Shown here one piece after another: positions 1-60,765 of a stretch of 60,765 bases of DNA. The stretch is from Flavobacteriales bacterium. Its GTDB lineage: Bacteria; Bacteroidota; Bacteroidia; CAIKAF01. The notes under the pieces were generated by a model. It did not search any database, was not told where the DNA came from, and saw only the letters and a program-made list of their open reading frames with translations. Location: contig JANWKT010000040.1 in assembly GCA_025451235.1 (NCBI GenBank), positions 1-60,765 on the forward strand, given 5' to 3'. How positions within the stretch are numbered: the stretch's first letter is position 1; every line of letters starts with the position of its first letter. The position numbers were made by a program, and so were the translations under genes.

Positions 1-17
1 GCACGTTATACTAAAAG

Positions 18-1046
18 ATGACCACTTGCAACCGATCATATTATCAAACCGCCTCCAACCTGGGGGTGATCTATGCAAAACGGCAAGGGGGAAAAGAAAA
101 AAGCAGTAATGCTTATAGCTTCGGCTTCAATGGGCAACTCAAGGACAACGAGGTATACGGAGAGGGTAATGGGTATACAGCGGAGTTTTGGGAGTACGAC
201 CCTCGTATCGGTAGACGGTGGAATTTGGATCCCATAAATCAGGTTAGTATTAGTAATTATGCCTGCTTTGCAAATAGCCCAATTTACTTTAAAGATTCTA
301 GAGGAAATACCTGGGATCCAGAATCACAAGAATCAGCAGATGCTTACAATAAAGACTTGGATAATAGAATTAGTAATGTTGAAAGTAAAATTGAATCTAT
401 TACTACAGAACTGGCGGCTATTGATCCAGCGTCAAAAAAGTTTACCAAATTAAATGACCAGCTAAAAAACTTAAATGATCGGCTTATTGAATTGAATATT
501 GCTTCGATGGAATTTTCCGTTCTTTCACAATCGGATCAAGTGTATAGTTTACTCCCAAAAGTCAAAATAGATCATGGTGTTCTTGGCTTCCCAGAAGATG
601 AGGGAATGATATATTTGGGTGAGGAAGGAAATGTAATTGCCGAGTATGCTCATGGAAATCCAGCTGCGAAAGGACATGAGATAAAGCACTTGTATCAATA
701 TGAAATTGGAAGAGTCAGTTTAAATGAAGGTGGTGCTGGAGGCGCAATATATGATGCAACAGATGAAGTGGAAGCATATAACAGAGATGCGGTGTTTGAT
801 GGTGATATAACTTCACCAATGATCAGATTAACAACAGCAGATATAGTTAGCCATTCCGTTTACTCTCATTTACCTCAAGTGAGTTTAACAATAGACACAA
901 GATATAACGATGTATACAAATTCAACTCACAGTATTTCCCATTTGGTATTTCGGTACCAATTGAAGCCCCAAATGGAACATATAGAGAATTACATTTAAA
1001 AGATGGTGGTAGGAAAACATACGATCATTTTAGTACAACATACTGA
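18..1046 (+). CDS. Orphan RHS C-terminal tip with HExxH metallopeptidase-like toxin domain
   Basis: Residues about 32-75 are an RHS repeat-associated core (FGFNGQLKDNEVYGEGN, YDPRIGRRW). A variable C-terminal region follows, as in polymorphic RHS toxins. It has a coiled-coil-like stretch (about 110-165) and then HEIKH at residues 220-224, a zinc-protease HExxH motif, with acidic DEVEAY at 249-254 that could give the third metal ligand. I infer a toxin peptidase. An in-frame TAA lies two codons before the ATG, so this is not the end of a full RHS protein running in from the left; it is a detached tip. The next gene starts 2 nt downstream and is the likely immunity partner. Function is inferred; the core match is clear. 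Confidence 0.8.
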   Translation: MTTCNRSYYQTASNLGVIYAKRQGGKEKSSNAYSFGFNGQLKDNEVYGEGNGYTAEFWEYDPRIGRRWNLDPINQVSISNYACFANSPIYFKDSRGNTWDPESQESADAYNKDLDNRISNVESKIESITTELAAIDPASKKFTKLNDQLKNLNDRLIELNIASMEFSVLSQSDQVYSLLPKVKIDHGVLGFPEDEGMIYLGEEGNVIAEYAHGNPAAKGHEIKHLYQYEIGRVSLNEGGAGGAIYDATDEVEAYNRDAVFDGDITSPMIRLTTADIVSHSVYSHLPQVSLTIDTRYNDVYKFNSQYFPFGISVPIEAPNGTYRELHLKDGGRKTYDHFSTTY

Positions 1047-1048
1047 TT

Positions 1049-1690
1049 ATGAATAAATTTTTAATTATTTCAGCATATACTTCCATCTTGTTAATGGCTT
1101 GCAATACAAATAAAAAGATTTATAGGACTTTTTATATTGCTGAGGCTTCAAATAGTACTATAACTCTCTTCAAAAATAGAACATACCACTTAAATTTGGG
1201 TTTAGCCGGCTCCAGTGATGGTAGGTGGAAAAAGGAGGAAAATAAAATCATAATTAATAGCTATTATAAATGTTGTTGCATAGAAAGCATTAATATGTTT
1301 ATTAGTCCTGTGGACAGTTCTTCTTTTACAACTTTTCATATAATTGGAGAGGATGGAAGCGGCCCCCCTTCAATTATTTTTTTTGATAAAAATGAGAAAG
1401 CTATTGATACTATTCATATGAAAAATAATATTACAAAGACAGATTCATTTGTCTTTTATGGTAGAAGTCCACTAATAATTCAAAAGGATAAAGAGTATGC
1501 ATTTATTAAACTGATTACACCCAATTGGAATGGTACTGATGCAAAGTGGAATAAAAGTTTCGCTAGCTCTACTATGATCAAATATTCTTTCTCTGACTCG
1601 ATATATCTTGGATATCATTATAATAAAAACCCTTCAGATATATGTTTTGACAACAAAACATATATCATAAAAGGAAAGTACCTAAAATAA
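1049..1690 (+). CDS. Putative lipoprotein, candidate immunity protein
   Basis: This 213-aa protein starts with a lipoprotein signal peptide ending LLMAC (Cys18), so it should be lipidated and membrane-anchored on the periplasmic side. No family is recognised. It contains a CCC run near residue 70 and otherwise looks like a beta-rich domain. It lies 2 nt after an RHS tip and 6 nt before the next tip, the usual position of an immunity gene in RHS tip arrays. An envelope location would suit a toxin that acts in the periplasm. The immunity role is inferred from position only. Confidence 0.6.
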   Translation: MNKFLIISAYTSILLMACNTNKKIYRTFYIAEASNSTITLFKNRTYHLNLGLAGSSDGRWKKEENKIIINSYYKCCCIESINMFISPVDSSSFTTFHIIGEDGSGPPSIIFFDKNEKAIDTIHMKNNITKTDSFVFYGRSPLIIQKDKEYAFIKLITPNWNGTDAKWNKSFASSTMIKYSFSDSIYLGYHYNKNPSDICFDNKTYIIKGKYLK

Positions 1691-1696
1691 AGCTCT

Positions 1697-2695
1697 TTGA
1701 AATTTCGTACATCATATACATTTTCAAAAGGGCACATAAGCTCTTACAGCTTCGGCTTCAATGGACAACTCAAGGATAACGAGGTATACGGAGAGGGTAA
1801 TGCATACACAGCGGAGTTTTGGGAGTATGACCCTCGTATCGGTAGACGGTGGAATATTGACCCTGTTGTTAAGCCTTGGAGAAGCCCATATGATGCCTTC
1901 AGTAATAGTCCACTTGTGATGATTGATCCTGAAGGAGACGATGATTATTATGACAAACAAGGAAAGTACTTAGGAAGTGATTTTGCGGAAACTAAGAATG
2001 TAAGAATTATCGAGAAGGAGACCTGGAATACTTTCACGTACTACATGGGAGTTATTGATAATAAATCTGCTATAGCCGATGAAAAGATCCATGAAGGTTT
2101 TACCTTTTTGGCACAGAAAAGCAGCAAAGTTTTAACCATTGAATATAATGCTTCCGATTATGAGAACTTATGGAATCAAAGTTCTTCGACAAATAAAGAA
2201 AATGGAGGATATTTTGTTTTAGATCCTGCGGAAGCAACTTTATCTTATAGGCCTTGGAGTAATAATGGCTCGAATTCAGCTACTCAATCTAGTTCAGATG
2301 CAGTAGTAAAGCGTAATGGAGCATCATATATTCCACAAACTGGGCTAGTTGTTGTCGGATCTATCCATACACACCCAACTCAAGATGCGCAGGTTCAAGC
2401 TAATATTGGAGGAATGACTAGATTTGGACCAGTATCGGATGCTGCAAGTTATGAATTTCAATACACACAGGACCAAGTTGATGCAAATGGAAATCCGATG
2501 ATAGGTGATGGTTTACAAGCAATTGCACATGATTTCCCCTACTTTACTATGGCTGGAAAAAGTATAGATTTATTTAGCCAGAATGGTAAGAATACCAAAA
2601 ACAACAATATCGCTTCCTCAAAAGATTTAAAAGGAGGAGCATTTAACATATTAAAAATTTCATTAGAAGTTAATGGAGGTAAAGATAAAAGATGA
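1697..2695 (+). CDS. Orphan RHS tip with JAMM/MPN-like metalloprotease toxin domain
   Basis: The gene starts at TTG, immediately after the preceding lipoprotein gene. Residues about 15-60 are the RHS core (SYSFGFNGQLKDNE ... EYDPRIGRRWNIDP). The C-terminal domain carries GSIHTHP (His224 and His226), followed about 20 residues later by SDAAS (Ser247-Asp248). This resembles the HxHP...S/D metal site of JAB/JAMM (MPN) peptidases, which are known C-terminal domains of RHS and related polymorphic toxins. The spacing from the second His to Ser-Asp is longer than in classical JAMM enzymes, so activity is uncertain. The stop overlaps the next gene by 4 nt (ATGA), indicating translational coupling to an immunity candidate. 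Confidence 0.78.
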   Translation: MKFRTSYTFSKGHISSYSFGFNGQLKDNEVYGEGNAYTAEFWEYDPRIGRRWNIDPVVKPWRSPYDAFSNSPLVMIDPEGDDDYYDKQGKYLGSDFAETKNVRIIEKETWNTFTYYMGVIDNKSAIADEKIHEGFTFLAQKSSKVLTIEYNASDYENLWNQSSSTNKENGGYFVLDPAEATLSYRPWSNNGSNSATQSSSDAVVKRNGASYIPQTGLVVVGSIHTHPTQDAQVQANIGGMTRFGPVSDAASYEFQYTQDQVDANGNPMIGDGLQAIAHDFPYFTMAGKSIDLFSQNGKNTKNNNIASSKDLKGGAFNILKISLEVNGGKDKR

Positions 2696-3135
2696 AAACA
2701 CTAACTAACATTTTATTACTAGCTGCAATTTTATGCGGCTGTAATTCACCAAAAGCTAACAATCAAGATAAAAAGATCGATAATAATTATGCTTTTGATA
2801 CTACCTTTTATTATCTGCCTGAGAATACTACCAATGTAATTTATCAGGATTTAAGTAGTTCTGAATGGTCTAATGCTAATTTTTGCTTAATACTATTTAC
2901 AGACTCAACAATGTCCCTTTTATTCAATTATAGAGATAGAAATACTGAAGTTTTATTAGCTGGAGATGTTTCAACTAATCGTGTTATGAAGATAAAAAAT
3001 AAAACATTTCCAGTATATTTTATGAGTGACTATGCTTTTGCTAATCCCCAAAATACTACCCCATATACTCCATCAATCCATGAAGCAGTTAAAAGTTACA
3101 AGGTTGATTATGGTGGGAATTTGGTAATTAAATAA
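2692..3135 (+). CDS. Putative lipoprotein, candidate immunity protein
   Basis: This 147-aa protein has a lipoprotein signal peptide ending LCGC (Cys17). Its ATG overlaps the stop of the JAMM-like RHS tip by 4 nt. No known family is recognised. It is the last gene of the + strand RHS array and is followed by a hairpin with a T-run at 3144-3178. Tight coupling to the toxin tip and the envelope anchor suggest immunity, but no immunity family signature was seen. Confidence 0.6.
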   Translation: MKTLTNILLLAAILCGCNSPKANNQDKKIDNNYAFDTTFYYLPENTTNVIYQDLSSSEWSNANFCLILFTDSTMSLLFNYRDRNTEVLLAGDVSTNRVMKIKNKTFPVYFMSDYAFANPQNTTPYTPSIHEAVKSYKVDYGGNLVIK

Positions 3136-3143
3136 AATACTTC

Positions 3144-3178
3144 ACCCGTTAGTCTCCTTCAAGGGATTAACGGGTTTT
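3144..3178 (+). terminator. Rho-independent terminator of the RHS array
   Basis: A 13-bp stem (ACCCGTTAGTCTC with GGGATTAACGGGT, two G.T pairs) and a 6-nt loop are followed by TTTT. It lies directly after the last immunity candidate. Confidence 0.75.
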
Positions 3179-3262
3179 AATTAACCTCAACTTTTTCAAT
3201 CTAGTTCTAATGGCATTATCACTACGGCCGTGTAGCTCAGCTAACACGGCTGTTTTATTCAA
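3167..3262 (-). pseudogene. Truncated paralogue of the small HTH protein at 4791-4979
   Basis: Reading the minus strand gives NKTAVLAELHGRSDNAIRTR followed by LKKLRL. This matches the C-terminal half of the 62-aa HTH protein at 4791-4979 (KIAVLAELHGRSVGAIRSG, then LRKLQGL). The N-terminal half (EWIPEEEQLLLQRF in the intact copy) is absent and a stop codon lies just upstream. This is a decayed duplicate, not a functional gene. Confidence 0.7.
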
Positions 3263-3272
3263 TATCAAAAAT

Positions 3273-3383
3273 CTACAATCTTCCCGTCAACCACATAATC
3301 AAAACAACAAGAATCACCAAAGCGAACAGTAAGAACTTTGGATCCATCCTGGGATGTCGGTACCGGTTATACTTCCTTGCCAT
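3273..3383 (-). CDS. Possible single-TM small protein
   Basis: A 36-aa reading frame starting at ATG consists of a basic N-terminus (MARKYNRYRHPR) and one strong hydrophobic segment (FLLFALVILVVLIMWL). An internal Met would give a 24-aa version. It lies just upstream of the decayed HTH fragment on the same strand. No family is recognised and chance occurrence in AT-rich DNA cannot be excluded. Confidence 0.3.
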   Translation of the reverse strand: MARKYNRYRHPRMDPKFLLFALVILVVLIMWLTGRL

Positions 3384-3571
3384 ATTTATTGGCATCGTCA
3401 AAAATGGCGGTGCAATACCTATCCAACGTTGGTCTGTTTTTAAGGTTGTCGGGCTATATTTTATTAACAATTACCCAATGTTCCACACTTAAGTAGCAAA
3501 ACTCCAAGGTCGGCAACATAACTTATTGATATAGCTTAAAATATACACTTGGTAGCCATGGCAGGAAAGAT

Positions 3572-4264
3572 CCACACTAAAGTGTGCAACTAAAGTTTAC
3601 TTTTCACACTATAGTATGAAACTAAAGTTTATTTAAGTCAACTTAAATTGGTTTTACGACCGAAAAATTGGCCGAAAAATAACGGTTAAAAAAGACGTTC
3701 AATCTACCTCCAGAAATAAATCATGAAATTGAATTTTAAAATTCATGAAAATTAGAATTTATATAATAATTTAAACCTATACAACTATCTTTATATCAAT
3801 TTGTTAGAATTTAAAAAATTGAATTTGAATTTTCCTGATAGAATTAAAGATCCAATTGAATTTTCATTAGAATTTAAATGACGTTTAAATTGCATTTAAA
3901 ATGTTCACGAACTTGTTCGCAAATCTGTTCGCAAAAAAGTTCGGAAATCTTTTCCCAAAGTTTGCGAAATCTTTTCCGAAAATGCGCATCAAATGTGTGT
4001 CAAATGTCGGACAAATGCGCAAACTTTTGCAGATCTGCAAAATCAACATAAATAACTAATAGTCAGTAAATAAAGTTCATTTTTCTGGCAAATATGGACG
4101 CAAGATTTGCGTCAATGTGTGCGCAATTGTGCGCAAAAAAGGTGAAATGCTTTCACCTTCCAGGTGAAATTTTGGGTTGCAATATTGCAACCCAAGTGTT
4201 CATGCAAATTTGCAAGTAAACTTTCATGAAAATGTATAAATTATTAACCACGCCAGTTCTGGCG
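3572..4264. repeat. Chain of short perfect palindromes in non-coding DNA
   Basis: About 700 bp without a credible gene is built from successive short palindromes and near-repeats. Examples: CACACTaaAGTGTG at about 3573-3586; a 16-bp palindrome TGAATTTTAAAATTCA near 3730-3745; 12-nt imperfect tandem units at 3903-3984; GACGCAAgatTTGCGTC at 4097-4113; AAGGTGAAAtgcTTTCACCTT at 4139-4159 (9-bp arms); a perfect 24-bp palindrome with arms TTGGGTTGCAAT at 4172-4195; TGCAAATTTGCA at 4203-4214; and CGCCAGttCTGGCG at 4251-4264. Neighbouring blocks share words, as if each derived from the last. Function is unknown. Confidence 0.8.
3903..3984. repeat. Degenerate 12-nt tandem repeats
   Basis: Successive units read GTTCACGAACTT, GTTCGCAAATCT, GTTCGCAAAAAA, GTTCGGAAATCT, TTTCCCAAAGTT, then TGCGAAATCT and TTTCCGAAAATG. 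The consensus is roughly GTTCGCAAATCT, about seven copies, with drift from left to right. It lies inside the palindrome chain and resembles an iteron-like or operator-like array. Confidence 0.65.
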
Positions 4265-4531
4265 GTGCGGCACGGAGTATCAGTAAAGTCAATACTTGCA
4301 GCATTTTTAACACAATAAAATATGAAATTTAAATACTCAGTATCTATTTTCAACATGCTTTGTCAGTAACCCATGGAGTGCTTGCTACCATTGGGGAAAG
4401 TTTTTTGCTGACCGTAAAAAGCGCGAAATGTAGCACAAATTTGTATTGTTACATTGTTGATAAATGTTTACGTACTTAACTACCCCTAGCAACGAAATAT
4501 GCAACTTTTGTTTATACTTTTGTATAAGTAG

Positions 4532-4560
4532 AAACGGGCGGCTAACGCCACCCGTTTTTT
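4532..4560 (+). terminator. Strong terminator-like hairpin
   Basis: AAACGGG and GGC pair with GCC and CCCGTTT (7 + 3 bp, one mismatch) around a TAAC loop, followed by seven T on the + strand. No + strand protein gene precedes it, so it may end a non-coding transcript. Confidence 0.6.
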
Positions 4561-4669
4561 TGACTGGAAAAAGTTCTTTGCAACTTATTGTTAAGATGTC
4601 GCCAACGACATCAACAAAAAAATGGTAAGTGAAAAAGAACCGGAAAAGCTTCCAAAACTTTTCCTTGAG

Positions 4670-4701
4670 AAAAAGCCTCTTGTGCAGCAAGGGGCTTTTT
4701 T
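4670..4701 (+). terminator. Second terminator-like hairpin
   Basis: AAAAAGCCTCTTG pairs with CAAGGGGCTTTTT (13 bp, one T.G) around loop TGCAG, with flanking A and T runs. It could work on either strand: for a + strand RNA starting after 4560, or for the minus-strand HTH gene that ends at 4791. Confidence 0.55.
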
Positions 4702-4790
4702 GTTGTATCAAAATTACGTAATCTATATGTAAATTTACATATATTAGGATCAGAAGTTATGTATTGATTTTTGAACAATTTTTTATCTGA

Positions 4791-4979
4791 TCATTTAAGC
4801 CCTTGGAGCTTTCTAAGCCCGCTCCTGATGGCCCCTACGCTTCTGCCATGAAGTTCTGCCAAAACGGCTATTTTAATGCCACTGTTAAAACGTTGGAGTA
4901 ATAACTGCTCTTCTTCCGGGATCCATTCTTTACCCCGGTTATCAAATACCTGGTAGTATTTTTTCTTTTTACTTACCAT
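4791..4979 (-). CDS. Small helix-turn-helix protein
   Basis: The 62-aa protein has a basic N-terminus (VSKKKKYYQVFDNRGK) and a three-helix HTH: EWIPEEEQLLLQRFNSG, then IAVLAELHGRSVGAIRSG, then LRKL. The W..EEE..L...F..G...A.LHGRS.GAI..L pattern is that of a small Myb/gcrA-like DNA-binding module, often found fused to helicases or free in mobile regions. Its start overlaps the SLATT-like gene by 11 nt, so the two are probably co-transcribed with this gene second. A decayed paralogue lies at 3167-3262, which points to local duplication. It may regulate the operon or be part of the effector system. Confidence 0.65.
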   Translation of the reverse strand: MVSKKKKYYQVFDNRGKEWIPEEEQLLLQRFNSGIKIAVLAELHGRSVGAIRSGLRKLQGLK

Positions 4980-5634
4980 TCGTAACTAAAAGATAAATGC
5001 ACCAGATAATTACAGGAGCACCAATGTATATGTGATAGATAAGCTTAGTGCGATAGTATTTTTTAAATCTTGTCCCCCACCGTTGGCCCCGAGTTAGTTC
5101 AAAATACTCACTGAATTGCAATTTAAAAGTATCATGATCAATCGAATCATGGTTTTCATTATCATTTAAAATAGCCTGATATCTTTTTTCTACATCCTTA
5201 CAAAAAACTTCCTTCTCAGCTTCTGTATGTGTTCCAATTGTTTTAAACATCCTTACCTCATTGTTTAGTGATCCTATCAGTAAAGCACAGTGATGAAACT
5301 TGTGAGCTCTAAGCCGATAATCTTTTGCATTTTCAATCTGGCTAAGAACTAAGAACAAAATAGATAATGCAGTAGTAGCCAAAGTTAAAATGGTAACAAC
5401 TTTAGTCTCTGTTACGATATTAAAAGCGGTTAGTAGCGAAATCACAATCAGGTAACAAGAAAGCATTGCAAGAGAAAGGTTAGATAAACTGGCAATAACA
5501 TTAAGTCTTTTGCTGGCATTGAACCTGGCACATTTAGTACTCCATGTCTTGTAACCAAGTTCCTCCAGGAACGTTTTATTTAAATGATCTTTATGTTTGG
5601 GAAACTGTGCCTTAGTGGTATTATTCTCTGTCAT
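4969..5634 (-). CDS. SLATT-domain (probably SLATT_5) two-TM putative defence effector
   Basis: This 221-aa protein has two hydrophobic segments (about 46-68 and 77-97), then IENAKDYRLRAHKFHHCALL, a helical region with YQAILNDNENHDSIDHD, and a third membrane segment at the C-terminus (about 200-217). The layout and the Y..IL...ENH...D motif fit the SLATT_5 family of 2TM effectors (SMODS/SLOG-associating). From memory, that family is usually coupled to a reverse transcriptase in defence loci and is thought to permeabilise membranes. No RT or nucleotidyltransferase is visible in this window. The neighbours are a small HTH gene (11-nt overlap) and structured non-coding DNA. Family call fairly confident; role inferred. 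Confidence 0.7.
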   Translation of the reverse strand: MTENNTTKAQFPKHKDHLNKTFLEELGYKTWSTKCARFNASKRLNVIASLSNLSLAMLSCYLIVISLLTAFNIVTETKVVTILTLATTALSILFLVLSQIENAKDYRLRAHKFHHCALLIGSLNNEVRMFKTIGTHTEAEKEVFCKDVEKRYQAILNDNENHDSIDHDTFKLQFSEYFELTRGQRWGTRFKKYYRTKLIYHIYIGAPVIIWCIYLLVTNGK

Positions 5635-5986
5635 TTTTTGGGCGGATCAAAGTATTAAGCTAGAAAGCCTTTGTTTAGCTTTGGATAAAAAACAACACAG
5701 CGTTGTTGTCTTCATAATTGTAGTAAAACGTCATAAAAAAATATTTATACAAAAATATAGAAGATCCCACGAATTATGAGATCAAAAAAGCAACAAAATC
5801 TTTTCAGTTATCAACAGGTTTCCAGTTTAGTAAGTTTATACAAAAAAGTTACAAAAATGGTAAGTACTTCCCGAAATTTGTATGTTATCTACTAAAATGG
5901 ATAAAAGGAAAAGATATAGACCGGTTCGATCCTATCGAACAAAAAAATTGTAACAAATCTTTTTCATTTGTTACAATTTCAATTAT
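5635..5986. other. Intergenic region with two perfect inverted repeats
   Basis: No gene is seen. GTTCGATcctATCGAAC lies at 5924-5940. ATTGTAACAAAT and its complement form a 12-bp hairpin with a 7-nt loop at 5947-5977, flanked by A and T tracts. The second hairpin could terminate the minus-strand microprotein gene that ends at 5987. Confidence 0.5.
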
Positions 5987-6106
5987 TTATAAATCAAACA
6001 GTTGTATTGAGGGTTGATTTTTTTTAAAAAACCCGAAAAGATATACTATACCCATTACAATCAATGGACTAATTACTTGGCTGAATATGTCTTTTAAAAT
6101 ATTCAC
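5987..6106 (-). CDS. GTG-initiated membrane microprotein, copy 1
   Basis: A 39-residue frame starts at GTG, with an in-frame TGA two codons upstream. It reads NILKDIFSQVISPLIVMGIV followed by YLFGFFKKN and a short tail. It is an amphipathic start plus one TM segment and a basic end. The adjacent copy at 6121-6270 keeps LKDIF.QVISPLIVMGIV.LF while the DNA differs mostly at third codon positions (about 10 synonymous changes against 6 replacements over 30 codons), which argues for real coding. TAGTTTTG, a TAnnTTTG-type -7 box, ends about 5 nt before GTG. Function unknown; a small hydrophobic toxin or a regulatory membrane peptide is possible. Confidence 0.6.
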   Translation of the reverse strand: MNILKDIFSQVISPLIVMGIVYLFGFFKKNQPSIQLFDL

Positions 6107-6120
6107 GGGTCAAAACTACA

Positions 6121-6270
6121 TTAAATAATCGGTGTTCGAGTTCCCTTTGGTACCCTAAAGGGGCTGGAATCGAACACCGTGTTTTTTTTGAAAATCCTGA
6201 AAAGGAATACAATACCCATCACAATCAGTGGGCTGATCACTTGACCGAATATATCTTTTAGAAATTCCAC
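6121..6270 (-). CDS. GTG-initiated membrane microprotein, copy 2
   Basis: This 49-residue frame is the tandem paralogue of the gene at 5987-6106: EFLKDIFGQVISPLIVMGIV, then FLFRIFKKN, then a divergent 19-residue tail. The tail is encoded inside a strong hairpin (6130-6179), so the conserved part stops at about residue 30. The upstream sequence TAGTTTTGATCC before GTG is almost identical to that of copy 1, so the duplicated unit includes the promoter-like box. Function unknown. Confidence 0.6.
   Translation of the reverse strand: MEFLKDIFGQVISPLIVMGIVFLFRIFKKNTVFDSSPFRVPKGTRTPII
6130..6189 (+). terminator. Hairpin with + strand T-run
   Basis: CGGTGTTCGA and TTCC pair with GGAA and TCGAACACCG (14 bp in all) over a CTTT/AAAG inner stem, then TGTTTTTTTT on the + strand. 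It lies inside the 3' end of the second microprotein gene. It could terminate a + strand transcript or insulate the two copies. Confidence 0.45.
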
Positions 6271-6354
6271 GGATCAAAACTACATAAAATAATCGACGGG
6301 AGAAAGAAACCGGAAAATCGGAATTCAGTTTTCTTGCACGCAAAAACGCATGCC

Positions 6355-6812
6355 AGCCAAGCACATACTGCTTGGTTTTGTTTTCTAAGGAAGCCGCAGA
6401 ATGTGCTTTAAGAATGGCTGTCATGGTTTGTTGCAGCGTGCTGCTAAAACTTTCATGATAACTCCCAGCCTGTTCTTCACCTGTCTTCGTTCAGGTGGAT
6501 TCCTTCCTGAAAAAGGAAGAGATCCCCTTCACTACATCCAGGTAAAGAACATGCTTCCGTTATCCATTATTGTGCTCGCCGCTGTTTCGCACCGGCTGCC
6601 TGCTGTCATGGTTTTTAGTCCCTGCAGGCCTGTACCCTGCATTTCTTCAAAAACACACGCCACCAGTTGCAATGTATCGTATACCTCGCCTTTTCAAGGC
6701 TCCTGGTATACGACCTGTGCTCAACTCGCTGTGGCGAGCCGCACTTGTCCGGAGTAGATCGGTATTGCATACCGACTACATCCCTGCCTTTGCCGCAGGC
6801 GCTTTTTCCTAG
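6355..6812 (+). ncRNA. Candidate structured RNA: GC-rich chain of hairpins ending in a terminator
   Basis: This segment is visibly richer in G+C than its surroundings and holds many perfect short hairpins: CCAAGC/GCTTGG 6357-6375; GCAGCgtGCTGC 6433-6444; CACCTG/CAGGTG 6478-6497; CTTCCT/AGGAAG 6503-6519; TCGTATACC/GGTATACGA enclosing GCCTTttcAAGGC 6677-6713; CTCGCtgtgGCGAG 6725-6738; GTAG and CGGTATtgcATACCG and CTAC 6754-6779; CCTGC/GCAGG 6783-6799, followed by GCTTTTTCC. The last pairing plus T-run looks like a + strand terminator. Reading frames on both strands are short and unconvincing. I do not recognise RNase P, tmRNA, 6S or a group II intron. The 5' end is unknown. Confidence 0.45.
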
Positions 6813-7077
6813 AATACAATCAAATATTTATTTTCAGCATTTTGTCCGGCATAGTGTCCCCTCATTTTTTTTGCGGAAAGTGTCTTTTTTTATGGCGAAT
6901 CTGTCCATTGGTGCGGGCTCTAACACCTTGATTCACCGGAGTAATAATATCCGTTTGTAATCGGGTAAATTATATTTTACTGATTGTCAGAATAGTTGCA
7001 GTAAATATTCGTGTCCTTTTTTATCACTTGACAGAGAAATATATTGTGGTACAATTTATCTACAAAACGGATCAAAA
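6813..7077. other. AT-rich spacer
   Basis: No gene or strong repeat is seen between the terminator-like hairpin and the promoter of the 38-aa peptide. Confidence 0.5.
7028..7055 (+). promoter_or_regulatory. Promoter-like TTGACA-16-TACAAT
   Basis: TTGACA at 7028-7033 and TACAAT at 7050-7055 are separated by 16 nt, close to the classic sigma70 consensus rather than the Bacteroidota TAnnTTTG type. The small peptide gene starts 22 nt downstream. Confidence 0.45.
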
Positions 7078-7194
7078 ATGGAAAGTTTATATCTACTGAT
7101 TATCATTCTGATTGTTATTCTCGCATTTCTTCCCAACAGTAAGATTAAAGCATTGGGAGATTTCTTTTTGAAGCTATTTCATGGGAAGAAATAG
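7078..7194 (+). CDS. 38-aa membrane peptide
   Basis: ATG opens a 38-residue frame: MESLYLLIIILIVILAFLP is a hydrophobic helix, followed by an amphipathic basic tail (KIKALGDFFLKLFHGKK). This hydrophobic-helix plus cationic-tail design resembles small membrane toxins and regulatory peptides. A promoter-like sequence lies 22 nt upstream. No homologue is recognised. The stand-alone frame, promoter and sensible composition make it more likely than chance. Confidence 0.5.
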   Translation: MESLYLLIIILIVILAFLPNSKIKALGDFFLKLFHGKK

Positions 7195-7396
7195 TTTAAT
7201 TCCTACTCTCACCAAAGGCGCTTTTTCTATTAAAGAATTTCATAGAGCTTAAAATCCCCTTAGGAGGAATTATAATATTTATATCTTTGTGGGTGCTCAT
7301 TTCCTGAAAATCTGTCAAGTTCAAACGCAACCATTATGTGAAAATAAAACACACAAAACATGGAAGTTAATAACAATAATTTATACTATCTAAACT

Positions 7397-8002
7397 ATGG
7401 GTGACGACTTTATGGGAATGAAAAAGAGGTCAGGAATTCTAATGTTTTCCTTACACTTTGAAGCAGCTGTTACGACCACTTTAATAAAACTGTTAGAGGT
7501 TGATGCTAAAAAAAATATTAGCTTTTCAAGTTCAAGGGCTTTAACTTTTGAAGCAAAGGTTGCATTGCTTTTAGATTTAAATGTAATTGAAGACCCTGAT
7601 AAGTTAAAGATTAGTCATTTTATGGCAATTCGGAATAAATTCTTGCATCTAATTGATATCGATACTTATGATAAATGTGTTAGTAAAATCTCAGGCTTGA
7701 AGAATTATCTTGAAAAGAACTATAAATTTGATCCTGACAAGGACTTGGAATATAATTTACAGGCTGCAATTTATAAATTAGGATCAGAATGTTCTGAAAT
7801 TAATTTAATGATGTACCATAAGATACTATTGAATGTTGAAAATAAAACCAGAAAAGAATTGGAAGCGAATGGATTTACCGCTTATCGTGATGCTTTTTCT
7901 GAACTAACAGAGAAAGCCAGGAAGTCAAACAATCCTGATAGCATTTCTATTAATGAGTTTGTAGAGTTGTTTAGGCAAAAATTTAGAGAGGGTAACAAAT
8001 AA
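7397..8002 (+). CDS. HEPN/MltR-like protein
   Basis: This 201-aa, mostly helical protein has FEAAVTTTLIKLLEVD, then LTFEAKVALLLDLNVI (about 50-70), then KISHFMAIRNKFLHLIDID (about 80-98). The IRNKFLH segment fits the R-x4-H motif of HEPN-type RNase folds. The fold order resembles DUF4145/MltR-like proteins (F..K...L..LGL....L...RN.F.H). The overall call is by pattern only. A 14-codon ORF (7360-7404) overlaps the start by 8 nt and could couple translation. The gene downstream starts 10 nt later and is broken by an in-frame stop, so the unit may once have been a two-gene system. Confidence 0.55.
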   Translation: MGDDFMGMKKRSGILMFSLHFEAAVTTTLIKLLEVDAKKNISFSSSRALTFEAKVALLLDLNVIEDPDKLKISHFMAIRNKFLHLIDIDTYDKCVSKISGLKNYLEKNYKFDPDKDLEYNLQAAIYKLGSECSEINLMMYHKILLNVENKTRKELEANGFTAYRDAFSELTEKARKSNNPDSISINEFVELFRQKFREGNK

Positions 8003-8012
8003 AATATCCACT

Positions 8013-8495
8013 GTGAGTGACAAATCAGACCCATCAAAATTCAGAAAAGAGCTGTTTGATTATTTGGTTGATAATGGTGCGATTAATTATAGTACAAGAA
8101 TTGATATTAAACCTTTTATCACCGAGTATAATATTCAACCATTTATTCTAAAGATGGCTATACATTAACTAACTGTTCAAGGTCAGTATTTGTTGATGAT
8201 AGAAGATAAAAACTATTTGCAGCTAGGTACAAGATTTCAATTAAATGACATTCCAGAAATTATTGCATACCTTAGGGTTCCGGATAAATATCAGAAAGCT
8301 ATTGTTGAAAAAAATGAAAGGAAAACACCAGTACCCCAAAAACATAAACTTGAGTTCTTGAATAATTTAAAGATGATTGAAAACACAACAACCCATCAAG
8401 AATTGGCTGATATCGAAGCAACAGGAAAGGATGACAATAGTAAACACTTGCTCGAGCCTTCTTGGAAACCAAACAAAAACGGTAATTTCAACTAA
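8013..8495 (+). pseudogene. Gene interrupted by an in-frame TAA
   Basis: From GTG at 8013 a frame runs 51 codons (SDKSDPSKFRKELFDYLVDN ... FILKMAIH) to TAA at 8166-8168. It then continues in the same frame (LTVQGQYLLMIEDKNYLQLG...) to 8495. Both halves are in phase and together would make a 160-aa protein. A nonsense mutation, a sequencing error or a reassigned stop are all possible; alternatively the downstream part is translated alone from ATG 8196 (99 aa). It lies 10 nt after the HEPN-like gene, so a partner role is likely. No family recognised. Confidence 0.55.
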
Positions 8496-8522
8496 ACAGA
8501 TTATCTAAATTGAATATAATCT

Positions 8523-8577
8523 CTCACCACTATTAGGTATTGCCATCCGGGAAAATACGGATGGCTAACCTATTTTT
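8523..8577 (+). repeat. Hairpin repeat, copy 1
   Basis: The core CCATCCGGGAAAATACGGAT is shared with copies at 9303 and 10361. GCCATCCG pairs with CGGATGGC around GGAAAATA, and TAGGT/ACCTA extend the stem. The flank CTCACCA.TATTAG.TATT is shared with copy 3. Confidence 0.75.
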
Positions 8578-8614
8578 AATTATCATATCTTTCGCCACTT
8601 GATCTACTAACAGA

Positions 8615-9106
8615 ATGGAGGAAGCCATACCAGAACAAAATTCAGCAGAACAAAAGAAACTGCGATATATTCAAAATCTTGAAAAGCATAAGGAGAATAC
8701 ACAGAAGTCGGCGCATTATTCACTAGAGCGTTTTGATATCCTGATCATTTCCCTTGCAACTGCCACCCTGGGATTTTCCATTGGTTTTATTAAGGACATC
8801 GTACAGGGTGATTTTCACAAAGCGAACCTAGTCCCATTAAAGATCGCCTGGTTTCTATTGGGATTTTCTGTGATCCTGAATCTTGTATCCCAAATAACCA
8901 GCTATTGGTGTAGTTATTATGTGATTACCCTAACCAGGGCAAAGATAAAGGAGCAGTTGGGGAATAAACACCAATGGAATAAGGAAAAAGTAAAGAAGAT
9001 CAGCAATGGTTTTAATCTAGCGACCCATATTTTAAATTACGGATCAGTAGGACTGTTTATTGCCGGAATGATCCTGATTATCGTTTTCGTAAAAAACCAC
9101 ATTTAA
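8615..9106 (+). CDS. Three-TM membrane protein, unknown
   Basis: This 163-aa protein has a charged N-terminal helix (about 1-40) and three hydrophobic segments: DILIISLATATLGFSIGF, IAWFLLGFSVILNLVSQI and a C-terminal GSVGLFIAGMILIIVFV. The compact TM pair after an N-terminal helix is reminiscent of SLATT-like effectors, but no signature motif was found. It is followed 11 nt later by a 57-aa charged coiled-coil gene, probably the same operon. It lies 38 nt after hairpin repeat copy 1. Confidence 0.55.
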   Translation: MEEAIPEQNSAEQKKLRYIQNLEKHKENTQKSAHYSLERFDILIISLATATLGFSIGFIKDIVQGDFHKANLVPLKIAWFLLGFSVILNLVSQITSYWCSYYVITLTRAKIKEQLGNKHQWNKEKVKKISNGFNLATHILNYGSVGLFIAGMILIIVFVKNHI

Positions 9107-9117
9107 TCAATTTATAT

Positions 9118-9291
9118 ATGAGCAACGAAGAAGAGCTTAGACGGCAACAGATTGAGGAACAAAAGCGCAAAGAGCAGGAAGCCAGAGAGGAAGAACGAAG
9201 ACGTAGGGAGGAAGAAGAACGAAGACGCCAGCTGAATGAAGAGCTGAAAAAAGGAAAACCGAAAGATCAAGACCCTGACGAGGATGATTGA
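9118..9291 (+). CDS. 57-aa highly charged coiled-coil microprotein
   Basis: ATG 9118 opens a frame of 57 residues made almost wholly of E, R, Q and K (MSNEEELRRQQIEEQKRKEQ ..., repeated EEERRRR blocks) with an acidic tail (KDQDPDEDD). A long single alpha-helix or coiled coil is expected. It starts 11 nt after the three-TM gene and ends just before hairpin repeat copy 2. The same-operon position suggests it acts with the membrane protein. Confidence 0.6.
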   Translation: MSNEEELRRQQIEEQKRKEQEAREEERRRREEEERRRQLNEELKKGKPKDQDPDEDD

Positions 9292-9302
9292 CCTGGAAAT
9301 CA

Positions 9303-9349
9303 AATACTGCCATCCGGGAAAATACGGATGCTTATCCGGGTTTTTCCTC
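9303..9349 (+). repeat. Hairpin repeat, copy 2
   Basis: From 9310 to 9347 the sequence is identical over 38 nt to 10380-10417. GGGAAAATACGGAT can pair with ATCCGGGTTTTTCC around GCTT to form one long stem. A competing CATCCG/CGGATG stem is also possible. Confidence 0.75.
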
Positions 9350-9396
9350 TAGGTAATGAAATTAAACCTGCCTACCTTGTGAAAAAACCGCTATAT

Positions 9397-10260
9397 ATGA
9401 AATGCATACTAATATTATCACTATTCTGTTTTACTGTTATATTTGCTCAAACGGTTGTAGACAAAGAGGCTAAGAATGACAAAGAGACTCCTACTCAAAA
9501 ACAAGCAGTCGATGGTACAAAAAATCAATTCTTTGGCTTGTGGTACTATTTACCAAGAGGTGAATGTGTATACGATTCCAGCGGTGGTGATGAAAAGATA
9601 ATTTACAGTAGATTACGATTTCGCATGATAAATGAAACCAATAATTCTATACGACTCTGTATTCGTACCATTTATTCAGATCCTGACAACCTTCTCTATG
9701 CTAAAGATAGCCTAGGTAAAATTCTGAGAAATAAAAAAAATCCCAAATATGATAAATATGTCAATATGACTAATACAGATAAAGACTATTATCTTTTCAA
9801 GGATGCAAACCATGCGTACACCTATCATTATAAAGCATTAACTAGTGGTATTCTCATATTACCGATAAAAATACGTTTTGCGGTAGATTCATTCCCTGTC
9901 CAGGCAAGCCCTGATGTTTCTGTAGGACCTTATTTTGGTTATCAATGGGGAACTAAGGCATTTGCATCAAGAAAAGAACAGACGTTGTCACATACGCTTG
10001 CTTTATTCGCAGCACCAGGGATAATTTCACTTAATTCATCAAATTCAAGGGATTCATCCCAAAAGAATTCCACCAATTTTGGAATTTCATTTGGCGGGGG
10101 TTATCTTTTTGAATTAAATAATTTTCAAATTGGCTTTTTTGCTGGTTACGATTTTATCTTTGGCGAACCATCCAAAAGTTGGATTTACCAACCTTTTGAA
10201 AACAATAAAGCTCCCTGGATATCTATTGCCATTGGCTTTAACTTTAGAAAGGATACTTAG
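9397..10260 (+). CDS. Probable exported outer-membrane beta-barrel protein
   Basis: The ATG at 9397 gives MKCILILSLFCFTVIFAQ, a clear signal peptide; a longer frame from 9328 would start inside the hairpin repeat and is rejected. After a low-complexity linker the mature protein has alternating beta segments, and the last 100 residues (GPYFGYQWG, FGISFGGGYLF, IGFFAGYDFIFG, and a terminal WISIAIGFNF) fit a barrel with an aromatic C-terminal strand. Mature length is about 270 aa. It may be a small porin or assembly factor. It is flanked by two copies of the repeat, so it may travel as one unit with them. Confidence 0.6.
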   Translation: MKCILILSLFCFTVIFAQTVVDKEAKNDKETPTQKQAVDGTKNQFFGLWYYLPRGECVYDSSGGDEKIIYSRLRFRMINETNNSIRLCIRTIYSDPDNLLYAKDSLGKILRNKKNPKYDKYVNMTNTDKDYYLFKDANHAYTYHYKALTSGILILPIKIRFAVDSFPVQASPDVSVGPYFGYQWGTKAFASRKEQTLSHTLALFAAPGIISLNSSNSRDSSQKNSTNFGISFGGGYLFELNNFQIGFFAGYDFIFGEPSKSWIYQPFENNKAPWISIAIGFNFRKDT

Positions 10261-10342
10261 CAAGATAGCCTCTTCCTCCGGGACAGATGTTAATCTTTGT
10301 CCTTGAACGGAGTTCAGAGGCGATCTTGGCAGGGGTACCTGC
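10261..10342 (+). other. Nested hairpin after the barrel gene
   Basis: Four nested stems are present: CAAGAT/ATCTTG, GCCTCT/AGAGGC, CTCCG/CGGAG and GGACA/TGTCC, spanning 10261-10328. GCAGGggtaCCTGC follows at 10329-10342. The fold begins right after the stop codon and has no T-run. It could be an RNA-processing structure, a recombination site or a mobile-element end. Confidence 0.55.
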
Positions 10343-10360
10343 ACCCTTGGATTAAAATGC

Positions 10361-10423
10361 TCACCAATATTAGCTATTACCATCCGGGAAAATACGGATG
10401 CTTATCCGGGTTTTTCCCCTTTG
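10361..10423 (+). repeat. Hairpin repeat, copy 3
   Basis: CTCACCAATATTAGCTATTA followed by the shared core. GGGAAAATACGGAT pairs with ATCCGGGTTTTTCC around GCTT. It is identical to copy 2 over 38 nt and lies upstream of the next gene. Confidence 0.75.
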
Positions 10424-10475
10424 GTTTCTATTTTGGATTAACAACCTTTGTAGTCATAACCAAAAAATCAATGCA

Positions 10476-11048
10476 ATGTCAAACAGCCCAACAGAAGAAG
10501 ACTTAAACAAATTATTCCCAGAGTATTTGATAGACCAAAGTTTCACATGGACTACGGATAAGATTTTCAGCACAAGCTTGCAAAATTATAGCGATGTTGA
10601 TGATCATTCCAAGTTGCAAATTCCAGTATTTGCTAGAGGCTTTTATTTCCATAATACAAAGCCTGATCCAAGGTCAATTGATATTGATATTAGCTTAAGA
10701 ATTCAAGTTATCTGTCTTAATGAAGGAGCAAGTACATTTAATGCCTGGTTTCAAGCTTCTTACTTGTATATAGATTTGAACAAGCAAACTGTTAGAAAAG
10801 AGGTAATCCCGATTTTTGACAAATTCGGAGTAGAAAAGATACCACCTAATGAAGTAAAAGTGATAAGTCCCGCGACTTGTAAAAATTTCATTTTACCGGA
10901 TGAACCAGGTATTTTTATAATAGAATTGAAAGAGTTTAGATGTGGTATACAACCTTCGGTATGTAATGGCTTCCTTTATATATTACCAGACGCTCCACCA
11001 GAGGCTCCAGATGACCGATGCTATGTTGAGTTCAGGCAAAGCGTTTAA
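10476..11048 (+). CDS. Hypothetical protein
   Basis: ATG 10476 gives a 190-aa soluble protein (MSNSPTEEDLNKLFPEYLID...) with no signal peptide or membrane segment. A longer frame from 10398 starts in the hairpin repeat and is unlikely. Beta-rich segments (FARGFYFHN, DIDISLRIQVICL, FIIELKEFRCGI) and five Cys are noted. No family is recognised. It precedes a membrane-protein gene by 41 nt on the same strand. Confidence 0.5.
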   Translation: MSNSPTEEDLNKLFPEYLIDQSFTWTTDKIFSTSLQNYSDVDDHSKLQIPVFARGFYFHNTKPDPRSIDIDISLRIQVICLNEGASTFNAWFQASYLYIDLNKQTVRKEVIPIFDKFGVEKIPPNEVKVISPATCKNFILPDEPGIFIIELKEFRCGIQPSVCNGFLYILPDAPPEAPDDRCYVEFRQSV

Positions 11049-11089
11049 AACAATTCGATGTACTTTCGATCAGATTAAATGAGTGTTAA

Positions 11090-11929
11090 ATGTCAGAAGC
11101 GAAAAATAAATTAAACTATTTAGGCCTTACATCCTATATCGGGGGAGGTCTTATTTTTCTCGGATTTGTTAGGTTAATGCTCTACTACGCATCATTTGGT
11201 ATTAATATCATAAATTTTCTTGATTTTTCGGAAATTATTACTACTTTCTTGGATTTAGCTGTAGTAATAGTATTTGTTGGAATCGGGATGATAATTCAAA
11301 CAATTTGGAATAACGAATCAGGCGAGATTCAGGGTACACTTAAAAAAAACTATGATAAACTCCAGAAATTAAGAAATATTGAAAATAGGATATTGAGAAT
11401 TATAGGTAGATTGAAAATTTGTTTGGTTAGCTTTTTGCATTGCATGGTACCTGGGTTTTTACTACTTATCGGTCTAGTTCTATCAGGGCTTATACATAAT
11501 CATCATCATTTCCTGCAGTATATCGGTAAATTACTGGTTTACCTTATTATTTGGGCAATAATCTTTATCTCTAGCACATTTAGGGGGCACGCAAGAAATA
11601 GTAAGAACATAAAACAACTGCAATTACTGTTATATGGGGTAATACTATTTTTTGTAGTATCAACGCTTAGTCTTGCAGAAGTAAACGAAGTTCGAAAGCA
11701 CAAGAAAATGAATAATGTTTCATTCGTTCTGAAAAACGATAGTTTGGTCAAGGATACTCTGATTATTTCCAATGACAACAATTATTATATTGGTAATACG
11801 CAGAAATACCTGTTTTTTTATCATCAATCGAATAAAAGAACGGAGGTTATTCCTATGGATCAGGTAGAGAACCTTATCTTCCCTGCTCGTAATGAACGTG
11901 TTTATGATTGGATAGAATGTTTGTTTTAA
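11090..11929 (+). CDS. Five-TM membrane protein, unknown
   Basis: The 279-aa protein has hydrophobic segments near residues 12-33, 45-66, 108-130, 142-158 and 180-198. A soluble C-terminal part of about 80 residues follows (beta-like: VSFVLKNDSLV, NNYYIGNTQKYLFFY). A helical charged loop (85-105) separates the second and third TMs. No family is recognised. It is the last + strand gene of this run and ends in a strong bidirectional terminator. Confidence 0.55.
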   Translation: MSEAKNKLNYLGLTSYIGGGLIFLGFVRLMLYYASFGINIINFLDFSEIITTFLDLAVVIVFVGIGMIIQTIWNNESGEIQGTLKKNYDKLQKLRNIENRILRIIGRLKICLVSFLHCMVPGFLLLIGLVLSGLIHNHHHFLQYIGKLLVYLIIWAIIFISSTFRGHARNSKNIKQLQLLLYGVILFFVVSTLSLAEVNEVRKHKKMNNVSFVLKNDSLVKDTLIISNDNNYYIGNTQKYLFFYHQSNKRTEVIPMDQVENLIFPARNERVYDWIECLF

Positions 11930-11959
11930 ACATGGAATTCTAGAAAGCGTAAATCATTA

Positions 11960-11995
11960 CAACAACAAAGCCCTCATTTGAGGGCTTTGTTGTTG
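11960..11995. terminator. Bidirectional terminator
   Basis: Perfect 17-bp arms (CAACAACAAAGCCCTCA and complement) close a TT loop between convergent genes. Confidence 0.75.
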
Positions 11996-12023
11996 CATAA
12001 GTTTTGGAAAATGATTCCTGAGG

Positions 12024-12329
12024 TTATAAACCTTCCCCATAAATATCAATTAAGATATCGGGGTTGTATTGGATGTAGAGAGTGAATTCAAGCATACAAT
12101 ATCTATGTCTGAAATCGGTATCGCAAATTCCCTCACAGTCTAAAATGCGTATAAGCAGAAAGTATGTAAAGCGAAAAGGATGTTTGTTATATGCGGAGTT
12201 CCTATTCTCAAGCACAAACTTTGCTATTCTTCTAAATGATGCTTTATAACGCAAATCGTGGATTTTTCGATGATACACGTCCTTATCGGTTATAAGATCG
12301 TCTATCAAGTTAAAGAACTTATTGTTCAT
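12024..12329 (-). CDS. Hypothetical protein
   Basis: A 101-aa soluble, mixed-charge protein (MNNKFFNLIDDLITDKDVYH..., RRIAKFVLENRNSAYNKHPF...). No signal peptide, membrane segment or known motif was found. It is convergent with the five-TM gene and shares the terminator at 11960-11995. Coding quality looks acceptable but function is unknown. Confidence 0.4.
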   Translation of the reverse strand: MNNKFFNLIDDLITDKDVYHRKIHDLRYKASFRRIAKFVLENRNSAYNKHPFRFTYFLLIRILDCEGICDTDFRHRYCMLEFTLYIQYNPDILIDIYGEGL

Positions 12330-12492
12330 TGTTTCATTCTAATCAAGTTAGTTTGAAATTTACCCATCCAAACTTTGGGAAGAAACAAAACAATCTAAAT
12401 ACAGAATACTATGAGAACTTAATCGTAATTAAAACTTGAACAATGCTCTAGTAGATGAACTGCATTATGCAGTTTCCAAGAAGCCGAGCATG

Positions 12493-12885
12493 CTACTTGA
12501 AGTACTCAATTGCTTTTGTGCAATCCTTTGTTTTCAATAAAGTACAAGAGAGAGCCATATTCCACCAAGCACTCGCCTTGTCCTTGGATTTTGGATGATG
12601 TAGGTATAGGCGATAATACTTGAATGTATTGGAAGTATCTGAATTGCCGGCTATCTTAAAGTATTCCATACCGATCAGATAATATGCCTCTGGATCAAAA
12701 TTCTTGTTCTCTGAAATATATTGTTTGAGCAATATCACATTAGCCATGAGCGAAGCTGAATCCGTCTTTTGGGTAGTCGGGCACAGATCCATTTTGTGAG
12801 TTTTCATGAACTTTTTAAGGCTCTGTTGAGACCAAATACCCATGGTTAGACACGCCAAAAGGGAAGTGAAAATCAGTTTATTCAT
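12493..12885 (-). CDS. Exported TPR-like small protein
   Basis: The 130-aa protein starts with a signal peptide (MNKLIFTSLLACLTMGIWSQ). Its helical repeats include YLIGMEYFKIAGNSDTSNTF and ASAWWNMALSCTLLKTKDCT followed by KAIEYFK, which fit a tetratricopeptide-like (Sel1/TPR) pattern. It is probably periplasmic. It is divergent from the CPBP protease gene, whose start lies about 58 nt away, so the two may share a regulatory region. Confidence 0.5.
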   Translation of the reverse strand: MNKLIFTSLLACLTMGIWSQQSLKKFMKTHKMDLCPTTQKTDSASLMANVILLKQYISENKNFDPEAYYLIGMEYFKIAGNSDTSNTFKYYRLYLHHPKSKDKASAWWNMALSCTLLKTKDCTKAIEYFK

Positions 12886-12943
12886 TGTTTTGTGTTAAAA
12901 CGGCTTATATTTATTGGGTAAATTGAAATAAAATGATGTGCCC

Positions 12944-13741
12944 ATGAATAAAATGCCCATTGTTGTAAGCTTCATAATTACTATTCTACTTTTCGCCTTA
13001 TCAACAGCATTTCAATTTCTTATTTTTAGTATTCCTGTCGATCTAAAATACATAAAACATATTATCGGGCTTTCATATATTCTTCCAACGATTATTGCTT
13101 ATTCAATAATCTTAAGTTATTTGAAAAGATATAAGAATCTGAGAATAAGCATCAAAGAAATAAATTTAGGTTTTGTAATAATTGCGTTTCTACTAATTGT
13201 TGTTGGAGAACATTTGGTTAGTTTGCCGTTTTATCACTGGAAATCTCTATCTAATAATTACTTTGGGACAAGTTATAAAATAGCTAGTAATATAAAATTT
13301 GATCCATTTGTTTTATATAAGTTTTTTTGGGCATTGTTGCTCACTCCAATTTTAGAAGAAATAGTTTTTCGGTATTACATCTTAGGAGGTCTCATGAAAA
13401 AATATACTTTTGGAACATCACTATTAATATCAAGCTTATTATTTAGCATTATTCACATTAGCAATCCCGCCAGCCTAGTACCCAATTTTATATTCGGAAT
13501 TTTTTGTGGCATAGTGTACTATCGCACAGGCAAAATTATATATTCAATTTTTTTACATTCATTATCAAATTTGCTATGGGTTCTTATTGTCGTATTTAAC
13601 CAATCCTATAAAAAGGTATTAGCCGAAATAGGGATCGGGGTATTTTTCTTCATTATTTGTATTATTGGAATAATGCTTTGCTATTTTGGAGCAAGAATAC
13701 TTTTAAACCATATAAGCCCTCGATCCAATAAAACATCTTAA
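12944..13741 (+). CDS. CPBP family intramembrane metalloprotease
   Basis: A polytopic membrane protein of about 265 aa. It carries the three CPBP/Abi motifs: EEIVFR (about residue 138), FSIIH (about 167-171) and HSLSN (about 205-209). These Glu and His residues form the putative active site inside the membrane. CPBP proteins in bacteria are linked to bacteriocin immunity and prenylated-substrate processing. The ATG at 12944 is preferred over GTG at 12938. It stands just before the minus-strand RHS immunity gene, so a self-protection role is possible but unproven. Confidence 0.85.
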   Translation: MNKMPIVVSFIITILLFALSTAFQFLIFSIPVDLKYIKHIIGLSYILPTIIAYSIILSYLKRYKNLRISIKEINLGFVIIAFLLIVVGEHLVSLPFYHWKSLSNNYFGTSYKIASNIKFDPFVLYKFFWALLLTPILEEIVFRYYILGGLMKKYTFGTSLLISSLLFSIIHISNPASLVPNFIFGIFCGIVYYRTGKIIYSIFLHSLSNLLWVLIVVFNQSYKKVLAEIGIGVFFFIICIIGIMLCYFGARILLNHISPRSNKTS

Positions 13742-13752
13742 GCAATTTAATG

Positions 13753-14079
13753 TCAATTATCCAATTTTTTATTCTCTAGGTTGCTGGATGGAGTTTTTTC
13801 ATCCCGTTTGCCTTTTTGTTCATCAGTAGGCGTTGGCCAAATATCGGGAGTGGATAAAATTCTTCCCCAATAATTTGAACATCCATATTTTCTTCTTATT
13901 CTTTCAGCGAGTAATATTCCTAAGACACCACCAACAACCAAAAGGATGCAAAGAGCAATAATAGGTAATTTAACAGCAGTAATAAGAAAAAGTCCAACTA
14001 GACCAAAGCCCAGGAAGGGAGATAAAAAGGTCAAAAACCAATAAAAAGATTCAATAATAAAGGAAAATACTTTTTGCAC
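13753..14079 (-). CDS. Two-TM protein, candidate RHS immunity protein
   Basis: The 108-aa protein has two hydrophobic segments (about 12-33 and 36-56: GFGLVGLFLITAVKLPIIAL, then CILLVVGGVLGILLA) and a cytoplasm-like basic/charged tail ending in low-complexity residues. It lies 7 nt after the RHS tip at 14087-14908 and is the last gene of the minus-strand array. Position suggests immunity. A membrane location would fit a toxin acting at or through the inner membrane. Confidence 0.5.
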   Translation of the reverse strand: MQKVFSFIIESFYWFLTFLSPFLGFGLVGLFLITAVKLPIIALCILLVVGGVLGILLAERIRRKYGCSNYWGRILSTPDIWPTPTDEQKGKRDEKTPSSNLENKKLDN

Positions 14080-14086
14080 AAAAAAT

Positions 14087-14908
14087 CTATTTTTCGGTTT
14101 CTGTTGTAAGCTTATTCTTTTCAGTTGTTGCGTTTTCTATTTCCAAATTATTAATCTTAATAACTTCATTCACAACATCTTTCCTATCTTCAAGTGCTCG
14201 AATTAGCTTTCCATAAACCATACTGGCGCTAACAGTACCATAATTTCCACCATGGCCTCCACCGTCGCCCTCAGAACCATCTTGGATATTTTTTGATACC
14301 TCTGCCTCTTCACTCTCAAGCACACGAATTTGATAATTTATTTCTCTTTTTTCTTGCTCAAATGCCTCATTCTCTTTTTCTTTTATAGAAATAACAGATT
14401 CAAAGAATTTTACCTTAAGCTGCTTGTCGTCATAAACAATATTGTCAACAGTTCCAAGAATGTGATTTCCTTCTGCATCAAATACATCAAATCCGTTAAT
14501 GCCATTTGCATCAGGAGTAAATGAAGCGATTTTTTCGTTCTTATACATTTTATTATGCGCCGCAATATATATTATTTCTTGAGCTCCAATGACATCACCC
14601 TCATCTATCTTTTTTTGAATCTGCTTTAATAAGACCTTGTTATAAATAACAATTACTGCCTCAAGACCATCAATGTCAATTGCCATAATAGGAGTATTAC
14701 TAGCAAATTGATATGGAGTTAACATAGGGTAATCTTTAGCTAAAGGATCAACAGACATAAACCTACCGATACGAGGGTCGTACATCCTAAAGCCATAATC
14801 ATATGCGTTACCCTCTCCGTAAGCCTCGTTCAGCTTCTCTTTTCCATTGAAGCCGAAACTGTAAGAGCTTATGCGCCCTTTTGAAATATAGCTATGCTGT
14901 AATTGCAT
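14087..14908 (-). CDS. Orphan RHS tip with unknown C-terminal domain
   Basis: The first 80 residues are an RHS core of a different subtype from the others here (FGFNGKEKLNEAYGEGNAYD, then FRMYDPRIGRFMSVDPLAKDYP and YQFASNTPIMAIDIDG). The C-terminal region (about 85-273) is unrecognised. It has charged helices (IQKKIDEGD, EKENEAFEQEKREINYQIRV) and a glycine-rich GDGGGHGGNYG, ending in a coiled coil. No catalytic motif is clear. Like the other tips it lacks the long YD-repeat shell and follows directly after an immunity candidate. Confidence 0.7.
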   Translation of the reverse strand: MQLQHSYISKGRISSYSFGFNGKEKLNEAYGEGNAYDYGFRMYDPRIGRFMSVDPLAKDYPMLTPYQFASNTPIMAIDIDGLEAVIVIYNKVLLKQIQKKIDEGDVIGAQEIIYIAAHNKMYKNEKIASFTPDANGINGFDVFDAEGNHILGTVDNIVYDDKQLKVKFFESVISIKEKENEAFEQEKREINYQIRVLESEEAEVSKNIQDGSEGDGGGHGGNYGTVSASMVYGKLIRALEDRKDVVNEVIKINNLEIENATTEKNKLTTETEK

Positions 14909-14928
14909 GTTCTAAAAAACATCCACTT

Positions 14929-15141
14929 TTACTCTAAATATACAATCTTAACATGTTTAACCAAGGTGCTGCTAGCATCAGAACTTTCTTTTTTTTCTTG
15001 TAGTTCATTCCCAGCATTTAAATGAAAATGATCGTTGTTACTTTTAATGTATTGTAGATAACCTATTAATTCATCAACTCCGTTGGAATCTAAGAATATT
15101 TCTACACCTTGTTTACTGCTGTCTACTTCAAATGTTATCAT
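14929..15141 (-). CDS. Candidate immunity protein (Imm32-like)
   Basis: The 70-aa acidic protein has GVEIFLDSNGVDELIGYLQY followed by IKSNNDHFHLN and a C-terminal KHVKIVYLE strand. The pattern G..ELI..L..I...H.HL...EL......V.I resembles the Imm32 immunity family. It starts 2 nt after the RHS tip at 15144-16142 ends and precedes the next tip by about 20 nt, as expected for a toxin-specific immunity gene. The family assignment is from memory and moderate. Confidence 0.55.
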   Translation of the reverse strand: MITFEVDSSKQGVEIFLDSNGVDELIGYLQYIKSNNDHFHLNAGNELQEKKESSDASSTLVKHVKIVYLE

Positions 15142-15143
15142 AA

Positions 15144-16142
15144 TTAGAATCCTCCTGATACTTGTAATTTTTTCTTTGCTGGAACATTTTTGGGTTTAGG
15201 ATTAGGGTAATTTACATCTATATGTGGACCTTCAACATTTTTTCCATAAATTCCTCCAGGATCAAGATTGTATGAATATCCCGATTGAGTATTATAATAA
15301 GATTTTGCTCCTGTGGTAGGGTTTGTATACTTAGGTATTAATTTTCCACTTTGAACATGTTTATCAAATCCACTTGCTACCTCATTTAAATTAAAGTTTT
15401 TATACGGATTACCTAAATTGCCTGTTTCTGTTGTTGTTATATCCCTTGGTGCAAATGAAGATTTACTCCCTCTTACAGCCTCCACTGATAATAGTAGATT
15501 TATCCCAATTTCAGTAGCAACACGAAGCTTAGTATGATCATCACCTTCTATACCTTCTTTTGAAAGATCAACATAGCCCGTTCCTCCAATAGTAAGGTTA
15601 GTCATAGGTTTAAAATTTCCTTGCCATGCTTGAGATTGTGCAACTGTCAAATTTACGGACATTGGCATTGCCATACCCACAACAACATTCTTAGCTCCCT
15701 CAACAACATCCATAACATATTCACCCTCTTTACTGCCCTTATCCGATGCAGCATACGATGGAGAATTAGGTGTTGTCATTGATACACTATATGTAGTAGA
15801 TGTGGTTCCTTCAGTTTTTCGTTTTTTGAGTGAAGCTGCCGCTCCACTTCCACCTGTGCCCGTTAACTTATCTCCTGGCCCTCCTTCTCCTTCCAAGCCC
15901 TTAGGATCACTTGTAGCTATTGGATTATCATTAAAGGCTACATAAGGAGATTGATCAGGATATTTACCATACATAGGATCAATATTCCACCGTCTACCGA
16001 TACGAGGGTCATACTCCCAAAACTCCGCTGTATACCCGTTTCCCTCTCCATATACCTCGTTATCCTTGAGCTGTCCATTGAAGCCGAAGCTGTAAGAGCT
16101 TATGTGCCCTTTTGAAAATGTATATGAAGTGGTGTATTTCAA
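15144..16142 (-). CDS. Orphan RHS tip, putative nuclease-type toxin
   Basis: TTG start. The core (SYSFGFNGQLKDNEVYGEGN ... YDPRIGRRWNIDP) covers residues about 15-58. A Gly/Ser/Lys-rich linker and a pre-toxin-like stretch follow. The C-terminal 80 residues contain YSYNLDPGG and GPHIDVNYP with a basic end. A GPHxDxxxP motif occurs in some RNase-type polymorphic toxins, so I infer a nuclease with low confidence. About 165 bp at its 5' end are nearly identical to the 5' end of the tip at 1697, in inverse orientation. Confidence 0.68.
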   Translation of the reverse strand: MKYTTSYTFSKGHISSYSFGFNGQLKDNEVYGEGNGYTAEFWEYDPRIGRRWNIDPMYGKYPDQSPYVAFNDNPIATSDPKGLEGEGGPGDKLTGTGGSGAAASLKKRKTEGTTSTTYSVSMTTPNSPSYAASDKGSKEGEYVMDVVEGAKNVVVGMAMPMSVNLTVAQSQAWQGNFKPMTNLTIGGTGYVDLSKEGIEGDDHTKLRVATEIGINLLLSVEAVRGSKSSFAPRDITTTETGNLGNPYKNFNLNEVASGFDKHVQSGKLIPKYTNPTTGAKSYYNTQSGYSYNLDPGGIYGKNVEGPHIDVNYPNPKPKNVPAKKKLQVSGGF

Positions 16143-16148
16143 GGAACT

Positions 16149-16526
16149 TTATCCTGCCTGATCTCTTTCAGCGATTAGTTCATGCAATAGTAGTGAATTA
16201 ACCACGTAGGGAGCACTTAAATTTTGGATATAATTGATTTTTTCGTCATAACTAAGATTTCTCCAAGAGCCTGTTTGCTTTATATAGTCTTTTACCTTTT
16301 TCAATTCCGGTCTAGTGGATAAATCAAGATCCTCTCCATAATTTCCGCCAAATACTTTTTTCCCTTCCTGAATAATTGATGGAAATATTTTGTTTAACAC
16401 CGAAGCAAAGTAAGGACTTCCTGCATACTTTATAGCTTCTTCATCTTCAAGTTCAAACTTCATGTATAGTAAAATCGAGTTTAAAAGTCTGATCTCTTCA
16501 TTTGTAAATTCTATTGTTGTTTCCAT
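16149..16526 (-). CDS. Candidate RHS immunity protein
   Basis: The 125-aa acidic, all-helical protein (FTNEEIRLLNSILLYMKFEL, EKINYIQNLSAPYVVNSLLL) has no signal peptide, so it is cytosolic. It begins 2 nt after the ART-like RHS tip and ends 6 nt before the next tip. A cytosolic acidic partner fits immunity against a toxin with a cytosolic target. No immunity family is recognised. Confidence 0.55.
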   Translation of the reverse strand: METTIEFTNEEIRLLNSILLYMKFELEDEEAIKYAGSPYFASVLNKIFPSIIQEGKKVFGGNYGEDLDLSTRPELKKVKDYIKQTGSWRNLSYDEKINYIQNLSAPYVVNSLLLHELIAERDQAG

Positions 16527-16528
16527 TA

Positions 16529-17590
16529 TTATTTATTTGGAATTAAATTAGGTCCGGCATATAGAATTTGTCCACTTAATCTTAAAGCTCCTCCCTGATA
16601 TATATATTCATAAACATGAGTAGGGTCTTTTGAAATATTCATTTCTTGACTTACTCTAACATAGAAAACTACTGCATAATCACCTCTGCCTTTATAAAGT
16701 GGATTACCTAAAAAGATATTTTGCTCAACATCTTTAGCGCTCATGAGTGATTGAGTTATATAAACCTTTCCTTTTTGATTTGGGAAAATAGCCTGTGTAG
16801 AGGTTATTCCTACCACTCCAGTTCCATCAGTATAGTGTACATACATATTAGATGGTGGATCCATATCTATTGTTTCCACTGGTATATCAAATACATCACT
16901 ACTATTAGAGGGGTCAAGAATTTCTGAAGCCCTACCTGCAGTTCCAGGTGCAGGCCTTTCATATGGTGCAAAAATGTCCTCTCTTCTAAATCCTAAATCG
17001 ACCAACACCAATCCTATTTCTTCTTCATGAGTATCTGCATATTCAGCAATGCCATAACCAAGTTCATATGATGATTTACCTATAGTAACTAAGGTAGCTA
17101 AAAGATTCCCACCACCAGTACCTCCTCCGCTACTAGGAGAGGTACCTACAGGCTGGGTTTTAGGGGCACCAACAGGGCTAGCTGAAGAATTATAAGTTTT
17201 AATTCCAGTTCCAGGAGTACCATGAGATCCTTTACCCATGCTGCTAGATGATGATAATTTATTTTCATCTTTGCTCTTTCTTGATGCTAGAGCATCACCC
17301 GCTCCAGGTCCCCCTTGAGCAACCATTCCGTTTGGATCAGCATAATAAATGGGATTATTGTTATAACAAGCATATGGGGATTGATGAGGAAATACAATCG
17401 GATCAACATTCCACCGTCTACCAATACGAGGGTCATACTCCCAAAACTCCGCTGTATACCCATTACCCTCTCCGTATACCTCGTTGTCCTTGAGTTGCCC
17501 ATTGAAGCCGAAGAGGTAGCGCCCTCTACCCTTATCCTCTGAAAAACAGGGAGTTGACAAAAGTCTACAATTGGATGACGCTAAATGCAT
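16529..17590 (-). CDS. Orphan RHS tip with HYD1-type ADP-ribosyltransferase-like toxin domain
   Basis: A unique N-terminus (MHLASSNCRLLSTPCFSEDK) precedes the RHS core (FGFNGQLKDNEVYGEGN ... YDPRIGRRWNVDP). A low-complexity Ser/Gly linker then leads to the C-terminal domain: NMYVHYTDGTGVVGITSTQA (His252, Tyr253, Asp255), GKVYITQ and YAVVFYVRV. HYT.GTG..GI near the start followed by YIT and a V.F.V strand fits the Tox-ART-HYD1 family of NAD-dependent toxins. I infer ADP-ribosylation of a cytosolic target. It is first in the minus-strand array, 117 bp after the recombinase pair ends. Confidence 0.7.
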   Translation of the reverse strand: MHLASSNCRLLSTPCFSEDKGRGRYLFGFNGQLKDNEVYGEGNGYTAEFWEYDPRIGRRWNVDPIVFPHQSPYACYNNNPIYYADPNGMVAQGGPGAGDALASRKSKDENKLSSSSSMGKGSHGTPGTGIKTYNSSASPVGAPKTQPVGTSPSSGGGTGGGNLLATLVTIGKSSYELGYGIAEYADTHEEEIGLVLVDLGFRREDIFAPYERPAPGTAGRASEILDPSNSSDVFDIPVETIDMDPPSNMYVHYTDGTGVVGITSTQAIFPNQKGKVYITQSLMSAKDVEQNIFLGNPLYKGRGDYAVVFYVRVSQEMNISKDPTHVYEYIYQGGALRLSGQILYAGPNLIPNK

Positions 17591-17706
17591 GTATTAAAAA
17601 TAGTCATTTCCTGGCCAATTCAAATAAAATCCCTATTAATTGTAACACGGTTGGCCCAAATTTAGCATACGGACAGAGATCGGCAATGTTTCTTATGAAC
17701 TACAGG

Positions 17707-18627
17707 TTAAATGATTTCCATAGGATGTATACTATCCAGGGCTTGTGGATCATTATAATTGATCCGGTTGATATACTTTTCTGTGGTCGATGGCCATCTA
17801 TGGCCGGCCCAGTATTGGACTATTTCCAAAGGCTTTTTATGGATATTCAGCCAATTATGGATCACACTTTTCCTGATCAATTCTGCCGTCATGCGTTTAC
17901 CAGGAAATAATAACTTGTATTTATCTATAATGCTGCCAATACTGTCGGAACTGATCTTTTGTGTTCTGGAGGTTACAATGAGCGTGTTAATTGATTCTTC
18001 AGCAATATCACCTAAGAGTTTTTTTCTTCCTTCATTCAAATAGGTTTGGAAAACCATAAATTGAACCGGACTGAAGAATAGGTTTCTTGCTTGCCCACTA
18101 ACTGTATCCGGAATATAAATGACACCCTGGGACAGGTCTATATCATTAACAGTTAGACAGAGCAACTCTTCACTGGTCAGTCCCTGGTAAATGAGCAAAG
18201 AAATGACCACCATATTTCGTTGTTGGGCAAAAATGTATCGGGGGTTTTCTTTTTGAACAAAACTAAAAAATTCATCCAGCTCACCGGGTGAAAAAAGATC
18301 AGAAAAAACTATTCCCTTTTTCTTTGCTCCTTTTATAGAAAACCCATGAGGCAAGGGATGATCTTTCCTTTTGCCAATATGCACCAGGAAATGATATAAC
18401 CATTTGATAGCGGCCACTTTTCTCGTTATGCTGGTAGATATTCGGCCATCTTTACGTCTATACTGTTTATTAAGATCTGCCAAATAATTGGTAACATCCT
18501 GGTAAGTATAAGAATTGTATTCGGGGTTGGCCGAAATAAAATGTCCAATGTCGAACAGGTAGGCCTGGATAGTTTTCGGACTACCCACTTTGTCCTGCAT
18601 ATATTTTTCAAATAACATTTCATTCAT
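17707..18627 (-). CDS. Tyrosine recombinase with degenerate active site
   Basis: About 306 aa from ATG 18627, whose first bases overlap the upstream recombinase stop by 8 nt (ATGAATGA). The SAM-like N-domain (GSPKTIQAYLFDIGHF) and catalytic fold are recognisable. However, the first catalytic Arg is replaced (YQGLTSEELLCL where GxR is expected) and HxxR is changed (AELIRKS, His lost, Arg kept). GHRWPSTTEKYI keeps the later His and the Tyr. It may be inactive or act only as the partner of the intact enzyme, as in tandem recombinase sets. A longer frame from 18717 is unlikely. Confidence 0.7.
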   Translation of the reverse strand: MNEMLFEKYMQDKVGSPKTIQAYLFDIGHFISANPEYNSYTYQDVTNYLADLNKQYRRKDGRISTSITRKVAAIKWLYHFLVHIGKRKDHPLPHGFSIKGAKKKGIVFSDLFSPGELDEFFSFVQKENPRYIFAQQRNMVVISLLIYQGLTSEELLCLTVNDIDLSQGVIYIPDTVSGQARNLFFSPVQFMVFQTYLNEGRKKLLGDIAEESINTLIVTSRTQKISSDSIGSIIDKYKLLFPGKRMTAELIRKSVIHNWLNIHKKPLEIVQYWAGHRWPSTTEKYINRINYNDPQALDSIHPMEII

Positions 18628-19564
18628 AATATTTGATTTTGGATTGCCTGAGGCCAGGAAAAAGCTGTTTTTTTGACCTGGTATAAATATGAGTACTATC
18701 TGAGCAGCTATGTCCAAGGAATTGCTGGACCCAATTGATGTCCATTCCCCGCTCTATCAAATGAGTGGCAATGCTATGTCGGAGCAAGTGAGGGGTGACC
18801 CTTTTTTCGATAAGCCCCGGATTGGACGTTTTATTTGCCAGTTCTACTATATTTTTATGGATACTATCGTAACTTAACCGGCAGCCGGAGGTATTGAGGA
18901 GAAAGGCAGTTTCCGGTTTTGAATGGGTTCCATGCTTCAAAAGCCCTGGCCTTATTCTTCGCTCATATTCCTGTAGATAAAAGATACTTTTGGAGCTTAA
19001 AGGAATGGTTCGTGATTTTCTTCCTTTCCCTTCTCTTACAGTAATCATTCTCGAATGCGTATTTACATCTACGGCCTCCAACCAGTATATTTCTCTCCTT
19101 CGCATTCCACATGCATAGCAAAAAGTAAGTAAGACAGTTCCAATGGGATTATCTTCAGCGGCGTTGAATAAGTCCCTCACTTCTTCGATACTAAGTACAG
19201 GCTTAGGCTTACTATTACCTATGATCCTTTTGGGGAAGCCAATTGTATATGGAATTATATCCGCATAATGGGCGTAATCGAATAAGATCCTGATCCCGAA
19301 AAGATGATTCTTGATGGTTACTTTTGAAAGCATTCCCGCCTTTCGTTGGTTGGGTCTGGTCTTTAAGTATTCAATAAATCCATATACATCTTCCGATCGG
19401 ATCTTCTTTATGGCAGTAATACCTTGATATTCCATGTATTCGAAAAATTCGGAGGCTGAACGGATAAAATTTTTACGTGCTGCATAATTTACCGAACTTA
19501 AGTGCAAAATAAAGCCTTCTAATATTTTTTTAAACTCCACAGAGGTGTTCAGAAAAGGTTTCAT
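18620..19564 (-). CDS. Tyrosine recombinase (XerD/phage integrase type)
   Basis: The 314-aa protein has an N-terminal SAM-like domain (FILHLSSVNYAARKNFIRSA) and a full catalytic domain: GMRRREIYWLEAVDV (first Arg), basic hairpin GKGRKSR, HLLRHSIATHLIERG (HxxR), FLGHSCSDSTHIYTR (His, Tyr). It should catalyse site-specific DNA strand exchange. It is first in a two-gene operon with the degenerate partner. Its place next to the RHS tip array suggests it moves or rearranges those cassettes, or that the pair belongs to a separate small element. Confidence 0.85.
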   Translation of the reverse strand: MKPFLNTSVEFKKILEGFILHLSSVNYAARKNFIRSASEFFEYMEYQGITAIKKIRSEDVYGFIEYLKTRPNQRKAGMLSKVTIKNHLFGIRILFDYAHYADIIPYTIGFPKRIIGNSKPKPVLSIEEVRDLFNAAEDNPIGTVLLTFCYACGMRRREIYWLEAVDVNTHSRMITVREGKGRKSRTIPLSSKSIFYLQEYERRIRPGLLKHGTHSKPETAFLLNTSGCRLSYDSIHKNIVELANKTSNPGLIEKRVTPHLLRHSIATHLIERGMDINWVQQFLGHSCSDSTHIYTRSKKQLFPGLRQSKIKYYE

Positions 19565-19872
19565 ATTTCAGAATATTCACGCAAAGTTCTTGCTTTACCT
19601 AATCTGGTTAAATAGGTAAAATGCCTCACTAAAAAACTATTCAATAATTGGATATGAGTAAAAATACGCATAGTGACTTTTATGTTACAAGTAATTTTGC
19701 CCAATTATAACACCTCTACAAAATCCCCAAGCAAAATTCTGAATACCAGTACACTGTATACCTACCCAATATTTGGGGGCATTTTAGACAATAAATTAAT
19801 GTTGATTTAATCAAAAATCAGGGCATTTTACTCTTGAGGAGTGATATTATTAGTAAATTGGGGGTACCACTT
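19565..19872. other. Intergenic region
   Basis: About 300 bp between divergent genes. No hairpin or gene is convincing. It must hold the promoters of the recombinase operon and of the response regulator. Confidence 0.4.
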
Positions 19873-20586
19873 ATGAGTACCTATGTTATGATTGATCGAT
19901 CTAAAAAAAAGTATCGAATCGCTATTGTTGATGACCATGAAATGTTTTCAATGGCCCTGGCAACGCTTATTGGTAAATATAACAACCTGGAACTGGTTGG
20001 TATGTTTTCCGACGGGCAAGAATTGATAGCTAACCATGAGGTTAATCCGCCAGAGATCATATTAATGGACATTGTTATGCCTGGGATAGATGGACCTACT
20101 GCCACCAGAATAATTATGGGGAAATATCCCTCAACCCGAATTATAGCTGTTTCTATTGATGATGATGGAATAAAAGTTCAACAAATGTTTGAGGCAGGTG
20201 CTCACTCATTTTTTACCAAGCAGGTACAGAAAAAACCCTTTGAAGATTTGTTGGAAAGTGTGATCAACGACAAAAGGTACATTTCTTCATCTGCCGCGAT
20301 CAACTATGCATTCCACATGAACAGGCTAGCTGGGAGCATTCCTGCAGAGGAAGAGATCCCTGAAGAAGATGCTGAGCAACATTTGCCCCACATACACTTT
20401 ACCGATCGTGAAAAACAAGTGATCAGGTTCATCAGGGACGGACTTACAGACAAGGAAATTGCCAATGTTTTGGCGATCAGCGCCAGGACAGTTGGGTCTC
20501 ACAAACGTCATATGTTTGAAAAATCAGGGACCAGGAAATCAACTGAATTATTGACCCTGGCGTATAAAATGAAATTGATCACATAA
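19873..20586 (+). CDS. LuxR/NarL-family response regulator
   Basis: From ATG 19873 (earlier TTG at 19834 possible) a protein of about 237 aa has a receiver domain with the acidic pair (IVDDHE), phospho-acceptor Asp in ILMDIVMPGIDG and the conserved Lys in FFTKQV. A linker follows, then a LuxR-type HTH (FTDREKQVIRFIRDGLTDKE, then IANVLAISARTVGSHKRHMF). No histidine kinase is adjacent, so the phosphodonor is unknown. It is located between the recombinase pair and the zinc-finger/MerR-like genes, probably as a regulator of the island. Confidence 0.88.
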   Translation: MSTYVMIDRSKKKYRIAIVDDHEMFSMALATLIGKYNNLELVGMFSDGQELIANHEVNPPEIILMDIVMPGIDGPTATRIIMGKYPSTRIIAVSIDDDGIKVQQMFEAGAHSFFTKQVQKKPFEDLLESVINDKRYISSSAAINYAFHMNRLAGSIPAEEEIPEEDAEQHLPHIHFTDREKQVIRFIRDGLTDKEIANVLAISARTVGSHKRHMFEKSGTRKSTELLTLAYKMKLIT

Positions 20587-20598
20587 GTTTATACGCGA

Positions 20599-20772
20599 TC
20601 AATATTCTTTATCGTCTTGATAGTATGCGTATACCAAAATACCTCCTACTAACAGGCCAATAACACCTGCTACAATGGCTATTTTAACGTATTTCAGTTT
20701 AATAGTTTGAATTTTTTGTTCAGTGAAACTCTGAAAAACTTCAGGGTTTAGTGCATCAAATGTTGCTTCCAT
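20599..20772 (-). CDS. Small single-TM protein
   Basis: ATG 20772 opens a 57-aa frame: a soluble N-terminal half (MEATFDALNPEVFQSFTEQK) and one TM (VKIAIVAGVIGLLVGGILVY) with a short acidic tail. It overlaps the 3' end of the zinc-finger gene by 17 nt on the same strand, so it should be co-transcribed with it. No family recognised. Confidence 0.55.
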   Translation of the reverse strand: MEATFDALNPEVFQSFTEQKIQTIKLKYVKIAIVAGVIGLLVGGILVYAYYQDDKEY

Positions 20773-21199
20773 TTTGTATAGATTTATTAATTAGCGTTCT
20801 TCCGTCATCAAGAATGAGTACCTCCAAGTCAAAAAGAGTAATGACTTTAGCAACAATGTTGTTTTGAAGTAGTCGTTCCGTATAGGAATGATATTTTTTA
20901 CCGTTAAATTTATATTGTGCCAAGGTGTTCTTCGCCAGCCATTTGTTATAGCCTTGCTCTGAAGCTATAACCTGTAGAATTCGATGGTTCCTTCGAATCT
21001 CCTTTTCATGAGACGTTAGTTTTGGATTTTCTTCCCGCCATTTCTTATTTCCCACTAGGTTTTTACATCCTCGGCTGCAATAGAGCTGGTCCTGACGTCC
21101 CCAAAAATTAGGCTCAATACAATATGGATTATGGCAGGTTCTTCTAAACTTACCAATAGAAGAGTCATAGACAGGCACTATTTTTTTATCCCGGTCCAT
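20756..21199 (-). CDS. Zinc-finger protein of a mobile region
   Basis: About 147 aa from ATG 21199; GTG at 21223 is upstream but lies directly against the -7 box of the promoter, so it is less likely. Near the N-terminus CHNPYC and LYCSRGCKN form a CxxxxC...CxxxC zinc ribbon of the type seen in excision or replication-linked proteins. The remainder is basic and helical (REENPKLTSHEKEIRRNHRI). A small TM protein overlaps its end. It is divergent from a MerR-like regulator across a symmetric promoter. Role unknown; DNA or RNA binding is likely. Confidence 0.55.
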   Translation of the reverse strand: MDRDKKIVPVYDSSIGKFRRTCHNPYCIEPNFWGRQDQLYCSRGCKNLVGNKKWREENPKLTSHEKEIRRNHRILQVIASEQGYNKWLAKNTLAQYKFNGKKYHSYTERLLQNNIVAKVITLFDLEVLILDDGRTLINKSIQNGSNI

Positions 21200-21222
21200 C
21201 AATTCAAAAATTAAATGTTCCA

Positions 21223-21282
21223 CAAATATAATTTATTTTATACATTAAAGTATAAAATTATTATATTTGTACATATATGTAC
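21223..21282. promoter_or_regulatory. Symmetric divergent promoter with operator-like palindromes
   Basis: TATATTTG (TAnnTTTG box) occurs on the minus strand at 21223-21230 and on the + strand at 21262-21269. Between them an inverted repeat TTTTATAC...GTATAAAA spans 21236-21257. GTACATATATGTAC (14-bp palindrome) lies at 21269-21282, over the + strand start region. This layout suggests autoregulation of the divergent genes. Confidence 0.65.
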
Positions 21283-21290
21283 GATTAAAT

Positions 21291-22184
21291 ATGGAAATAT
21301 CTAATTATCAATCACTTCCGAAAATGGCTGAATTTAAGGATCTTCTTGAAAGAAGGATTTCAGGCCATCAGCTCGACATTAGCTATAGAAAAATCAATAG
21401 TTGGAATGAATTGGGATTATTGCCTTACCAAACAGAAATCGGCAAAAGGAGAATTTTTTCTTTTCTGGAGGCTTGTTGGGTAAAATTAATTAAGATCCTA
21501 AGAGATTTCGGCCTTTCGATACGTACAATTAAGCGACTGAAGGATTCAATATTAGAAGTGCCTGATCTGAAGGAGGCTTTTAAGAATGAAATTGTCAAGC
21601 AAGAGCTACAGAACCAAGTTGGAAATGAGCAGGCCGAGGTGGTTATATCCATATTTGATTCGTTGGATTACGAAGATTATAAAAAGTGGTTTGCAGCAAC
21701 GCTTTTTGGTTTAACCATATTAACCTGCATTTATGAAAGAAACCCGATCTATATTTTAGTTACTTCAGATGGCAATTTCTTTCCAGTACATCAATCCAAG
21801 CTTGACGATTCGGAGTATATGGAGGCTGCCGAAGATTTTAAAAGACAGCCGCATATCTGCATACTTTTAAATTCAATTGTCGCAGAAATTCTGCTACTTC
21901 CAAATAAACATCAAACAAAGTTCTACCAAAAAATTCTGAATAAGGAAGAAAACGAATTAATTCGAATAGCAAGAACTCATAGTTCCCGAAAAAAGATAAA
22001 AATTCAAGTGATAAACGAAGATGGAGAAAAAAAATTCTACTACACTATTTTGGAAGGAAATCAAATAGTGGATCCGGGAGCCCAACTTACAAATATTATC
22101 TTAAAGGGGAATTATAAGGAAATAAGCCTTGAACACGAAAATGAAATTATCAAAAATATTAAGCGCCCTGAAAACCCTGAATAA
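21291..22184 (+). CDS. MerR-like HTH regulator with large C-terminal domain
   Basis: From ATG 21291 (22 nt after the -7 box) the protein has about 297 aa. The N-terminal part has a winged-helix MerR-like pattern: ISYRKINSWNELGLLPYQTE, then RIFSFLEACWVKLIKILRDF and GLSIRTIKRLKD. The C-terminal 200 residues are unrecognised (IFDSLDYEDYKKWFAATLFG..., IRIARTHSSRKKIKIQVIN). The palindromes in its promoter could be its binding sites. It is divergent from the zinc-finger gene and upstream of the HTH gene at 22245, so it is probably a regulator of the mobile element. Confidence 0.65.
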   Translation: MEISNYQSLPKMAEFKDLLERRISGHQLDISYRKINSWNELGLLPYQTEIGKRRIFSFLEACWVKLIKILRDFGLSIRTIKRLKDSILEVPDLKEAFKNEIVKQELQNQVGNEQAEVVISIFDSLDYEDYKKWFAATLFGLTILTCIYERNPIYILVTSDGNFFPVHQSKLDDSEYMEAAEDFKRQPHICILLNSIVAEILLLPNKHQTKFYQKILNKEENELIRIARTHSSRKKIKIQVINEDGEKKFYYTILEGNQIVDPGAQLTNIILKGNYKEISLEHENEIIKNIKRPENPE

Positions 22185-22244
22185 CTCCAAAACTATGCAT
22201 AGGTCAATCTTGTTTCAAATATTTAATCTCCATTATCCTACATT

Positions 22245-22553
22245 ATGGATCGAATAACATTTGATCAATTACCGGATGCAGTCTCCTCCATATTGGATAA
22301 ATTGGACAGGATTGAGAAAAAATTGCAGGAGCAATCCCCTAAACCGTCTGAAACTACCGAACAACTTCTAACCTATGCTGATATTAGCAAAGAGTTTAAG
22401 ATAAGTCAGAAAACTTTGAAATTATTAAAAAAAATAGGCCAGCTAAAGCCCCTGTGCAAAGGGGGCCGATATCTCTTGTTTGAGCGTAACCATGTTATCC
22501 AGGTATTACAAACTAGGCCAAGAATTAAACCTCAATTTCTAAAAAATCAATAG
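22245..22553 (+). CDS. Excisionase-type HTH protein
   Basis: The 102-aa protein has an N-terminal coiled coil (SSILDKLDRIEKKLQEQ) and a winged HTH (LLTYADISKEFKISQKTLKL followed by LKKIGQLKPLCKGGRYLLFE). This is the Bacteroidota excisionase/HTH_17 type. Its 3' end overlaps the convergent integrase gene by 7 nt. The pairing suggests it controls integrase directionality. Confidence 0.75.
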   Translation: MDRITFDQLPDAVSSILDKLDRIEKKLQEQSPKPSETTEQLLTYADISKEFKISQKTLKLLKKIGQLKPLCKGGRYLLFERNHVIQVLQTRPRIKPQFLKNQ

Positions 22554-23755
22554 TCCTTATAACTCAATAAGCCCTTAGCCTTTTGTTTTTGATCTGCTTT
22601 GATATATGTTAAAAAAACAGCCTCATTTTTATGGCCGGACGCTGCCATAATAAGATTATTCGGAATTCCTTTCAACCACATATTGGTGCAAAAACTTTTC
22701 CTTGATATATGATAGCTTATAAGATCTGCCTTTCGGAAAATTCCCTTTGTATGGGTAGTATTGACTTTTATTTTCTCCTGCAACAGATTGTGCTCACTCA
22801 AAACCCTTCTAATTATTTCGTTTGCCTTTTGATTGGAGATTTGTAAGAATGAGTAATTATTTTGCTTGGCAATTCTTATCGCCCTTTCCTTAATAATTGG
22901 AACATCAACTTGTATTCCAGTTTTAGCTTGCTTGTAACTGAGCCAATAGCCCTCTTTTGATTTATGAATGAAATTTTCCTTCGATAAACGAGTAGTATCT
23001 TCAAAACGAACTGCTGTATAGCAGGAAAAACAAAATGCACTAATAACTCTATTTTCATTACCGGTTAGTTGCAAATTAGCAATACTTTCTATCTCTTGTT
23101 CATTTAGATATAAATGAATAGTATCCTCGGCCAATTCACTTCTATTAGCTCTTTTAACATTTTGAAAGTCAATATTTTTGTGAAGACCCTCTTCCAGTCC
23201 TCTATTCAGAAATGTTTTAAGAATCTTTTTATGCTTATCTATGGTTGAAATACCGGAGGTCCCAATTTTCTTCAGCCAATTCTCATACTCATTAAACCAT
23301 CGCTTAGTCATATCCTCAAAACATAAGTCAACCTTTTTTTGTGAATGTAAATATACTATGACATTGTTCAAAGTAACTTTATAGGTCCTAACTGTCCCAT
23401 AGCTATGTGCCAGAGTGTTGATCTGTCTTCTGAAGTATTCTATAAAACTATTATTTGCACTATTTGAAATGAGCTTAAAAAATTTCCTATCTAAATGTTG
23501 CATAACATCTTCCTTTGATATGGGCCTACCTTCCCTTTTTGCATCTAGGATAAATGTATCCACTTCATGCTGGAATTTTTTTAACCATTGATTTGTTGAG
23601 TTAACCAACTCCCCTTCACCACGAAAAATTTGCTTTTGCTGGTTCCAATCCATTTTTCCCTGCTCAATTGAAATCCTTGGGTAAAACTTGTGAGTTTTCC
23701 CATCAATAGTGGCGTGCAGGTATATTGAATTTCTTGCGATTCCGTACTTTGGCAT
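22547..23755 (-). CDS. Bacteroidota-type tyrosine integrase
   Basis: The 402-aa protein has an arm-type DNA-binding region (about 1-60: IARNSIYLHATIDGKTHKFY), a SAM-like core-binding domain (about 120-210) and a catalytic domain: TAVRFEDTTRL (Arg), YKQAKTGIQVDVPI (Lys), YHISRKSFCTNMWL (HxxR), SGHKNEAVFLTYIK (His, nucleophile Tyr). This is the integrase of genomic islands and conjugative transposons of this phylum. Palindrome-rich DNA at 23958-24091 may lie near the island end. No att core could be confirmed. Confidence 0.9.
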   Translation of the reverse strand: MPKYGIARNSIYLHATIDGKTHKFYPRISIEQGKMDWNQQKQIFRGEGELVNSTNQWLKKFQHEVDTFILDAKREGRPISKEDVMQHLDRKFFKLISNSANNSFIEYFRRQINTLAHSYGTVRTYKVTLNNVIVYLHSQKKVDLCFEDMTKRWFNEYENWLKKIGTSGISTIDKHKKILKTFLNRGLEEGLHKNIDFQNVKRANRSELAEDTIHLYLNEQEIESIANLQLTGNENRVISAFCFSCYTAVRFEDTTRLSKENFIHKSKEGYWLSYKQAKTGIQVDVPIIKERAIRIAKQNNYSFLQISNQKANEIIRRVLSEHNLLQEKIKVNTTHTKGIFRKADLISYHISRKSFCTNMWLKGIPNNLIMAASGHKNEAVFLTYIKADQKQKAKGLLSYKDY

Positions 23756-23957
23756 ATGGTAGGTGTTGCAGAATTGTTTTTTTATACTAAGTTTAGACCA
23801 AAACTACTGATTTATATGGATTTTATGCAACAGTTTTGCAACACTTTTACCTAATTTTAAGGGTGATTTCAGGGTTCTTCAAAAATCAACAAAACATCTA
23901 TACATATTGATAACAAAGGGATACAGAAGAATCATAAGAAACCCTCAAAACACTATG

Positions 23958-24091
23958 TGAGGTCCGCTCGGGACCTCAGAGAATACAAAAAAGCTCCCTT
24001 AAGGGGAGCTTTTTTGTTGAATAAAGATCCGATGCAAGCGCCAGCTTGCATAAGGATCTTTATTCAACAAAAAGAGCAGCTGAAAGCTGCT
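23958..24091. repeat. Four stacked hairpins, including a 63-bp near-perfect palindrome
   Basis: TGAGGTCC/GGACCTCA at 23958-23978. A terminator-like GCTCCC/GGGAGC with A6/T6 flanks at 23987-24015. A long palindrome 24011-24073 whose outer arms are 20-bp perfect (TTTTTGTTGAATAAAGATCC) with an inner 8-bp ATGCAAGC/GCTTGCAT. Then AGCAGCtgaaaGCTGCT at 24075-24091. The second and third hairpins compete for the same T tract. The stack sits between the integrase and chromosome-like genes and may be a palindromic mobile unit or an att region. Confidence 0.7.
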
Positions 24092-24158
24092 TTTGTATTT
24101 TGACCTTAGGCATGCCCTATGCGGATCATGAAATAATCCGTTCAACATGTTCCAAAAA

Positions 24159-24989
24159 TTAATCAATTGGAATATTCACTGCCACTCCCACCCTGAATTG
24201 AAAGAATTGCATGGGTTGCCGAGCTTCTACATGCTTTCGTTCGATCTTTAATTCATTGTCGACTTCTTCTACATATAACAATTCTTTTTTGTACGTCGGA
24301 TTCATAGATTGAAATGCCATTCCACCAAAGATGGATACTTCTTCGTTGAGGAAATAGTTGACCTGTACACCCAAGTTATAATAACTGGTTTTTGTGGAAC
24401 GACCTGAACCTCCTTCAAAAGGAAAATATTGACTGAAATCTTCCGGAACATAACTTCCGCCAACAATCCTGTACCTGGGTGCATATACGTACATCAATCC
24501 AAATTTCAACGTGCCTTCAACGCTGAATTTCTCCATGACATATAAGGCACTGACTTCAAATCCTGCACCCCAGGCAAACCATTGACTGTTCTTAGGTGAA
24601 GTAAACCCGGTATTGCTATAAGGATCATTGGCAAAAGCCGTTTGTAACTGCGGATTGAGTTTACTTGAATTGATCGGTAAGAAATACATGGGGAAGGTAA
24701 CTCCTGTACCTACCCTAAAGTGGTCGCTGTATCCTATATTATGGTAATACATACCTTCCAATTCAAACGAATGACCTAGCTTTGCATAGCCTTCACCTCC
24801 CCTACCCGCATTCGCAAAATCTCCTACAGGTGTAATAAAACCATACGAAGCAGATACAACCGGTCCTATTTTTTCGTATTCAAAAAATTTCCCTCCACTG
24901 GCAAAAACCCTTTGGTGAGAAACCAGAAATCCGATAAAAATAAGGCTAAAAATAATGAATGTGTTTTTTAAGCTTGTTGATGTTTTCAT
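24159..24989 (-). CDS. Outer-membrane beta-barrel protein, copy 1
   Basis: The 276-aa protein has a signal peptide (to about residue 31) and amphipathic beta-strands throughout (VVSASYGFITPVGDFANAGR, YYNLGVQVNYFLNEEVSIFG), ending FFQFRVGVAVNIPID. It is paralogous to the protein at 25502-26308: both share FEYEKIGPVVSASYGF / YEHDKIEGVAAASYNL, the NAGR motif and RF-WFAWG. It is preceded on the same strand by a lipoprotein gene, and the two-gene unit is duplicated. A small-molecule or adhesin-like role cannot be decided. Confidence 0.7.
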   Translation of the reverse strand: MKTSTSLKNTFIIFSLIFIGFLVSHQRVFASGGKFFEYEKIGPVVSASYGFITPVGDFANAGRGGEGYAKLGHSFELEGMYYHNIGYSDHFRVGTGVTFPMYFLPINSSKLNPQLQTAFANDPYSNTGFTSPKNSQWFAWGAGFEVSALYVMEKFSVEGTLKFGLMYVYAPRYRIVGGSYVPEDFSQYFPFEGGSGRSTKTSYYNLGVQVNYFLNEEVSIFGGMAFQSMNPTYKKELLYVEEVDNELKIERKHVEARQPMQFFQFRVGVAVNIPID

Positions 24990-25004
24990 GTGGTTAGGTT
25001 TTTA

Positions 25005-25394
25005 CTATTTTTCTAATTGAGTAAGTTCAATAGGCTGTAAGCCTCCTAGAGAAGAATCCTGACCAATCGCAATGCGGTCAACCACCAAAGCTGAAAAATA
25101 AATACGTTCCCATTTGATCTTTACTTCATTGGGTAGATTACAGGGATAATAAATGGAAGAAGATCCATCCGGAAGGATGACCCATCTTTTTTCGGGCACA
25201 CCATTGATCTCCACATCAATCAACGAAACGGTCCCCATTTGACGATCGAGTGTATCAAGTATGGCCGGAGAGGATGAATAGGAACACGATACCACAGGAA
25301 CTGGAGGTGAAGTATCAACTCCGAAAAAACTACAGGAAGATATACAAAGGGAAAGAAGCAAAAGAAAGAAAGATCTACTTCTGAGTGGGTTCAT
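25005..25394 (-). CDS. Lipoprotein, copy 1
   Basis: The 129-aa protein has a lipobox around SSCSFFG (Cys21). It shares with the second copy at 26325 the order: short N-terminal region, MGTVSLIDVEING..., then RWVILPDGSSSIYYPCNLPN and IELTQLEK. It is 15 nt upstream of its barrel partner. Function unknown; probably an envelope accessory of the barrel protein. Confidence 0.65.
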   Translation of the reverse strand: MNPLRSRSFFLLLLSLCISSCSFFGVDTSPPVPVVSCSYSSSPAILDTLDRQMGTVSLIDVEINGVPEKRWVILPDGSSSIYYPCNLPNEVKIKWERIYFSALVVDRIAIGQDSSLGGLQPIELTQLEK

Positions 25395-25501
25395 AAGTTT
25401 GGCTTTAGTTAGAACTAAATTAAATGAAATAAGAATGGGTAAAACTTAAAAAGGTTTAAATGGTTAGTTTAATTATTGAACGGCAAGATGTGGTGAAATC
25501 A

Positions 25502-26308
25502 TCAATAAAATTCTGTATGAATATGTAGGATAACACCTAGTCTTAACTGAAAGAACATCATTTCTTGTGAAGTGGTAAATTGTCTTCGAACCAGGGTGGG
25601 TTCGTTGTTGATCATCTCCGTATATAAGAGATCTTTTTCAAAACTAGGCTTGGCATAGGTAAAACTGGCCCCTGCAAATAATCCAAAACAATCACCTACA
25701 AAATAATTCACCTGCAACCCTGTGGAAAAATAAGGCGAAAACCCAGCTTTGGTGGGATGTCCTTCGGTTGGAAAAAATACACTGTAATCGGGCGGGACAT
25801 AATTACCATTGTAAATGGTATAGTCAGGTGGTTTTGCTACCAGCAATCCTATTTTTAAATTTCCTTCCAAACTTAAACGGTCCCATCTATACAATGCAGC
25901 TCCCTGGGCTGCAATGCCCCAGGCAAACCATCGGTTGTGTTTGGGTAAACCAAATTGAGTATTCCCAATGGTATCTGCTTTAAATGCTGAGGTTAAATTT
26001 TGTTGAAGGGATACATCGTTCGTGGGGAAAAAATAAAAGGGCATATTTCCTCCAACACCTACTCTCCATCTTTCGCCTAATTCAAAATAGTATAGACCTT
26101 CAATTTCCAATCCATGTCCTGGTTGGGCAAATCCACCCGGATCGCGACCTGCGTTTTTAAAATTACCCACGGGTAATAATAAATTATAAGAAGCCGCGGC
26201 TACCCCTTCAATTTTATCGTGTTCATATATGCATAAAAAATATCCTCCGGCCCTTAAGCCTGTAGTTATTAATAATCCTGTAATTAAAAGTATGAATGCT
26301 TTTTTCAT
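25502..26308 (-). CDS. Outer-membrane beta-barrel protein, copy 2
   Basis: The 268-aa paralogue of the protein at 24159-24989 has a signal peptide (MKKAFILLITGLLITTGLRA) and the same landmarks: YEHDKI, PVGNFKNAGRDPGGFAQPGH, HNRWFAWGIAAQGAALYRWD, LQVNYFVGDCFGLFAGASFT and a C-terminal FFQLRLGVILHI. It lies 16 nt downstream of its lipoprotein partner. Tandem duplication of the two-gene unit is clear. Confidence 0.7.
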   Translation of the reverse strand: MKKAFILLITGLLITTGLRAGGYFLCIYEHDKIEGVAAASYNLLLPVGNFKNAGRDPGGFAQPGHGLEIEGLYYFELGERWRVGVGGNMPFYFFPTNDVSLQQNLTSAFKADTIGNTQFGLPKHNRWFAWGIAAQGAALYRWDRLSLEGNLKIGLLVAKPPDYTIYNGNYVPPDYSVFFPTEGHPTKAGFSPYFSTGLQVNYFVGDCFGLFAGASFTYAKPSFEKDLLYTEMINNEPTLVRRQFTTSQEMMFFQLRLGVILHIHTEFY

Positions 26309-26324
26309 AAGGATGTATTTAAGT

Positions 26325-26708
26325 TTATTTTTCAGTCCATATTTGGGTTAATTCAATCTGCTCCATACCGGCTACCAACGTATCCGTAAAATTATCATCC
26401 ACCACATGACCCCTGAACCAGATCTTTTGCCAATCTCTTTTAAGTGTATCCGGTAAATTGCAGGGTAAATAGATCTTATCGGAAGGCTGGTCCGGCAGGA
26501 TCAACCATTTATCGAAATACTGGCCTTGAATGTTGGATTGAATATAAACGACGTGACCTTCCATTTCATTGATATTCCCAATCACCGAACATTGTCCTGT
26601 GCAACATTCCTGCACCATATAGTATTCATATTCTGGTTCGAAAAAGTCGCAGGACGAAAAACAAAGCAGTATGAGTATTGAGTAGAAAAAGTGACGAGGA
26701 GATTTCAT
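26325..26708 (-). CDS. Lipoprotein, copy 2
   Basis: The 127-aa protein has a lipobox at FSSCDFF (Cys20) and parallels the gene at 25005: YFDKWLILPDQPSDKIYLPC, NLPDTLKRDWQKIWFRGHVV, IELTQIW. Extra Cys residues (QECCTGQC) occur near residue 35-40. It is the first gene of the duplicated unit. Confidence 0.65.
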   Translation of the reverse strand: MKSPRHFFYSILILLCFSSCDFFEPEYEYYMVQECCTGQCSVIGNINEMEGHVVYIQSNIQGQYFDKWLILPDQPSDKIYLPCNLPDTLKRDWQKIWFRGHVVDDNFTDTLVAGMEQIELTQIWTEK

Positions 26709-26826
26709 AGAATGGGATTTAATCTAGACCCAATCTAGAACAAAAACAATGCCCTAAAATCTCAGGTGGTTTAAATGGTCAATTTATTTATCGAGCGGTA
26801 GGATGGCCAGAAAATTTTAACGATAA

Positions 26827-27189
26827 TTAATATTGCCCTGTGCTGAGCATGACCAGGTTGCAGGATTCCTGTACCTCTATTCCCTGGTCTTCACACATTT
26901 TTTCGAACTCAGGATTCTCTGTTCCCGGATTAAAAATGATGCGCCTTGGTTTTAATGCTAATATTTTTGCGTAATAGTTCTCCTGAACTGTTGGATTGAT
27001 ATATAAAGTAACCGTATCTAAATCGTCAATCTGCGTTGGGAATTCAGTAACGAATTTTACGCCCATTACTTCTCCCGGTTTAATCCCAAACAAAACCACT
27101 TGATAACCACGGCTAATCAAACCCATCGCTACTTTGTACGCATACCTGTCCGGTTTATCCGAAGCTCCGATCACTAAAGTTGTTCCCAT
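26827..27189 (-). CDS. CoA-binding domain protein (YccU-like)
   Basis: The 120-aa protein is a Rossmann-like CoA-binding domain: LVIGASDKPDRYAYKVAMGL, then GYQVVLFGIKPGEVMG (the nucleotide loop region), DTVTLYINPTVQENYYAKI and RRIIFNPGTENPEFEKMCED. Length matches the stand-alone family. It lies 35 nt downstream of accD on the same strand. The exact role is not settled in the family. Confidence 0.8.
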   Translation of the reverse strand: MGTTLVIGASDKPDRYAYKVAMGLISRGYQVVLFGIKPGEVMGVKFVTEFPTQIDDLDTVTLYINPTVQENYYAKILALKPRRIIFNPGTENPEFEKMCEDQGIEVQESCNLVMLSTGQY

Positions 27190-27224
27190 AAATATGTATT
27201 CAAACTTATACGGACGAAAAGAAA

Positions 27225-28079
27225 TTATTTTACTTTTTCGTTGTTAAAAATGGTGATCAATTTCGCTAACCTGGATTTTAACTCCTTGCGGTGAACGATG
27301 AAATCTAAGAATCCTTTTTCGAGCAAAAACTCCGAACGTTGGAAGCCTGCAGGCAGATCTGTACCAATGGTTTCTTTTACCACCCTGGGTCCTGCAAAAC
27401 CTATCAACGCATTTGGCTCCGCCATATTGATATCACCCAACATTGCATAACTGGCAGTTACACCACCTGTAGTAGGATCAGTGCATAAGGAAAAATAAGG
27501 TAGGCCAGCCTCGGCCAATAAAGTGAGTTTGGCAGACGTTTTGGCCATCTGCATCAATGAAAATGCACTTTCCATCATTCGGGCTCCTCCTGATTTGCTA
27601 ATGATCAACAGGGCTTTTTTATTTTTTATACAATGGTCAATAGCACGGCTTATTTTTTCACCCACCACAACACCCATAGATCCACCGATGAAACTAAAAT
27701 CCATACAACATACTACCAGAGGTAATCCTTCGATCCTTCCAGTACCCGTTTGCATGGCATCATTCAATCCGGTATTCTGCTGTGCATCCTTTAAGCGGCC
27801 TGCATAGGGTTTGGTATCGGTAAATTGAAGGGCATCTATTGCTTTTAGCTTTTCATCCAGCAATTTATATTTGCCTTCGTCAAAAAGAATATGAAAATAT
27901 TCTGCACTGCCGATCCTTTCGTGATAACCGCAAGCATTACAAACCCAGTTATTTTTTTCGTGGTCCTCGGCAGGAGTAATTTCTTTACAATCGGGGCATT
28001 TATACCATAGACCTTCGGGAGTTTCCTTTTTTTCCGAAGTTGAGGTAGTGATCCCTTCTTTTGTCCTTTTAAACCACAT
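27225..28079 (-). CDS. accD: Acetyl-CoA carboxylase carboxyltransferase subunit beta
   Basis: The 284-aa protein has the N-terminal zinc ribbon (YKCPDC ... CNACGYH) and the crotonase-fold carboxyltransferase core ([75 protein letters not shown]). It transfers the carboxyl group from biotin to acetyl-CoA to make malonyl-CoA, the first step of fatty acid synthesis, in the cytosol. AccA would complete the complex and is not in this window. Confidence 0.95.
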
Positions 28080-28102
28080 AGGTCTTCAAATTTAGTACTA
28101 AG

Positions 28103-29161
28103 TTAGGCAATGGTAACTTCTTTTGAAAGGTAAACATCCTGAATGGAGTTTAACAATTGAATGCCTTCTTTCATAGGTTTTTGGAATGCTTTTCTTCCGC
28201 TGATCAATCCATGCCCCCCTGCTCTTTTATTGATCACAGCAGTGGTCACTGCTTCAGCCAGGTCGGAGGCCCCTTTAGATTCGCCACCTGAGTTGATCAA
28301 GCCTATCCTGCCCATATAGCAATTGGCTACCTGGTAACGGCATAGGTCGATCGGATGGTCGGTGGTTAGTTCTGAATATACTTTATCATGGGTCTTACCA
28401 TAGTTCATGGCTTTATATCCCCCATTATTTACCGGAAGTTTTTGCTTGATAATATCGGCCTGGATAGTTACCCCCAGATGATTGGCCTGTGCGGTAAGGT
28501 CAGCGGATGCATGGTAATCTACTCCATCTTTTTTAAATCCCGAATTACGCAGGTAACACCATAATATGGTAGCCATTCCCAATTCATGAGCTCTTTCAAA
28601 AGCCTGGGCTACTTCTACGATCTGGCGGGTACTTTCGTCGGAACCAAAATAAATAGTGGCTCCTACTGCTACTGCCCCCATGTTCCATGCTTCCTCTACT
28701 GACCCGAACATGATCTGGTCGAATTTATTAGGATAGGATATGAATTCGTTGTGATTGATCTTTACAATAAAAGGGATTTTATGGGCATATTTCCTGCTGC
28801 AAGCTGCCAATACCCCATAAGTAGAGGCAACCGCATTACAGCCCCCATCGATCGCCAGTTTTACAATATTTTCAGGATCGAAAAACTGTGGATTTGGAGC
28901 AAAAGATGCACCTGCACTGTGCTCAATTCCCTGATCTACCGGCAAAATAGATACATAACCGGTATTGGCCAGTCGCCCGTTTCCGTATATGGCCTGCAGA
29001 CTTCTAAGGACCTGGTTATTCCTGTTGGTAAGGGTAAAATTGGCATCTATAAATCCTGATCCTGCAGAATGTAAGGTGGTTTTATCGATGGTTTTGCTTT
29101 GGTGGTTTAAATAGTAATCGGCCTTATCGCCAAGTAGTTGAGAAATTTTGTCAATAGCCAT
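28103..29161 (-). CDS. fbaB: Class I fructose-bisphosphate aldolase (FbaB/DhnA type)
   Basis: The 352-aa protein matches the DhnA-type class I aldolase: [20 protein letters not shown] near residue 70, [33 protein letters not shown], and the C-terminal [20 protein letters not shown] and [18 protein letters not shown]. It splits fructose-1,6-bisphosphate through a Schiff base in glycolysis and gluconeogenesis. It is 23 nt upstream of accD on the same strand. Confidence 0.92.
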
Positions 29162-29255
29162 AGCTGAACGTAAAGGTTTATTTTTTAGGGCGCAAAGCTA
29201 TAAAAAAAACTGATTCGGTGATGAGGGGAATGAAGGTATTAGAGAGAAAATCTGC

Positions 29256-29276
29256 GACCTCGATAGCTATCAGGTC
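29256..29276. repeat. GATAGCTATC palindrome, dispersed copy
   Basis: GACCT, c, GATAGCTATC, AGGTC. Related palindromes are at 33977-33994, 54789-54806 and 55989-56007. Confidence 0.6.
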
Positions 29277-29312
29277 TGCAGGAAACTATCCGCTGCCAGG
29301 TGGATTGTAAAA

Positions 29313-30077
29313 TCAGAATTTCTCAAAAACTCCCAGCCCATACAAGGCAAAGTCATATTTAACCGGGTCTTGGGGGTCAAATTTCCTGAGTTGGTGGGTT
29401 AATTCAGTTACCGATTTCCAATCATCCTGTTTACGGTTAAGCAAACCCAAGGTACGGGCAGTAGCACCCGAATGAAGATCCAAGGGAGTATATAATTGTG
29501 CCGGTTTGATCTTCTTCCAGATCCCGAAATCAACCCCCGCATGGTCCTTTCTAACCATCCATCTTAGGTACATGCAAATTCTTTTGGCTGATGAATTTTT
29601 TAAAGGGTCGGCGATATGCTTATGAGTTCTCGTGGTTTTTCCGGTTTCTAAAAATATTTTTCTGAAATAGGAGATAGATCTTCCCAGCTCCTCAGGATAT
29701 TTACTCATCACTATTTCAAGTCCACCATGGCTCAAATAAATTTTTTGCAACGCTTTTATAAAATAAATAGCATCTTCTCCATTGAAAGTTCGGTGCACAA
29801 ATTTTTTGAACCGAGTAAGATCCGTTTTTCCGGCGTTCAATATAAAATCATAAGGCTCGTCTTCCATATATTGGATCAGTAGACGGGCATTTCTTAAAAT
29901 GGTGATCCTTTGCCCCCAAGCAATGGTTGCAGCAAAAAAACCTGCAATTTCGATGTCCTCTTTTTTTGAAAATAAATGAGGAATGGAAATGGGATCTGTT
30001 TCAATAAAATCAGAATGATTAAATTGTTGGTGCTTTAATTCGAGTAGGTCTTTTATTTCCGAAAGATCTTTTTTCAC
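29313..30077 (-). CDS. TIGR02757 family protein
   Basis: The 254-aa all-helical protein matches the TIGR02757/DUF2400 family in length and motifs: FFAATIAWGQRITILRNARL, RFKKFVHRTFNGEDAIYFIK, AKRICMYLRWMVRKDHAGVD and DLHSGATARTLGLLNRKQDD, ending DPVKYDFALYGLGVFE. The family is typical of Bacteroidota and of unknown biochemical role; some link it to DNA repair glycosylase-like folds. It stands alone on the minus strand. Confidence 0.82.
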   Translation of the reverse strand: MKKDLSEIKDLLELKHQQFNHSDFIETDPISIPHLFSKKEDIEIAGFFAATIAWGQRITILRNARLLIQYMEDEPYDFILNAGKTDLTRFKKFVHRTFNGEDAIYFIKALQKIYLSHGGLEIVMSKYPEELGRSISYFRKIFLETGKTTRTHKHIADPLKNSSAKRICMYLRWMVRKDHAGVDFGIWKKIKPAQLYTPLDLHSGATARTLGLLNRKQDDWKSVTELTHQLRKFDPQDPVKYDFALYGLGVFEKF

Positions 30078-30110
30078 TGTGTAAAGATAGGAGGAAGTTT
30101 TTTAGAGAAA

Positions 30111-31502
30111 TTATTTAACCCTCGACTTTAATTCAAAGTTAAGGGCTTCTGCATTAACGATCGAGGATATTTTTTTTCTATCCTTATCCAGTAGATACAT
30201 CATGGGCAAACGGCTTACCAGGAACCTGGCCACCAAATGCGAGCCGGAAACCGGTTTTAATTCGGAAGCATGTACCCAGGATTTAAGTCCATAAGTATTC
30301 ACGAAATTTTCCCAATCCGGTTTTTTATCGTCCAGATAAACAGCAAAAACATTTATTTTTTTATCTGCTTTCAATACCTTCCAAACATCAGGTAGTATTT
30401 TTTTTGCCTCCTCACATTCTGCATTCCAGAATATAAGCAATGTAAAGTCTGCTTTTTTACATGTATTGCTCAACGATACCGGTTGTGACTGGATGTTGTT
30501 CATCACAATATCGTCCACTATATTTCCATCCTTCACATGATCCTGGTTGGCATTCAGCAATCCTTCCCAACTAAATACTTCCATTTTGCAGCCATTGGAT
30601 GCTTTCCAATCAACATACATGGAATATTTTTTATTGTCAAGTTCGTTCAGTTTCTCGATCATGAAATCAACCGAAAAACTGTAGACCTCAGGATCAGACT
30701 TCAATTTGCCCAGTAAAAAATCAATGGAATGGATAATAGAGGCTTCATCTCCCCGGCTATAAACGGTTAAATAACGGATAATAGCATTCTCCAATACATA
30801 ATGATCAAATACTTTTTTATCGATTGTTGGGTATCTAAAATAATGATCGAGGATATAAGATACAGGGGTCTGGTAAAACGACCTTTCCTCTTCTGATCGT
30901 ATGGGAATTAAATGAAACGGGACCAATACCGATGATGTATAGCCGCTGGGATCATTAAACTGAAGATACGTGAGCCTGGAGTTTTTTTCCTGGGCAATTT
31001 TTTCATACATAGAGTCGAGCTGATAGCTTTTTTTATAAAAATCAGCTTTATTTACATCCATCAAATCCTTTACCTGCTGAAGAGAGTCGAGGTAAGCATC
31101 ATAGACCGCATTTATTTTCTGCAGATCAACATAGGTAATATTTTCCTTTGAGTTTCTGATAGACAATATTCCCTTATTCAAATCCTCTTTGTTCAATTCA
31201 ATGCTGATCTCCTCGTTGGGATTATAGATAAATTCAGCCAGTACAAGGCTGTTCTTTAAACTCAGTAAATACAAGCCAGGGTGCATTGACTGATCGAGAT
31301 AAATTGGTTTATTATCCTTAAATACCAGGCTTTTTAAAAGATGCCGCCGCCCTTTATGGTAAGAATAGAATTCGATCGTATCCATCGCTGAAAAACCGCT
31401 CTCCGCATGAAGCTTTACCTGTTTTTGGGAAAAAGAAACAGGAGTCAAAAACCCCAAAAACAGGAGAAAAATAATTCCGTATTTTTTGAGGGTTGAATGC
31501 AT
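30111..31502 (-). CDS. Thioredoxin-fold (TlpA-like) protein without CXXC
   Basis: The 463-aa exported protein (signal peptide about 1-25) has an N-terminal DUF4369-like beta domain, a helical DUF5106-like middle region and a C-terminal thioredoxin fold (FTLLIFWNAECEEAKKILPD, INVFAVYLDDKK, RLPMMYLLDKDRK). The usual CXXC is replaced by NAECEEA with a single Cys, so a normal disulfide reductase activity is unlikely. It starts 4 nt after the PaiB-like gene ends on the same strand. Probably an envelope redox-fold protein with altered function. Confidence 0.75.
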   Translation of the reverse strand: MHSTLKKYGIIFLLFLGFLTPVSFSQKQVKLHAESGFSAMDTIEFYSYHKGRRHLLKSLVFKDNKPIYLDQSMHPGLYLLSLKNSLVLAEFIYNPNEEISIELNKEDLNKGILSIRNSKENITYVDLQKINAVYDAYLDSLQQVKDLMDVNKADFYKKSYQLDSMYEKIAQEKNSRLTYLQFNDPSGYTSSVLVPFHLIPIRSEEERSFYQTPVSYILDHYFRYPTIDKKVFDHYVLENAIIRYLTVYSRGDEASIIHSIDFLLGKLKSDPEVYSFSVDFMIEKLNELDNKKYSMYVDWKASNGCKMEVFSWEGLLNANQDHVKDGNIVDDIVMNNIQSQPVSLSNTCKKADFTLLIFWNAECEEAKKILPDVWKVLKADKKINVFAVYLDDKKPDWENFVNTYGLKSWVHASELKPVSGSHLVARFLVSRLPMMYLLDKDRKKISSIVNAEALNFELKSRVK

Positions 31503-31505
31503 GGT

Positions 31506-32114
31506 CTATTTCTTCTTTTTCATGATGGTTCCCAACTGATGGGCCATGGGATCTTTGCTATCGGTCAAATGATCCGCAATGCGATCAATTTCATCCTCCA
31601 TTTTATTCTGGCTGAGTTTTTCTTTACCAAAGATCTCATCTATCACAATTCTAAATCCTGTAATGCCTTTTAATAAATCATCCAGGTATTTTTCCGGCAG
31701 GTTATCAAATTGTTCCATATAGGCAGGCTCCAGCATGTCGATCATCTTTTTCTGGAGTTGGATCAACTCCGGCTTACCTTCGATCATTTCCACTTTCCCA
31801 TAAGCATGAACGGCTATGTAATTCCAGGTAGGCACATTTTGGGGCTTGTTGTACAAGCTGGGTGAAATATAGGCATGCGGTTCTCTAAAAATAGCTAATA
31901 CTTTTGCGTTGGTAAGTTGTTTACCCTGTGGATTGGCAGCAGAAATATGTGTGTATAAAACAATATGGTTATCTTCCTCTTCTACTACAAAAGGAATATG
32001 GGTGGCCCAGGGTTTATTTTCATTCGCAGTCACCAATATCCCGAATGGAAATTGCTTCATATAGCCGATCAGCTTATTTTTGTCCTCCTGTTTATAATAT
32101 GATGGAATGTACAT
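31506..32114 (-). CDS. PaiB-like FMN-binding protein
   Basis: From MYIPSYYKQEDKNKLIGYMK (ATG 32114) the protein has about 202 aa. It shows the PaiB signature: PFGILVTANENKPWATHIPF, HIVLYTHISAANPQGKQL, YISPSLYNKPQNVPTWNYIA, VHAYGKVEMI, LLKGITGFRIVIDEIFGKEK. PaiB binds FMN in a split-barrel and acts as a repressor or oxidoreductase. The start is 45 nt from the divergent endonuclease III start. Followed by the thioredoxin-fold gene. Confidence 0.85.
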   Translation of the reverse strand: MYIPSYYKQEDKNKLIGYMKQFPFGILVTANENKPWATHIPFVVEEEDNHIVLYTHISAANPQGKQLTNAKVLAIFREPHAYISPSLYNKPQNVPTWNYIAVHAYGKVEMIEGKPELIQLQKKMIDMLEPAYMEQFDNLPEKYLDDLLKGITGFRIVIDEIFGKEKLSQNKMEDEIDRIADHLTDSKDPMAHQLGTIMKKKK

Positions 32115-32158
32115 GATGGTTGGCAACAATTATTCATAAAAATACTATTTTTATCCGG

Positions 32159-32827
32159 ATGAAAAAAGCTGATCAGTATAAAAGGATCCTCGATTATTTC
32201 CGCAAGCATATGCCTGTGGCAGAAACAGAACTGGAATATACAGATCCTTATGAATTGATCGTAGCAGTGATCTTATCCGCTCAATGCACCGATAAGCGGG
32301 TGAACCTCACCACTCCAGCCCTGTTTAAAAGATTCCCAGATATAAAAAGCATGGCTGCCGCCAGCCCTGATGAAGTATTTGAGTATATTAAAAGTATTTC
32401 CTACCCGAACAATAAAGCCAAGCATTTGGTGGGTATGGCCCAAATGCTGATGAAAGAATTTGGTGGTGAAGTACCTTCAGATGAAAAAGACCTGATCAAA
32501 TTACCTGGAGTTGGCAGAAAAACGGCCAATGTAGTGGCGAGTGTAGTTTTTGAGAAAGCAGCCATGGCGGTAGATACCCATGTATTCAGAGTTTCGAAAA
32601 GATTAGGATTGGTACCTATGATCTCCAAAAACCCTTATGAAGTGGAAAAGGAACTGGTAAAATATATTCCTGAAGAAGATCTGCATATTGCACATCATTG
32701 GCTCATTTTGCACGGAAGATATGTTTGTACCGCCAGGAGCCCGGATTGCGATCATTGTGAATTGGCTAAGTTTTGTCCATCGTTTATGAACCCTAAAAGA
32801 TGGGAAGAATCGAAATTGGGTAGATGA
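32159..32827 (+). CDS. nth: Endonuclease III
   Basis: From ATG 32159 the protein has 222 aa, typical of Nth. It has the HhH-GPD core (PGVGRKTANVVASVVFEKAA, with catalytic Lys in GRKTAN and Asp in AVDTHVFRV) and a C-terminal [4Fe-4S] loop Cys-x6-Cys-x2-Cys-x5-Cys (CTARSPDCDHCELAKFC). It removes oxidised pyrimidines and cleaves AP sites in base-excision repair. It is divergent from the PaiB gene. Confidence 0.95.
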   Translation: MKKADQYKRILDYFRKHMPVAETELEYTDPYELIVAVILSAQCTDKRVNLTTPALFKRFPDIKSMAAASPDEVFEYIKSISYPNNKAKHLVGMAQMLMKEFGGEVPSDEKDLIKLPGVGRKTANVVASVVFEKAAMAVDTHVFRVSKRLGLVPMISKNPYEVEKELVKYIPEEDLHIAHHWLILHGRYVCTARSPDCDHCELAKFCPSFMNPKRWEESKLGR

Positions 32828-32850
32828 TATTGGTCCCCAATATACCGCCC

Positions 32851-33777
32851 CTATTGTTTCATTAGTTTTTTAGCATACCAGTTCCCATTCAATGAAAATT
32901 CCAAGAAATAAATTCCGGGTTTCAGGTTTTCAATATGAATGAACTCATTGGCTACACCTTCCAGGACTATTTCTCCAAGGGCATTTTTTAATTTGTAAGG
33001 AAACGCATGTATTCCTTTTAATCTGATCTGTTGGGTAGTTGGATTTGGATAAATTTTTATTTCATCCGCTTGAGTTTGATCCATTCCTAACCCCAAATAA
33101 AAAGTATAGATCGTTCCATTCGTTGGAACTCCACTCATGCTATAATCAAAAACAGTAGTAATAGAAGAAAAAGATCCCATAGTTTCAGACGGAGGCGTTC
33201 CATTCACTGCGTAGCCAATTGATTGAACATAATCGAAAAGCCCGACTACAGGACCTGGATTTGCGTTTCCCTGGAAAGCTGCTGTTGGATTATTGATTGT
33301 ACAATTACCTATATGTACTTCGATGGTATAAGCGGTTTCGTATAGCCATAACTGAAAGTTGGCAAAGGAGCCCGGATCATTTGCCATTTCGCAATTCTCC
33401 CATTGGATCTTTAATATTCTGTTTGGGGTAGTTCCGGTAAGTTCATAGGCTAGTGGAGACAAAGAGGTGGGTCCACCCGTACCGGCATCCTGCATTTCGA
33501 CCGTATAAGGATTCAGCAGGTAGTAATAGTTCACATCAAACCGGGTAAAACCACTTCCTTCAATAAAAATGGTTGTGAAATTATTTCCGAAAAAATTAAA
33601 AGTAAAACCAATGGGAACTGTATGTGATTGAAATGAGGACCATGGGGTGGAACCACTTACCACTGTTGGATTAGTAATAGCAGTATAGGTTCCGCTCGAT
33701 TTAGAGAAAAAATACGGTTGAGCTGAAAGAAAATGCCATGTAAATGCCAGACTAAAAAAAAGAAAAAATTTCTTCAT
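32851..33777 (-). CDS. Secreted protein with T9SS sorting domain
   Basis: The 308-aa protein has a signal peptide (MKKFFLFFSLAFTWHFLSAQ), a beta-rich body with an extracellular-like domain (VPIGFTFNFFGNNFTTIFIE), and a type IX secretion C-terminal domain (DEIKIYPNPTTQQIRLKGI..., then LKPGIYFLEFSLNGNWYAKK). The NPT motif and the final L..G.Y.......KK..K are standard. It should be exported and anchored or released by the T9SS. Function otherwise unknown. Confidence 0.85.
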   Translation of the reverse strand: MKKFFLFFSLAFTWHFLSAQPYFFSKSSGTYTAITNPTVVSGSTPWSSFQSHTVPIGFTFNFFGNNFTTIFIEGSGFTRFDVNYYYLLNPYTVEMQDAGTGGPTSLSPLAYELTGTTPNRILKIQWENCEMANDPGSFANFQLWLYETAYTIEVHIGNCTINNPTAAFQGNANPGPVVGLFDYVQSIGYAVNGTPPSETMGSFSSITTVFDYSMSGVPTNGTIYTFYLGLGMDQTQADEIKIYPNPTTQQIRLKGIHAFPYKLKNALGEIVLEGVANEFIHIENLKPGIYFLEFSLNGNWYAKKLMKQ

Positions 33778-33833
33778 ACAAGGGTTCTATTGGTTAGAAC
33801 TAATTTACAAATAAAAACGGAATGTGCCACCGA

Positions 33834-33994
33834 TGTCCGCCCGGCCTACCCCGTCCGAATGGATTATCCGGGCGGACATTCAGACGGGTGGATGGGAAGT
33901 ACGGCTGAAAGGAGTACCGAAGCCCGGAACGTAGGGCCTGTAAAGCGTTCAAAAAAATAAAAGACCTTAGACTTTATCCCGATAGCTATCGGGA
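33834..33994. repeat. GC-rich inverted repeat and GATAGCTATC palindrome
   Basis: TGTCCGCCCGG at 33834-33844 pairs with CCGGGCGGACA at 33868-33878. TCCCGATAGCTATCGGGA at 33977-33994 is a perfect 18-bp palindrome of the dispersed family. No gene is seen here. Confidence 0.6.
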
Positions 33995-34055
33995 CACTAT
34001 GCTTTTAGACATGAGATAAAAATCTAATGTCTTGAGTTTAAAGTCCAACATCTTA

Positions 34056-36158
34056 TTATTTCGGATTCGTTATACTCTCTGCATTTTTCAGGATCACCTC
34101 TTTATCAAAGGTCATCGTTTTGGTTTGATGGTTGATGAACATTTCCATCTGATCAGTATAATGTTTGCTATCAGGTTTACTGCTTTGACCAAATACCTGA
34201 ACCGTTTCCATATGGATCCCTTTGTCGGAAATTTTCAAAAGCATTACATAACATTCACCGCCATTGGGTCGGATGGTCCCATCTTTTGCATAATCGCAAT
34301 ACATAGGTGACATCACATCAGGGAGGCCAAATAGTGGCAAATCCTTGTTTCCCCTGCGTAACCGTTGTACTTTGCCAATAGGAGCATACAAAGTGCCAAA
34401 ATGTTTCAACATATGTTTTTTGGCTTTGCGAAGGCATTTCTCATATGTTTCTATGGGTAACTCAACACTGAAAGGAACAAACTCTACATCAAATTTTACT
34501 TCTTTCATTAAATTCATAAATGCTAATAAAAACAAAGAAGTGGTGGTATCGGTTATTTCACCAGATCGCTTTGAACTCATAAGTATTCTTACAGGCAATG
34601 CCAGATCTGGATTTTTAATAGTATCGATCTGATAGAATTTTTCGACCGAAGCAATGAATGGAACGGTATCTGTCATTATCTTATCAAATTTAATTCTCTT
34701 AAAAGTTTCCCAGTCAAATATCTTTACGGTGTCCATTAATTGTTCTAACCTAACACTTCGGTTGAAAGGCCTTGTTTGCCAACCAGTGGTTGGACAATAT
34801 CCATTCGGATTCAGGTTGCAATCTTTACTTGTGGTTAAGAAAGGAGATTGGTTAACTGTATAAAGATAACCGCAACCAGGATTAATATGCTGAGGGATTT
34901 CTTCAATCGGAACTACTTTCTTCAAATCCCAAAGTGTAAGTGAAGTATCACCACGAACCACATTTTTCCAATTAAAACTTGGATCGCGGTCGGACGGATA
35001 CAATCCGTTTGAAATAAAGAAAATGGTATCGAATTTATCGGCGTATGCAATGTTCAGACATGGGATCTGTTGCATTTTAAGTACATCATAGAATTCATGA
35101 AAATTATTTGCCTTGCACATTTTATACCATTGCTCCGCGCCACCCAGGGTTTGATAAGGTAGTCCTCTGAGGGCATAGGCCCCTGATTTTACTTTTACAA
35201 CCGGACCATATACACTCCAATAGGCATCTTTCCCCACGGATAATTTACCCAAGCCTTTGATCTTTACTTTGAGTTTTATTTTTTCCTTTTCCAATTTCTT
35301 CCATTCTCCATCAAACTTATACTCATCTTTTCGGGTAGGATGCATGGTTAATTTGAACAGATCATAATAGTCGTTATAGTTAATGGTATGGGTCCAGCCT
35401 ATATTCCCGTTGGTGCCGATATTGGGAGTAACTGCACCTATCAATGCAGCACCCATCATATGTAATCCTTCCCTGCTTTCCACATGACATTCGTACCAGG
35501 AATAAGGACCTTCCAGCGGCTGATGAGAATTTATATCTAGGTAATTATATCCATCAACCGTTCTGGATTTATGTACTGCTATCCCATTTGAACCTGTAGG
35601 TAATTTAGCTGGATCAAGCGGAGGCAGTTTATCCTCGAACATTTTTGGCAATACCTCGTGAATGGCCGACATGAAGGATTCACCCAAGATATAACCTGCT
35701 ACATAATCATATTCATTTAAAGGAAAGGCCTTCTTGATCAATACTTCCTCCGGATGGAGTTCGGCATACTTATTCACAGCCAGGCAAGCAGATTTTAGGA
35801 TCCGTTTGAACTTATGAGAAAAAGAGGTCTCATAGTTTTGTTGAACCGTTTGAGGGATTCTTAAAAACTGCACCACATAGTCTGTGGTAGCCCCTTCTAC
35901 TCCTTTCCATTCTCCGTTCAGGCATTTCGACATGAACAATGCCTCCTGCATAGACCTAAAATCATCTTCACACATGGCATACATTAAACCATAGATCGCT
36001 TCCTCATCGGTTGGCCCATATACATGTGGGACCCCAAAATGATCACGTATGATCTGAATGGAATCTTTTCGAATAAGAACTTCTTCCTGAAGTACATACT
36101 GGGAATATACCGGGCTCAATACCAGTAGGGCGAAAACAGCAATGCAGGCCTTTTTCAT
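34056..36158 (-). CDS. Penicillin acylase family (Ntn hydrolase)
   Basis: The 700-aa exported protein (signal peptide MKKACIAVFALLVLSPVYSQ) matches the penicillin/acyl-homoserine-lactone acylase family: IIRDHFGVPHVYGPTDEEAI, the processing site before LPTGSNGIAVHKSRTVDG (Ser is the nucleophile), LEGPYSWYECHVESREGLHM and GAVTPNIGTNGNIGWTHTIN. Length suits alpha plus beta chains made by autoproteolysis. It hydrolyses an amide bond in the periplasm; the substrate (for example an N-acyl homoserine lactone or penicillin-like amide) is not set by sequence. Confidence 0.85.
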   Translation of the reverse strand: MKKACIAVFALLVLSPVYSQYVLQEEVLIRKDSIQIIRDHFGVPHVYGPTDEEAIYGLMYAMCEDDFRSMQEALFMSKCLNGEWKGVEGATTDYVVQFLRIPQTVQQNYETSFSHKFKRILKSACLAVNKYAELHPEEVLIKKAFPLNEYDYVAGYILGESFMSAIHEVLPKMFEDKLPPLDPAKLPTGSNGIAVHKSRTVDGYNYLDINSHQPLEGPYSWYECHVESREGLHMMGAALIGAVTPNIGTNGNIGWTHTINYNDYYDLFKLTMHPTRKDEYKFDGEWKKLEKEKIKLKVKIKGLGKLSVGKDAYWSVYGPVVKVKSGAYALRGLPYQTLGGAEQWYKMCKANNFHEFYDVLKMQQIPCLNIAYADKFDTIFFISNGLYPSDRDPSFNWKNVVRGDTSLTLWDLKKVVPIEEIPQHINPGCGYLYTVNQSPFLTTSKDCNLNPNGYCPTTGWQTRPFNRSVRLEQLMDTVKIFDWETFKRIKFDKIMTDTVPFIASVEKFYQIDTIKNPDLALPVRILMSSKRSGEITDTTTSLFLLAFMNLMKEVKFDVEFVPFSVELPIETYEKCLRKAKKHMLKHFGTLYAPIGKVQRLRRGNKDLPLFGLPDVMSPMYCDYAKDGTIRPNGGECYVMLLKISDKGIHMETVQVFGQSSKPDSKHYTDQMEMFINHQTKTMTFDKEVILKNAESITNPK

Positions 36159-36302
36159 TGTCTTGAAATGGGTAAATGGGATTAAGATAATTTTGAGATG
36201 CTTCCTAAAATAAGTTAATCGGATAGAACAAAAATAGTATGCATGCTGAATAATGAATACTAAAATTCGTAATTTTATGAAAATTTAAACATTTAGTTAT
36301 TT

Positions 36303-36791
36303 ATGTCAACTCCGGTTGCCTCCAATCGAAAAATCGACCTGCTGCTGGAAGAATATGGTTCCAGTCATAAAAACATGGTCAATAAATCTATTCACTGGAT
36401 CTGTGTTCCCATTATCTTCTTTACCATTTTTGGTTTGGTACGCTCCATCCCTACTCCTTCTTTTTTTGATCAGGTACCTTGTTTAAGCTGGGCATCCATC
36501 CTTTTGGCCGTTGCTCTTCTTTATTATATGAGTTTAAGTTTTTCCCTAACCATTGGGTTTATTTTGTTCGGAGGTCTGGTGACGATCGGGAATGAATTTA
36601 TTTTCAGCTCCGGAAGGATTTATTTATTGGTGGCTTCCATCTTTGTTTTCGCATTGGCCTGGATAGCCCAATTCATTGGACATGGCATTGAAGGTAAAAA
36701 ACCTTCCTTCTTAAAAGATCTCCAGTTTTTGTTGATCGGTCCTGCCTGGCTGATGCATTTTATTTATAAAAAAATCGGACTCAGATATTAA
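36303..36791 (+). CDS. DUF962/Mpo1-like membrane protein
   Basis: The 162-aa protein starts with MSTPVASNRKIDLLLEEYGS and a SHKNMVNKSIHWICVP motif, has about four TMs, and ends with AWIAQFIGHGIEGKKPSFLK and LIGPAWLMHFIYKK. This is the DUF962 (yeast Mpo1 / 2-hydroxyacid alpha-oxidation) signature. It lies 11 nt before an aldehyde dehydrogenase, which fits alpha-oxidation of fatty acids producing an aldehyde for that enzyme. Confidence 0.82.
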   Translation: MSTPVASNRKIDLLLEEYGSSHKNMVNKSIHWICVPIIFFTIFGLVRSIPTPSFFDQVPCLSWASILLAVALLYYMSLSFSLTIGFILFGGLVTIGNEFIFSSGRIYLLVASIFVFALAWIAQFIGHGIEGKKPSFLKDLQFLLIGPAWLMHFIYKKIGLRY

Positions 36792-36802
36792 TATATTCGA
36801 TC

Positions 36803-38206
36803 ATGGAAATAGTAGCCACTCCAACCAATATACAAAGCATCGTTGAAAAACAACGTGCCTACTTCAAAACAGGAGTAACCAAAGATGTTAGCTGGCGCAT
36901 CAAACAAATAAAAAAATTGGTTGAGCTGATCGGAAAAAATGAACCGATCATCAGTGAGGCACTTAGAAAAGACTTGAATAAAGCCAACTATGAATCTCTT
37001 TCAGTTGAGATAGGTCCTGCCTTTGCAGATGCATCCCATATTCTGAAGCATATCAAGGAATGGGCGGAACCAGAAAGTGTTGAAACTTCTCTTTTTCATT
37101 TACCCGGCAATAGCAAAGTGTATAAAGAGCCGTATGGGAATGTGTTGGTGATATCACCTTGGAACTATCCTTTTTTATTGACCATATCTCCGTTGATCGG
37201 GGCCATGAGTGCTGGTAATTGTGTTTTGATCAAACCATCAGAACATTCTAAGCATACCTCTAAAGCAATAGAAGATCTCATCAACCAGCATTTCGATGAA
37301 GGATATATCCATGTGGTGCAGGGTGATGCTGAATTAACACAGGATATTTTAAAGAACCGGTGGGACTATATATTTTTCACGGGTGGCACGGAGATCGGCA
37401 GGATCATCTACCAGGCAGCTGCCAAACATCTTACTCCTGTTACATTGGAATTGGGTGGTAAAAGCCCATGTGTGGTTGACAAACATGTAAATGTTGACCT
37501 GGCTGCCAAAAGAATTACCTGGGGAAAAGTGATCAACAGCGGCCAAACTTGTATTGCCCCTGATTACTTATTTGTACACCAAGATGTAAAAGACAAATTG
37601 ATCGAGTCCATCAAATCACAGATTAAAAAGAGTTATGGAGAGACTCCTATAGATCATCCGGATTATTGCAAGATCATTAACCAACGGCAATATGAAAGGT
37701 TGAAGGGTTATTTGAACAATGGTGAAGTGGTTGCTGGCGGAAAATACAACGATGAAAAACAAATGATAGAACCTACCATCCTGTTGAACCCGCCCAAGGA
37801 TAGCAAAGTAATGACGGAAGAAATTTTCGGCCCTATATTACCGGTATATACGTATACAGAATTGGATGAGGTGATAGATTTTATCAATGAAAGGGAAAAA
37901 CCATTGGCGGCCTATATATTTTCAAAAAACAGTAAGGTCAGAGAGAAATTCCTCACCTCTACTTCCTCAGGAGGAGTTTGTGTAAATGATACCGTATTAC
38001 ATATTAGTTCCAGCAGCATGGCTTTTGGTGGGGTTGGAGAAAGTGGGATCGGCGGATACCATGGAAAATACAGCTTCGATACTTTTTCACATCGAAAATC
38101 AGTGATGCATCGAATGCCCCATATGCTGGATCCCTTTTTACGATATGCTCCTTATTCCCCGAAAAAACTGGGCATCATGAGATTCTTTTTAAAGAAGTTT
38201 CTCTGA
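36803..38206 (+). CDS. Aldehyde dehydrogenase
   Basis: The 467-aa protein has the ALDH hallmarks: ISPWNYPFLLTISPLIGAMS, FTGGTEIGR (NAD loop), TLELGGKSP (catalytic Glu) and NSGQTCIAPDY (catalytic Cys). The C-terminus (AFGGVGESGIGGYHGKYSFD and a hydrophobic-basic tail) is of the class 3/fatty-aldehyde type. It oxidises an aldehyde to acid; the upstream Mpo1-like gene suggests long-chain aldehyde as substrate. Its stop overlaps the next ATG by 1 nt (TGATG). Confidence 0.92.
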   Translation: MEIVATPTNIQSIVEKQRAYFKTGVTKDVSWRIKQIKKLVELIGKNEPIISEALRKDLNKANYESLSVEIGPAFADASHILKHIKEWAEPESVETSLFHLPGNSKVYKEPYGNVLVISPWNYPFLLTISPLIGAMSAGNCVLIKPSEHSKHTSKAIEDLINQHFDEGYIHVVQGDAELTQDILKNRWDYIFFTGGTEIGRIIYQAAAKHLTPVTLELGGKSPCVVDKHVNVDLAAKRITWGKVINSGQTCIAPDYLFVHQDVKDKLIESIKSQIKKSYGETPIDHPDYCKIINQRQYERLKGYLNNGEVVAGGKYNDEKQMIEPTILLNPPKDSKVMTEEIFGPILPVYTYTELDEVIDFINEREKPLAAYIFSKNSKVREKFLTSTSSGGVCVNDTVLHISSSSMAFGGVGESGIGGYHGKYSFDTFSHRKSVMHRMPHMLDPFLRYAPYSPKKLGIMRFFLKKFL

Positions 38207-38514
38207 TGGATAGGATCGAACAGCTCAAAGAAATGCTTGAGGAGGATCCGAACGATCCGTTTTTATATTATGCCCTGGGATTGGAACTGGCTAAAAAGAA
38301 AAATTACCAGGAAGCCATGCAGGCATTTCAACAGACATTAAAACTTGATGAAAACTATATAGCAGCGTATTACCAACTGGGTATTCTATATATTGAAATC
38401 GATATAGTAGATGTGGCCAGGACCTATATTGAAAAGGGCATTGAAAAGGCTGCCATTAAAAAGGATTTGAAGTCAAAAGCAGAATTAGAGGAATTATTGG
38501 AAGGAATTGAATAA
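38206..38514 (+). CDS. TPR protein
   Basis: The 102-aa protein is built from TPR helices: DPFLYYALGLELAKKKNYQE followed by AMQAFQQTLKLDENYIAAYY and QLGILYIEIDIVDVARTYIE. It is a small protein-interaction scaffold, translationally coupled to the ALDH gene. It is cytosolic; partner unknown. Confidence 0.8.
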   Translation: MDRIEQLKEMLEEDPNDPFLYYALGLELAKKKNYQEAMQAFQQTLKLDENYIAAYYQLGILYIEIDIVDVARTYIEKGIEKAAIKKDLKSKAELEELLEGIE

Positions 38515-38614
38515 TTCCTTATTTTTGAAATCACTTATTCCCAAAACCTAATGAAAATATTTTTTTGCAACCCCTATTCTAAAAATAAATAACCGTTAAC
38601 TTAAAAAAACAACT

Positions 38615-39067
38615 ATGAAGAAAGCCATCTTTACATCTGCGGCAATTATTTGCCTTTTATTAACAGGTTTGCAAGCCCAAACCAACTCCTATACCTTTAA
38701 TGGTGTAAAATATGATTCCAACATGGGCAATGGTGTCTGGGTGGGTGAAATTGCCGTGATGAATTCGGCCGATGGAAGCTTCCAGGTATATTTCAAAAAA
38801 ATTCCTACCAAATCTGGTAAATATAAAGTAGTGGATCACTTGAGATTTACTCAGGGAGGAACAGCCGATAATGAAGTGGGTGTGGTATTGCTTACAGATG
38901 CATTTGGAACCCAGTTCTGGTCTGTTGATCCGGGTAAAACTTCCGTTTCTGTAAAAATAAAAGGAAGCATGATGACCATTGCGGTAAAGAATGTGAAGCT
39001 ATGTGTTCATTCCACCTCGAATTGTAAAAATATTACGGGGCAAATGAACATCAGTACGACCGAATAA
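38615..39067 (+). CDS. Exported hypothetical protein
   Basis: The 150-aa protein has a signal peptide (MKKAIFTSAAIICLLLTGLQ AQ) and a beta-rich mature part (NSYTFNGVKYDSNMGNGVWV, GGTADNEVGVVLLTDAFGTQ) with two Cys at the end (LCVHSTSNCK). No family is recognised. It is followed by a strong terminator at 39151-39173. Confidence 0.6.
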   Translation: MKKAIFTSAAIICLLLTGLQAQTNSYTFNGVKYDSNMGNGVWVGEIAVMNSADGSFQVYFKKIPTKSGKYKVVDHLRFTQGGTADNEVGVVLLTDAFGTQFWSVDPGKTSVSVKIKGSMMTIAVKNVKLCVHSTSNCKNITGQMNISTTE

Positions 39068-39150
39068 ATAATCATTTGATTCAGAAACTATTTCGATCAT
39101 GAACCTGAAAGGGTCGTATCTTGATAGAAAATAGTGATAAAAATAAAAAC

Positions 39151-39173
39151 CGACCCCGCCTCTGGCGGGGTCG
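39151..39173. terminator. Terminator-like hairpin
   Basis: CGACCCCGCC/GGCGGGGTCG, 10-bp perfect arms with TCT loop, between convergent genes. The flanking sequence has A-runs rather than a T-run. Confidence 0.55.
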
Positions 39174-39202
39174 ACAAATTCAATACCATTTCATCAGAAG
39201 AT

Positions 39203-39769
39203 TTACTGAGTGCATTTTTCTGGCTCTCCTGCTTCGTCTGCTTCTTTACCGAACCATACCACCGCATATTTGCCATAAATGCCTATACCAATTGATTGCC
39301 AGGTATATTTCTCCCAAATATCCTTGTTGAGGATCACATCATTATGGTGTACACTCCCCTGCCAGCATTCCAACGCTCCCTGGGGAGTAAGTGGATCTGT
39401 TCCTCCACATGAAATCTCAAAACCATATCCTTGATAAGTGGTCAGCTCTTTGGGTTTATTCCACATGCAGGATGCTTGCTTATGATCCGGAGTATAACAA
39501 CAGGAGGTCCATGGACCTTTTCCCGACCAGCTGTGCATATTGCATGTACCATTTACCGGTTGATTCACCTCCAGGTCCCAAACATGCTGATGGGCCACAT
39601 AAGAGAGGGATTTTGACATGGGGATCTTAGGCAATCCTTTGTCTGCCCTATACTTCATGATCAAATCGTATAATTTTTGTTCGTCGGCCGTAACACAAAT
39701 ATCAGTGGTTTGGCTAAAACCTGCCATAGTTATGATGGCAATCAGAAAAGAGAAACTCAATCGCTTCAT
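39203..39769 (-). CDS. CAP (SCP/PR-1) domain secreted protein
   Basis: From MKRLSFSFLIAIITMAGFSQ (ATG 39769) the protein has about 188 aa with a signal peptide. The CAP domain shows AHQHVWDL, CNMHSWSGKGPW with disulfide Cys, GYGFEISCGG, ALECWQGSVHHNDVILNKDI and a final GIGIYGKYAVVWFGKE. These fit the PR-1/SCP fold with many Cys. Bacterial CAP proteins are often envelope-located; a catalytic role is not established. Confidence 0.82.
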   Translation of the reverse strand: MKRLSFSFLIAIITMAGFSQTTDICVTADEQKLYDLIMKYRADKGLPKIPMSKSLSYVAHQHVWDLEVNQPVNGTCNMHSWSGKGPWTSCCYTPDHKQASCMWNKPKELTTYQGYGFEISCGGTDPLTPQGALECWQGSVHHNDVILNKDIWEKYTWQSIGIGIYGKYAVVWFGKEADEAGEPEKCTQ

Positions 39770-39846
39770 AGGAAAGGGTGTATAATTCAATAACTAATAT
39801 ATAAAGAATTTATTATAGTACCCTTTCTGTGAAGTGATGGTGAAAC

Positions 39847-40338
39847 TTACTCATAATAATATGGATCGGTGGAAAACTCAATGCTCGACTCATTGTATCC
39901 ACCCAAATCGAGTGTATAACCTTTCAGAATATAATAATTGCTATTCTCCTGATCCGAATATAAGGTGGCTTTAATGGTACTATAGATCCAATACAGATCA
40001 CCTGGAAGCGCATCCTCGGAGATAACAGAAGTAGGCCGGATGTATACTTCAAAGTTTGAATAGTTATAGGTACCCTTAACATTAATAGAGGCCTGGTAAG
40101 TATATCCATCAATCTTAATGGTGGATTTCATTTTTCCGGTGAACGTATAATCATTCACATCAAAGTTTACATCATACATAGAATGCAGAAGTACAGCCTG
40201 CCCACCTTCAAACAGGTCGGTATATTGCTTGCTGTATCCTTTCCAGTCTGACTCAAATACCGGTTCAGGATTAAAACTAAACGACCTCAAAGAGGTAAAG
40301 AGGGTTAAAAGGGCGAATAATGTGAATTTTGTTTTCAT
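39847..40338 (-). CDS. Exported protein, paralogue of 41616-42122
   Basis: The 163-aa protein has a signal peptide (MKTKFTLFALLTLFTSLRSF). It shares with the gene at 41616 the order E.W.GY.KQ..D...G, SMYDVNFDVNDYTFTGKMKS, VYIRPTSVISEDALPGDLYW and a C-terminal ILKGYTLDLGG..SSIEF. These are a local two-member paralogous family of unknown function, beta-rich and probably periplasmic or outer-membrane associated. Confidence 0.65.
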   Translation of the reverse strand: MKTKFTLFALLTLFTSLRSFSFNPEPVFESDWKGYSKQYTDLFEGGQAVLLHSMYDVNFDVNDYTFTGKMKSTIKIDGYTYQASINVKGTYNYSNFEVYIRPTSVISEDALPGDLYWIYSTIKATLYSDQENSNYYILKGYTLDLGGYNESSIEFSTDPYYYE

Positions 40339-40440
40339 TTCTATATTTTTAATTGTTCGACGTATATTTTACACCTGAGCTAAAAAAAAAGCATACCTGT
40401 TTTTAGGTAATTGGTTTGCAAAGTTTTTTTACCTTTGGGT

Positions 40441-41184
40441 ATGGCCATCGACCTACAGGACCAATTAGCGGTTAAAACCCCTGTTTTATCGAAATTTGAT
40501 AAACGGAGGACCTTAATCTATTCTCTGATGCTTACCGGTCAGGCCTTAAGTCTTGTTTCTCACCAGATCTTTATTCCAGCTTCCAAAACTCCCGATACCA
40601 TGCTTTCGCTGGAAAATGCTATGTTGATCGACCTGGTGATCGTATTGTCGTTGACCGGGGTGAACATGGTCTTTCTCCATCACTTTATCAAAAAAAGAAT
40701 TTACTTCTGGACCATGCTCCTATTGGTGGGGCTTTCGGTTGCCCTCAATTTTACCAGTACCCTCTTAAAACTAGACCAGTTAAATTTTGGCACCTTCCGT
40801 TTGGTATTCGGATTGGCCACCTTTTTTAATATAACTGTTCTCTCCTTTTCATTTTACTGTGCAGTTAGGGATATATTCGGCGAAAGGGTAAAGATCCTGC
40901 AGGCCTTATTAGGAGCTGCTAATATTTACTTATTGATCGGGAGTATTTTTGCATTCTTCTATGTAAGTCTTAATATCATTATGCCAGGTACCATTGTACC
41001 GAATGAAGAGGTTTCTAGTCTATACCATACCTGTATGATGAACAGTTCCTATATACTCGGCGGTATTGATATACCGGCGAATACTTATCCTCAGTCCATC
41101 CGCAACTGTATGGTATTCGAATCGTTGTTTGCTCATTTGTTTGCCGTTTTCATTGTAGGTCGTTTGTTGGGGAAACAGAGCTAA
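40441..41184 (+). CDS. Channel-like membrane protein with degenerate selectivity filter
   Basis: From ATG 40441 about 247 aa with six membrane segments (TLIYSLMLTGQALSLVSHQI, AMLIDLVIVLSLTGVNMVFL, FWTMLLLVGLSVALNFTSTL, FRLVFGLATFFNITVLSFSF, LLGAANIYLLIGSIFAFFYV, MVFESLFAHLFAVFIVGRLL). The last two flank a pore-loop-like SSYILGGIDIPANTYPQSIR. In potassium channel relatives of this layout the loop reads TTxGYGDIxP. Here GGID replaces GYGD, so K+ selectivity is doubtful. It may be a divergent channel or sensor. Confidence 0.6.
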   Translation: MAIDLQDQLAVKTPVLSKFDKRRTLIYSLMLTGQALSLVSHQIFIPASKTPDTMLSLENAMLIDLVIVLSLTGVNMVFLHHFIKKRIYFWTMLLLVGLSVALNFTSTLLKLDQLNFGTFRLVFGLATFFNITVLSFSFYCAVRDIFGERVKILQALLGAANIYLLIGSIFAFFYVSLNIIMPGTIVPNEEVSSLYHTCMMNSSYILGGIDIPANTYPQSIRNCMVFESLFAHLFAVFIVGRLLGKQS

Positions 41185-41188
41185 AAAA

Positions 41189-41218
41189 AAGCCCCTGACG
41201 GTTAGATCAGGAGCTTCT
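41189..41218. terminator. Terminator of the channel-like gene
   Basis: AAGC and CCTGA pair with TCAGG and GCTT around CGGTTAGA (one mismatch). It lies between the convergent genes at 41184 and 41246. Confidence 0.6.
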
Positions 41219-41245
41219 ATCATGAAAACGAACAAAAAGCCTACA

Positions 41246-41428
41246 TTATAAATGAAAAGAATGAACCTGCTCACCTTCTGATTCTGAATGAACAGTTTGA
41301 TGAGGCTGCTTACTATTTCCCTTAGGAGATAAAGTAGCATACGTGGCATTGATATTCGAAGCGAAAAATGCAATGATCGCTAAACTGAATATCGAGAACA
41401 AGAGATAAAAAGATCTTTTAGATTTCAT
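41246..41428 (-). CDS. Small exported protein
   Basis: The 60-aa protein has a signal peptide (MKSKRSFYLLFSIFSLAIIA FFASNINA) and a short hydrophilic mature part rich in Ser, His and Gln (TVHSESEGEQVHSFHL). It stands alone on the minus strand with terminator-like hairpins on both sides (41189 and about 41570). No homologue is recognised. Confidence 0.45.
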   Translation of the reverse strand: MKSKRSFYLLFSIFSLAIIAFFASNINATYATLSPKGNSKQPHQTVHSESEGEQVHSFHL

Positions 41429-41569
41429 GGTAATACATATTTAATGGTTCGACATGAATACTTACACTACGAAATGAGGAATGATTGTACTTAGAAATAG
41501 GTAAACTCCGGTAAGGTTCGCACTTCGGTACTAACGGAACTAAGTAAAAAAACTAAACACAAAAGCCCC

Positions 41570-41603
41570 ATCCATTGCTGAATGAGGCTTTTTATCCCTG
41601 CAG
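41570..41603. terminator. Bidirectional terminator-like hairpin
   Basis: AAAAGCC, mismatch, CAT pairs with ATG and GGCTTTT, with a T-run on both strands. It lies 13 nt downstream of the end of the paralogue gene at 41616. Confidence 0.5.
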
Positions 41604-41615
41604 TAAAAAAAAAGG

Positions 41616-42122
41616 TTAAGGGTTATCGCAGGTAACGGTTGGTTCATTGTAAAACTCTACTTCAAAAATGGAGTTCCCTTCCAAATCCACAGTAGCCCCT
41701 TTCATTTGGTATTTGAACAATCCGGCAACAAAAGGAATAAGGGTAGTTCTCATATTGTTATGCGCCCATTGCATTTGACCTGGTAAGGCATCTTCCATTA
41801 CTAAGGCCCCCATTTGTATATATACTTCCTGGATATTGGCTTGGTACTTAGCCTTGAATTGAACGGTAGATGAATAGATCTGACCATCCAGTTCTACCGA
41901 CGTTCTTTTCTTACCGGTAAAGGTAAAGGATACTGCATCAAAATAAATATCATACATATCATAATGAATGATGAACTGTTCTCCGGTAGTTTCGTCCACC
42001 ATCTGTTTTCCATATCCGGTCCATTTGGCTTCGAAGATGGTTTTAGGGTTGAAATAGGCAAACGTGTTGTTTACAAAGGTAAAAGCTATTAAAGCTGCGG
42101 CAAAAATGATTTTAGTTTTCAT
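41616..42122 (-). CDS. Exported protein, paralogue of 39847-40338
   Basis: From ATG 42122 the protein has about 168 aa with signal peptide MKTKIIFAAALIAFTFVNNT (cleavage near NTFA). The mature part shows EAKWTGYGKQMVDETTGEQF, YDMYDIYFDAVSFTFTGKKR and VYIQMGALVMEDALPGQMQW, matching the protein at 39847. The C-terminus ends NSIFEVEFYNEP. Function unknown; the channel-like gene lies between the two paralogues. Confidence 0.65.
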   Translation of the reverse strand: MKTKIIFAAALIAFTFVNNTFAYFNPKTIFEAKWTGYGKQMVDETTGEQFIIHYDMYDIYFDAVSFTFTGKKRTSVELDGQIYSSTVQFKAKYQANIQEVYIQMGALVMEDALPGQMQWAHNNMRTTLIPFVAGLFKYQMKGATVDLEGNSIFEVEFYNEPTVTCDNP

Positions 42123-42193
42123 GTTTTTAAATATGGTTTTAATTGTTCGACGCATAACTTACAACCCATATGAAAAAACGTTCGTACCTATAT

Positions 42194-42258
42194 TTAGGTA
42201 ATTGGTAACCGGTAACTAGTAATTGGGAAGAACTGGTTATTGGTTATTGGTTACCGGA
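42194..42258. repeat. GGTTATTG-type low-complexity repeat
   Basis: Repeats of TTGGTAACCGGTAACTAGTA and GGTTATTGGTTATTGGTTAC type, with an internal inverted relation (AACCGGTT). It covers the space between two minus-strand genes and runs into the 3' end of the gene at 42237. Confidence 0.5.
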
Positions 42259-42827
42259 TACCGAACCTGGATATTCTTGTTGGCAGATAATATATAGAAT
42301 ATATCCTGAAAGGCAGGACAGGAATATTGGGCTGGTCCTTTATCATAGATAATCAGATCCATTTCTTCCAACTCCTGGAATCCATCAGGTTCACCATGGA
42401 TGGCGCCTTTTGAATAAAATAAAGTTAGGGTGTTCTTGCCCTGAACATTGTATAATTTCAAGTAGATCTCTTTTACCTTGGGACCTTTTCCGTAGAATAC
42501 CCTTCCGAAAAAAGGCTCCATAGCCGTTATATAATCCGCTTTGATCTCTGTTCCATCTTTTAACGGAACCACAATGGAAAAACTCCCATTCTCATGTTTA
42601 TATACCGTCAACTTGAGTTTTAAACGCTTGTTGACGATGAACCACCAGATAAATAAAACAACTGCAAGAATGAAAAAGTAAGGGTCAAATTGCTTCATGG
42701 GGCTTTCGTCCCCCATGATGAGATCGACCACCAAGCAAAGAGCGAACATGATCGAACTGGCAAGGATCCATGCGGCGGCATTTACTTTTGATTTCTTTTG
42801 TACGGTGCAGGTAAATTCTTCCTTCAT
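42237..42827 (-). CDS. Two-TM membrane protein, YcxB-like
   Basis: The 196-aa protein has two TMs in the first 70 residues (AAAWILASSIMFALCLVVDL, YFFILAVVLFIWWFIVNKRL) and a C-terminal PH-like beta domain (LTVYKHENGSFSIVVPLKDG, ITAMEPFFGRVFYGKGPKVK, KNTLTLFYSKGAIHG). The layout resembles YcxB-like proteins, though the signature is not strict. Its stop lies at the edge of a low-complexity repeat. Confidence 0.5.
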   Translation of the reverse strand: MKEEFTCTVQKKSKVNAAAWILASSIMFALCLVVDLIMGDESPMKQFDPYFFILAVVLFIWWFIVNKRLKLKLTVYKHENGSFSIVVPLKDGTEIKADYITAMEPFFGRVFYGKGPKVKEIYLKLYNVQGKNTLTLFYSKGAIHGEPDGFQELEEMDLIIYDKGPAQYSCPAFQDIFYILSANKNIQVRYPVTNNQ

Positions 42828-42876
42828 AGAATAAAAATAAAAAAATATTTAGAGCCCGATTTATAATAATAAAAAA

Positions 42877-42896
42877 GGACGGACAATCGTCCGTCC
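42877..42896. terminator. Palindrome downstream of ahcY
   Basis: GGACGGACaatcGTCCGTCC, 8-bp perfect arms, located 30 nt after the ahcY stop on the minus strand. It may serve as its terminator. Confidence 0.5.
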
Positions 42897-42926
42897 CTAC
42901 AAGGTATCCTAAAAATTTGGAGTTTA

Positions 42927-44243
42927 TTAATAACGGTAAGAATCCGATTTATAGGGGCCTTCTACTTTTACTCCAATATAATCTGCCTGGTCTTTGGTCA
43001 ATGTTTCTAATTCCACCCCAATTTTTGCCAGGTGAAGTTTGGCTACTTTCTCATCCAAATGTTTAGGCAATACGTACACTTCGTTTTTATAGTTGGCAGC
43101 ATTTTTCCACAATTCTATTTGTGCCAAGGTTTGATTGCTGAATGAATTGGACATGACAAAACTTGGATGACCGGTAGCACAACCCAGATTCACCAAACGA
43201 CCTTCGGCCAGGATAATGATCTCATTGCCTTCCACATTATAAATATCCACTTGTGGTTTTACTGTATTCTTGGTTTTACCGTAGTTTTTATTTAACCAGG
43301 CCATGTCGATCTCATTATCGAAGTGCCCAATATTACAAACAATGGCTTTGTCTTTCATGGCTTTAAAATGCTCACCACGGATAATATCTTTGTTTCCTGT
43401 AGCGGTAACAACAATATCTGCACGTTTAACTGCGTTGGCCATTGGCTTCACCTCATACCCATCCATCGCAGCCTGCAAAGCACAGATCGGGTCGATCTCC
43501 GTAACAATTACACGGGCACCAGCGCCGCGCAATGAAGCAGCCGAACCTTTACCCACATCACCATAACCTGCCACAACAGCCACTTTACCGGCCATCATAA
43601 CATCTGTTGCACGGCGGATAGCATCCACCAAAGATTCTTTGCAACCGTATTTATTATCGAATTTCGATTTGGTAACCGAATCATTTACATTGATGGCAGG
43701 CATTACCAAAGTTCCGTTCTTCATTCTTTCATACAAGCGATGAACGCCGGTAGTGGTTTCTTCAGAAAGTCCTTTGATGTTTTTGCACAATTCCGGGTAT
43801 TTATCAAAAACCATATTGGTCAAATCACCGCCATCATCTAATATCATATTCAATGGCTGCTCATCTTTAAAAGCAAAAATGGTTTGTTCAATACACCAGT
43901 CAAATTCTTCTGCATTCATCCCTTTCCAGGCATACACAGGGATACCGACAGCGGCTATGGCAGCGGCAGCATGGTCTTGTGTAGAAAAAATATTACAGGA
44001 GCTCCAGCTTACTTCGGCACCCAATTCTGTTAATGTTTCAATTAACACGGCGGTTTGAATGGTCATATGTAAACAACCAGCGATCCTTGCACCTTTTAAG
44101 GGTTGTTCATTTTTATATTCTTCACGAATAGCCATTAAACCTGGCATTTCTGCTTCAGCCAGTTTTATTTCTTTACGACCCCATTCGGCCAGGGAGATGT
44201 CTTTTACTTTATAGCTCACAGCTTTAGTTGTTTCAGTTGACAT
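42927..44243 (-). CDS. ahcY: Adenosylhomocysteinase
   Basis: The 438-aa protein matches SAH hydrolase throughout: [80 protein letters not shown] (NAD loop), [15 protein letters not shown] and the C-terminal [13 protein letters not shown]. It hydrolyses S-adenosylhomocysteine to adenosine and homocysteine, closing the activated methyl cycle in the cytosol. It is alone on its strand; no SAH riboswitch was recognised upstream. Confidence 0.97.
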
Positions 44244-44366
44244 TATTCTATTGATTTTACGGCAAATTTAGGGAATTGGGAGGTATTTTACAAGGAAAAT
44301 ATAGGCGCCTGCACCTCCCCTGTTGCCCACACCTGTAACCCAGGTGCACCGGGCTGTTCGCTGTAT

Positions 44367-44452
44367 CTTTTCAGATGCCAGAGGTCGGATATTAGAAGAA
44401 AATCAGCAAAAAATGGCTGAACACCTACATCCGACCTCTGGCCTCTGAAAAG
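44367..44452. repeat. Long stem-loop upstream of ahcY
   Basis: CTTTTCAGA and GCCAGAGGTCGGAT pair with ATCCGACCTCTGGC and TCTGAAAAG (9 + 14 bp), with a loop of about 38 nt. It is MITE-like or an RNA hairpin. It lies between the divergent ahcY and 44638 genes, an otherwise gene-free 393-bp region. Confidence 0.65.
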
Positions 44453-44501
44453 GATGCCGCTTCCATCCCTGGCGCAAAACAACAAAGCTGACGTTCAAAA
44501 G

Positions 44502-44578
44502 GTTCAATAGTTCAAGGAGTTCAAAATACCGAACACAATTAGCCAGCTTGAACTTTTGAACCCCTTGAACTATTGAAC
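44502..44578. repeat. Long inverted repeat of GTTCAA units
   Basis: GTTCAATAGTTCAAGG, one mismatch, GTTCAAAA pairs with TTTTGAAC, one mismatch, CCTTGAACTATTGAAC across a 27-nt loop (24 of 25 positions). The arms also contain direct repeats of GTTCAA. It is the second inverted repeat in the same divergent region. Confidence 0.7.
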
Positions 44579-44605
44579 ATGATTGAACATTTTTCAATTG
44601 AATTT

Positions 44606-44623
44606 GTATATTTATCCAACCAC
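44606..44623 (+). promoter_or_regulatory. Promoter-like element shared with 45857
   Basis: GTATATTTATCCAACCAC is identical at 44606-44623 and 45857-45874. TATATTTA resembles a TAnnTTTG -7 box. T-rich sequence about 20 nt upstream fits a -33 region. Confidence 0.5.
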
Positions 44624-44637
44624 ATATATCAAGCACC

Positions 44638-45261
44638 GTGAGAAGAACTATTTTTCTATTAGTTTTTAGCTTTACTCAAATTCATGCGCAAACCACACAA
44701 CCTATGGTGGTTTCTTATGATATTGATCTGGCAGATACTACGATCGATGGTTTACGCGAAAATAATATTCCCTTCTTTCTACCCAAAACGTTGAGCTTTA
44801 TCCAACAAACCTGGAATGATATTGAAAAAGGCAAGTATGAATGTTATTATAGATGTAGCTTAACCAAAGCTGAAAAAAGTTTTACATTCCCCTTGCTCAC
44901 CAAACAAACATATTTGGAAACTTTGCCCTATCCTCCCTATGATGAAGTTGAAAAAGTGTTGATGGGTAATATTGAACTCAAGTACATTGAAAAACTCAGG
45001 ATCTATGAACTGTGGACGGTTGATCAGTTAAAACTAGATAATTCAGGATATCAAAAGACCACGATCGCCTTCTCTTTTATTTTACGCCCCGAATATGGAG
45101 GATGCAGTAACGAATACAATATATATGCTGATGTTGCAGATATCCTTGTTTGTAAGAAGGCCAATCAAGAGGCTAAAGTGAACCCACGAGAAAATTTTGA
45201 ACCTTATATCTTTCTTTTAAATCCTCAATACCTTGCCACACTCAAAGAAAAATTACAATAG
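44638..45261 (+). CDS. Exported hypothetical protein, paralogue of 45265
   Basis: GTG start, 207 aa, signal peptide (MRRTIFLLVFSFTQIHA). It shares with the next gene the pattern YDIDLADTTIDGL / YEISFPDSILKDV, FTFPLLTKQTYLETLPYPPY / FIFPVVSVDTIMAPHDYPPY, IELKYIEKLRIYELW / IVGVKYYERWESAEW and YQKTTIAFSFI / YKKTLIAWSFK. The two are a tandem duplicate of unknown function, probably periplasmic. Confidence 0.65.
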   Translation: MRRTIFLLVFSFTQIHAQTTQPMVVSYDIDLADTTIDGLRENNIPFFLPKTLSFIQQTWNDIEKGKYECYYRCSLTKAEKSFTFPLLTKQTYLETLPYPPYDEVEKVLMGNIELKYIEKLRIYELWTVDQLKLDNSGYQKTTIAFSFILRPEYGGCSNEYNIYADVADILVCKKANQEAKVNPRENFEPYIFLLNPQYLATLKEKLQ

Positions 45262-45264
45262 ACG

Positions 45265-45825
45265 ATGAAAAGAATCCTAGTCATATGCATTTTTGTTTTG
45301 GGTATCGTTCATGCCCAAGGTGTGGATAAGTTGATACAATACGAGATCTCATTTCCCGATTCTATCCTAAAAGATGTAGATGGTAACTTCATGTATCGGT
45401 ACCTACCCCATAAATACAAAATATTTGCAGATAGCTTATATAAGAAGGCCAGTGCCGAAAAAAATCTTCAATATTGGCGAACTCCTCAGGGTATTTTATC
45501 GATCAATTCTCCCTTTATATTTCCGGTGGTAAGCGTAGATACGATCATGGCACCTCACGATTATCCTCCTTATGAGATATACACATTGGTGCAGTATTCT
45601 CAGTTACTCCTAAATGACATTGTAGGTGTCAAATATTATGAGAGATGGGAATCGGCCGAATGGAGTGTAAAAGGCGACAATTATAAAAAGACTCTCATTG
45701 CCTGGTCTTTTAAAGTTATTCAATATAGTGAAGTTGGCCAAAATATGGGAAACCGCGAATTGCAATATTTATTTCTAACAGATACTAAGCACCTTCCCTA
45801 CCTAAAACAAAAGTTAAATAAATAA
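45265..45825 (+). CDS. Exported hypothetical protein, paralogue of 44638
   Basis: The 186-aa protein has signal peptide MKRILVICIFVLGIVHAQ and the same pattern as its upstream neighbour, ending TDTKHLPYLKQKLNK (neighbour: LNPQYLATLKEKLQ). It begins 4 nt after that gene, so they form one transcript. Unknown function. Confidence 0.65.
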   Translation: MKRILVICIFVLGIVHAQGVDKLIQYEISFPDSILKDVDGNFMYRYLPHKYKIFADSLYKKASAEKNLQYWRTPQGILSINSPFIFPVVSVDTIMAPHDYPPYEIYTLVQYSQLLLNDIVGVKYYERWESAEWSVKGDNYKKTLIAWSFKVIQYSEVGQNMGNRELQYLFLTDTKHLPYLKQKLNK

Positions 45826-45856
45826 AGGCGGTTTGAACTGTTTTTGTTGACTATGT

Positions 45857-45874
45857 GTATATTTATCCAACCAC
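45857..45874 (+). promoter_or_regulatory. Promoter-like element, second copy
   Basis: Identical to 44606-44623; see that entry. The gene at 45888 starts 13 nt downstream. Confidence 0.5.
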
Positions 45875-45887
45875 TGATAACATTTAT

Positions 45888-47162
45888 ATGAAATTTATTC
45901 CCCTGATCTTTTTAGCTATTCTTGCCAATACTTGTAATTCTACCAGGTTTCCCGAAAAAATGCCGGATGATTTTAAGATTGAATATCATTTGGATGGTGG
46001 GATGATCAATACCAGCCGTACCATTACCCTTCAAAAAGGAAAATGTTCCGATCATGGCCGAGACGAAGGAGTTCCCTATGAATATGAATGGGAAAATAAA
46101 GACATCCCAGCGTTGGAAGTTTTATACAATGACTTAAAAATGCTGAATGCCTTTACCTTAAAATCGAAAAATGCCGGACACGTAGATGACCGTGGTGGTG
46201 AAAGCATCCAATTTACCATGAACGGCAAAGATTATGAGGTAAGTGATAGCCAATCCAATTTTATCACTAAAAAAGATGCTCCCGCTTTTAATAAGGCCAT
46301 TGAACTTATATTGGCCTATACATCCTCGCATCGAGTAATGAAAGCATATTCATCGGATGACTTTCCTGAAAAAATGCCGGATGATTTTACGATCGAATAC
46401 CAATATGCAGGTGGAGAAGATGGCAGAACTTTATTCCTTACCAAGGTCAATTGCAGCGATCAGGGAGTATTTAATAAAACAGGATTCGAATATTCATGGA
46501 AAAATACTTCCTTACCAGAATTTGAAAATCTATATACTGAACTTCGAAAGCTCAATGCATTTGGGTTACAAACTGAAGAATATGCGAATGAAGGAGATAA
46601 AGTGGAAGAAAGTATTCAATATACTATCAATGGAAAAACCTATGCTGTAAGCAATAGAGGAAATCGTTTTATTACCAAACAGGACCTGCCTGCATTTAAC
46701 GAGTCGGTAAAATTAATAGCGGATTATGCCTTGGTACATAGTAGAACATCCACCAATAGTACCTCTGCCTTTCCCGAAAAAATGCCGGCTGATTTTAAGA
46801 TCGAATATGAATGGGCAGCAGGTATGACAGGAGATAACCAGACGATCGTGCTACAATTGGGAGATTGCCGGGATGAAGGAAATAAAATAAATGAAGATGC
46901 ACATAGTTTTCGTTGGGTCAATAAAGATAAACCGGGATTTGAAAACCTGTATAACGAATTAAACAAGCTCAATGCATTTATCATAAAATATACCGAAAAA
47001 GAAAAAGTATATGACCGGGGCGGAGAAAGTCTTCGGTTTACGATTGACGGGAAAGTGTATATGGTAAGTAACAGCGGCAAATGTTTTATTGATCAGGCTG
47101 ATCAGGCGGCTTTTAAAAAAGCAGTGGGACTGGTTCTAACCTATGCAAATAAAAATCATTAA
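45888..47162 (+). CDS. Exported protein of three internal repeats
   Basis: From ATG 45888 about 424 aa. After a signal peptide with Cys (LANTCNST; a lipobox is not canonical) three repeats of about 140 residues follow. Each starts FPEKMPDDF.IEY or FPEKMPADFKIEY and continues with a -W.NKD.P..E.LY..L..LNAF block, RGGESIQFTMNGK.Y.VS and a final FI.K.D..AFN..... The repeats have drifted apart. Domain identity is unknown; possibly a ligand-binding or adhesion repeat. Confidence 0.65.
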   Translation: MKFIPLIFLAILANTCNSTRFPEKMPDDFKIEYHLDGGMINTSRTITLQKGKCSDHGRDEGVPYEYEWENKDIPALEVLYNDLKMLNAFTLKSKNAGHVDDRGGESIQFTMNGKDYEVSDSQSNFITKKDAPAFNKAIELILAYTSSHRVMKAYSSDDFPEKMPDDFTIEYQYAGGEDGRTLFLTKVNCSDQGVFNKTGFEYSWKNTSLPEFENLYTELRKLNAFGLQTEEYANEGDKVEESIQYTINGKTYAVSNRGNRFITKQDLPAFNESVKLIADYALVHSRTSTNSTSAFPEKMPADFKIEYEWAAGMTGDNQTIVLQLGDCRDEGNKINEDAHSFRWVNKDKPGFENLYNELNKLNAFIIKYTEKEKVYDRGGESLRFTIDGKVYMVSNSGKCFIDQADQAAFKKAVGLVLTYANKNH

Positions 47163-47331
47163 CCGGGGCCTCCCATTAGGTTCGGCTAATTGCTACGTTT
47201 GCAGATAAATATAATAAGATAAGACGGTTCGTTCCCAAGACATTCAGGCTTTAACACTTCCTAAAATCTTCTAAATGCTGGTTGAATTCATATAATTCCA
47301 TATTTTTACGTTCCTAATAATTAAATCATAT

Positions 47332-48486
47332 ATGAAAAGAATAGTACTATTTTTTATTGGTTTGTCGGCCTTGGCAATCCAGGCACAAACCATCACCAAT
47401 AAAGAAGGAAGTAAATATCAGTTTACAAAGGTGTACGATACGGAAGCTACTTCTGTAAAAGATCAAAATAAATCAGGAACTTGCTGGAGTTTTTCAACGC
47501 TTTCCTTTTTTGAATCGGAATTAAAAAGAATGGGCAAAGGAGATTTCGACCTGAGCGAAATGACCATTGTTAGAAATGCTTATGTACAGAAAGCCATTAA
47601 ATATGTACGAACCCATGGGACCATTAATTTCGGTCCGGGTGGGGCCTTCCATGATCCATTGAATAGTATCAGGGATTTTGGAATGATGCCTGAATCTGCA
47701 TATCCTAACACGATTGCTCCTGGCAGTAAGATCGACCATAGCGAAATGGATAAAGTTTTAAAAGCCTATGTAGAGACCATTGCAAAAAGTGAAGGAGAGA
47801 TTTCTCCAGCTTGGCTCGCAGGCTACAATGGTATACTGGATGCCTATCTCGGCAAACAGCCTGAATCATTTACCTATAATGGCAAGTCCTATACTTCCAA
47901 AACTTTTAGTGATTATATAGGTATCAAACCTGATGACTATATAGACCTTACCTCCTATACCCATCATCCATTCTATCAGAAATTCAAATTGGAGATCCCT
48001 GATAACTGGAGCTGGGATGAAGTATACAATTTACCGATCGATGAATGGATGACCGTTTTGGAATATGCCTTGAGCAAAGGATTCACAGTTGCTTGGGGAG
48101 CTGATGTAAGCGATAAAGGATTTTCACATAAAAATGGCCTAGCCCTGATACCGGAAACCGACTGGGATATGATGAGTAAAACAGATAAAGATTCCATCTG
48201 GTTCAAACCCTGCAAACAAAAAAATATTAGCCAGGAAATGCGTCAGAAAGACTATGATAATTTCGTAACTACAGATGACCATGGAATGCAGATCACAGGT
48301 ATGTATAAAGATCAAAATGGCACCAAATGGTTCAAGGTGAAAAATTCGTGGGGAACAGGCCATGGAAATGAATGTGGTGGATATTTCTACGCTTCTGAAA
48401 ACTATGTAAAACTAAGGACCATGAATTTTATGGTTCATAAAGATGGAATACCACAAGAGATTAAGACCAAATTAGGAATTAAATAA
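47332..48486 (+). CDS. Exported C1 peptidase (bleomycin hydrolase-like)
   Basis: The 384-aa protein has a signal peptide (MKRIVLFFIGLSALAIQAQ). The C1B catalytic triad is seen in DQNKSGTCWSFSTLSFFESE (Cys), DDHGMQITGMYKDQNGTKWF (His) and VKNSWGTGHGNECGGYFYAS (Asn). This is the PepC/bleomycin hydrolase family of aminopeptidases. The signal peptide places it in the periplasm or outside, unlike the cytosolic relatives. It is followed by a terminator at 48486-48512. Confidence 0.88.
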   Translation: MKRIVLFFIGLSALAIQAQTITNKEGSKYQFTKVYDTEATSVKDQNKSGTCWSFSTLSFFESELKRMGKGDFDLSEMTIVRNAYVQKAIKYVRTHGTINFGPGGAFHDPLNSIRDFGMMPESAYPNTIAPGSKIDHSEMDKVLKAYVETIAKSEGEISPAWLAGYNGILDAYLGKQPESFTYNGKSYTSKTFSDYIGIKPDDYIDLTSYTHHPFYQKFKLEIPDNWSWDEVYNLPIDEWMTVLEYALSKGFTVAWGADVSDKGFSHKNGLALIPETDWDMMSKTDKDSIWFKPCKQKNISQEMRQKDYDNFVTTDDHGMQITGMYKDQNGTKWFKVKNSWGTGHGNECGGYFYASENYVKLRTMNFMVHKDGIPQEIKTKLGIK

Positions 48487-48512
48487 AAAAAGGGCTTCGG
48501 CCCTTTTTTTTA
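48486..48512. terminator. Terminator of the C1 peptidase gene
   Basis: AAAAAAAGGGCttcgGCCCTTTTTTTT, a GC stem with TTCG loop and T-run; it also works on the opposite strand for the lipoprotein array. Confidence 0.8.
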
Positions 48513-48527
48513 TGACCTAAAGACGCT

Positions 48528-48713
48528 CTAATTGCAAGTATATCCGTTTGCCTCCTGGGCTGCCACCGCAGCATTGTAATCATCCTCCGATACATCGCCT
48601 CTACATACTTGTATGGATATTTCGCTGTCCTTTTTACAGGTCTTGCATTCACACGATACCAAAAAGGCAATCATTGCAGAAGCCAAAAAAATGATTTTTG
48701 AATATTTTTTCAT
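48528..48713 (-). CDS. Small Cys-rich lipoprotein 1 of 6
   Basis: The 61-aa protein has a lipobox at LVSC; after lipidation about 40 residues remain: CECKTCKKDSEISIQVCRGD ... NGYTCN. Five Cys (lipid-bearing Cys plus four) are conserved with the other five genes. A YN tract and a terminal aromatic-CN are also shared. Function unknown; see the findings. Confidence 0.65.
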   Translation of the reverse strand: MKKYSKIIFLASAMIAFLVSCECKTCKKDSEISIQVCRGDVSEDDYNAAVAAQEANGYTCN

Positions 48714-48742
48714 ACATCCTAGATTAAATTAAACAACCCATC

Positions 48743-48928
48743 CTATTCGCAGTTAAACCCTCCGGCCTCTAAAAAGATAATTGTATTATCGTAATTTTCC
48801 TGAGAACCTTGGTCTTTGCAGATGGTATAAATAGGTTCATTGTCCTTTTTACAAGTTTTACATTCACATGAGCTTAAAAACCCAATCATTCCAATCGAAC
48901 AAATCAGAATTCCTATATATTTTTTCAT
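48743..48928 (-). CDS. Small Cys-rich lipoprotein 2 of 6
   Basis: From MKKYIGILICSIGMIGFLSS (ATG 48928) the mature part starts CECKTCKKDNEPIYTICKDQ and ends GGFNCE. Same Cys spacing as the others. The final residue is Glu instead of Asn or Asp. An upstream Met (48934) would add two residues. Confidence 0.65.
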   Translation of the reverse strand: MKKYIGILICSIGMIGFLSSCECKTCKKDNEPIYTICKDQGSQENYDNTIIFLEAGGFNCE

Positions 48929-48940
48929 AACCATTATATT

Positions 48941-49135
48941 TTAATTACAGCTATATTCACTCAACTGATACCATCCCAGGGCCTGATTATAATCCTCCTG
49001 GGTGGCATAATTATCCCTACATACTCTTACGTCATTCTCCCCCGGCTTGGTGCATACCTTACACTCACAAGCTACTAACAAACACCCCATACATAGTATA
49101 ACCAGGAATGATTTTATTTTTGCATATGTCTTCAT
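48941..49135 (-). CDS. Small Cys-rich lipoprotein 3 of 6
   Basis: The 64-aa protein has a longer signal segment (MKTYAKIKSFLVILCMGCLL VAC) and mature CECKVCTKPGENDVRVCRDN ... SEYSCN. Its sequence is closest to copy 4 (both carry K.GENDV.VCRDNY). It is separated from copy 4 by a terminator-like hairpin and a duplicated 40-nt intergenic motif. Confidence 0.65.
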   Translation of the reverse strand: MKTYAKIKSFLVILCMGCLLVACECKVCTKPGENDVRVCRDNYATQEDYNQALGWYQLSEYSCN

Positions 49136-49235
49136 AACTTCAATTTTATATATTAAAATTAGTTCACCTTCGTGGAAAATGTCTTACATCATTCATAGGT
49201 TTGCGTTAAACAATGGTAATAAAGATGAGTCCCTA

Positions 49236-49273
49236 CCCAAAAAAAAGAGCCCCGATACTGATCGAGGCTCTTT
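49236..49273. terminator. Terminator-like hairpin between lipoproteins 3 and 4
   Basis: AAAAAGAGCC.CGAT pairs with ATCG.GGCTCTTTTT around CTGA-type loop bases; T-run on both sides. Confidence 0.65.
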
Positions 49274-49291
49274 TTTATTTGGTGATAATGA

Positions 49292-49480
49292 TCAATTACA
49301 TGAATAACCACCCAACTGATAAAATCCGAGGGCTTCATTATAGTCATCCTCTGACGAATAATTATCCCGGCAAACCTTTACATCATTTTCACCTGCTTTT
49401 GTGCATGTCTTACACTGACAGGAAACAAGGAAAAGACCTATTCCCAAAGTAAGAAGTATTGTTTTTGCATATTTTCTCAT
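49292..49480 (-). CDS. Small Cys-rich lipoprotein 4 of 6
   Basis: The 62-aa protein (MRKYAKTILLTLGIGLFLVS, then CQCKTCTKAGENDVKVCRDN ... GGYSCN) is the closest relative of copy 3 and shares the DDYNEALGFYQLGGYSC end with copy 5 (EYNQLIGGYQLGGYSCD). Confidence 0.65.
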   Translation of the reverse strand: MRKYAKTILLTLGIGLFLVSCQCKTCTKAGENDVKVCRDNYSSEDDYNEALGFYQLGGYSCN

Positions 49481-49583
49481 ACTTTACATATTAAATTAAA
49501 CTATATAAAAGTATTGATTACCCAACCACCAGGTGTTACATAATTCATAGGTCCATAGTTAAACAATGGTAATAGTGTGGATA

Positions 49584-49609
49584 AAAAAAGGGAACCAATG
49601 GTTCCCTTC
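49584..49609. terminator. Terminator-like hairpin between lipoproteins 4 and 5
   Basis: AGGGAACCAatGGTTCCCT, 9-bp perfect arms, preceded by an A-run (T-run on the minus strand). Confidence 0.6.
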
Positions 49610-49627
49610 AAATAGAATTCTTTATGA

Positions 49628-49813
49628 TCAATCACAGGAGTATCCTCCCAGTTGATAGCCCCCAATGAGTTGGTTATATTCATCATCAGTAGCATTGTCT
49701 TTGCAAACAGTAATAGATACCTCACTATCTCTTTTGCAGGTCTTACATTGGCAGGATGCCAAAAAAGCAACCACACCTATGCTCAATAAAATCATTTTTC
49801 CGTATTTTTTCAT
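49628..49813 (-). CDS. Small Cys-rich lipoprotein 5 of 6
   Basis: The 61-aa protein (MKKYGKMILLSIGVVAFLAS, then CQCKTCKRDSEVSITVCKDN ... GGYSCD) is nearly identical to copy 6 in the signal peptide. Each gene has its own 5' leader with TTTAATTTAA-like sequence. A terminator follows. Confidence 0.65.
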   Translation of the reverse strand: MKKYGKMILLSIGVVAFLASCQCKTCKRDSEVSITVCKDNATDDEYNQLIGGYQLGGYSCD

Positions 49814-49850
49814 ATCTAATTTGAGTTAAATTAAAAAAAGTTTAAGTTGC

Positions 49851-50036
49851 TTAGTTACAGGTATAGCCCCAAGCCTCAAGTGCATTGATCGCATTATTAT
49901 AATCATCCTCACTACCCTGGTCCTTACAAACAGTTTGCGTAGGATCATTGTCCCTTTTGCATGTTTTGCACTGGCATGATGCCATAAAGGCAACCACTCC
50001 GATGCTTAATAAAATGAGTTTTCCGTATTTTTTCAT
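49851..50036 (-). CDS. Small Cys-rich lipoprotein 6 of 6
   Basis: The 61-aa protein (MKKYGKLILLSIGVVAFMAS, then CQCKTCKRDNDPTQTVCKDQ ... WGYTCN) lies just downstream of the M14 peptidase gene on the same strand. It is the most upstream member of the array. Confidence 0.65.
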   Translation of the reverse strand: MKKYGKLILLSIGVVAFMASCQCKTCKRDNDPTQTVCKDQGSEDDYNNAINALEAWGYTCN

Positions 50037-50094
50037 AAATAATGAGTTTGATTTGATAGGTAAATATATATAAATTTTAATTCAAATACTATTT

Positions 50095-51834
50095 TTAATA
50101 GAGCTTATATACAGGGTATTGCATATAAGATTCCTCGAAAAAAGGGGACCTTTTATAGATATAATAGAGTTGTTCCCAGTTATTATGGGCAAATGCTGTA
50201 TCCGATGCCTTTTTTTTCTCGAAATCGTACAACAATCGTTCATCATTCTGTAACACCTCATACGCCTTGTCCTCCCAAACATAATCACTAAACCATTCTT
50301 TTTGCTGCAGCATGGCATCAAAAAAGCCCCAGGTAAAATAGGAGTCGTACCCTGTTGGCTCTAACACGGTCGCCAGAAAATAATCGAAACGGGTTCCTGT
50401 TTGGATCAATACATCTCCTCGATAAAACTGTTTGGTTAACTCAACAGGTTCCAGTTTTACATTTCTCTTTAAATGATGCCCCTCATAAGGAGTAGGCGAA
50501 GATTGATAGGAGATGATTTTATAGGTTTCTACCAATTCAGTCCTGTCTTCCAGCAAAAAAGCCATGGGCACCTGGTTCAATCTCAGTTTATCAATCACAA
50601 CCGACCAGCCTTGAGGAATAATATAATATTCCGGTTTTCGGGCACTGTCGGTGCATGTAGATTCCCAATACATAGGGATCATTTTGTCAAAGGGTTTTTG
50701 GGTATCGTAGTACAATCTATTTCCTCCGGTTACCATGCTTTTTTTATAGCATGCCTGATAGCCTAAGAACTGAATGGATGATTTTTTTGATCGGTCGGTT
50801 TTCCAATGCAAGCCAAAGTATTTGCTGGCTGCAATGGTCTGGTCCGACTTTATCCTGATTTTTTTCAATTCTGTTCCGTTCTGATGAATATAGATAGAGG
50901 CAAATTTTAAAAATTCCAAGGTCGACTCTACTCTTTTCGGAAAAGGTTTGAGCATATGGGTTTCCAACACAAAACCTGGAACATTAAACAAGGCAGCATA
51001 TCCCGTACTGTACCTGGGTGAATCGTAAAAAGCGATCAGGCCACTATCAGGGATCTCTTCAACCGTATTCACATAAGGAGCCACTGGCCAACCTTTTGAA
51101 TCCATATGTTTTTCAGCAGCCGGGAGAACATTGGAATATAAATAGCTGCTCATGCTTTTCTCCAACTTATTCTTTTGAGTGGTCAGGAGAGTAAATGTAT
51201 ATTGGTAATCGGCACCGTTACTCACATGGGTATCGATGAACAGATCAGGCTGGAGCCATTGAAATATCTGCACGAAACTTTGTGTATTCCTGGTATCCAT
51301 CTTGATAAAATCCCGGTTCAGATCAAGATTTTGGGCATTGCCACGAAATCCATACTTCTCAGGTCCATCCTGGTTGGCCCTGCTGCAACAGGTCCGGTTC
51401 AAGGATCCATCAATATTATATACAGGGATAATGCAGATACATGTATTTTTTAACAAGGAATCCTGTGTAGAAAGTATCCATTCCGAAAGAAGTAAAGAAG
51501 CATCAATACCATCCGGTTCACCGGGGTGGATCCCATTCATGATCAACAATACGGGTATTTGTTTTTTTTCGATCACCTCTTTCTGGAAATTTTTTCCACC
51601 ATACATAATAAAAAGGTGTAAGGGCTTACCTACATCCGTGCTCCCTTTCTCGAGCAGAAAAGCATGCTTGTATTTCTTATCCAACTGGCGGTAATAATCA
51701 ATGGTCTCCTCGTATGTAAATGACTTGTTCTCTTTGTATTGCATGGGAACCACCTGGGCTGCCAGTCCTTGTGAATAAAGGCTTAAAAAAAATATTAACG
51801 GGTATGATATTTTCTGTAATATTGTGGTAATCAT
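50095..51834 (-). CDS. Exported M14 metallocarboxypeptidase
   Basis: The 579-aa protein has a signal peptide (to about residue 26). The M14 zinc site is clear: MNGIHPGEPDG (HxxE), GNAQNLDLNRDF (substrate-binding NR) and LFIDTHVSNGADYQYT (His). The C-terminal half is a large non-catalytic domain rich in aromatic residues (YYDTQKPFDKMIPMYWESTC, FYRGDVLIQTGTRFDYFLAT). It trims C-terminal amino acids outside the cytosol. No prosegment is recognised. The six lipoprotein genes follow on the same strand. Confidence 0.85.
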   Translation of the reverse strand: MITTILQKISYPLIFFLSLYSQGLAAQVVPMQYKENKSFTYEETIDYYRQLDKKYKHAFLLEKGSTDVGKPLHLFIMYGGKNFQKEVIEKKQIPVLLIMNGIHPGEPDGIDASLLLSEWILSTQDSLLKNTCICIIPVYNIDGSLNRTCCSRANQDGPEKYGFRGNAQNLDLNRDFIKMDTRNTQSFVQIFQWLQPDLFIDTHVSNGADYQYTFTLLTTQKNKLEKSMSSYLYSNVLPAAEKHMDSKGWPVAPYVNTVEEIPDSGLIAFYDSPRYSTGYAALFNVPGFVLETHMLKPFPKRVESTLEFLKFASIYIHQNGTELKKIRIKSDQTIAASKYFGLHWKTDRSKKSSIQFLGYQACYKKSMVTGGNRLYYDTQKPFDKMIPMYWESTCTDSARKPEYYIIPQGWSVVIDKLRLNQVPMAFLLEDRTELVETYKIISYQSSPTPYEGHHLKRNVKLEPVELTKQFYRGDVLIQTGTRFDYFLATVLEPTGYDSYFTWGFFDAMLQQKEWFSDYVWEDKAYEVLQNDERLLYDFEKKKASDTAFAHNNWEQLYYIYKRSPFFEESYMQYPVYKLY

Positions 51835-51849
51835 AAAGCAAAAGCAGTT

Positions 51850-52245
51850 ATGGAAATTAAAGGCAAGTTACAAATAATATTACCGCTTACCGAAGGGTCA
51901 GGAAAAAACGGTCCCTGGAAAAAGCAGGAATTTGTGATTGAAACCATGGATACCTATCCTAAAAAGATATGCATGAATGTTTGGGGTGATAAAGTAGATG
52001 AATTTAAAAAATATAAAATAGGTGATATGCTCACTTGCTCGTTGGATATCAGCAGCCGGGAATACAACGGCAAATGGTACACTGATATCAGGGCCTGGAG
52101 GATCCAGACAGGGGATACAGGTGGCAGCAATGAGCAACCGAACAACTATGTTCCTTTCTCGAACAACGAACCAGGAGTTATTACAGATTCAGGTGTTGGC
52201 AACAACAATACCAACAATAACTGGGAAGGCGATCTGCCTTTCTAA
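51850..52245 (+). CDS. DUF3127 OB-fold protein
   Basis: The 131-aa protein is an SSB-like OB fold of the DUF3127 family: MEIKGKLQIILPLTEGSGKN, PWKKQEFVIETMDTYPKKIC, DISSREYNGKWYTDIRAWRI, then a disordered Asn/Gly tail ending GDLPF. The acidic-hydrophobic tip resembles the SSB C-terminal interaction peptide. Probably a single-strand nucleic-acid-binding protein. Confidence 0.85.
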   Translation: MEIKGKLQIILPLTEGSGKNGPWKKQEFVIETMDTYPKKICMNVWGDKVDEFKKYKIGDMLTCSLDISSREYNGKWYTDIRAWRIQTGDTGGSNEQPNNYVPFSNNEPGVITDSGVGNNNTNNNWEGDLPF

Positions 52246-52437
52246 AATACTTACTCCATATTTCTTTTTTCGGATCCAATGTGAATCATTGCATCCTTTC
52301 CTTTGATACAGACACTTTTTCGAAGAAAAACATGGCTAAATAAATTTCTCTTTAACCTTCTTTGTGAGTCTAATTTTGTTTACCGACAACCTTGAAACTT
52401 GGGCGCCGTTGTAATAGAGAAAACCAACACTCATCCC

Positions 52438-52958
52438 ATGATCAAAAAATATTTAGATGACATCGTTTTGTTTGCTCATAAGAAAAACATGGAACCATAT
52501 ACAGATGGGTTTGTGAAAGAATGGCAGATCCAATTGGAAGACCTGGGTTTTATTATCGATTACCAAGGTCGCATGACAAGCTCTCCAAAACCCATATTGG
52601 GATATGTACTCAAAATCATGAATGAGTATATTTTGCTGAGATGCCTTTTTACTCATACTGCAAATGGGTTTTCTCCGGATAACCGGAACTATTGCCGCAA
52701 TGATTGGGAGCGGAAAAATATATCAGTAAAATCGCAGCGGGAATGCAAGCTTGCCCTCAATGGGATCTCAGAAAGGCTGAAGAATTCATTAATGAAGTAA
52801 ACCATCCGCAATATTTGACCCGTGAGTCCCCTCCCAAAAGGTGGAGACCCCCGGAGAAATGGTTTTCACCTGTAGGTTTCCTGCAAAAAGGCCAGGAGGC
52901 TCGCAGGAGAAATAAAATATTACTTATACTTCCTTCTTCGGATAATAGAGTAAGCTAA
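52438..52958 (+). pseudogene. Probable frameshifted hypothetical gene
   Basis: ATG 52438 opens MIKKYLDDIVLFAHKKNMEP ... ILLRCLFTHTANGFSPDNRN, then the frame becomes improbable (stop at 52800). From 52704 a second frame continues with GAEKYISKIAAGMQACPQWD and LRKAEEFINEVNHPQYLTRE, whose Cys/Trp-rich, charged composition looks genuine. An indel near GGGAG (about 52705) would join them. The second frame overlaps the end of the kinase gene. Either a pseudogene or an assembly error; no family known. Confidence 0.4.
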
Positions 52959-54605
52959 TATAACAGAGATCACACCAGCGATCCACAATCCGCTCAATGA
53001 AAAATAATTAAGTCCCCAGGTCGACATCATATGATCGGGGAATTTTACAGTGGCCATTATGGAACTGGCTATTAACAACGCAACGATCAGGAGGGTTAAA
53101 GAAATGCGGTTGGTAACACTGTCCATTTTCTTCAACAAATATCCATATCCCTGGTGCTCTACTTCAAACCGCATTTTCCCTTTGCGCATCGATTGCATGA
53201 TCTGCTTTACTTCGTAAGGAAATGAAGTAACAAGAGAAGAAACTGTATTGAAACGTGCATTAAGGTCGTAAATAATATTCTTGGGCTTCAGCCTTTCCTG
53301 CATCACCTTGGTCCCCCATGGTTTGATGAAATCATAGGTACGGAAATTGGGATGCATGATCTTACCGATCCCTTCCAAAATAGCCAATGCACGGAAAATA
53401 ATATAAATATCACCGGGAACTTTGAGCTGGTAATCGAGCATGATCTTTTGCAGGCGGGCAATCATGTCAGCAATGCTGGCCTCACTTACGTCGAGGTTGG
53501 CATAATCCAAAATAAGTTCCTGGATATCGTATTCAAAAGCACGGGTATCTGTAATATTTTCTTCAATGGCCAGTTTACGCAAAGCTTCTGCAGCGGCCCG
53601 TGCATCTTGTTGAGCAATAGAAATAAATACCATGGAAAAATTGTACTTATCCCGGCGCATGAGATGGCCTACCATTCCAAAATCCAGCAAGACAATTTTA
53701 CCTTTCTGATTGACTAATACATTTCCGGGATGCGGATCGGCATGAAAGGATCCCTTTTCGAAGATCATTTCCAGGTAAATGCCCATTCCCTGCTCCACCA
53801 GTTTTTGTGGATTTAATCCCCAGGCCTTTAATTGTTCTACATTGGTGATCTTACATCCGTCAGAATACTCCATCGTAAGCATCCGCTTGGTGGTAAATTC
53901 CCGGTAAACTTTTGGAATGTATAGATTGATATTGTCCGCATACATGGCACGGAACTTATGAATATTCCTTCCTTCATTGGTATAATCCAATTCACGTGTC
54001 ATGCTCCGTTCAAATACCTTCACTACATCACCGGCATTAAGTACGCCTTGTCTTTTCAAATACCTGTCGGCTCTGCGAACAATATCGGCCAGGATGGTAA
54101 GGTCACGTTCAATAGATTCCTGGGCTTCAGGGCGCTGAACTTTTACCACCACCTTATCACCATTATGGAGTTTTGCCATATGCACCTGGCCTATGGAGGC
54201 CGATGCCAAGGTAACCGGATTGAATTCAGCAAATATATCTTCCAGTTCATTTCCGGTTTCTTCCCGAATGATCCTTCTTACTTCTTCGTAACTAAAAGGA
54301 GGAACATTGTCTTGTAATTTCTCAAATTCCTTGATCAAAGGTTCGGGAAGCATATCTGGACGATTGCTCATGATCTGGGCCAGCTTTACAAAAGTGGGTC
54401 CCAATTCTTCCACCACCATGCGAATCCTTTCCCAACGGGTGGATTCAAAAACAGGTTTTTCGTTTCTCGACCAGCTGATCCTCTTTTTCTCACTAACAAA
54501 ATTTCGCAAGGTAGAGTTCACTACAATGTCTTCAAATCCATACTTAATAAGTATGGAAATGATTTCACGTACACGTCCTATATTCCGAAATGTTTGCTTG
54601 AGCAT
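52920..54605 (-). CDS. ABC1/UbiB-family atypical kinase
   Basis: From MLKQTFRNIGRVREIISILI (ATG 54605) the protein has 561 aa. It carries the UbiB/ABC1 signature: GPTFVKLAQIMSNRPDMLPE (the KxGQ motif reads KLAQ, with Ala for Gly), VTLASASIGQVHMAKLHNGD, GSFHADPHPGNVLVNQKGKI, VLLDFGMVGHL. Two C-terminal TMs (LTLLIVALLIASSIMATVKF, GLWIAGVISVILAYSIIRRR) anchor it. It is thought to support lipid or quinone handling. Near a phasin-like gene on the same strand. Confidence 0.88.
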   Translation of the reverse strand: MLKQTFRNIGRVREIISILIKYGFEDIVVNSTLRNFVSEKKRISWSRNEKPVFESTRWERIRMVVEELGPTFVKLAQIMSNRPDMLPEPLIKEFEKLQDNVPPFSYEEVRRIIREETGNELEDIFAEFNPVTLASASIGQVHMAKLHNGDKVVVKVQRPEAQESIERDLTILADIVRRADRYLKRQGVLNAGDVVKVFERSMTRELDYTNEGRNIHKFRAMYADNINLYIPKVYREFTTKRMLTMEYSDGCKITNVEQLKAWGLNPQKLVEQGMGIYLEMIFEKGSFHADPHPGNVLVNQKGKIVLLDFGMVGHLMRRDKYNFSMVFISIAQQDARAAAEALRKLAIEENITDTRAFEYDIQELILDYANLDVSEASIADMIARLQKIMLDYQLKVPGDIYIIFRALAILEGIGKIMHPNFRTYDFIKPWGTKVMQERLKPKNIIYDLNARFNTVSSLVTSFPYEVKQIMQSMRKGKMRFEVEHQGYGYLLKKMDSVTNRISLTLLIVALLIASSIMATVKFPDHMMSTWGLNYFSLSGLWIAGVISVILAYSIIRRRKYK

Positions 54606-54937
54606 GTGTTGGTTGGTGCTGGTGGCAGGGTGCAAAAGTATTAAAAATGTTGAGAGATAGGAAAGCGGATATTTAAAAAACGTTATGCTTTGTCATCGAA
54701 TGATCCATGGATAATGATGTTAAATCCTTCAGCTTCTTATCAAACATGCTTAGCTGCTTCGCAGCCCGCATACCTTTCCCGCAGCCTCTCCCGATGGCTA
54801 TCGGGAAGCTATTGGGGTCGCAGATTTATTCACAGAACTTCATCTATATCGTCAAGTATTGATACATAAAAAGCCGGATGGATTACTCCCTCCGGCTTTT
54901 TCTCTACATCTGGTTATAATGAAATTCCCGCAAGAAC
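54606..54937. other. Spacer with palindrome and terminator
   Basis: The 54789-54806 copy of the GATAGCTATC family (TCCCGATGGCTATCGGGA, one mismatch) and a terminator-like hairpin at 54868-54901 (AAAAAGCCGGA/TCCGGCTTTTT) are the only structures seen. No gene. Confidence 0.6.
54868..54901. terminator. Terminator-like hairpin after the phasin-like gene
   Basis: 11-bp arms AAAAAGCCGGA/TCCGGCTTTTT with T-run on both strands. Confidence 0.7.
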
Positions 54938-55267
54938 TTATTTTACCGCTTCAGCTTTGTTTTTTTTAGTAGCTGTAGTTCCTAGTTCAGTTTCCAGGTC
55001 AGCCACTTTTTTCTTCAAGTCGGCCAATTCTTCTTCTTTGGTTTTCTTTTTAAATCTCTCGGTAAATTCATTGAATTTAGCTTCAGCTTCTTCTCTTTTT
55101 ACTTTTGCTTTTGCCAAAAACTCATCTACCATTTTCTTGCCATCCTCAGAGCTAATCTTTCCTTTAGCTACCAATTCGTTTACCGAAGTTTCGAATTTTT
55201 CTGAAGCACTGGCCATTAAATCTACACCGGCGTGTAAGAAATTTTTTACTGCTGTGTTAAGTTCCAT
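54938..55267 (-). CDS. Phasin-like coiled-coil protein
   Basis: The 109-aa helical protein (AVKNFLHAGVDLMASASEKF, FLAKAKVKREEAEAKFNEFT, LADLKKKVADLETELG, Lys/Ala-rich end) resembles the phasin (PhaM/PhaF-like) family that coats storage granules. It lies upstream of, and on the same strand as, the ABC1 kinase, an arrangement I recall as recurrent in this phylum; this is from memory. Confidence 0.6.
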   Translation of the reverse strand: MELNTAVKNFLHAGVDLMASASEKFETSVNELVAKGKISSEDGKKMVDEFLAKAKVKREEAEAKFNEFTERFKKKTKEEELADLKKKVADLETELGTTATKKNKAEAVK

Positions 55268-55360
55268 AATCTTGATTTTTAAAGTTTATTGTTTATTTGA
55301 TATTTCAAATTTATATCGACCTACTTTCAAAATCTATGCGCAAAATCATATTGGCAGACG

Positions 55361-55512
55361 ACAAAATTTCACTTTTAAGTTTAAAGTGCTGATTATTAGC
55401 CTAATAAAATTTTACTTATAAGTTAAATAAGTGACTGACATATCTGTCAAATGCCTGCCAATACTGACATTAAGTCTGCATATGGCAGAAAATTTAACTT
55501 AAAAGTAAAATT
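55361..55512. promoter_or_regulatory. Elaborate operator region of the XRE gene
   Basis: Two direct half-sites (AAAATTTCACTTTTAAGTTT at about 55363 and AATTTTACTTATAAGTTAAA at 55409) and an inverted one (ATTTAACTTAAAAGTAAAAT at 55492) are spaced across the region. TGACATATCTGTCA (near-palindrome) lies at 55436-55449 and CTGCC...GGCAG close to 55455-55489. Autoregulation by the XRE protein is a reasonable guess. Confidence 0.55.
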
Positions 55513-55569
55513 AAGTCCTGTTTTGGAAAGGATTTCGTAATTTGGCAAGTAATTCGCTGTATCAGAAGC

Positions 55570-55965
55570 ATGTTGAACAATAAGAAAAACATATTTAAAG
55601 GGAATGTGCTCAAGAATCTCTTTGAAGAAATGAAGGAGATCGAAAAGGTGCAGGTAGAAACCAAGTTCAACCTGGCCAATGCATTAGAAAGTTTTTTAAA
55701 AAATAAAGGAATATCTAAGTCGGAGTTTGCAGCCAAAATGGGTAAGTCACCTTCCGAGATCAGCAAATGGATGAGTGGTAAACATAATTTTACCATCGAT
55801 ACCCTCATGGAAATTGCACATGCATTAAAAGTGGATATTACAGAATTGCTCAAATTTAAACCCGAACCTTTGATCAAGACCAAAGTAACCGTTCATCGAA
55901 AAAAGAAAGAAGATCCAGGCGAAAAAAAAGAAGACCTGGATGATTTTGAATACCTGGAAGAATAG
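55570..55965 (+). CDS. XRE-family transcriptional regulator
   Basis: The 131-aa protein has a HigA/Cro-type HTH (FLKNKGISKSEFAAKMGKSP, then SEISKWMSGKHNFTIDTLME and IAHALKVDITELL) after a 40-residue helical N-terminus. The C-terminal 30 residues are Lys/Asp/Glu-rich and probably disordered. It resembles stand-alone antitoxin-type regulators, but no toxin gene is beside it. Upstream DNA has repeated half-sites, so it may repress itself. Confidence 0.8.
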   Translation: MLNNKKNIFKGNVLKNLFEEMKEIEKVQVETKFNLANALESFLKNKGISKSEFAAKMGKSPSEISKWMSGKHNFTIDTLMEIAHALKVDITELLKFKPEPLIKTKVTVHRKKKEDPGEKKEDLDDFEYLEE

Positions 55966-56257
55966 ACTTTTGTCGCCACCTTTCCCGCTTCCAGATAGCT
56001 ATCGGAACACTTTATCTCTTATTACGCCTCACTATTATCTTAAAATAAGATTGCAAAGACGGGCAACCGAGGCGCAGCCGAGCTCATGAACACCTATTAT
56101 AAAAATAGTATAGTGAGTAATTACCCATCTCTACAAACGACTACGAATAATTTTTGTGGCCACAATAAAAGGATGTTTCTTCAACCGAACAGCTTTGCTA
56201 CGAACTTGTGTACTTCGCCTTCGTCAAGCTACCACTTTGCCCCAGAGGCAGAAGAAG
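55966..56257. other. Spacer with GATAGCTATC palindrome
   Basis: A copy of the dispersed palindrome (TTCCaGATAGCTATCgGAA) is at 55989-56007. No convincing gene; a short + strand frame at 56086 looks spurious. Confidence 0.5.
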
Positions 56258-56959
56258 TTACTTATTTAAAATTATTTTTTGGGTAAACATTTTTTTCTTC
56301 CCTTGCGAAACAGTTATCAGGTAAATTCCTGCAGGTTGTTCTCCGATAGAAACCCAGTTTTTATTAGAAGTGCTGAGGATGTTTTGACCAACCATATTAT
56401 GAATATTGATCTCAAAGTCCGTTAAAGAGGTTTGAATATTAATATCTCCTTGGGTAACAGAAGGAAAAATATGAAAATGATTGAGCTCCTCTTGATTGAT
56501 ATCCATTAAAAAACAAGGTGACTGACCACCGGGAAAGTTGGAATAATTATAGGTCATTCCGGGACAAGATACCAGGGAGTCAATTGTTGCATGAGAAGTA
56601 TCAACGAATAAAGTAAAAGTAGGATCATAGACAATCTTTTTAATATCATACAGGCCTGATGTGGTTGTATCAATGATCAGGTGACAATTGTTCTGCATAA
56701 AAACAGTAAGGTTGGTACTAAAGCCTATGGTTAAACGGGCACTTCCCTCCAGATAGATGGTATCCGGGTTATTGTTATAATAATAATAGAATGAATTAAA
56801 ACATACGTGGTGCACTGAGCCTGGATGGTTAACACTCGAATCTGTTACTCCAAAGGGTATCACCTGGGCATGGGCAGGTATAACCGGAGTGCATTGTGCA
56901 TGGATAAGTTGAGGAATAGCTATCAAGCTTAGGAAAGCAAGCGAGTAAATAATTTTCAT
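56258..56959 (-). CDS. T9SS-sorted secreted protein
   Basis: From MKIIYSLAFLSLIAIPQLIH (ATG 56959; cleavage near HAQ) about 233 aa. Mature part has Cys-rich beta segments (VHHVCFNSFYYYYNNNPDTI) and a T9SS C-terminal domain (HIFPSVTQGDINIQTSLTDF, QNILSTSNKNWVSIGEQPAG, IYLITVSQGKKKMFTQKIIL). Related CTD sequence to the next gene upstream, with which it is in tandem (60 nt apart). Function unknown. Confidence 0.8.
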   Translation of the reverse strand: MKIIYSLAFLSLIAIPQLIHAQCTPVIPAHAQVIPFGVTDSSVNHPGSVHHVCFNSFYYYYNNNPDTIYLEGSARLTIGFSTNLTVFMQNNCHLIIDTTTSGLYDIKKIVYDPTFTLFVDTSHATIDSLVSCPGMTYNYSNFPGGQSPCFLMDINQEELNHFHIFPSVTQGDINIQTSLTDFEINIHNMVGQNILSTSNKNWVSIGEQPAGIYLITVSQGKKKMFTQKIILNK

Positions 56960-57019
56960 ATGCGGTTGTTTAATTGAAAGACGCTCAACAACAACATAAG
57001 GTTGCATGGATAGAAGAAA

Positions 57020-59491
57020 CTATTTTCTCAAAAATACTTTTTCAGTATATACTCTTTTACCCTGCTGCAATATAGTTACCAAATACATTCCGGAAGCATT
57101 ACCACCAATGGAAACCATATTTTTATTCCTGGTTCCTGCTACTTTCTGTCCTGATAAATTATAAACGGTTACCTCAAAATCATCCAGTTCGGTGGTAATA
57201 TTAATTTCACCTGTTGTAATGGTGGGGTAAATATTCGCATGGATTTCTATTTCATCTTCAGTTCCCATACCTGTGGTTGGGATATCAGCAGTCCATATTC
57301 CACGACCATGGGTAAACACAAACACTTTTAAATCACTGTTCCTGATTTTTACCTGGTGGACCGGTACGTTGGGAATATCATTCTCCACCAACCAGTTCAC
57401 ACCTCCATTACTGGTGGTAAACACTCCAAAATCTGTTGCCAATACAATAAAGTCTTCGTTATACGGACTCACATCCACCCAGTTTGCACCTATACCAGCT
57501 GGAAGGTCACCGTGTATAGAGGTCCATGTTGGCGTAGCGGTATTAGCATTTGTTACCTTATACACCCTCGGACTGGCAACAATCGATCCCAAACTAATAA
57601 ATAAAGTACCTGCATTTTTAGGACTTACGGAGATGCACGTCATTGAACTACCCAATGCTGAAAAGGGAATACTGGAAGACAAATTCACCTGGTCGCCAGG
57701 AGTTGAATTTACACCGCTAGGTACTCTGTACAACCTATTCGATCCGCCGCAATAAATAATAGGATCAGTGCTATAAGAAATTCCAATGGAATAGATATCT
57801 GTAATTGGGTTGGTAAGGATCTCCCAATTATTGGCTCCATTAATGGTTCGCCATACCCTGTTCCTGGTTGGAAAATACAATTGCTGTCCATCCAGCTCAT
57901 TAATTTCAAAAGGATTGATGAACCAGGTATTATCGTCAATATCTCCATTTGCATCACCATCCATTTCATTCATCACTTCGAAAAAGGTGGGATAGGTAGT
58001 ATGTGCATTAAAGGTTTTTTGAATATGGCCATTTTGCCACGAAACATATCCTTCATAATCACTTTGTAAATCAACAGCACAAAAAGCTCCATCCCCTCCA
58101 AAAATATGTTCATGCGAAATGGTGGTAGGTCTGCATGATTGAGTTCCATTATCCTGGGTACCACCCCAGAACCGAATGCTATCCGGAAAATAAGTTCCGG
58201 CATAAAACTGGGTTACATTGTAACCATTGTTTAATTCCCATGAGCTGTTGCTGAAATAATTGATATCATATCTATGTACACCACCGTCGTTACCTATATA
58301 ATAATAATCCGGATTCATCGGATCTGAAAGCCCCACATGATAGTCCGCATGCGAATCCCATCCCTGTGACCATCCAGAACCACCATTAAAACTTACCGCT
58401 ATGTCCACTCCTCCAACAATCACCAACTGTGGTTGATTGTCATCCACCAACAACATTAAACTATACCAGGGGAAAGGCATATTGATCCCGTCATCGGTAG
58501 GACTTAGTTTTTGAGTCCAGGTAACACCCTGGTTGGTGGACTGCCAGAAAGAATGCACCGCATCGTTGGAAGAATTTTCGTACATGGCGTACACATAGTT
58601 CCTGTCGGTTCTGCAACTGGCCAATACAATTCTCTCGAAACCTCCGGAAGGTAAACCTGCAGCAATTTCAACAAAGGTGGCCGAATCACCTGAAGGTGAA
58701 AAATACAATCCATCAGTATGCGCTGCAATAATAATACTCCCGTCGGCAAAAACTTCTATATCAGTGATCTCTTTATTAGGTAATACATTCACAAAGCTGG
58801 TACCTGCATCCTGGCTTCTCCATAAACCTTCATTCGCTGTACCCACATATACTTCGTTGGTATCAGATATAGAATGTGATATCTGCCAGGTATAACTGAA
58901 GGCACCAATAGCAGTAGCAGGAAGTAAACTAAAACTTACACCACCATCCGTTGATTTGTACACACCGTTACCTACAATACCGGCCCCATAATAATTAATA
59001 AAAGTGCTATTACCAGCAGGTTCTCCACCTGAATAATAAAATACATCATGGTCGAATGGATTTTGTGTAATAGAGGTGATGCTTAGGTTAGCCATATCAT
59101 CATCCACCGGATTCCAGTTTGCACCACTGTTGGTAGAAACCCATAACCCACCGGAGACACCCCCTGCAAAAACTCTTGATGAGTCGGCATAATCAACCCA
59201 GAGTGCCCGGGTTCTTCCTCCCACATTGTTAGGGCCCCTTTCTACCACATTCGAAAACAATGCGCCTGCCCTCATGGCCCGAATATCCATTACTTCGTTT
59301 TGCACTTGCCTGTACAAATCCCAATCTACGATCCCTTGGGGGTTCTTTTTCAAATCATACCATTGAGCTTGCCAACCTGGATTTCCCGGAATTTCCTTTT
59401 CCCGGGGCTCTTTGTTTAAGTAATTTTTAGTAGTAATAATTGCGGAGGTGCAAACAAGTAAAAAGGGGATCACCCATGAAAATTTCTTCAT
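57020..59491 (-). CDS. Large secreted beta-propeller protein with T9SS domain
   Basis: From MKKFSWVIPFLLVCTSAIIT (ATG 59491) about 823 aa. The body is a series of BNR/sortilin-type propeller blades: SGANWNPVDDDM, STDGGVSFSLLPATAIGAFS, SQDAGTSFVNVLPNKEITDI, STNQGVTWTQ, SFNGGSGWS, TSNGGVNWLVEND. The C-terminus is a T9SS sorting domain (IHANIYPTITTGEINITTEL, YNLSGQKVAGTRNKNMVSIG, GMYLVTILQQGKRVYTEKVF). It is exported by T9SS; possible role in binding or hydrolysing glycans is only suggested by the propeller. Confidence 0.85.
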   Translation of the reverse strand: MKKFSWVIPFLLVCTSAIITTKNYLNKEPREKEIPGNPGWQAQWYDLKKNPQGIVDWDLYRQVQNEVMDIRAMRAGALFSNVVERGPNNVGGRTRALWVDYADSSRVFAGGVSGGLWVSTNSGANWNPVDDDMANLSITSITQNPFDHDVFYYSGGEPAGNSTFINYYGAGIVGNGVYKSTDGGVSFSLLPATAIGAFSYTWQISHSISDTNEVYVGTANEGLWRSQDAGTSFVNVLPNKEITDIEVFADGSIIIAAHTDGLYFSPSGDSATFVEIAAGLPSGGFERIVLASCRTDRNYVYAMYENSSNDAVHSFWQSTNQGVTWTQKLSPTDDGINMPFPWYSLMLLVDDNQPQLVIVGGVDIAVSFNGGSGWSQGWDSHADYHVGLSDPMNPDYYYIGNDGGVHRYDINYFSNSSWELNNGYNVTQFYAGTYFPDSIRFWGGTQDNGTQSCRPTTISHEHIFGGDGAFCAVDLQSDYEGYVSWQNGHIQKTFNAHTTYPTFFEVMNEMDGDANGDIDDNTWFINPFEINELDGQQLYFPTRNRVWRTINGANNWEILTNPITDIYSIGISYSTDPIIYCGGSNRLYRVPSGVNSTPGDQVNLSSSIPFSALGSSMTCISVSPKNAGTLFISLGSIVASPRVYKVTNANTATPTWTSIHGDLPAGIGANWVDVSPYNEDFIVLATDFGVFTTSNGGVNWLVENDIPNVPVHQVKIRNSDLKVFVFTHGRGIWTADIPTTGMGTEDEIEIHANIYPTITTGEINITTELDDFEVTVYNLSGQKVAGTRNKNMVSIGGNASGMYLVTILQQGKRVYTEKVFLRK

Positions 59492-59638
59492 AATAGGAAT
59501 ATAAATGCCGAGGAGGCCATTGCTAACACGCAAATTTACGAAATTTATCCTTCTTCCAGTTAACATTATTGACCATTTATCCCTTAAAATACAAGTATTG
59601 GTAAAGTTTTTATATGTTAGCGCAGTAATTAAAGACCA

Positions 59639-60765
59639 ATGACCATCAAGGAAGAAGGAAAAAATCAAAGAAATCAAATTCTCATCATCATCGTTGCTTC
59701 CTTGGGTTACTTTGTCGACATCTATGACCTCATCCTCTTTAACGTTGTAAAAAAATCAAGTCTTCTATCATTGGGTTTTTTGCCTGAACAACTAAAAGAC
59801 CTGGAAATATTTTTGTTCAATTGCCAAATGGGAGGAATGCTAACCGGCGGAATTTTATGGGGCATATTGGGTGATAAAAAAGGAAGGCTCAAGGTGTTAT
59901 TTGGCTCTATCCTTCTTTATTCATTGGCCAATATTGCGAATGCATATGTTTGGGACAAAACATCCTACGCTGTCGTCCGTTTTATTGCAGGGGTTGGTTT
60001 GGCTGGTGAACTGGGAGCAGGGATTACGTTGATCACCGAGATGATGAAAAAAGAAAAAAGAGGGTATGGAACCATGATCGTGGTAACTTTTGGGGCTTTG
60101 GGTGCAGTATTCGCTGCATTGGTCGCTAATAAATTCAATTGGCAAACCTCTTATTGGGTGGGAGGTATCATGGGATTATGCTTATTGCTTTTACGTGTAG
60201 GTGCATTTGAATCGGGCATGTTCAAACAAATGCATACGCAAAAAAAAGAAGTGCAAAAAGGAAATCTCCTGATGTTGTTCAATAATAAAAAAAGGTTAGG
60301 TACTTATTTGTTGTGCATTGTCATGGGACTTCCTGTTTGGTTTGTGGTAGGTATTCTGATTAGTTTATCCGAATCATATTTTGAAGACAAGGCCTTTTGC
60401 CTGAAGACCGATATCAGCACAGGAAGTGCGGTGATGTATTGCTATATTGGCTTATCCGTTGGTGATCTGTTAAGCGGGATCTTTAGCCAGGTATTTAAAT
60501 CCAGACTGAAAGTAGTTTTTGGATATTTGATATTTAGTGTTGGTGTAATCATACTGTATCTATTCACCATGGATAATAAATCGGATGAGTACTTTTATTT
60601 TATATGTGTGCTCCTTGGTATAGGTACCGGTTATTGGGCTTTATTTGTTACCATTGCAGCAGAACAGTTTGGAACGAATATTAGGTCCACCGCTACATCA
60701 ACGGTCCCTAACTTTGTTCGTGGAGCAGTGATCCCAATTACCAATTCATTCAAATACCTGGTACC
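59639..60765 (+). CDS. MFS transporter (partial, runs off the right end)
   Basis: ATG 59639 opens a frame without a stop to the window end (375 codons). It is a polytopic protein with the MFS motif A-like loop (WGILGDKKGRLKVLFGS) after TM2, GYFVDIYDLILFNVV at TM1 and RFIAGVGLAGELGAGITLIT as motif-B-like. It resembles Bacteroidota sugar/acid MFS transporters with short loops. Divergent from the propeller gene 147 nt away. Substrate unknown. Confidence 0.8.
   Translation, partial: MTIKEEGKNQRNQILIIIVASLGYFVDIYDLILFNVVKKSSLLSLGFLPEQLKDLEIFLFNCQMGGMLTGGILWGILGDKKGRLKVLFGSILLYSLANIANAYVWDKTSYAVVRFIAGVGLAGELGAGITLITEMMKKEKRGYGTMIVVTFGALGAVFAALVANKFNWQTSYWVGGIMGLCLLLLRVGAFESGMFKQMHTQKKEVQKGNLLMLFNNKKRLGTYLLCIVMGLPVWFVVGILISLSESYFEDKAFCLKTDISTGSAVMYCYIGLSVGDLLSGIFSQVFKSRLKVVFGYLIFSVGVIILYLFTMDNKSDEYFYFICVLLGIGTGYWALFVTIAAEQFGTNIRSTATSTVPNFVRGAVIPITNSFKYLV

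Follow-up and report, generated by a model that had tools for sequence, protein, structure and literature searches.

Islands of tyrosine recombinases in tRNA genes carry an integrase gene at their edge and a tRNA 3' end at both junctions. In E. coli, tandem repeats of somewhat under 200 bp, each with the 3' end of tRNA-Tyr, lie behind the tRNA at one locus, tyrT. REP/BIME and MITE-like elements are small, gene-less, palindromic and patchy. GIY-YIG homing endonucleases (PF01541) are a fourth system that bears on the locus described here.

This locus lies in the window, i.e. the whole stretch of DNA that was analysed, which is the entire contig C40 (60,765 bp) of a draft genome of 4.28 Mb in 46 contigs. 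Window positions 1-23977 resemble the tRNA-gene islands in their integrase at the edge and the tRNA 3' end at both junctions, whereas the palindrome element to the right is gene-less and is found at many tRNA types within a single genome. The element is like the tyrT repeats in size, in its place behind a tRNA and in having a tRNA 3' end, but it occurs at many tRNA types and in many families with a shared fold, while those repeats are known from one locus. It is likewise as small, gene-less, palindromic and patchy as the REP/BIME and MITE-like elements; unlike in these, the arm sequences are not conserved, and the fold, the tip, the position behind a tRNA and the host-matched ends are what stays constant. 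The homing endonucleases resemble small GIY-YIG ORFs that we found behind five sampled tRNA terminators, each followed by a repeat of the tRNA 3' end, whereas the element of the window encodes nothing. No description of such elements at tRNA 3' ends was found in Rfam or among the open-licence papers listed. The best explanation of the locus, to which we give a probability of about 0.55, is that two things abut here, an island integrated in tRNA-Cys and a resident structured element to its right.

Features of the palindrome stack

The following features were identified in the window (signs give the strand, where one applies):

22547-23755 (-): tyrosine integrase of the island (Pfam Phage_int_SAM_5 and Phage_integrase, E 7e-9)
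23821-23848 (+): island-end motif, a TGCAACAG-type direct repeat, 93% identical over 28 bp with C20:227787-227814
23958-23978: small hairpin TGAGGTCC/GGACCTCA across the junction, with its left arm in island DNA and its right arm in the tRNA-Cys 3' end
23963-23977 (+): attachment core at the right junction, the last 15 bases of tRNA-Cys (two-copy search, flank-joining test)
23980-23988 (+): outer stem, 5' strand (fold)
23985-24017: H1, terminator-like hairpin, taken as the native tRNA-Cys terminator (inverted-repeat search)
24011-24073: P, the 63-bp palindrome (inverted-repeat search, fold, descriptor count)
24032-24051: tip of P, ATGCAAGC-GCCA-GCTTGCAT (sequence; CAAGC..GCTTG-like tips in relatives)
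24074-24092: H2, second hairpin (fold), terminator-like for transcription from the right; read from the sequence as AGCAGC/GCTGCT at 24075-24091
24093-24101 (+): outer stem, 3' strand (fold)
24102-24117 (+): linker GACCTTAGGCATGCCC, similar in the relatives G001 and G004
24121-24140 (+): tail, a copy of the tRNA-Cys T-arm with an enlarged loop and a worn right end (comparison with the host tRNA and relatives)

The original prediction of a palindrome stack proved to be real: P has perfect 20-nt inverted arms (24011-24030 and 24054-24073) with 23 nt between them, it overlaps the terminator-like hairpin H1, a perfect 14-nt inverted repeat (23985-23998 and 24004-24017), and two more hairpins adjoin. 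H1 has an A-tract in front and a T-tract behind. Both H1 and H2 show the GC-rich hairpin and following T-run of an intrinsic terminator, and no T-run follows P on the plus strand. To the right of the stack, a gene (24159-24989) is oriented towards it. This gene belongs to two consecutive pairs, each of a 268-276-aa protein and a small putative lipoprotein, which form a tandem duplication (24159-26708); the 268-276-aa proteins are 42% identical to each other and have no Pfam match. The sole Rfam match in the window, a Flavo-1 RNA (RF01705) at 44343-44478 on the minus strand, scores 44.6 bits, just above the gathering score, and is far from the stack.

Integration of the island at tRNA-Cys

The window region 23760-24160 was searched against 60 genomes, the window's own and 59 relatives. 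Besides the own genome, just two of these gave strong matches, namely G001 of the same genus (77%, E 2e-27) and G004 of the same family (68%, E 1e-8); both matches start at window position 23963, end at about 24140 and are preceded by an intact tRNA-Cys gene. The last 15 bases of tRNA-Cys, TCCGCTCGGGACCTC, have exactly two copies in the window's genome at up to one mismatch, one at 23963-23977 and one on contig C20 (227742-227756), where they end an intact tRNA-Cys; the sequence behind it is a different one and has a terminator-like hairpin of its own. When the C20 flank was joined to the window from 23978 onward, one unbroken alignment was obtained with G001 (287 bp, 80%) and with G004 (242 bp, 74%), while without joining, the C20 side halts at the tRNA end and the window side begins at 23963. 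Therefore, the right junction is 23963-23977, and the chromosome continues from 23978.

G001 and G004 are thus island-free relatives with an empty site. In G001, a counterpart of the C20 gene that precedes tRNA-Cys lies in the corresponding position (50% over 90 aa). None of six proteins of the right flank of the window had a match on the G001 or G004 contigs, indicating that the right flank was rearranged between these genomes. The protein of the gene at 24159-24989 was discarded as a synteny anchor, having no match in the 59 other genomes.

The tRNA-Cys 3' end is the integration site of a tyrosine-recombinase island, whose left junction lies on C20 together with the intact tRNA-Cys; the integrase is at the edge, the tRNA 3' end is repeated at both ends and the whole tRNA is present at one. 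The 28-bp motif is common to both island ends, with the C20 copy 30 bp inside that end, and may be an arm site of the integrase. If the two ends, which are on different contigs, belong to one island, it comprises at least C20 from 227757 to the contig end and positions 1-23977 of the window. Two more overlapping tyrosine recombinase ORFs lie inside the island (17707-19564, minus strand).

Placing the stack at the island edge was right to within bases, and the comparison with strains lacking the island that had been proposed as a check, made here with G001 and G004, mapped the attachment core to 23963-23977. The idea that the stack might be the attachment region holds for its leftmost small hairpin, which contains the tRNA-Cys 3' end. 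It does not hold for the 63-bp palindrome, which was rejected as the core because it is chromosomal and present behind tRNA-Cys in the two island-free relatives. The island edge is now fixed to the base, and a palindrome that adjoins an island is not necessarily the site at which the island attached.

A structured element behind tRNA-Cys

Non-coding structured elements of about 150-175 bp are found at the 3' ends of many tRNA genes, and the palindrome stack is a resident copy of such an element. Its parts, which together span about 160 bp, are the tRNA terminator H1, P with a CAAGC..GCTTG-like tip, H2, the outer stem and the T-arm-copy tail, in this order. H1, P and H2 fold as three arms inside the outer stem in the window and in G001; for G004, one fold differs and another shows the same three arms. 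The H1-P-H2 fold of the window starts at a tRNA 3' end, namely at the tRNA-Cys remnant.

The frequency of this arrangement was determined at 147 distinct tRNA-Cys loci (146 distinct among 148 fetched, and the window), which are most but not all of the matches listed, 257 of 395 genomes having matched. With a descriptor whose limits were set after examples had been seen (P of 52-72 nt with a tip hairpin, plus H2 in place), the arrangement was detected at 18 of the 147 loci, compared with 2 of 1470 dinucleotide shuffles and none of 836 control windows taken from further downstream; L208, which is among the 18, has no typical tip and is doubtful. Simple folding yielded the three-branch fold at 13 of 147 loci and in 24 of 1470 shuffles, so folding energy alone separates poorly and was abandoned as a detector. 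P measured 59-66 nt in all 13 real three-branch cases. The tips are mostly CAAGC..GCTTG or close variants, while the arms differ widely, even between the two units of the array in G386.

Without L208, the 18 loci carry the family labels f1, f5, f9, f21, f24, f33, f41 and f61, and copies added by eye in f14 and f52 bring the number of labels to ten. Within this range the distribution is patchy: the element is behind tRNA-Cys in 4 of 16 genomes of the window's own family group f1, and in the genus g4 it is present in G004 and absent from the tRNA-Cys loci of G008, G010 and G012. Many relatives have only one simple hairpin behind tRNA-Cys. The exact tail pattern was too narrow as a detector, being found in 3 of 395 genomes, always at tRNA-Cys, and on two named contigs, which belong to the same two relatives. 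A plasmid collection gave six weak partial matches, none of which covered 80% of the query. An element defined by structure, with host-matched ends and ten family labels in one bacterial class, represents a new feature to annotate.

The two terminator-like hairpins and the gene pointing to the stack are also what would be expected of transcription punctuation, i.e. back-to-back terminators between tRNA-Cys and a convergent operon, with the palindrome as a by-product of the A- and T-tracts that is kept by the host. We consider this improbable, since such tracts cannot yield perfect 20-bp arms and an approximately 60-nt P whose tip recurs across many families, since many relatives manage with the one simple hairpin, and since the tandem copies and repeated tRNA 3' ends described below would be left unexplained.

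Occurrence of the element behind other tRNA genes

The descriptor also detected the arrangement in 5 of 81 distinct stretches that follow other tRNAs in four genomes (tRNA-Val, -Leu and -Pro in G000, tRNA-Pro in G006 and tRNA-Pro in G386). A covariance model was then built from 15 tRNA-adjacent copies and run over 8 genomes, in 7 of which 150 of 964 to 1938 first-look candidates were scored; with this training set and this number of candidates, copies elsewhere may be missed. From the candidates scored, the model returned 30 loci, two of which were opposite-strand matches of sites already counted, leaving 28 distinct ones. Of these, 24 adjoin or follow a tRNA on the same strand, at a distance of no more than 369 nt: 19 have their start between -4 and +3 nt from the tRNA 3' end (7 Cys and 12 Val, Pro, Leu, Lys, Gln or Ser), and 5 lie 168-369 nt downstream. 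One further locus abuts tRNA-Arg and was matched on the other strand, and the remaining three of the 28 (the window, L293 and L308) are without a tRNA. Leaving out 12 training sites, 8 of 16 were within -4 to +3 nt, 5 further downstream, 1 beside tRNA-Arg and 2 without a tRNA.

Counted by coordinates in four genomes, with second units and one partly overlapping site taken separately, 21 of 30 sites fall within 600 nt downstream of a listed tRNA. The other nine comprise four matches with E <1e-5 (the window, L293, L308 and L313) and five with E 1e-4 or worse. The former four, each in a different genome, are thus good matches with no intact tRNA adjoining. At L308 (contig C29 of G006), the element copy adjoins a short RNA-3'-end-like stretch instead of a tRNA, with a Phage_integrase gene beyond it, in the same order of parts as in the window; L308 may therefore be a second island that split an RNA gene from its element. 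The RNA-3'-end-like stretches at L293 and L308 might conceivably be tmRNA; neither Rfam nor ARAGORN reported a tmRNA at these two loci.

In the window's genome, the element is behind six tRNA genes (Val, Leu, two Pro, Ser and Lys) besides the Cys remnant, and one weak match (C24:292613, E 2.6e-4) is not near a tRNA. A gene-less folded element thus recurs directly behind many tRNA genes in this bacterial class and is probably spreading there. The signs of mobility are patchiness, repeats and shared sites in draft genomes, many of them metagenome assemblies, in which no movement was seen.

The original prediction had alternatively proposed a REP-like mobile unit. Five Y1_Tnp matches in the genome and the palindromic unit would suit a REP/BIME spread by a RAYT transposase. 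However, the genome search for other arm copies that had been suggested came back empty: when the 17-base arm and the tip were each allowed up to 2 mismatches, no second paired copy was present in the genome, so the palindrome is no ordinary REP. As the sites were moreover found mostly at tRNA 3' ends, a RAYT-spread unit is extremely unlikely. What survives of the proposal is mobility in a wider sense, since the palindrome is, by its structure, part of a family of elements scattered over tRNA 3' ends, and the suggestion that the region might be both attachment site and mobile unit was nearly right, as two adjacent things.

In 44 model-fitted matches, 89.2% of the cells pair, compared with 60.8% when shuffled, and changes on both sides were observed in 32 of 34 base pairs; sliding the partners removes the signal, the size of which is inflated because the alignment is model-fitted, contains sequences used for training and has several palindromes that were counted on both strands. 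This strong covariation and the conserved tip would agree with a structured RNA that has a function and is produced together with the tRNA or close to it, such as a processed trailer RNA; it would be encoded by the host and not mobile. We regard this as very unlikely: H1 and H2 would be expected to end transcription from either side before it reaches P, the presence is patchy, and Rfam has no match for the element at the gathering score (36 sub-threshold matches, best E 9.8e-5), for which reason a known RNA family was also rejected as its identity.

Tail, repeated tRNA 3' ends and tandem arrays

After the outer stem, the arms of the tail hairpin match the T-stem of the host tRNA, and the loop is enlarged. 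The window shows such a host-matched tail, GCGG-ATCATGAAATA-ATCCG as compared with GCGG-TTCGA-ATCCGC in the tRNA. The same change appears in tail and tRNA of G001 (GCAG..ATCTGC in both), and at tRNA-Pro of G006 both have CAAG..ATCTTGC. The compensatory change between the window and G001 had raised the suspicion that the tail is a conserved minus-strand small RNA, a reading that was dropped because the tail follows the T-arm of the host tRNA.

In several copies, a host tRNA 3' end follows the element again. A 17-base tRNA 3'-end match with 0-3 mismatches, better than in all 200 shuffles per locus, was found after the element at 6 of 21 loci (L092, L097, L107, L180, L183 and L208); the other 15, including the window, have no clear further tRNA 3' end, and only ATCCG remains in the window. 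Exact repeats of 16-19 nt of the host tRNA 3' end follow the element in 7 copies, which are listed with a shorter one:

tRNA-Val, G000: 17 nt at +155
tRNA-Pro, G000: 17 nt at +157
tRNA-Pro, G386: 19 nt at +158
tRNA-Pro, G343: 17 nt at +143
tRNA-Pro, G076: 17 nt at +351
tRNA-Ser, G147: 17 nt at +155
tRNA-Cys, G386: 16 nt at +152
tRNA-Cys, G147: 13 nt (shorter)

At tRNA-Pro of G000 and of G386, the terminator is repeated as well. No repeat of at least 10 nt was detected in the Leu, Lys and Gln copies, two of three element-adjacent Ser copies, two Pro copies and most Cys copies of the same comparison, nor in the further Pro, Ser, Lys and Val copies read.

Self-repeats were observed downstream in 11 of 20 tRNA-Cys copies. 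The similarity is limited to the right part of the unit in nine of these, not all of which are true truncations because a left arm exists in diverged form in some (L183 and L082), and extends over nearly the whole unit in two (G386 and G378). After the array in G071, the native flank resumes as in the element-free relatives of the same genus, G028 and G107, and H1 of G071 resembles the terminator of the element-free relatives of its genus.

The main rival to nuclease-assisted copying, our preferred model of spread, is that the copies are mini-elements or scars moved by tyrosine recombinases, carrying a tRNA-matched attachment sequence, with the tail as an ordinary right junction. The island of the window uses the same spot, the copy at L308 has an integrase gene close by, beyond the RNA-3'-end-like stretch, and the left arm of the tail, which matches the host T-stem, is what the attachment core of an element could supply. 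Against these points stand that one integrase normally serves one tRNA, whereas one structural family is seen here at many tRNA types, in this genome at six tRNA genes in addition to that for Cys, each with host-matched ends; that there is no integrase gene within the elements; and that left-incomplete tandem units would not be expected. We take this origin to be a real alternative but a rather doubtful one.

Other rearranged tRNA ends were encountered. Behind tRNA-Cys, L078 (G059), L074 (G139) and L208 (G138) contain tandem units that each have a tRNA 3' end and a terminator-like hairpin and no typical P. Upstream of the intact tRNA-Cys on C20 (L048:1353-1443), two tandem 5' halves of tRNA-Cys have the D-arm replaced by a TCCGCCAAGGCGGA hairpin, which is the mirror image, at the 5' end, of the effect of the element on the T-arm.

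GIY-YIG genes at similar sites and a possible mode of spread

A small ORF lies behind the terminator of five sampled tRNAs, and each ORF is followed by an exact repeat of the tRNA 3' end (17/17) 315-349 nt downstream. These ORFs are located in two genomes:

L243, L251 and L269 (G157): behind tRNA-Val, tRNA-His and tRNA-Met
L259 (G000:C7:93240-94013): behind tRNA-Met
L265 (G000:C25:151355-152128): behind tRNA-Asp

All five ORFs tested contain a GIY-YIG domain, and these units are possibly autonomous nuclease elements that target tRNA genes. At tRNA-His of G157, the GIY-YIG ORF is followed by an element of the window's type. The sharing of sites, which is the sole link between the two, suggests that GIY-YIG proteins may help the gene-less element.

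Read from left to right, the element takes the terminator of the host tRNA as H1 and adds a palindromic arm of about 60 nt with a conserved tip, then the second hairpin and a tail with a copy of the host T-arm whose loop is replaced, after which the host 3' end comes again in several copies and the terminator in some. In the nuclease-assisted copying model, we tentatively propose that spread occurs by a cut or nick near the conserved T-arm and terminator of a tRNA gene, followed by copying-in of the element from its right end, as in target-primed copying. Such copying could duplicate host sequence and leave left-incomplete tandem copies. The cut might be supplied by a nuclease in trans, perhaps by the small GIY-YIG proteins found at the same kind of site. 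In the window, the copy has a worn right end, and the island later separated it from its tRNA.

Taken in its widest form, which we hold to be possible if clearly short of even odds, this would describe a class of selfish, gene-less elements of Bacteroidia not described before, which target the T-arm and terminator of almost any tRNA gene, keep the host tRNA whole by means of a 3'-end copy, disguise the copied T-arm by a changed loop, retain their fold while the arm sequences turn over, and are moved in trans by tiny GIY-YIG nucleases, perhaps by target-primed copying. The recurrence of the element with host-matched ends makes it possible to test in what way such tiny gene-less units could target tRNA genes and leave them intact.

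At tRNA-Phe of G157 (L239) and tRNA-Gln of G001 (L325), short inserts of about 100 bp lie behind the terminator, and 17 nt of the tRNA 3' end are repeated exactly after them. Finally, two tRNA-Cys genes with an identical matched stretch lie 2.4 kb apart on one contig (G360:C21:43567 and 45944), perhaps enclosing a small tRNA-bounded insert.
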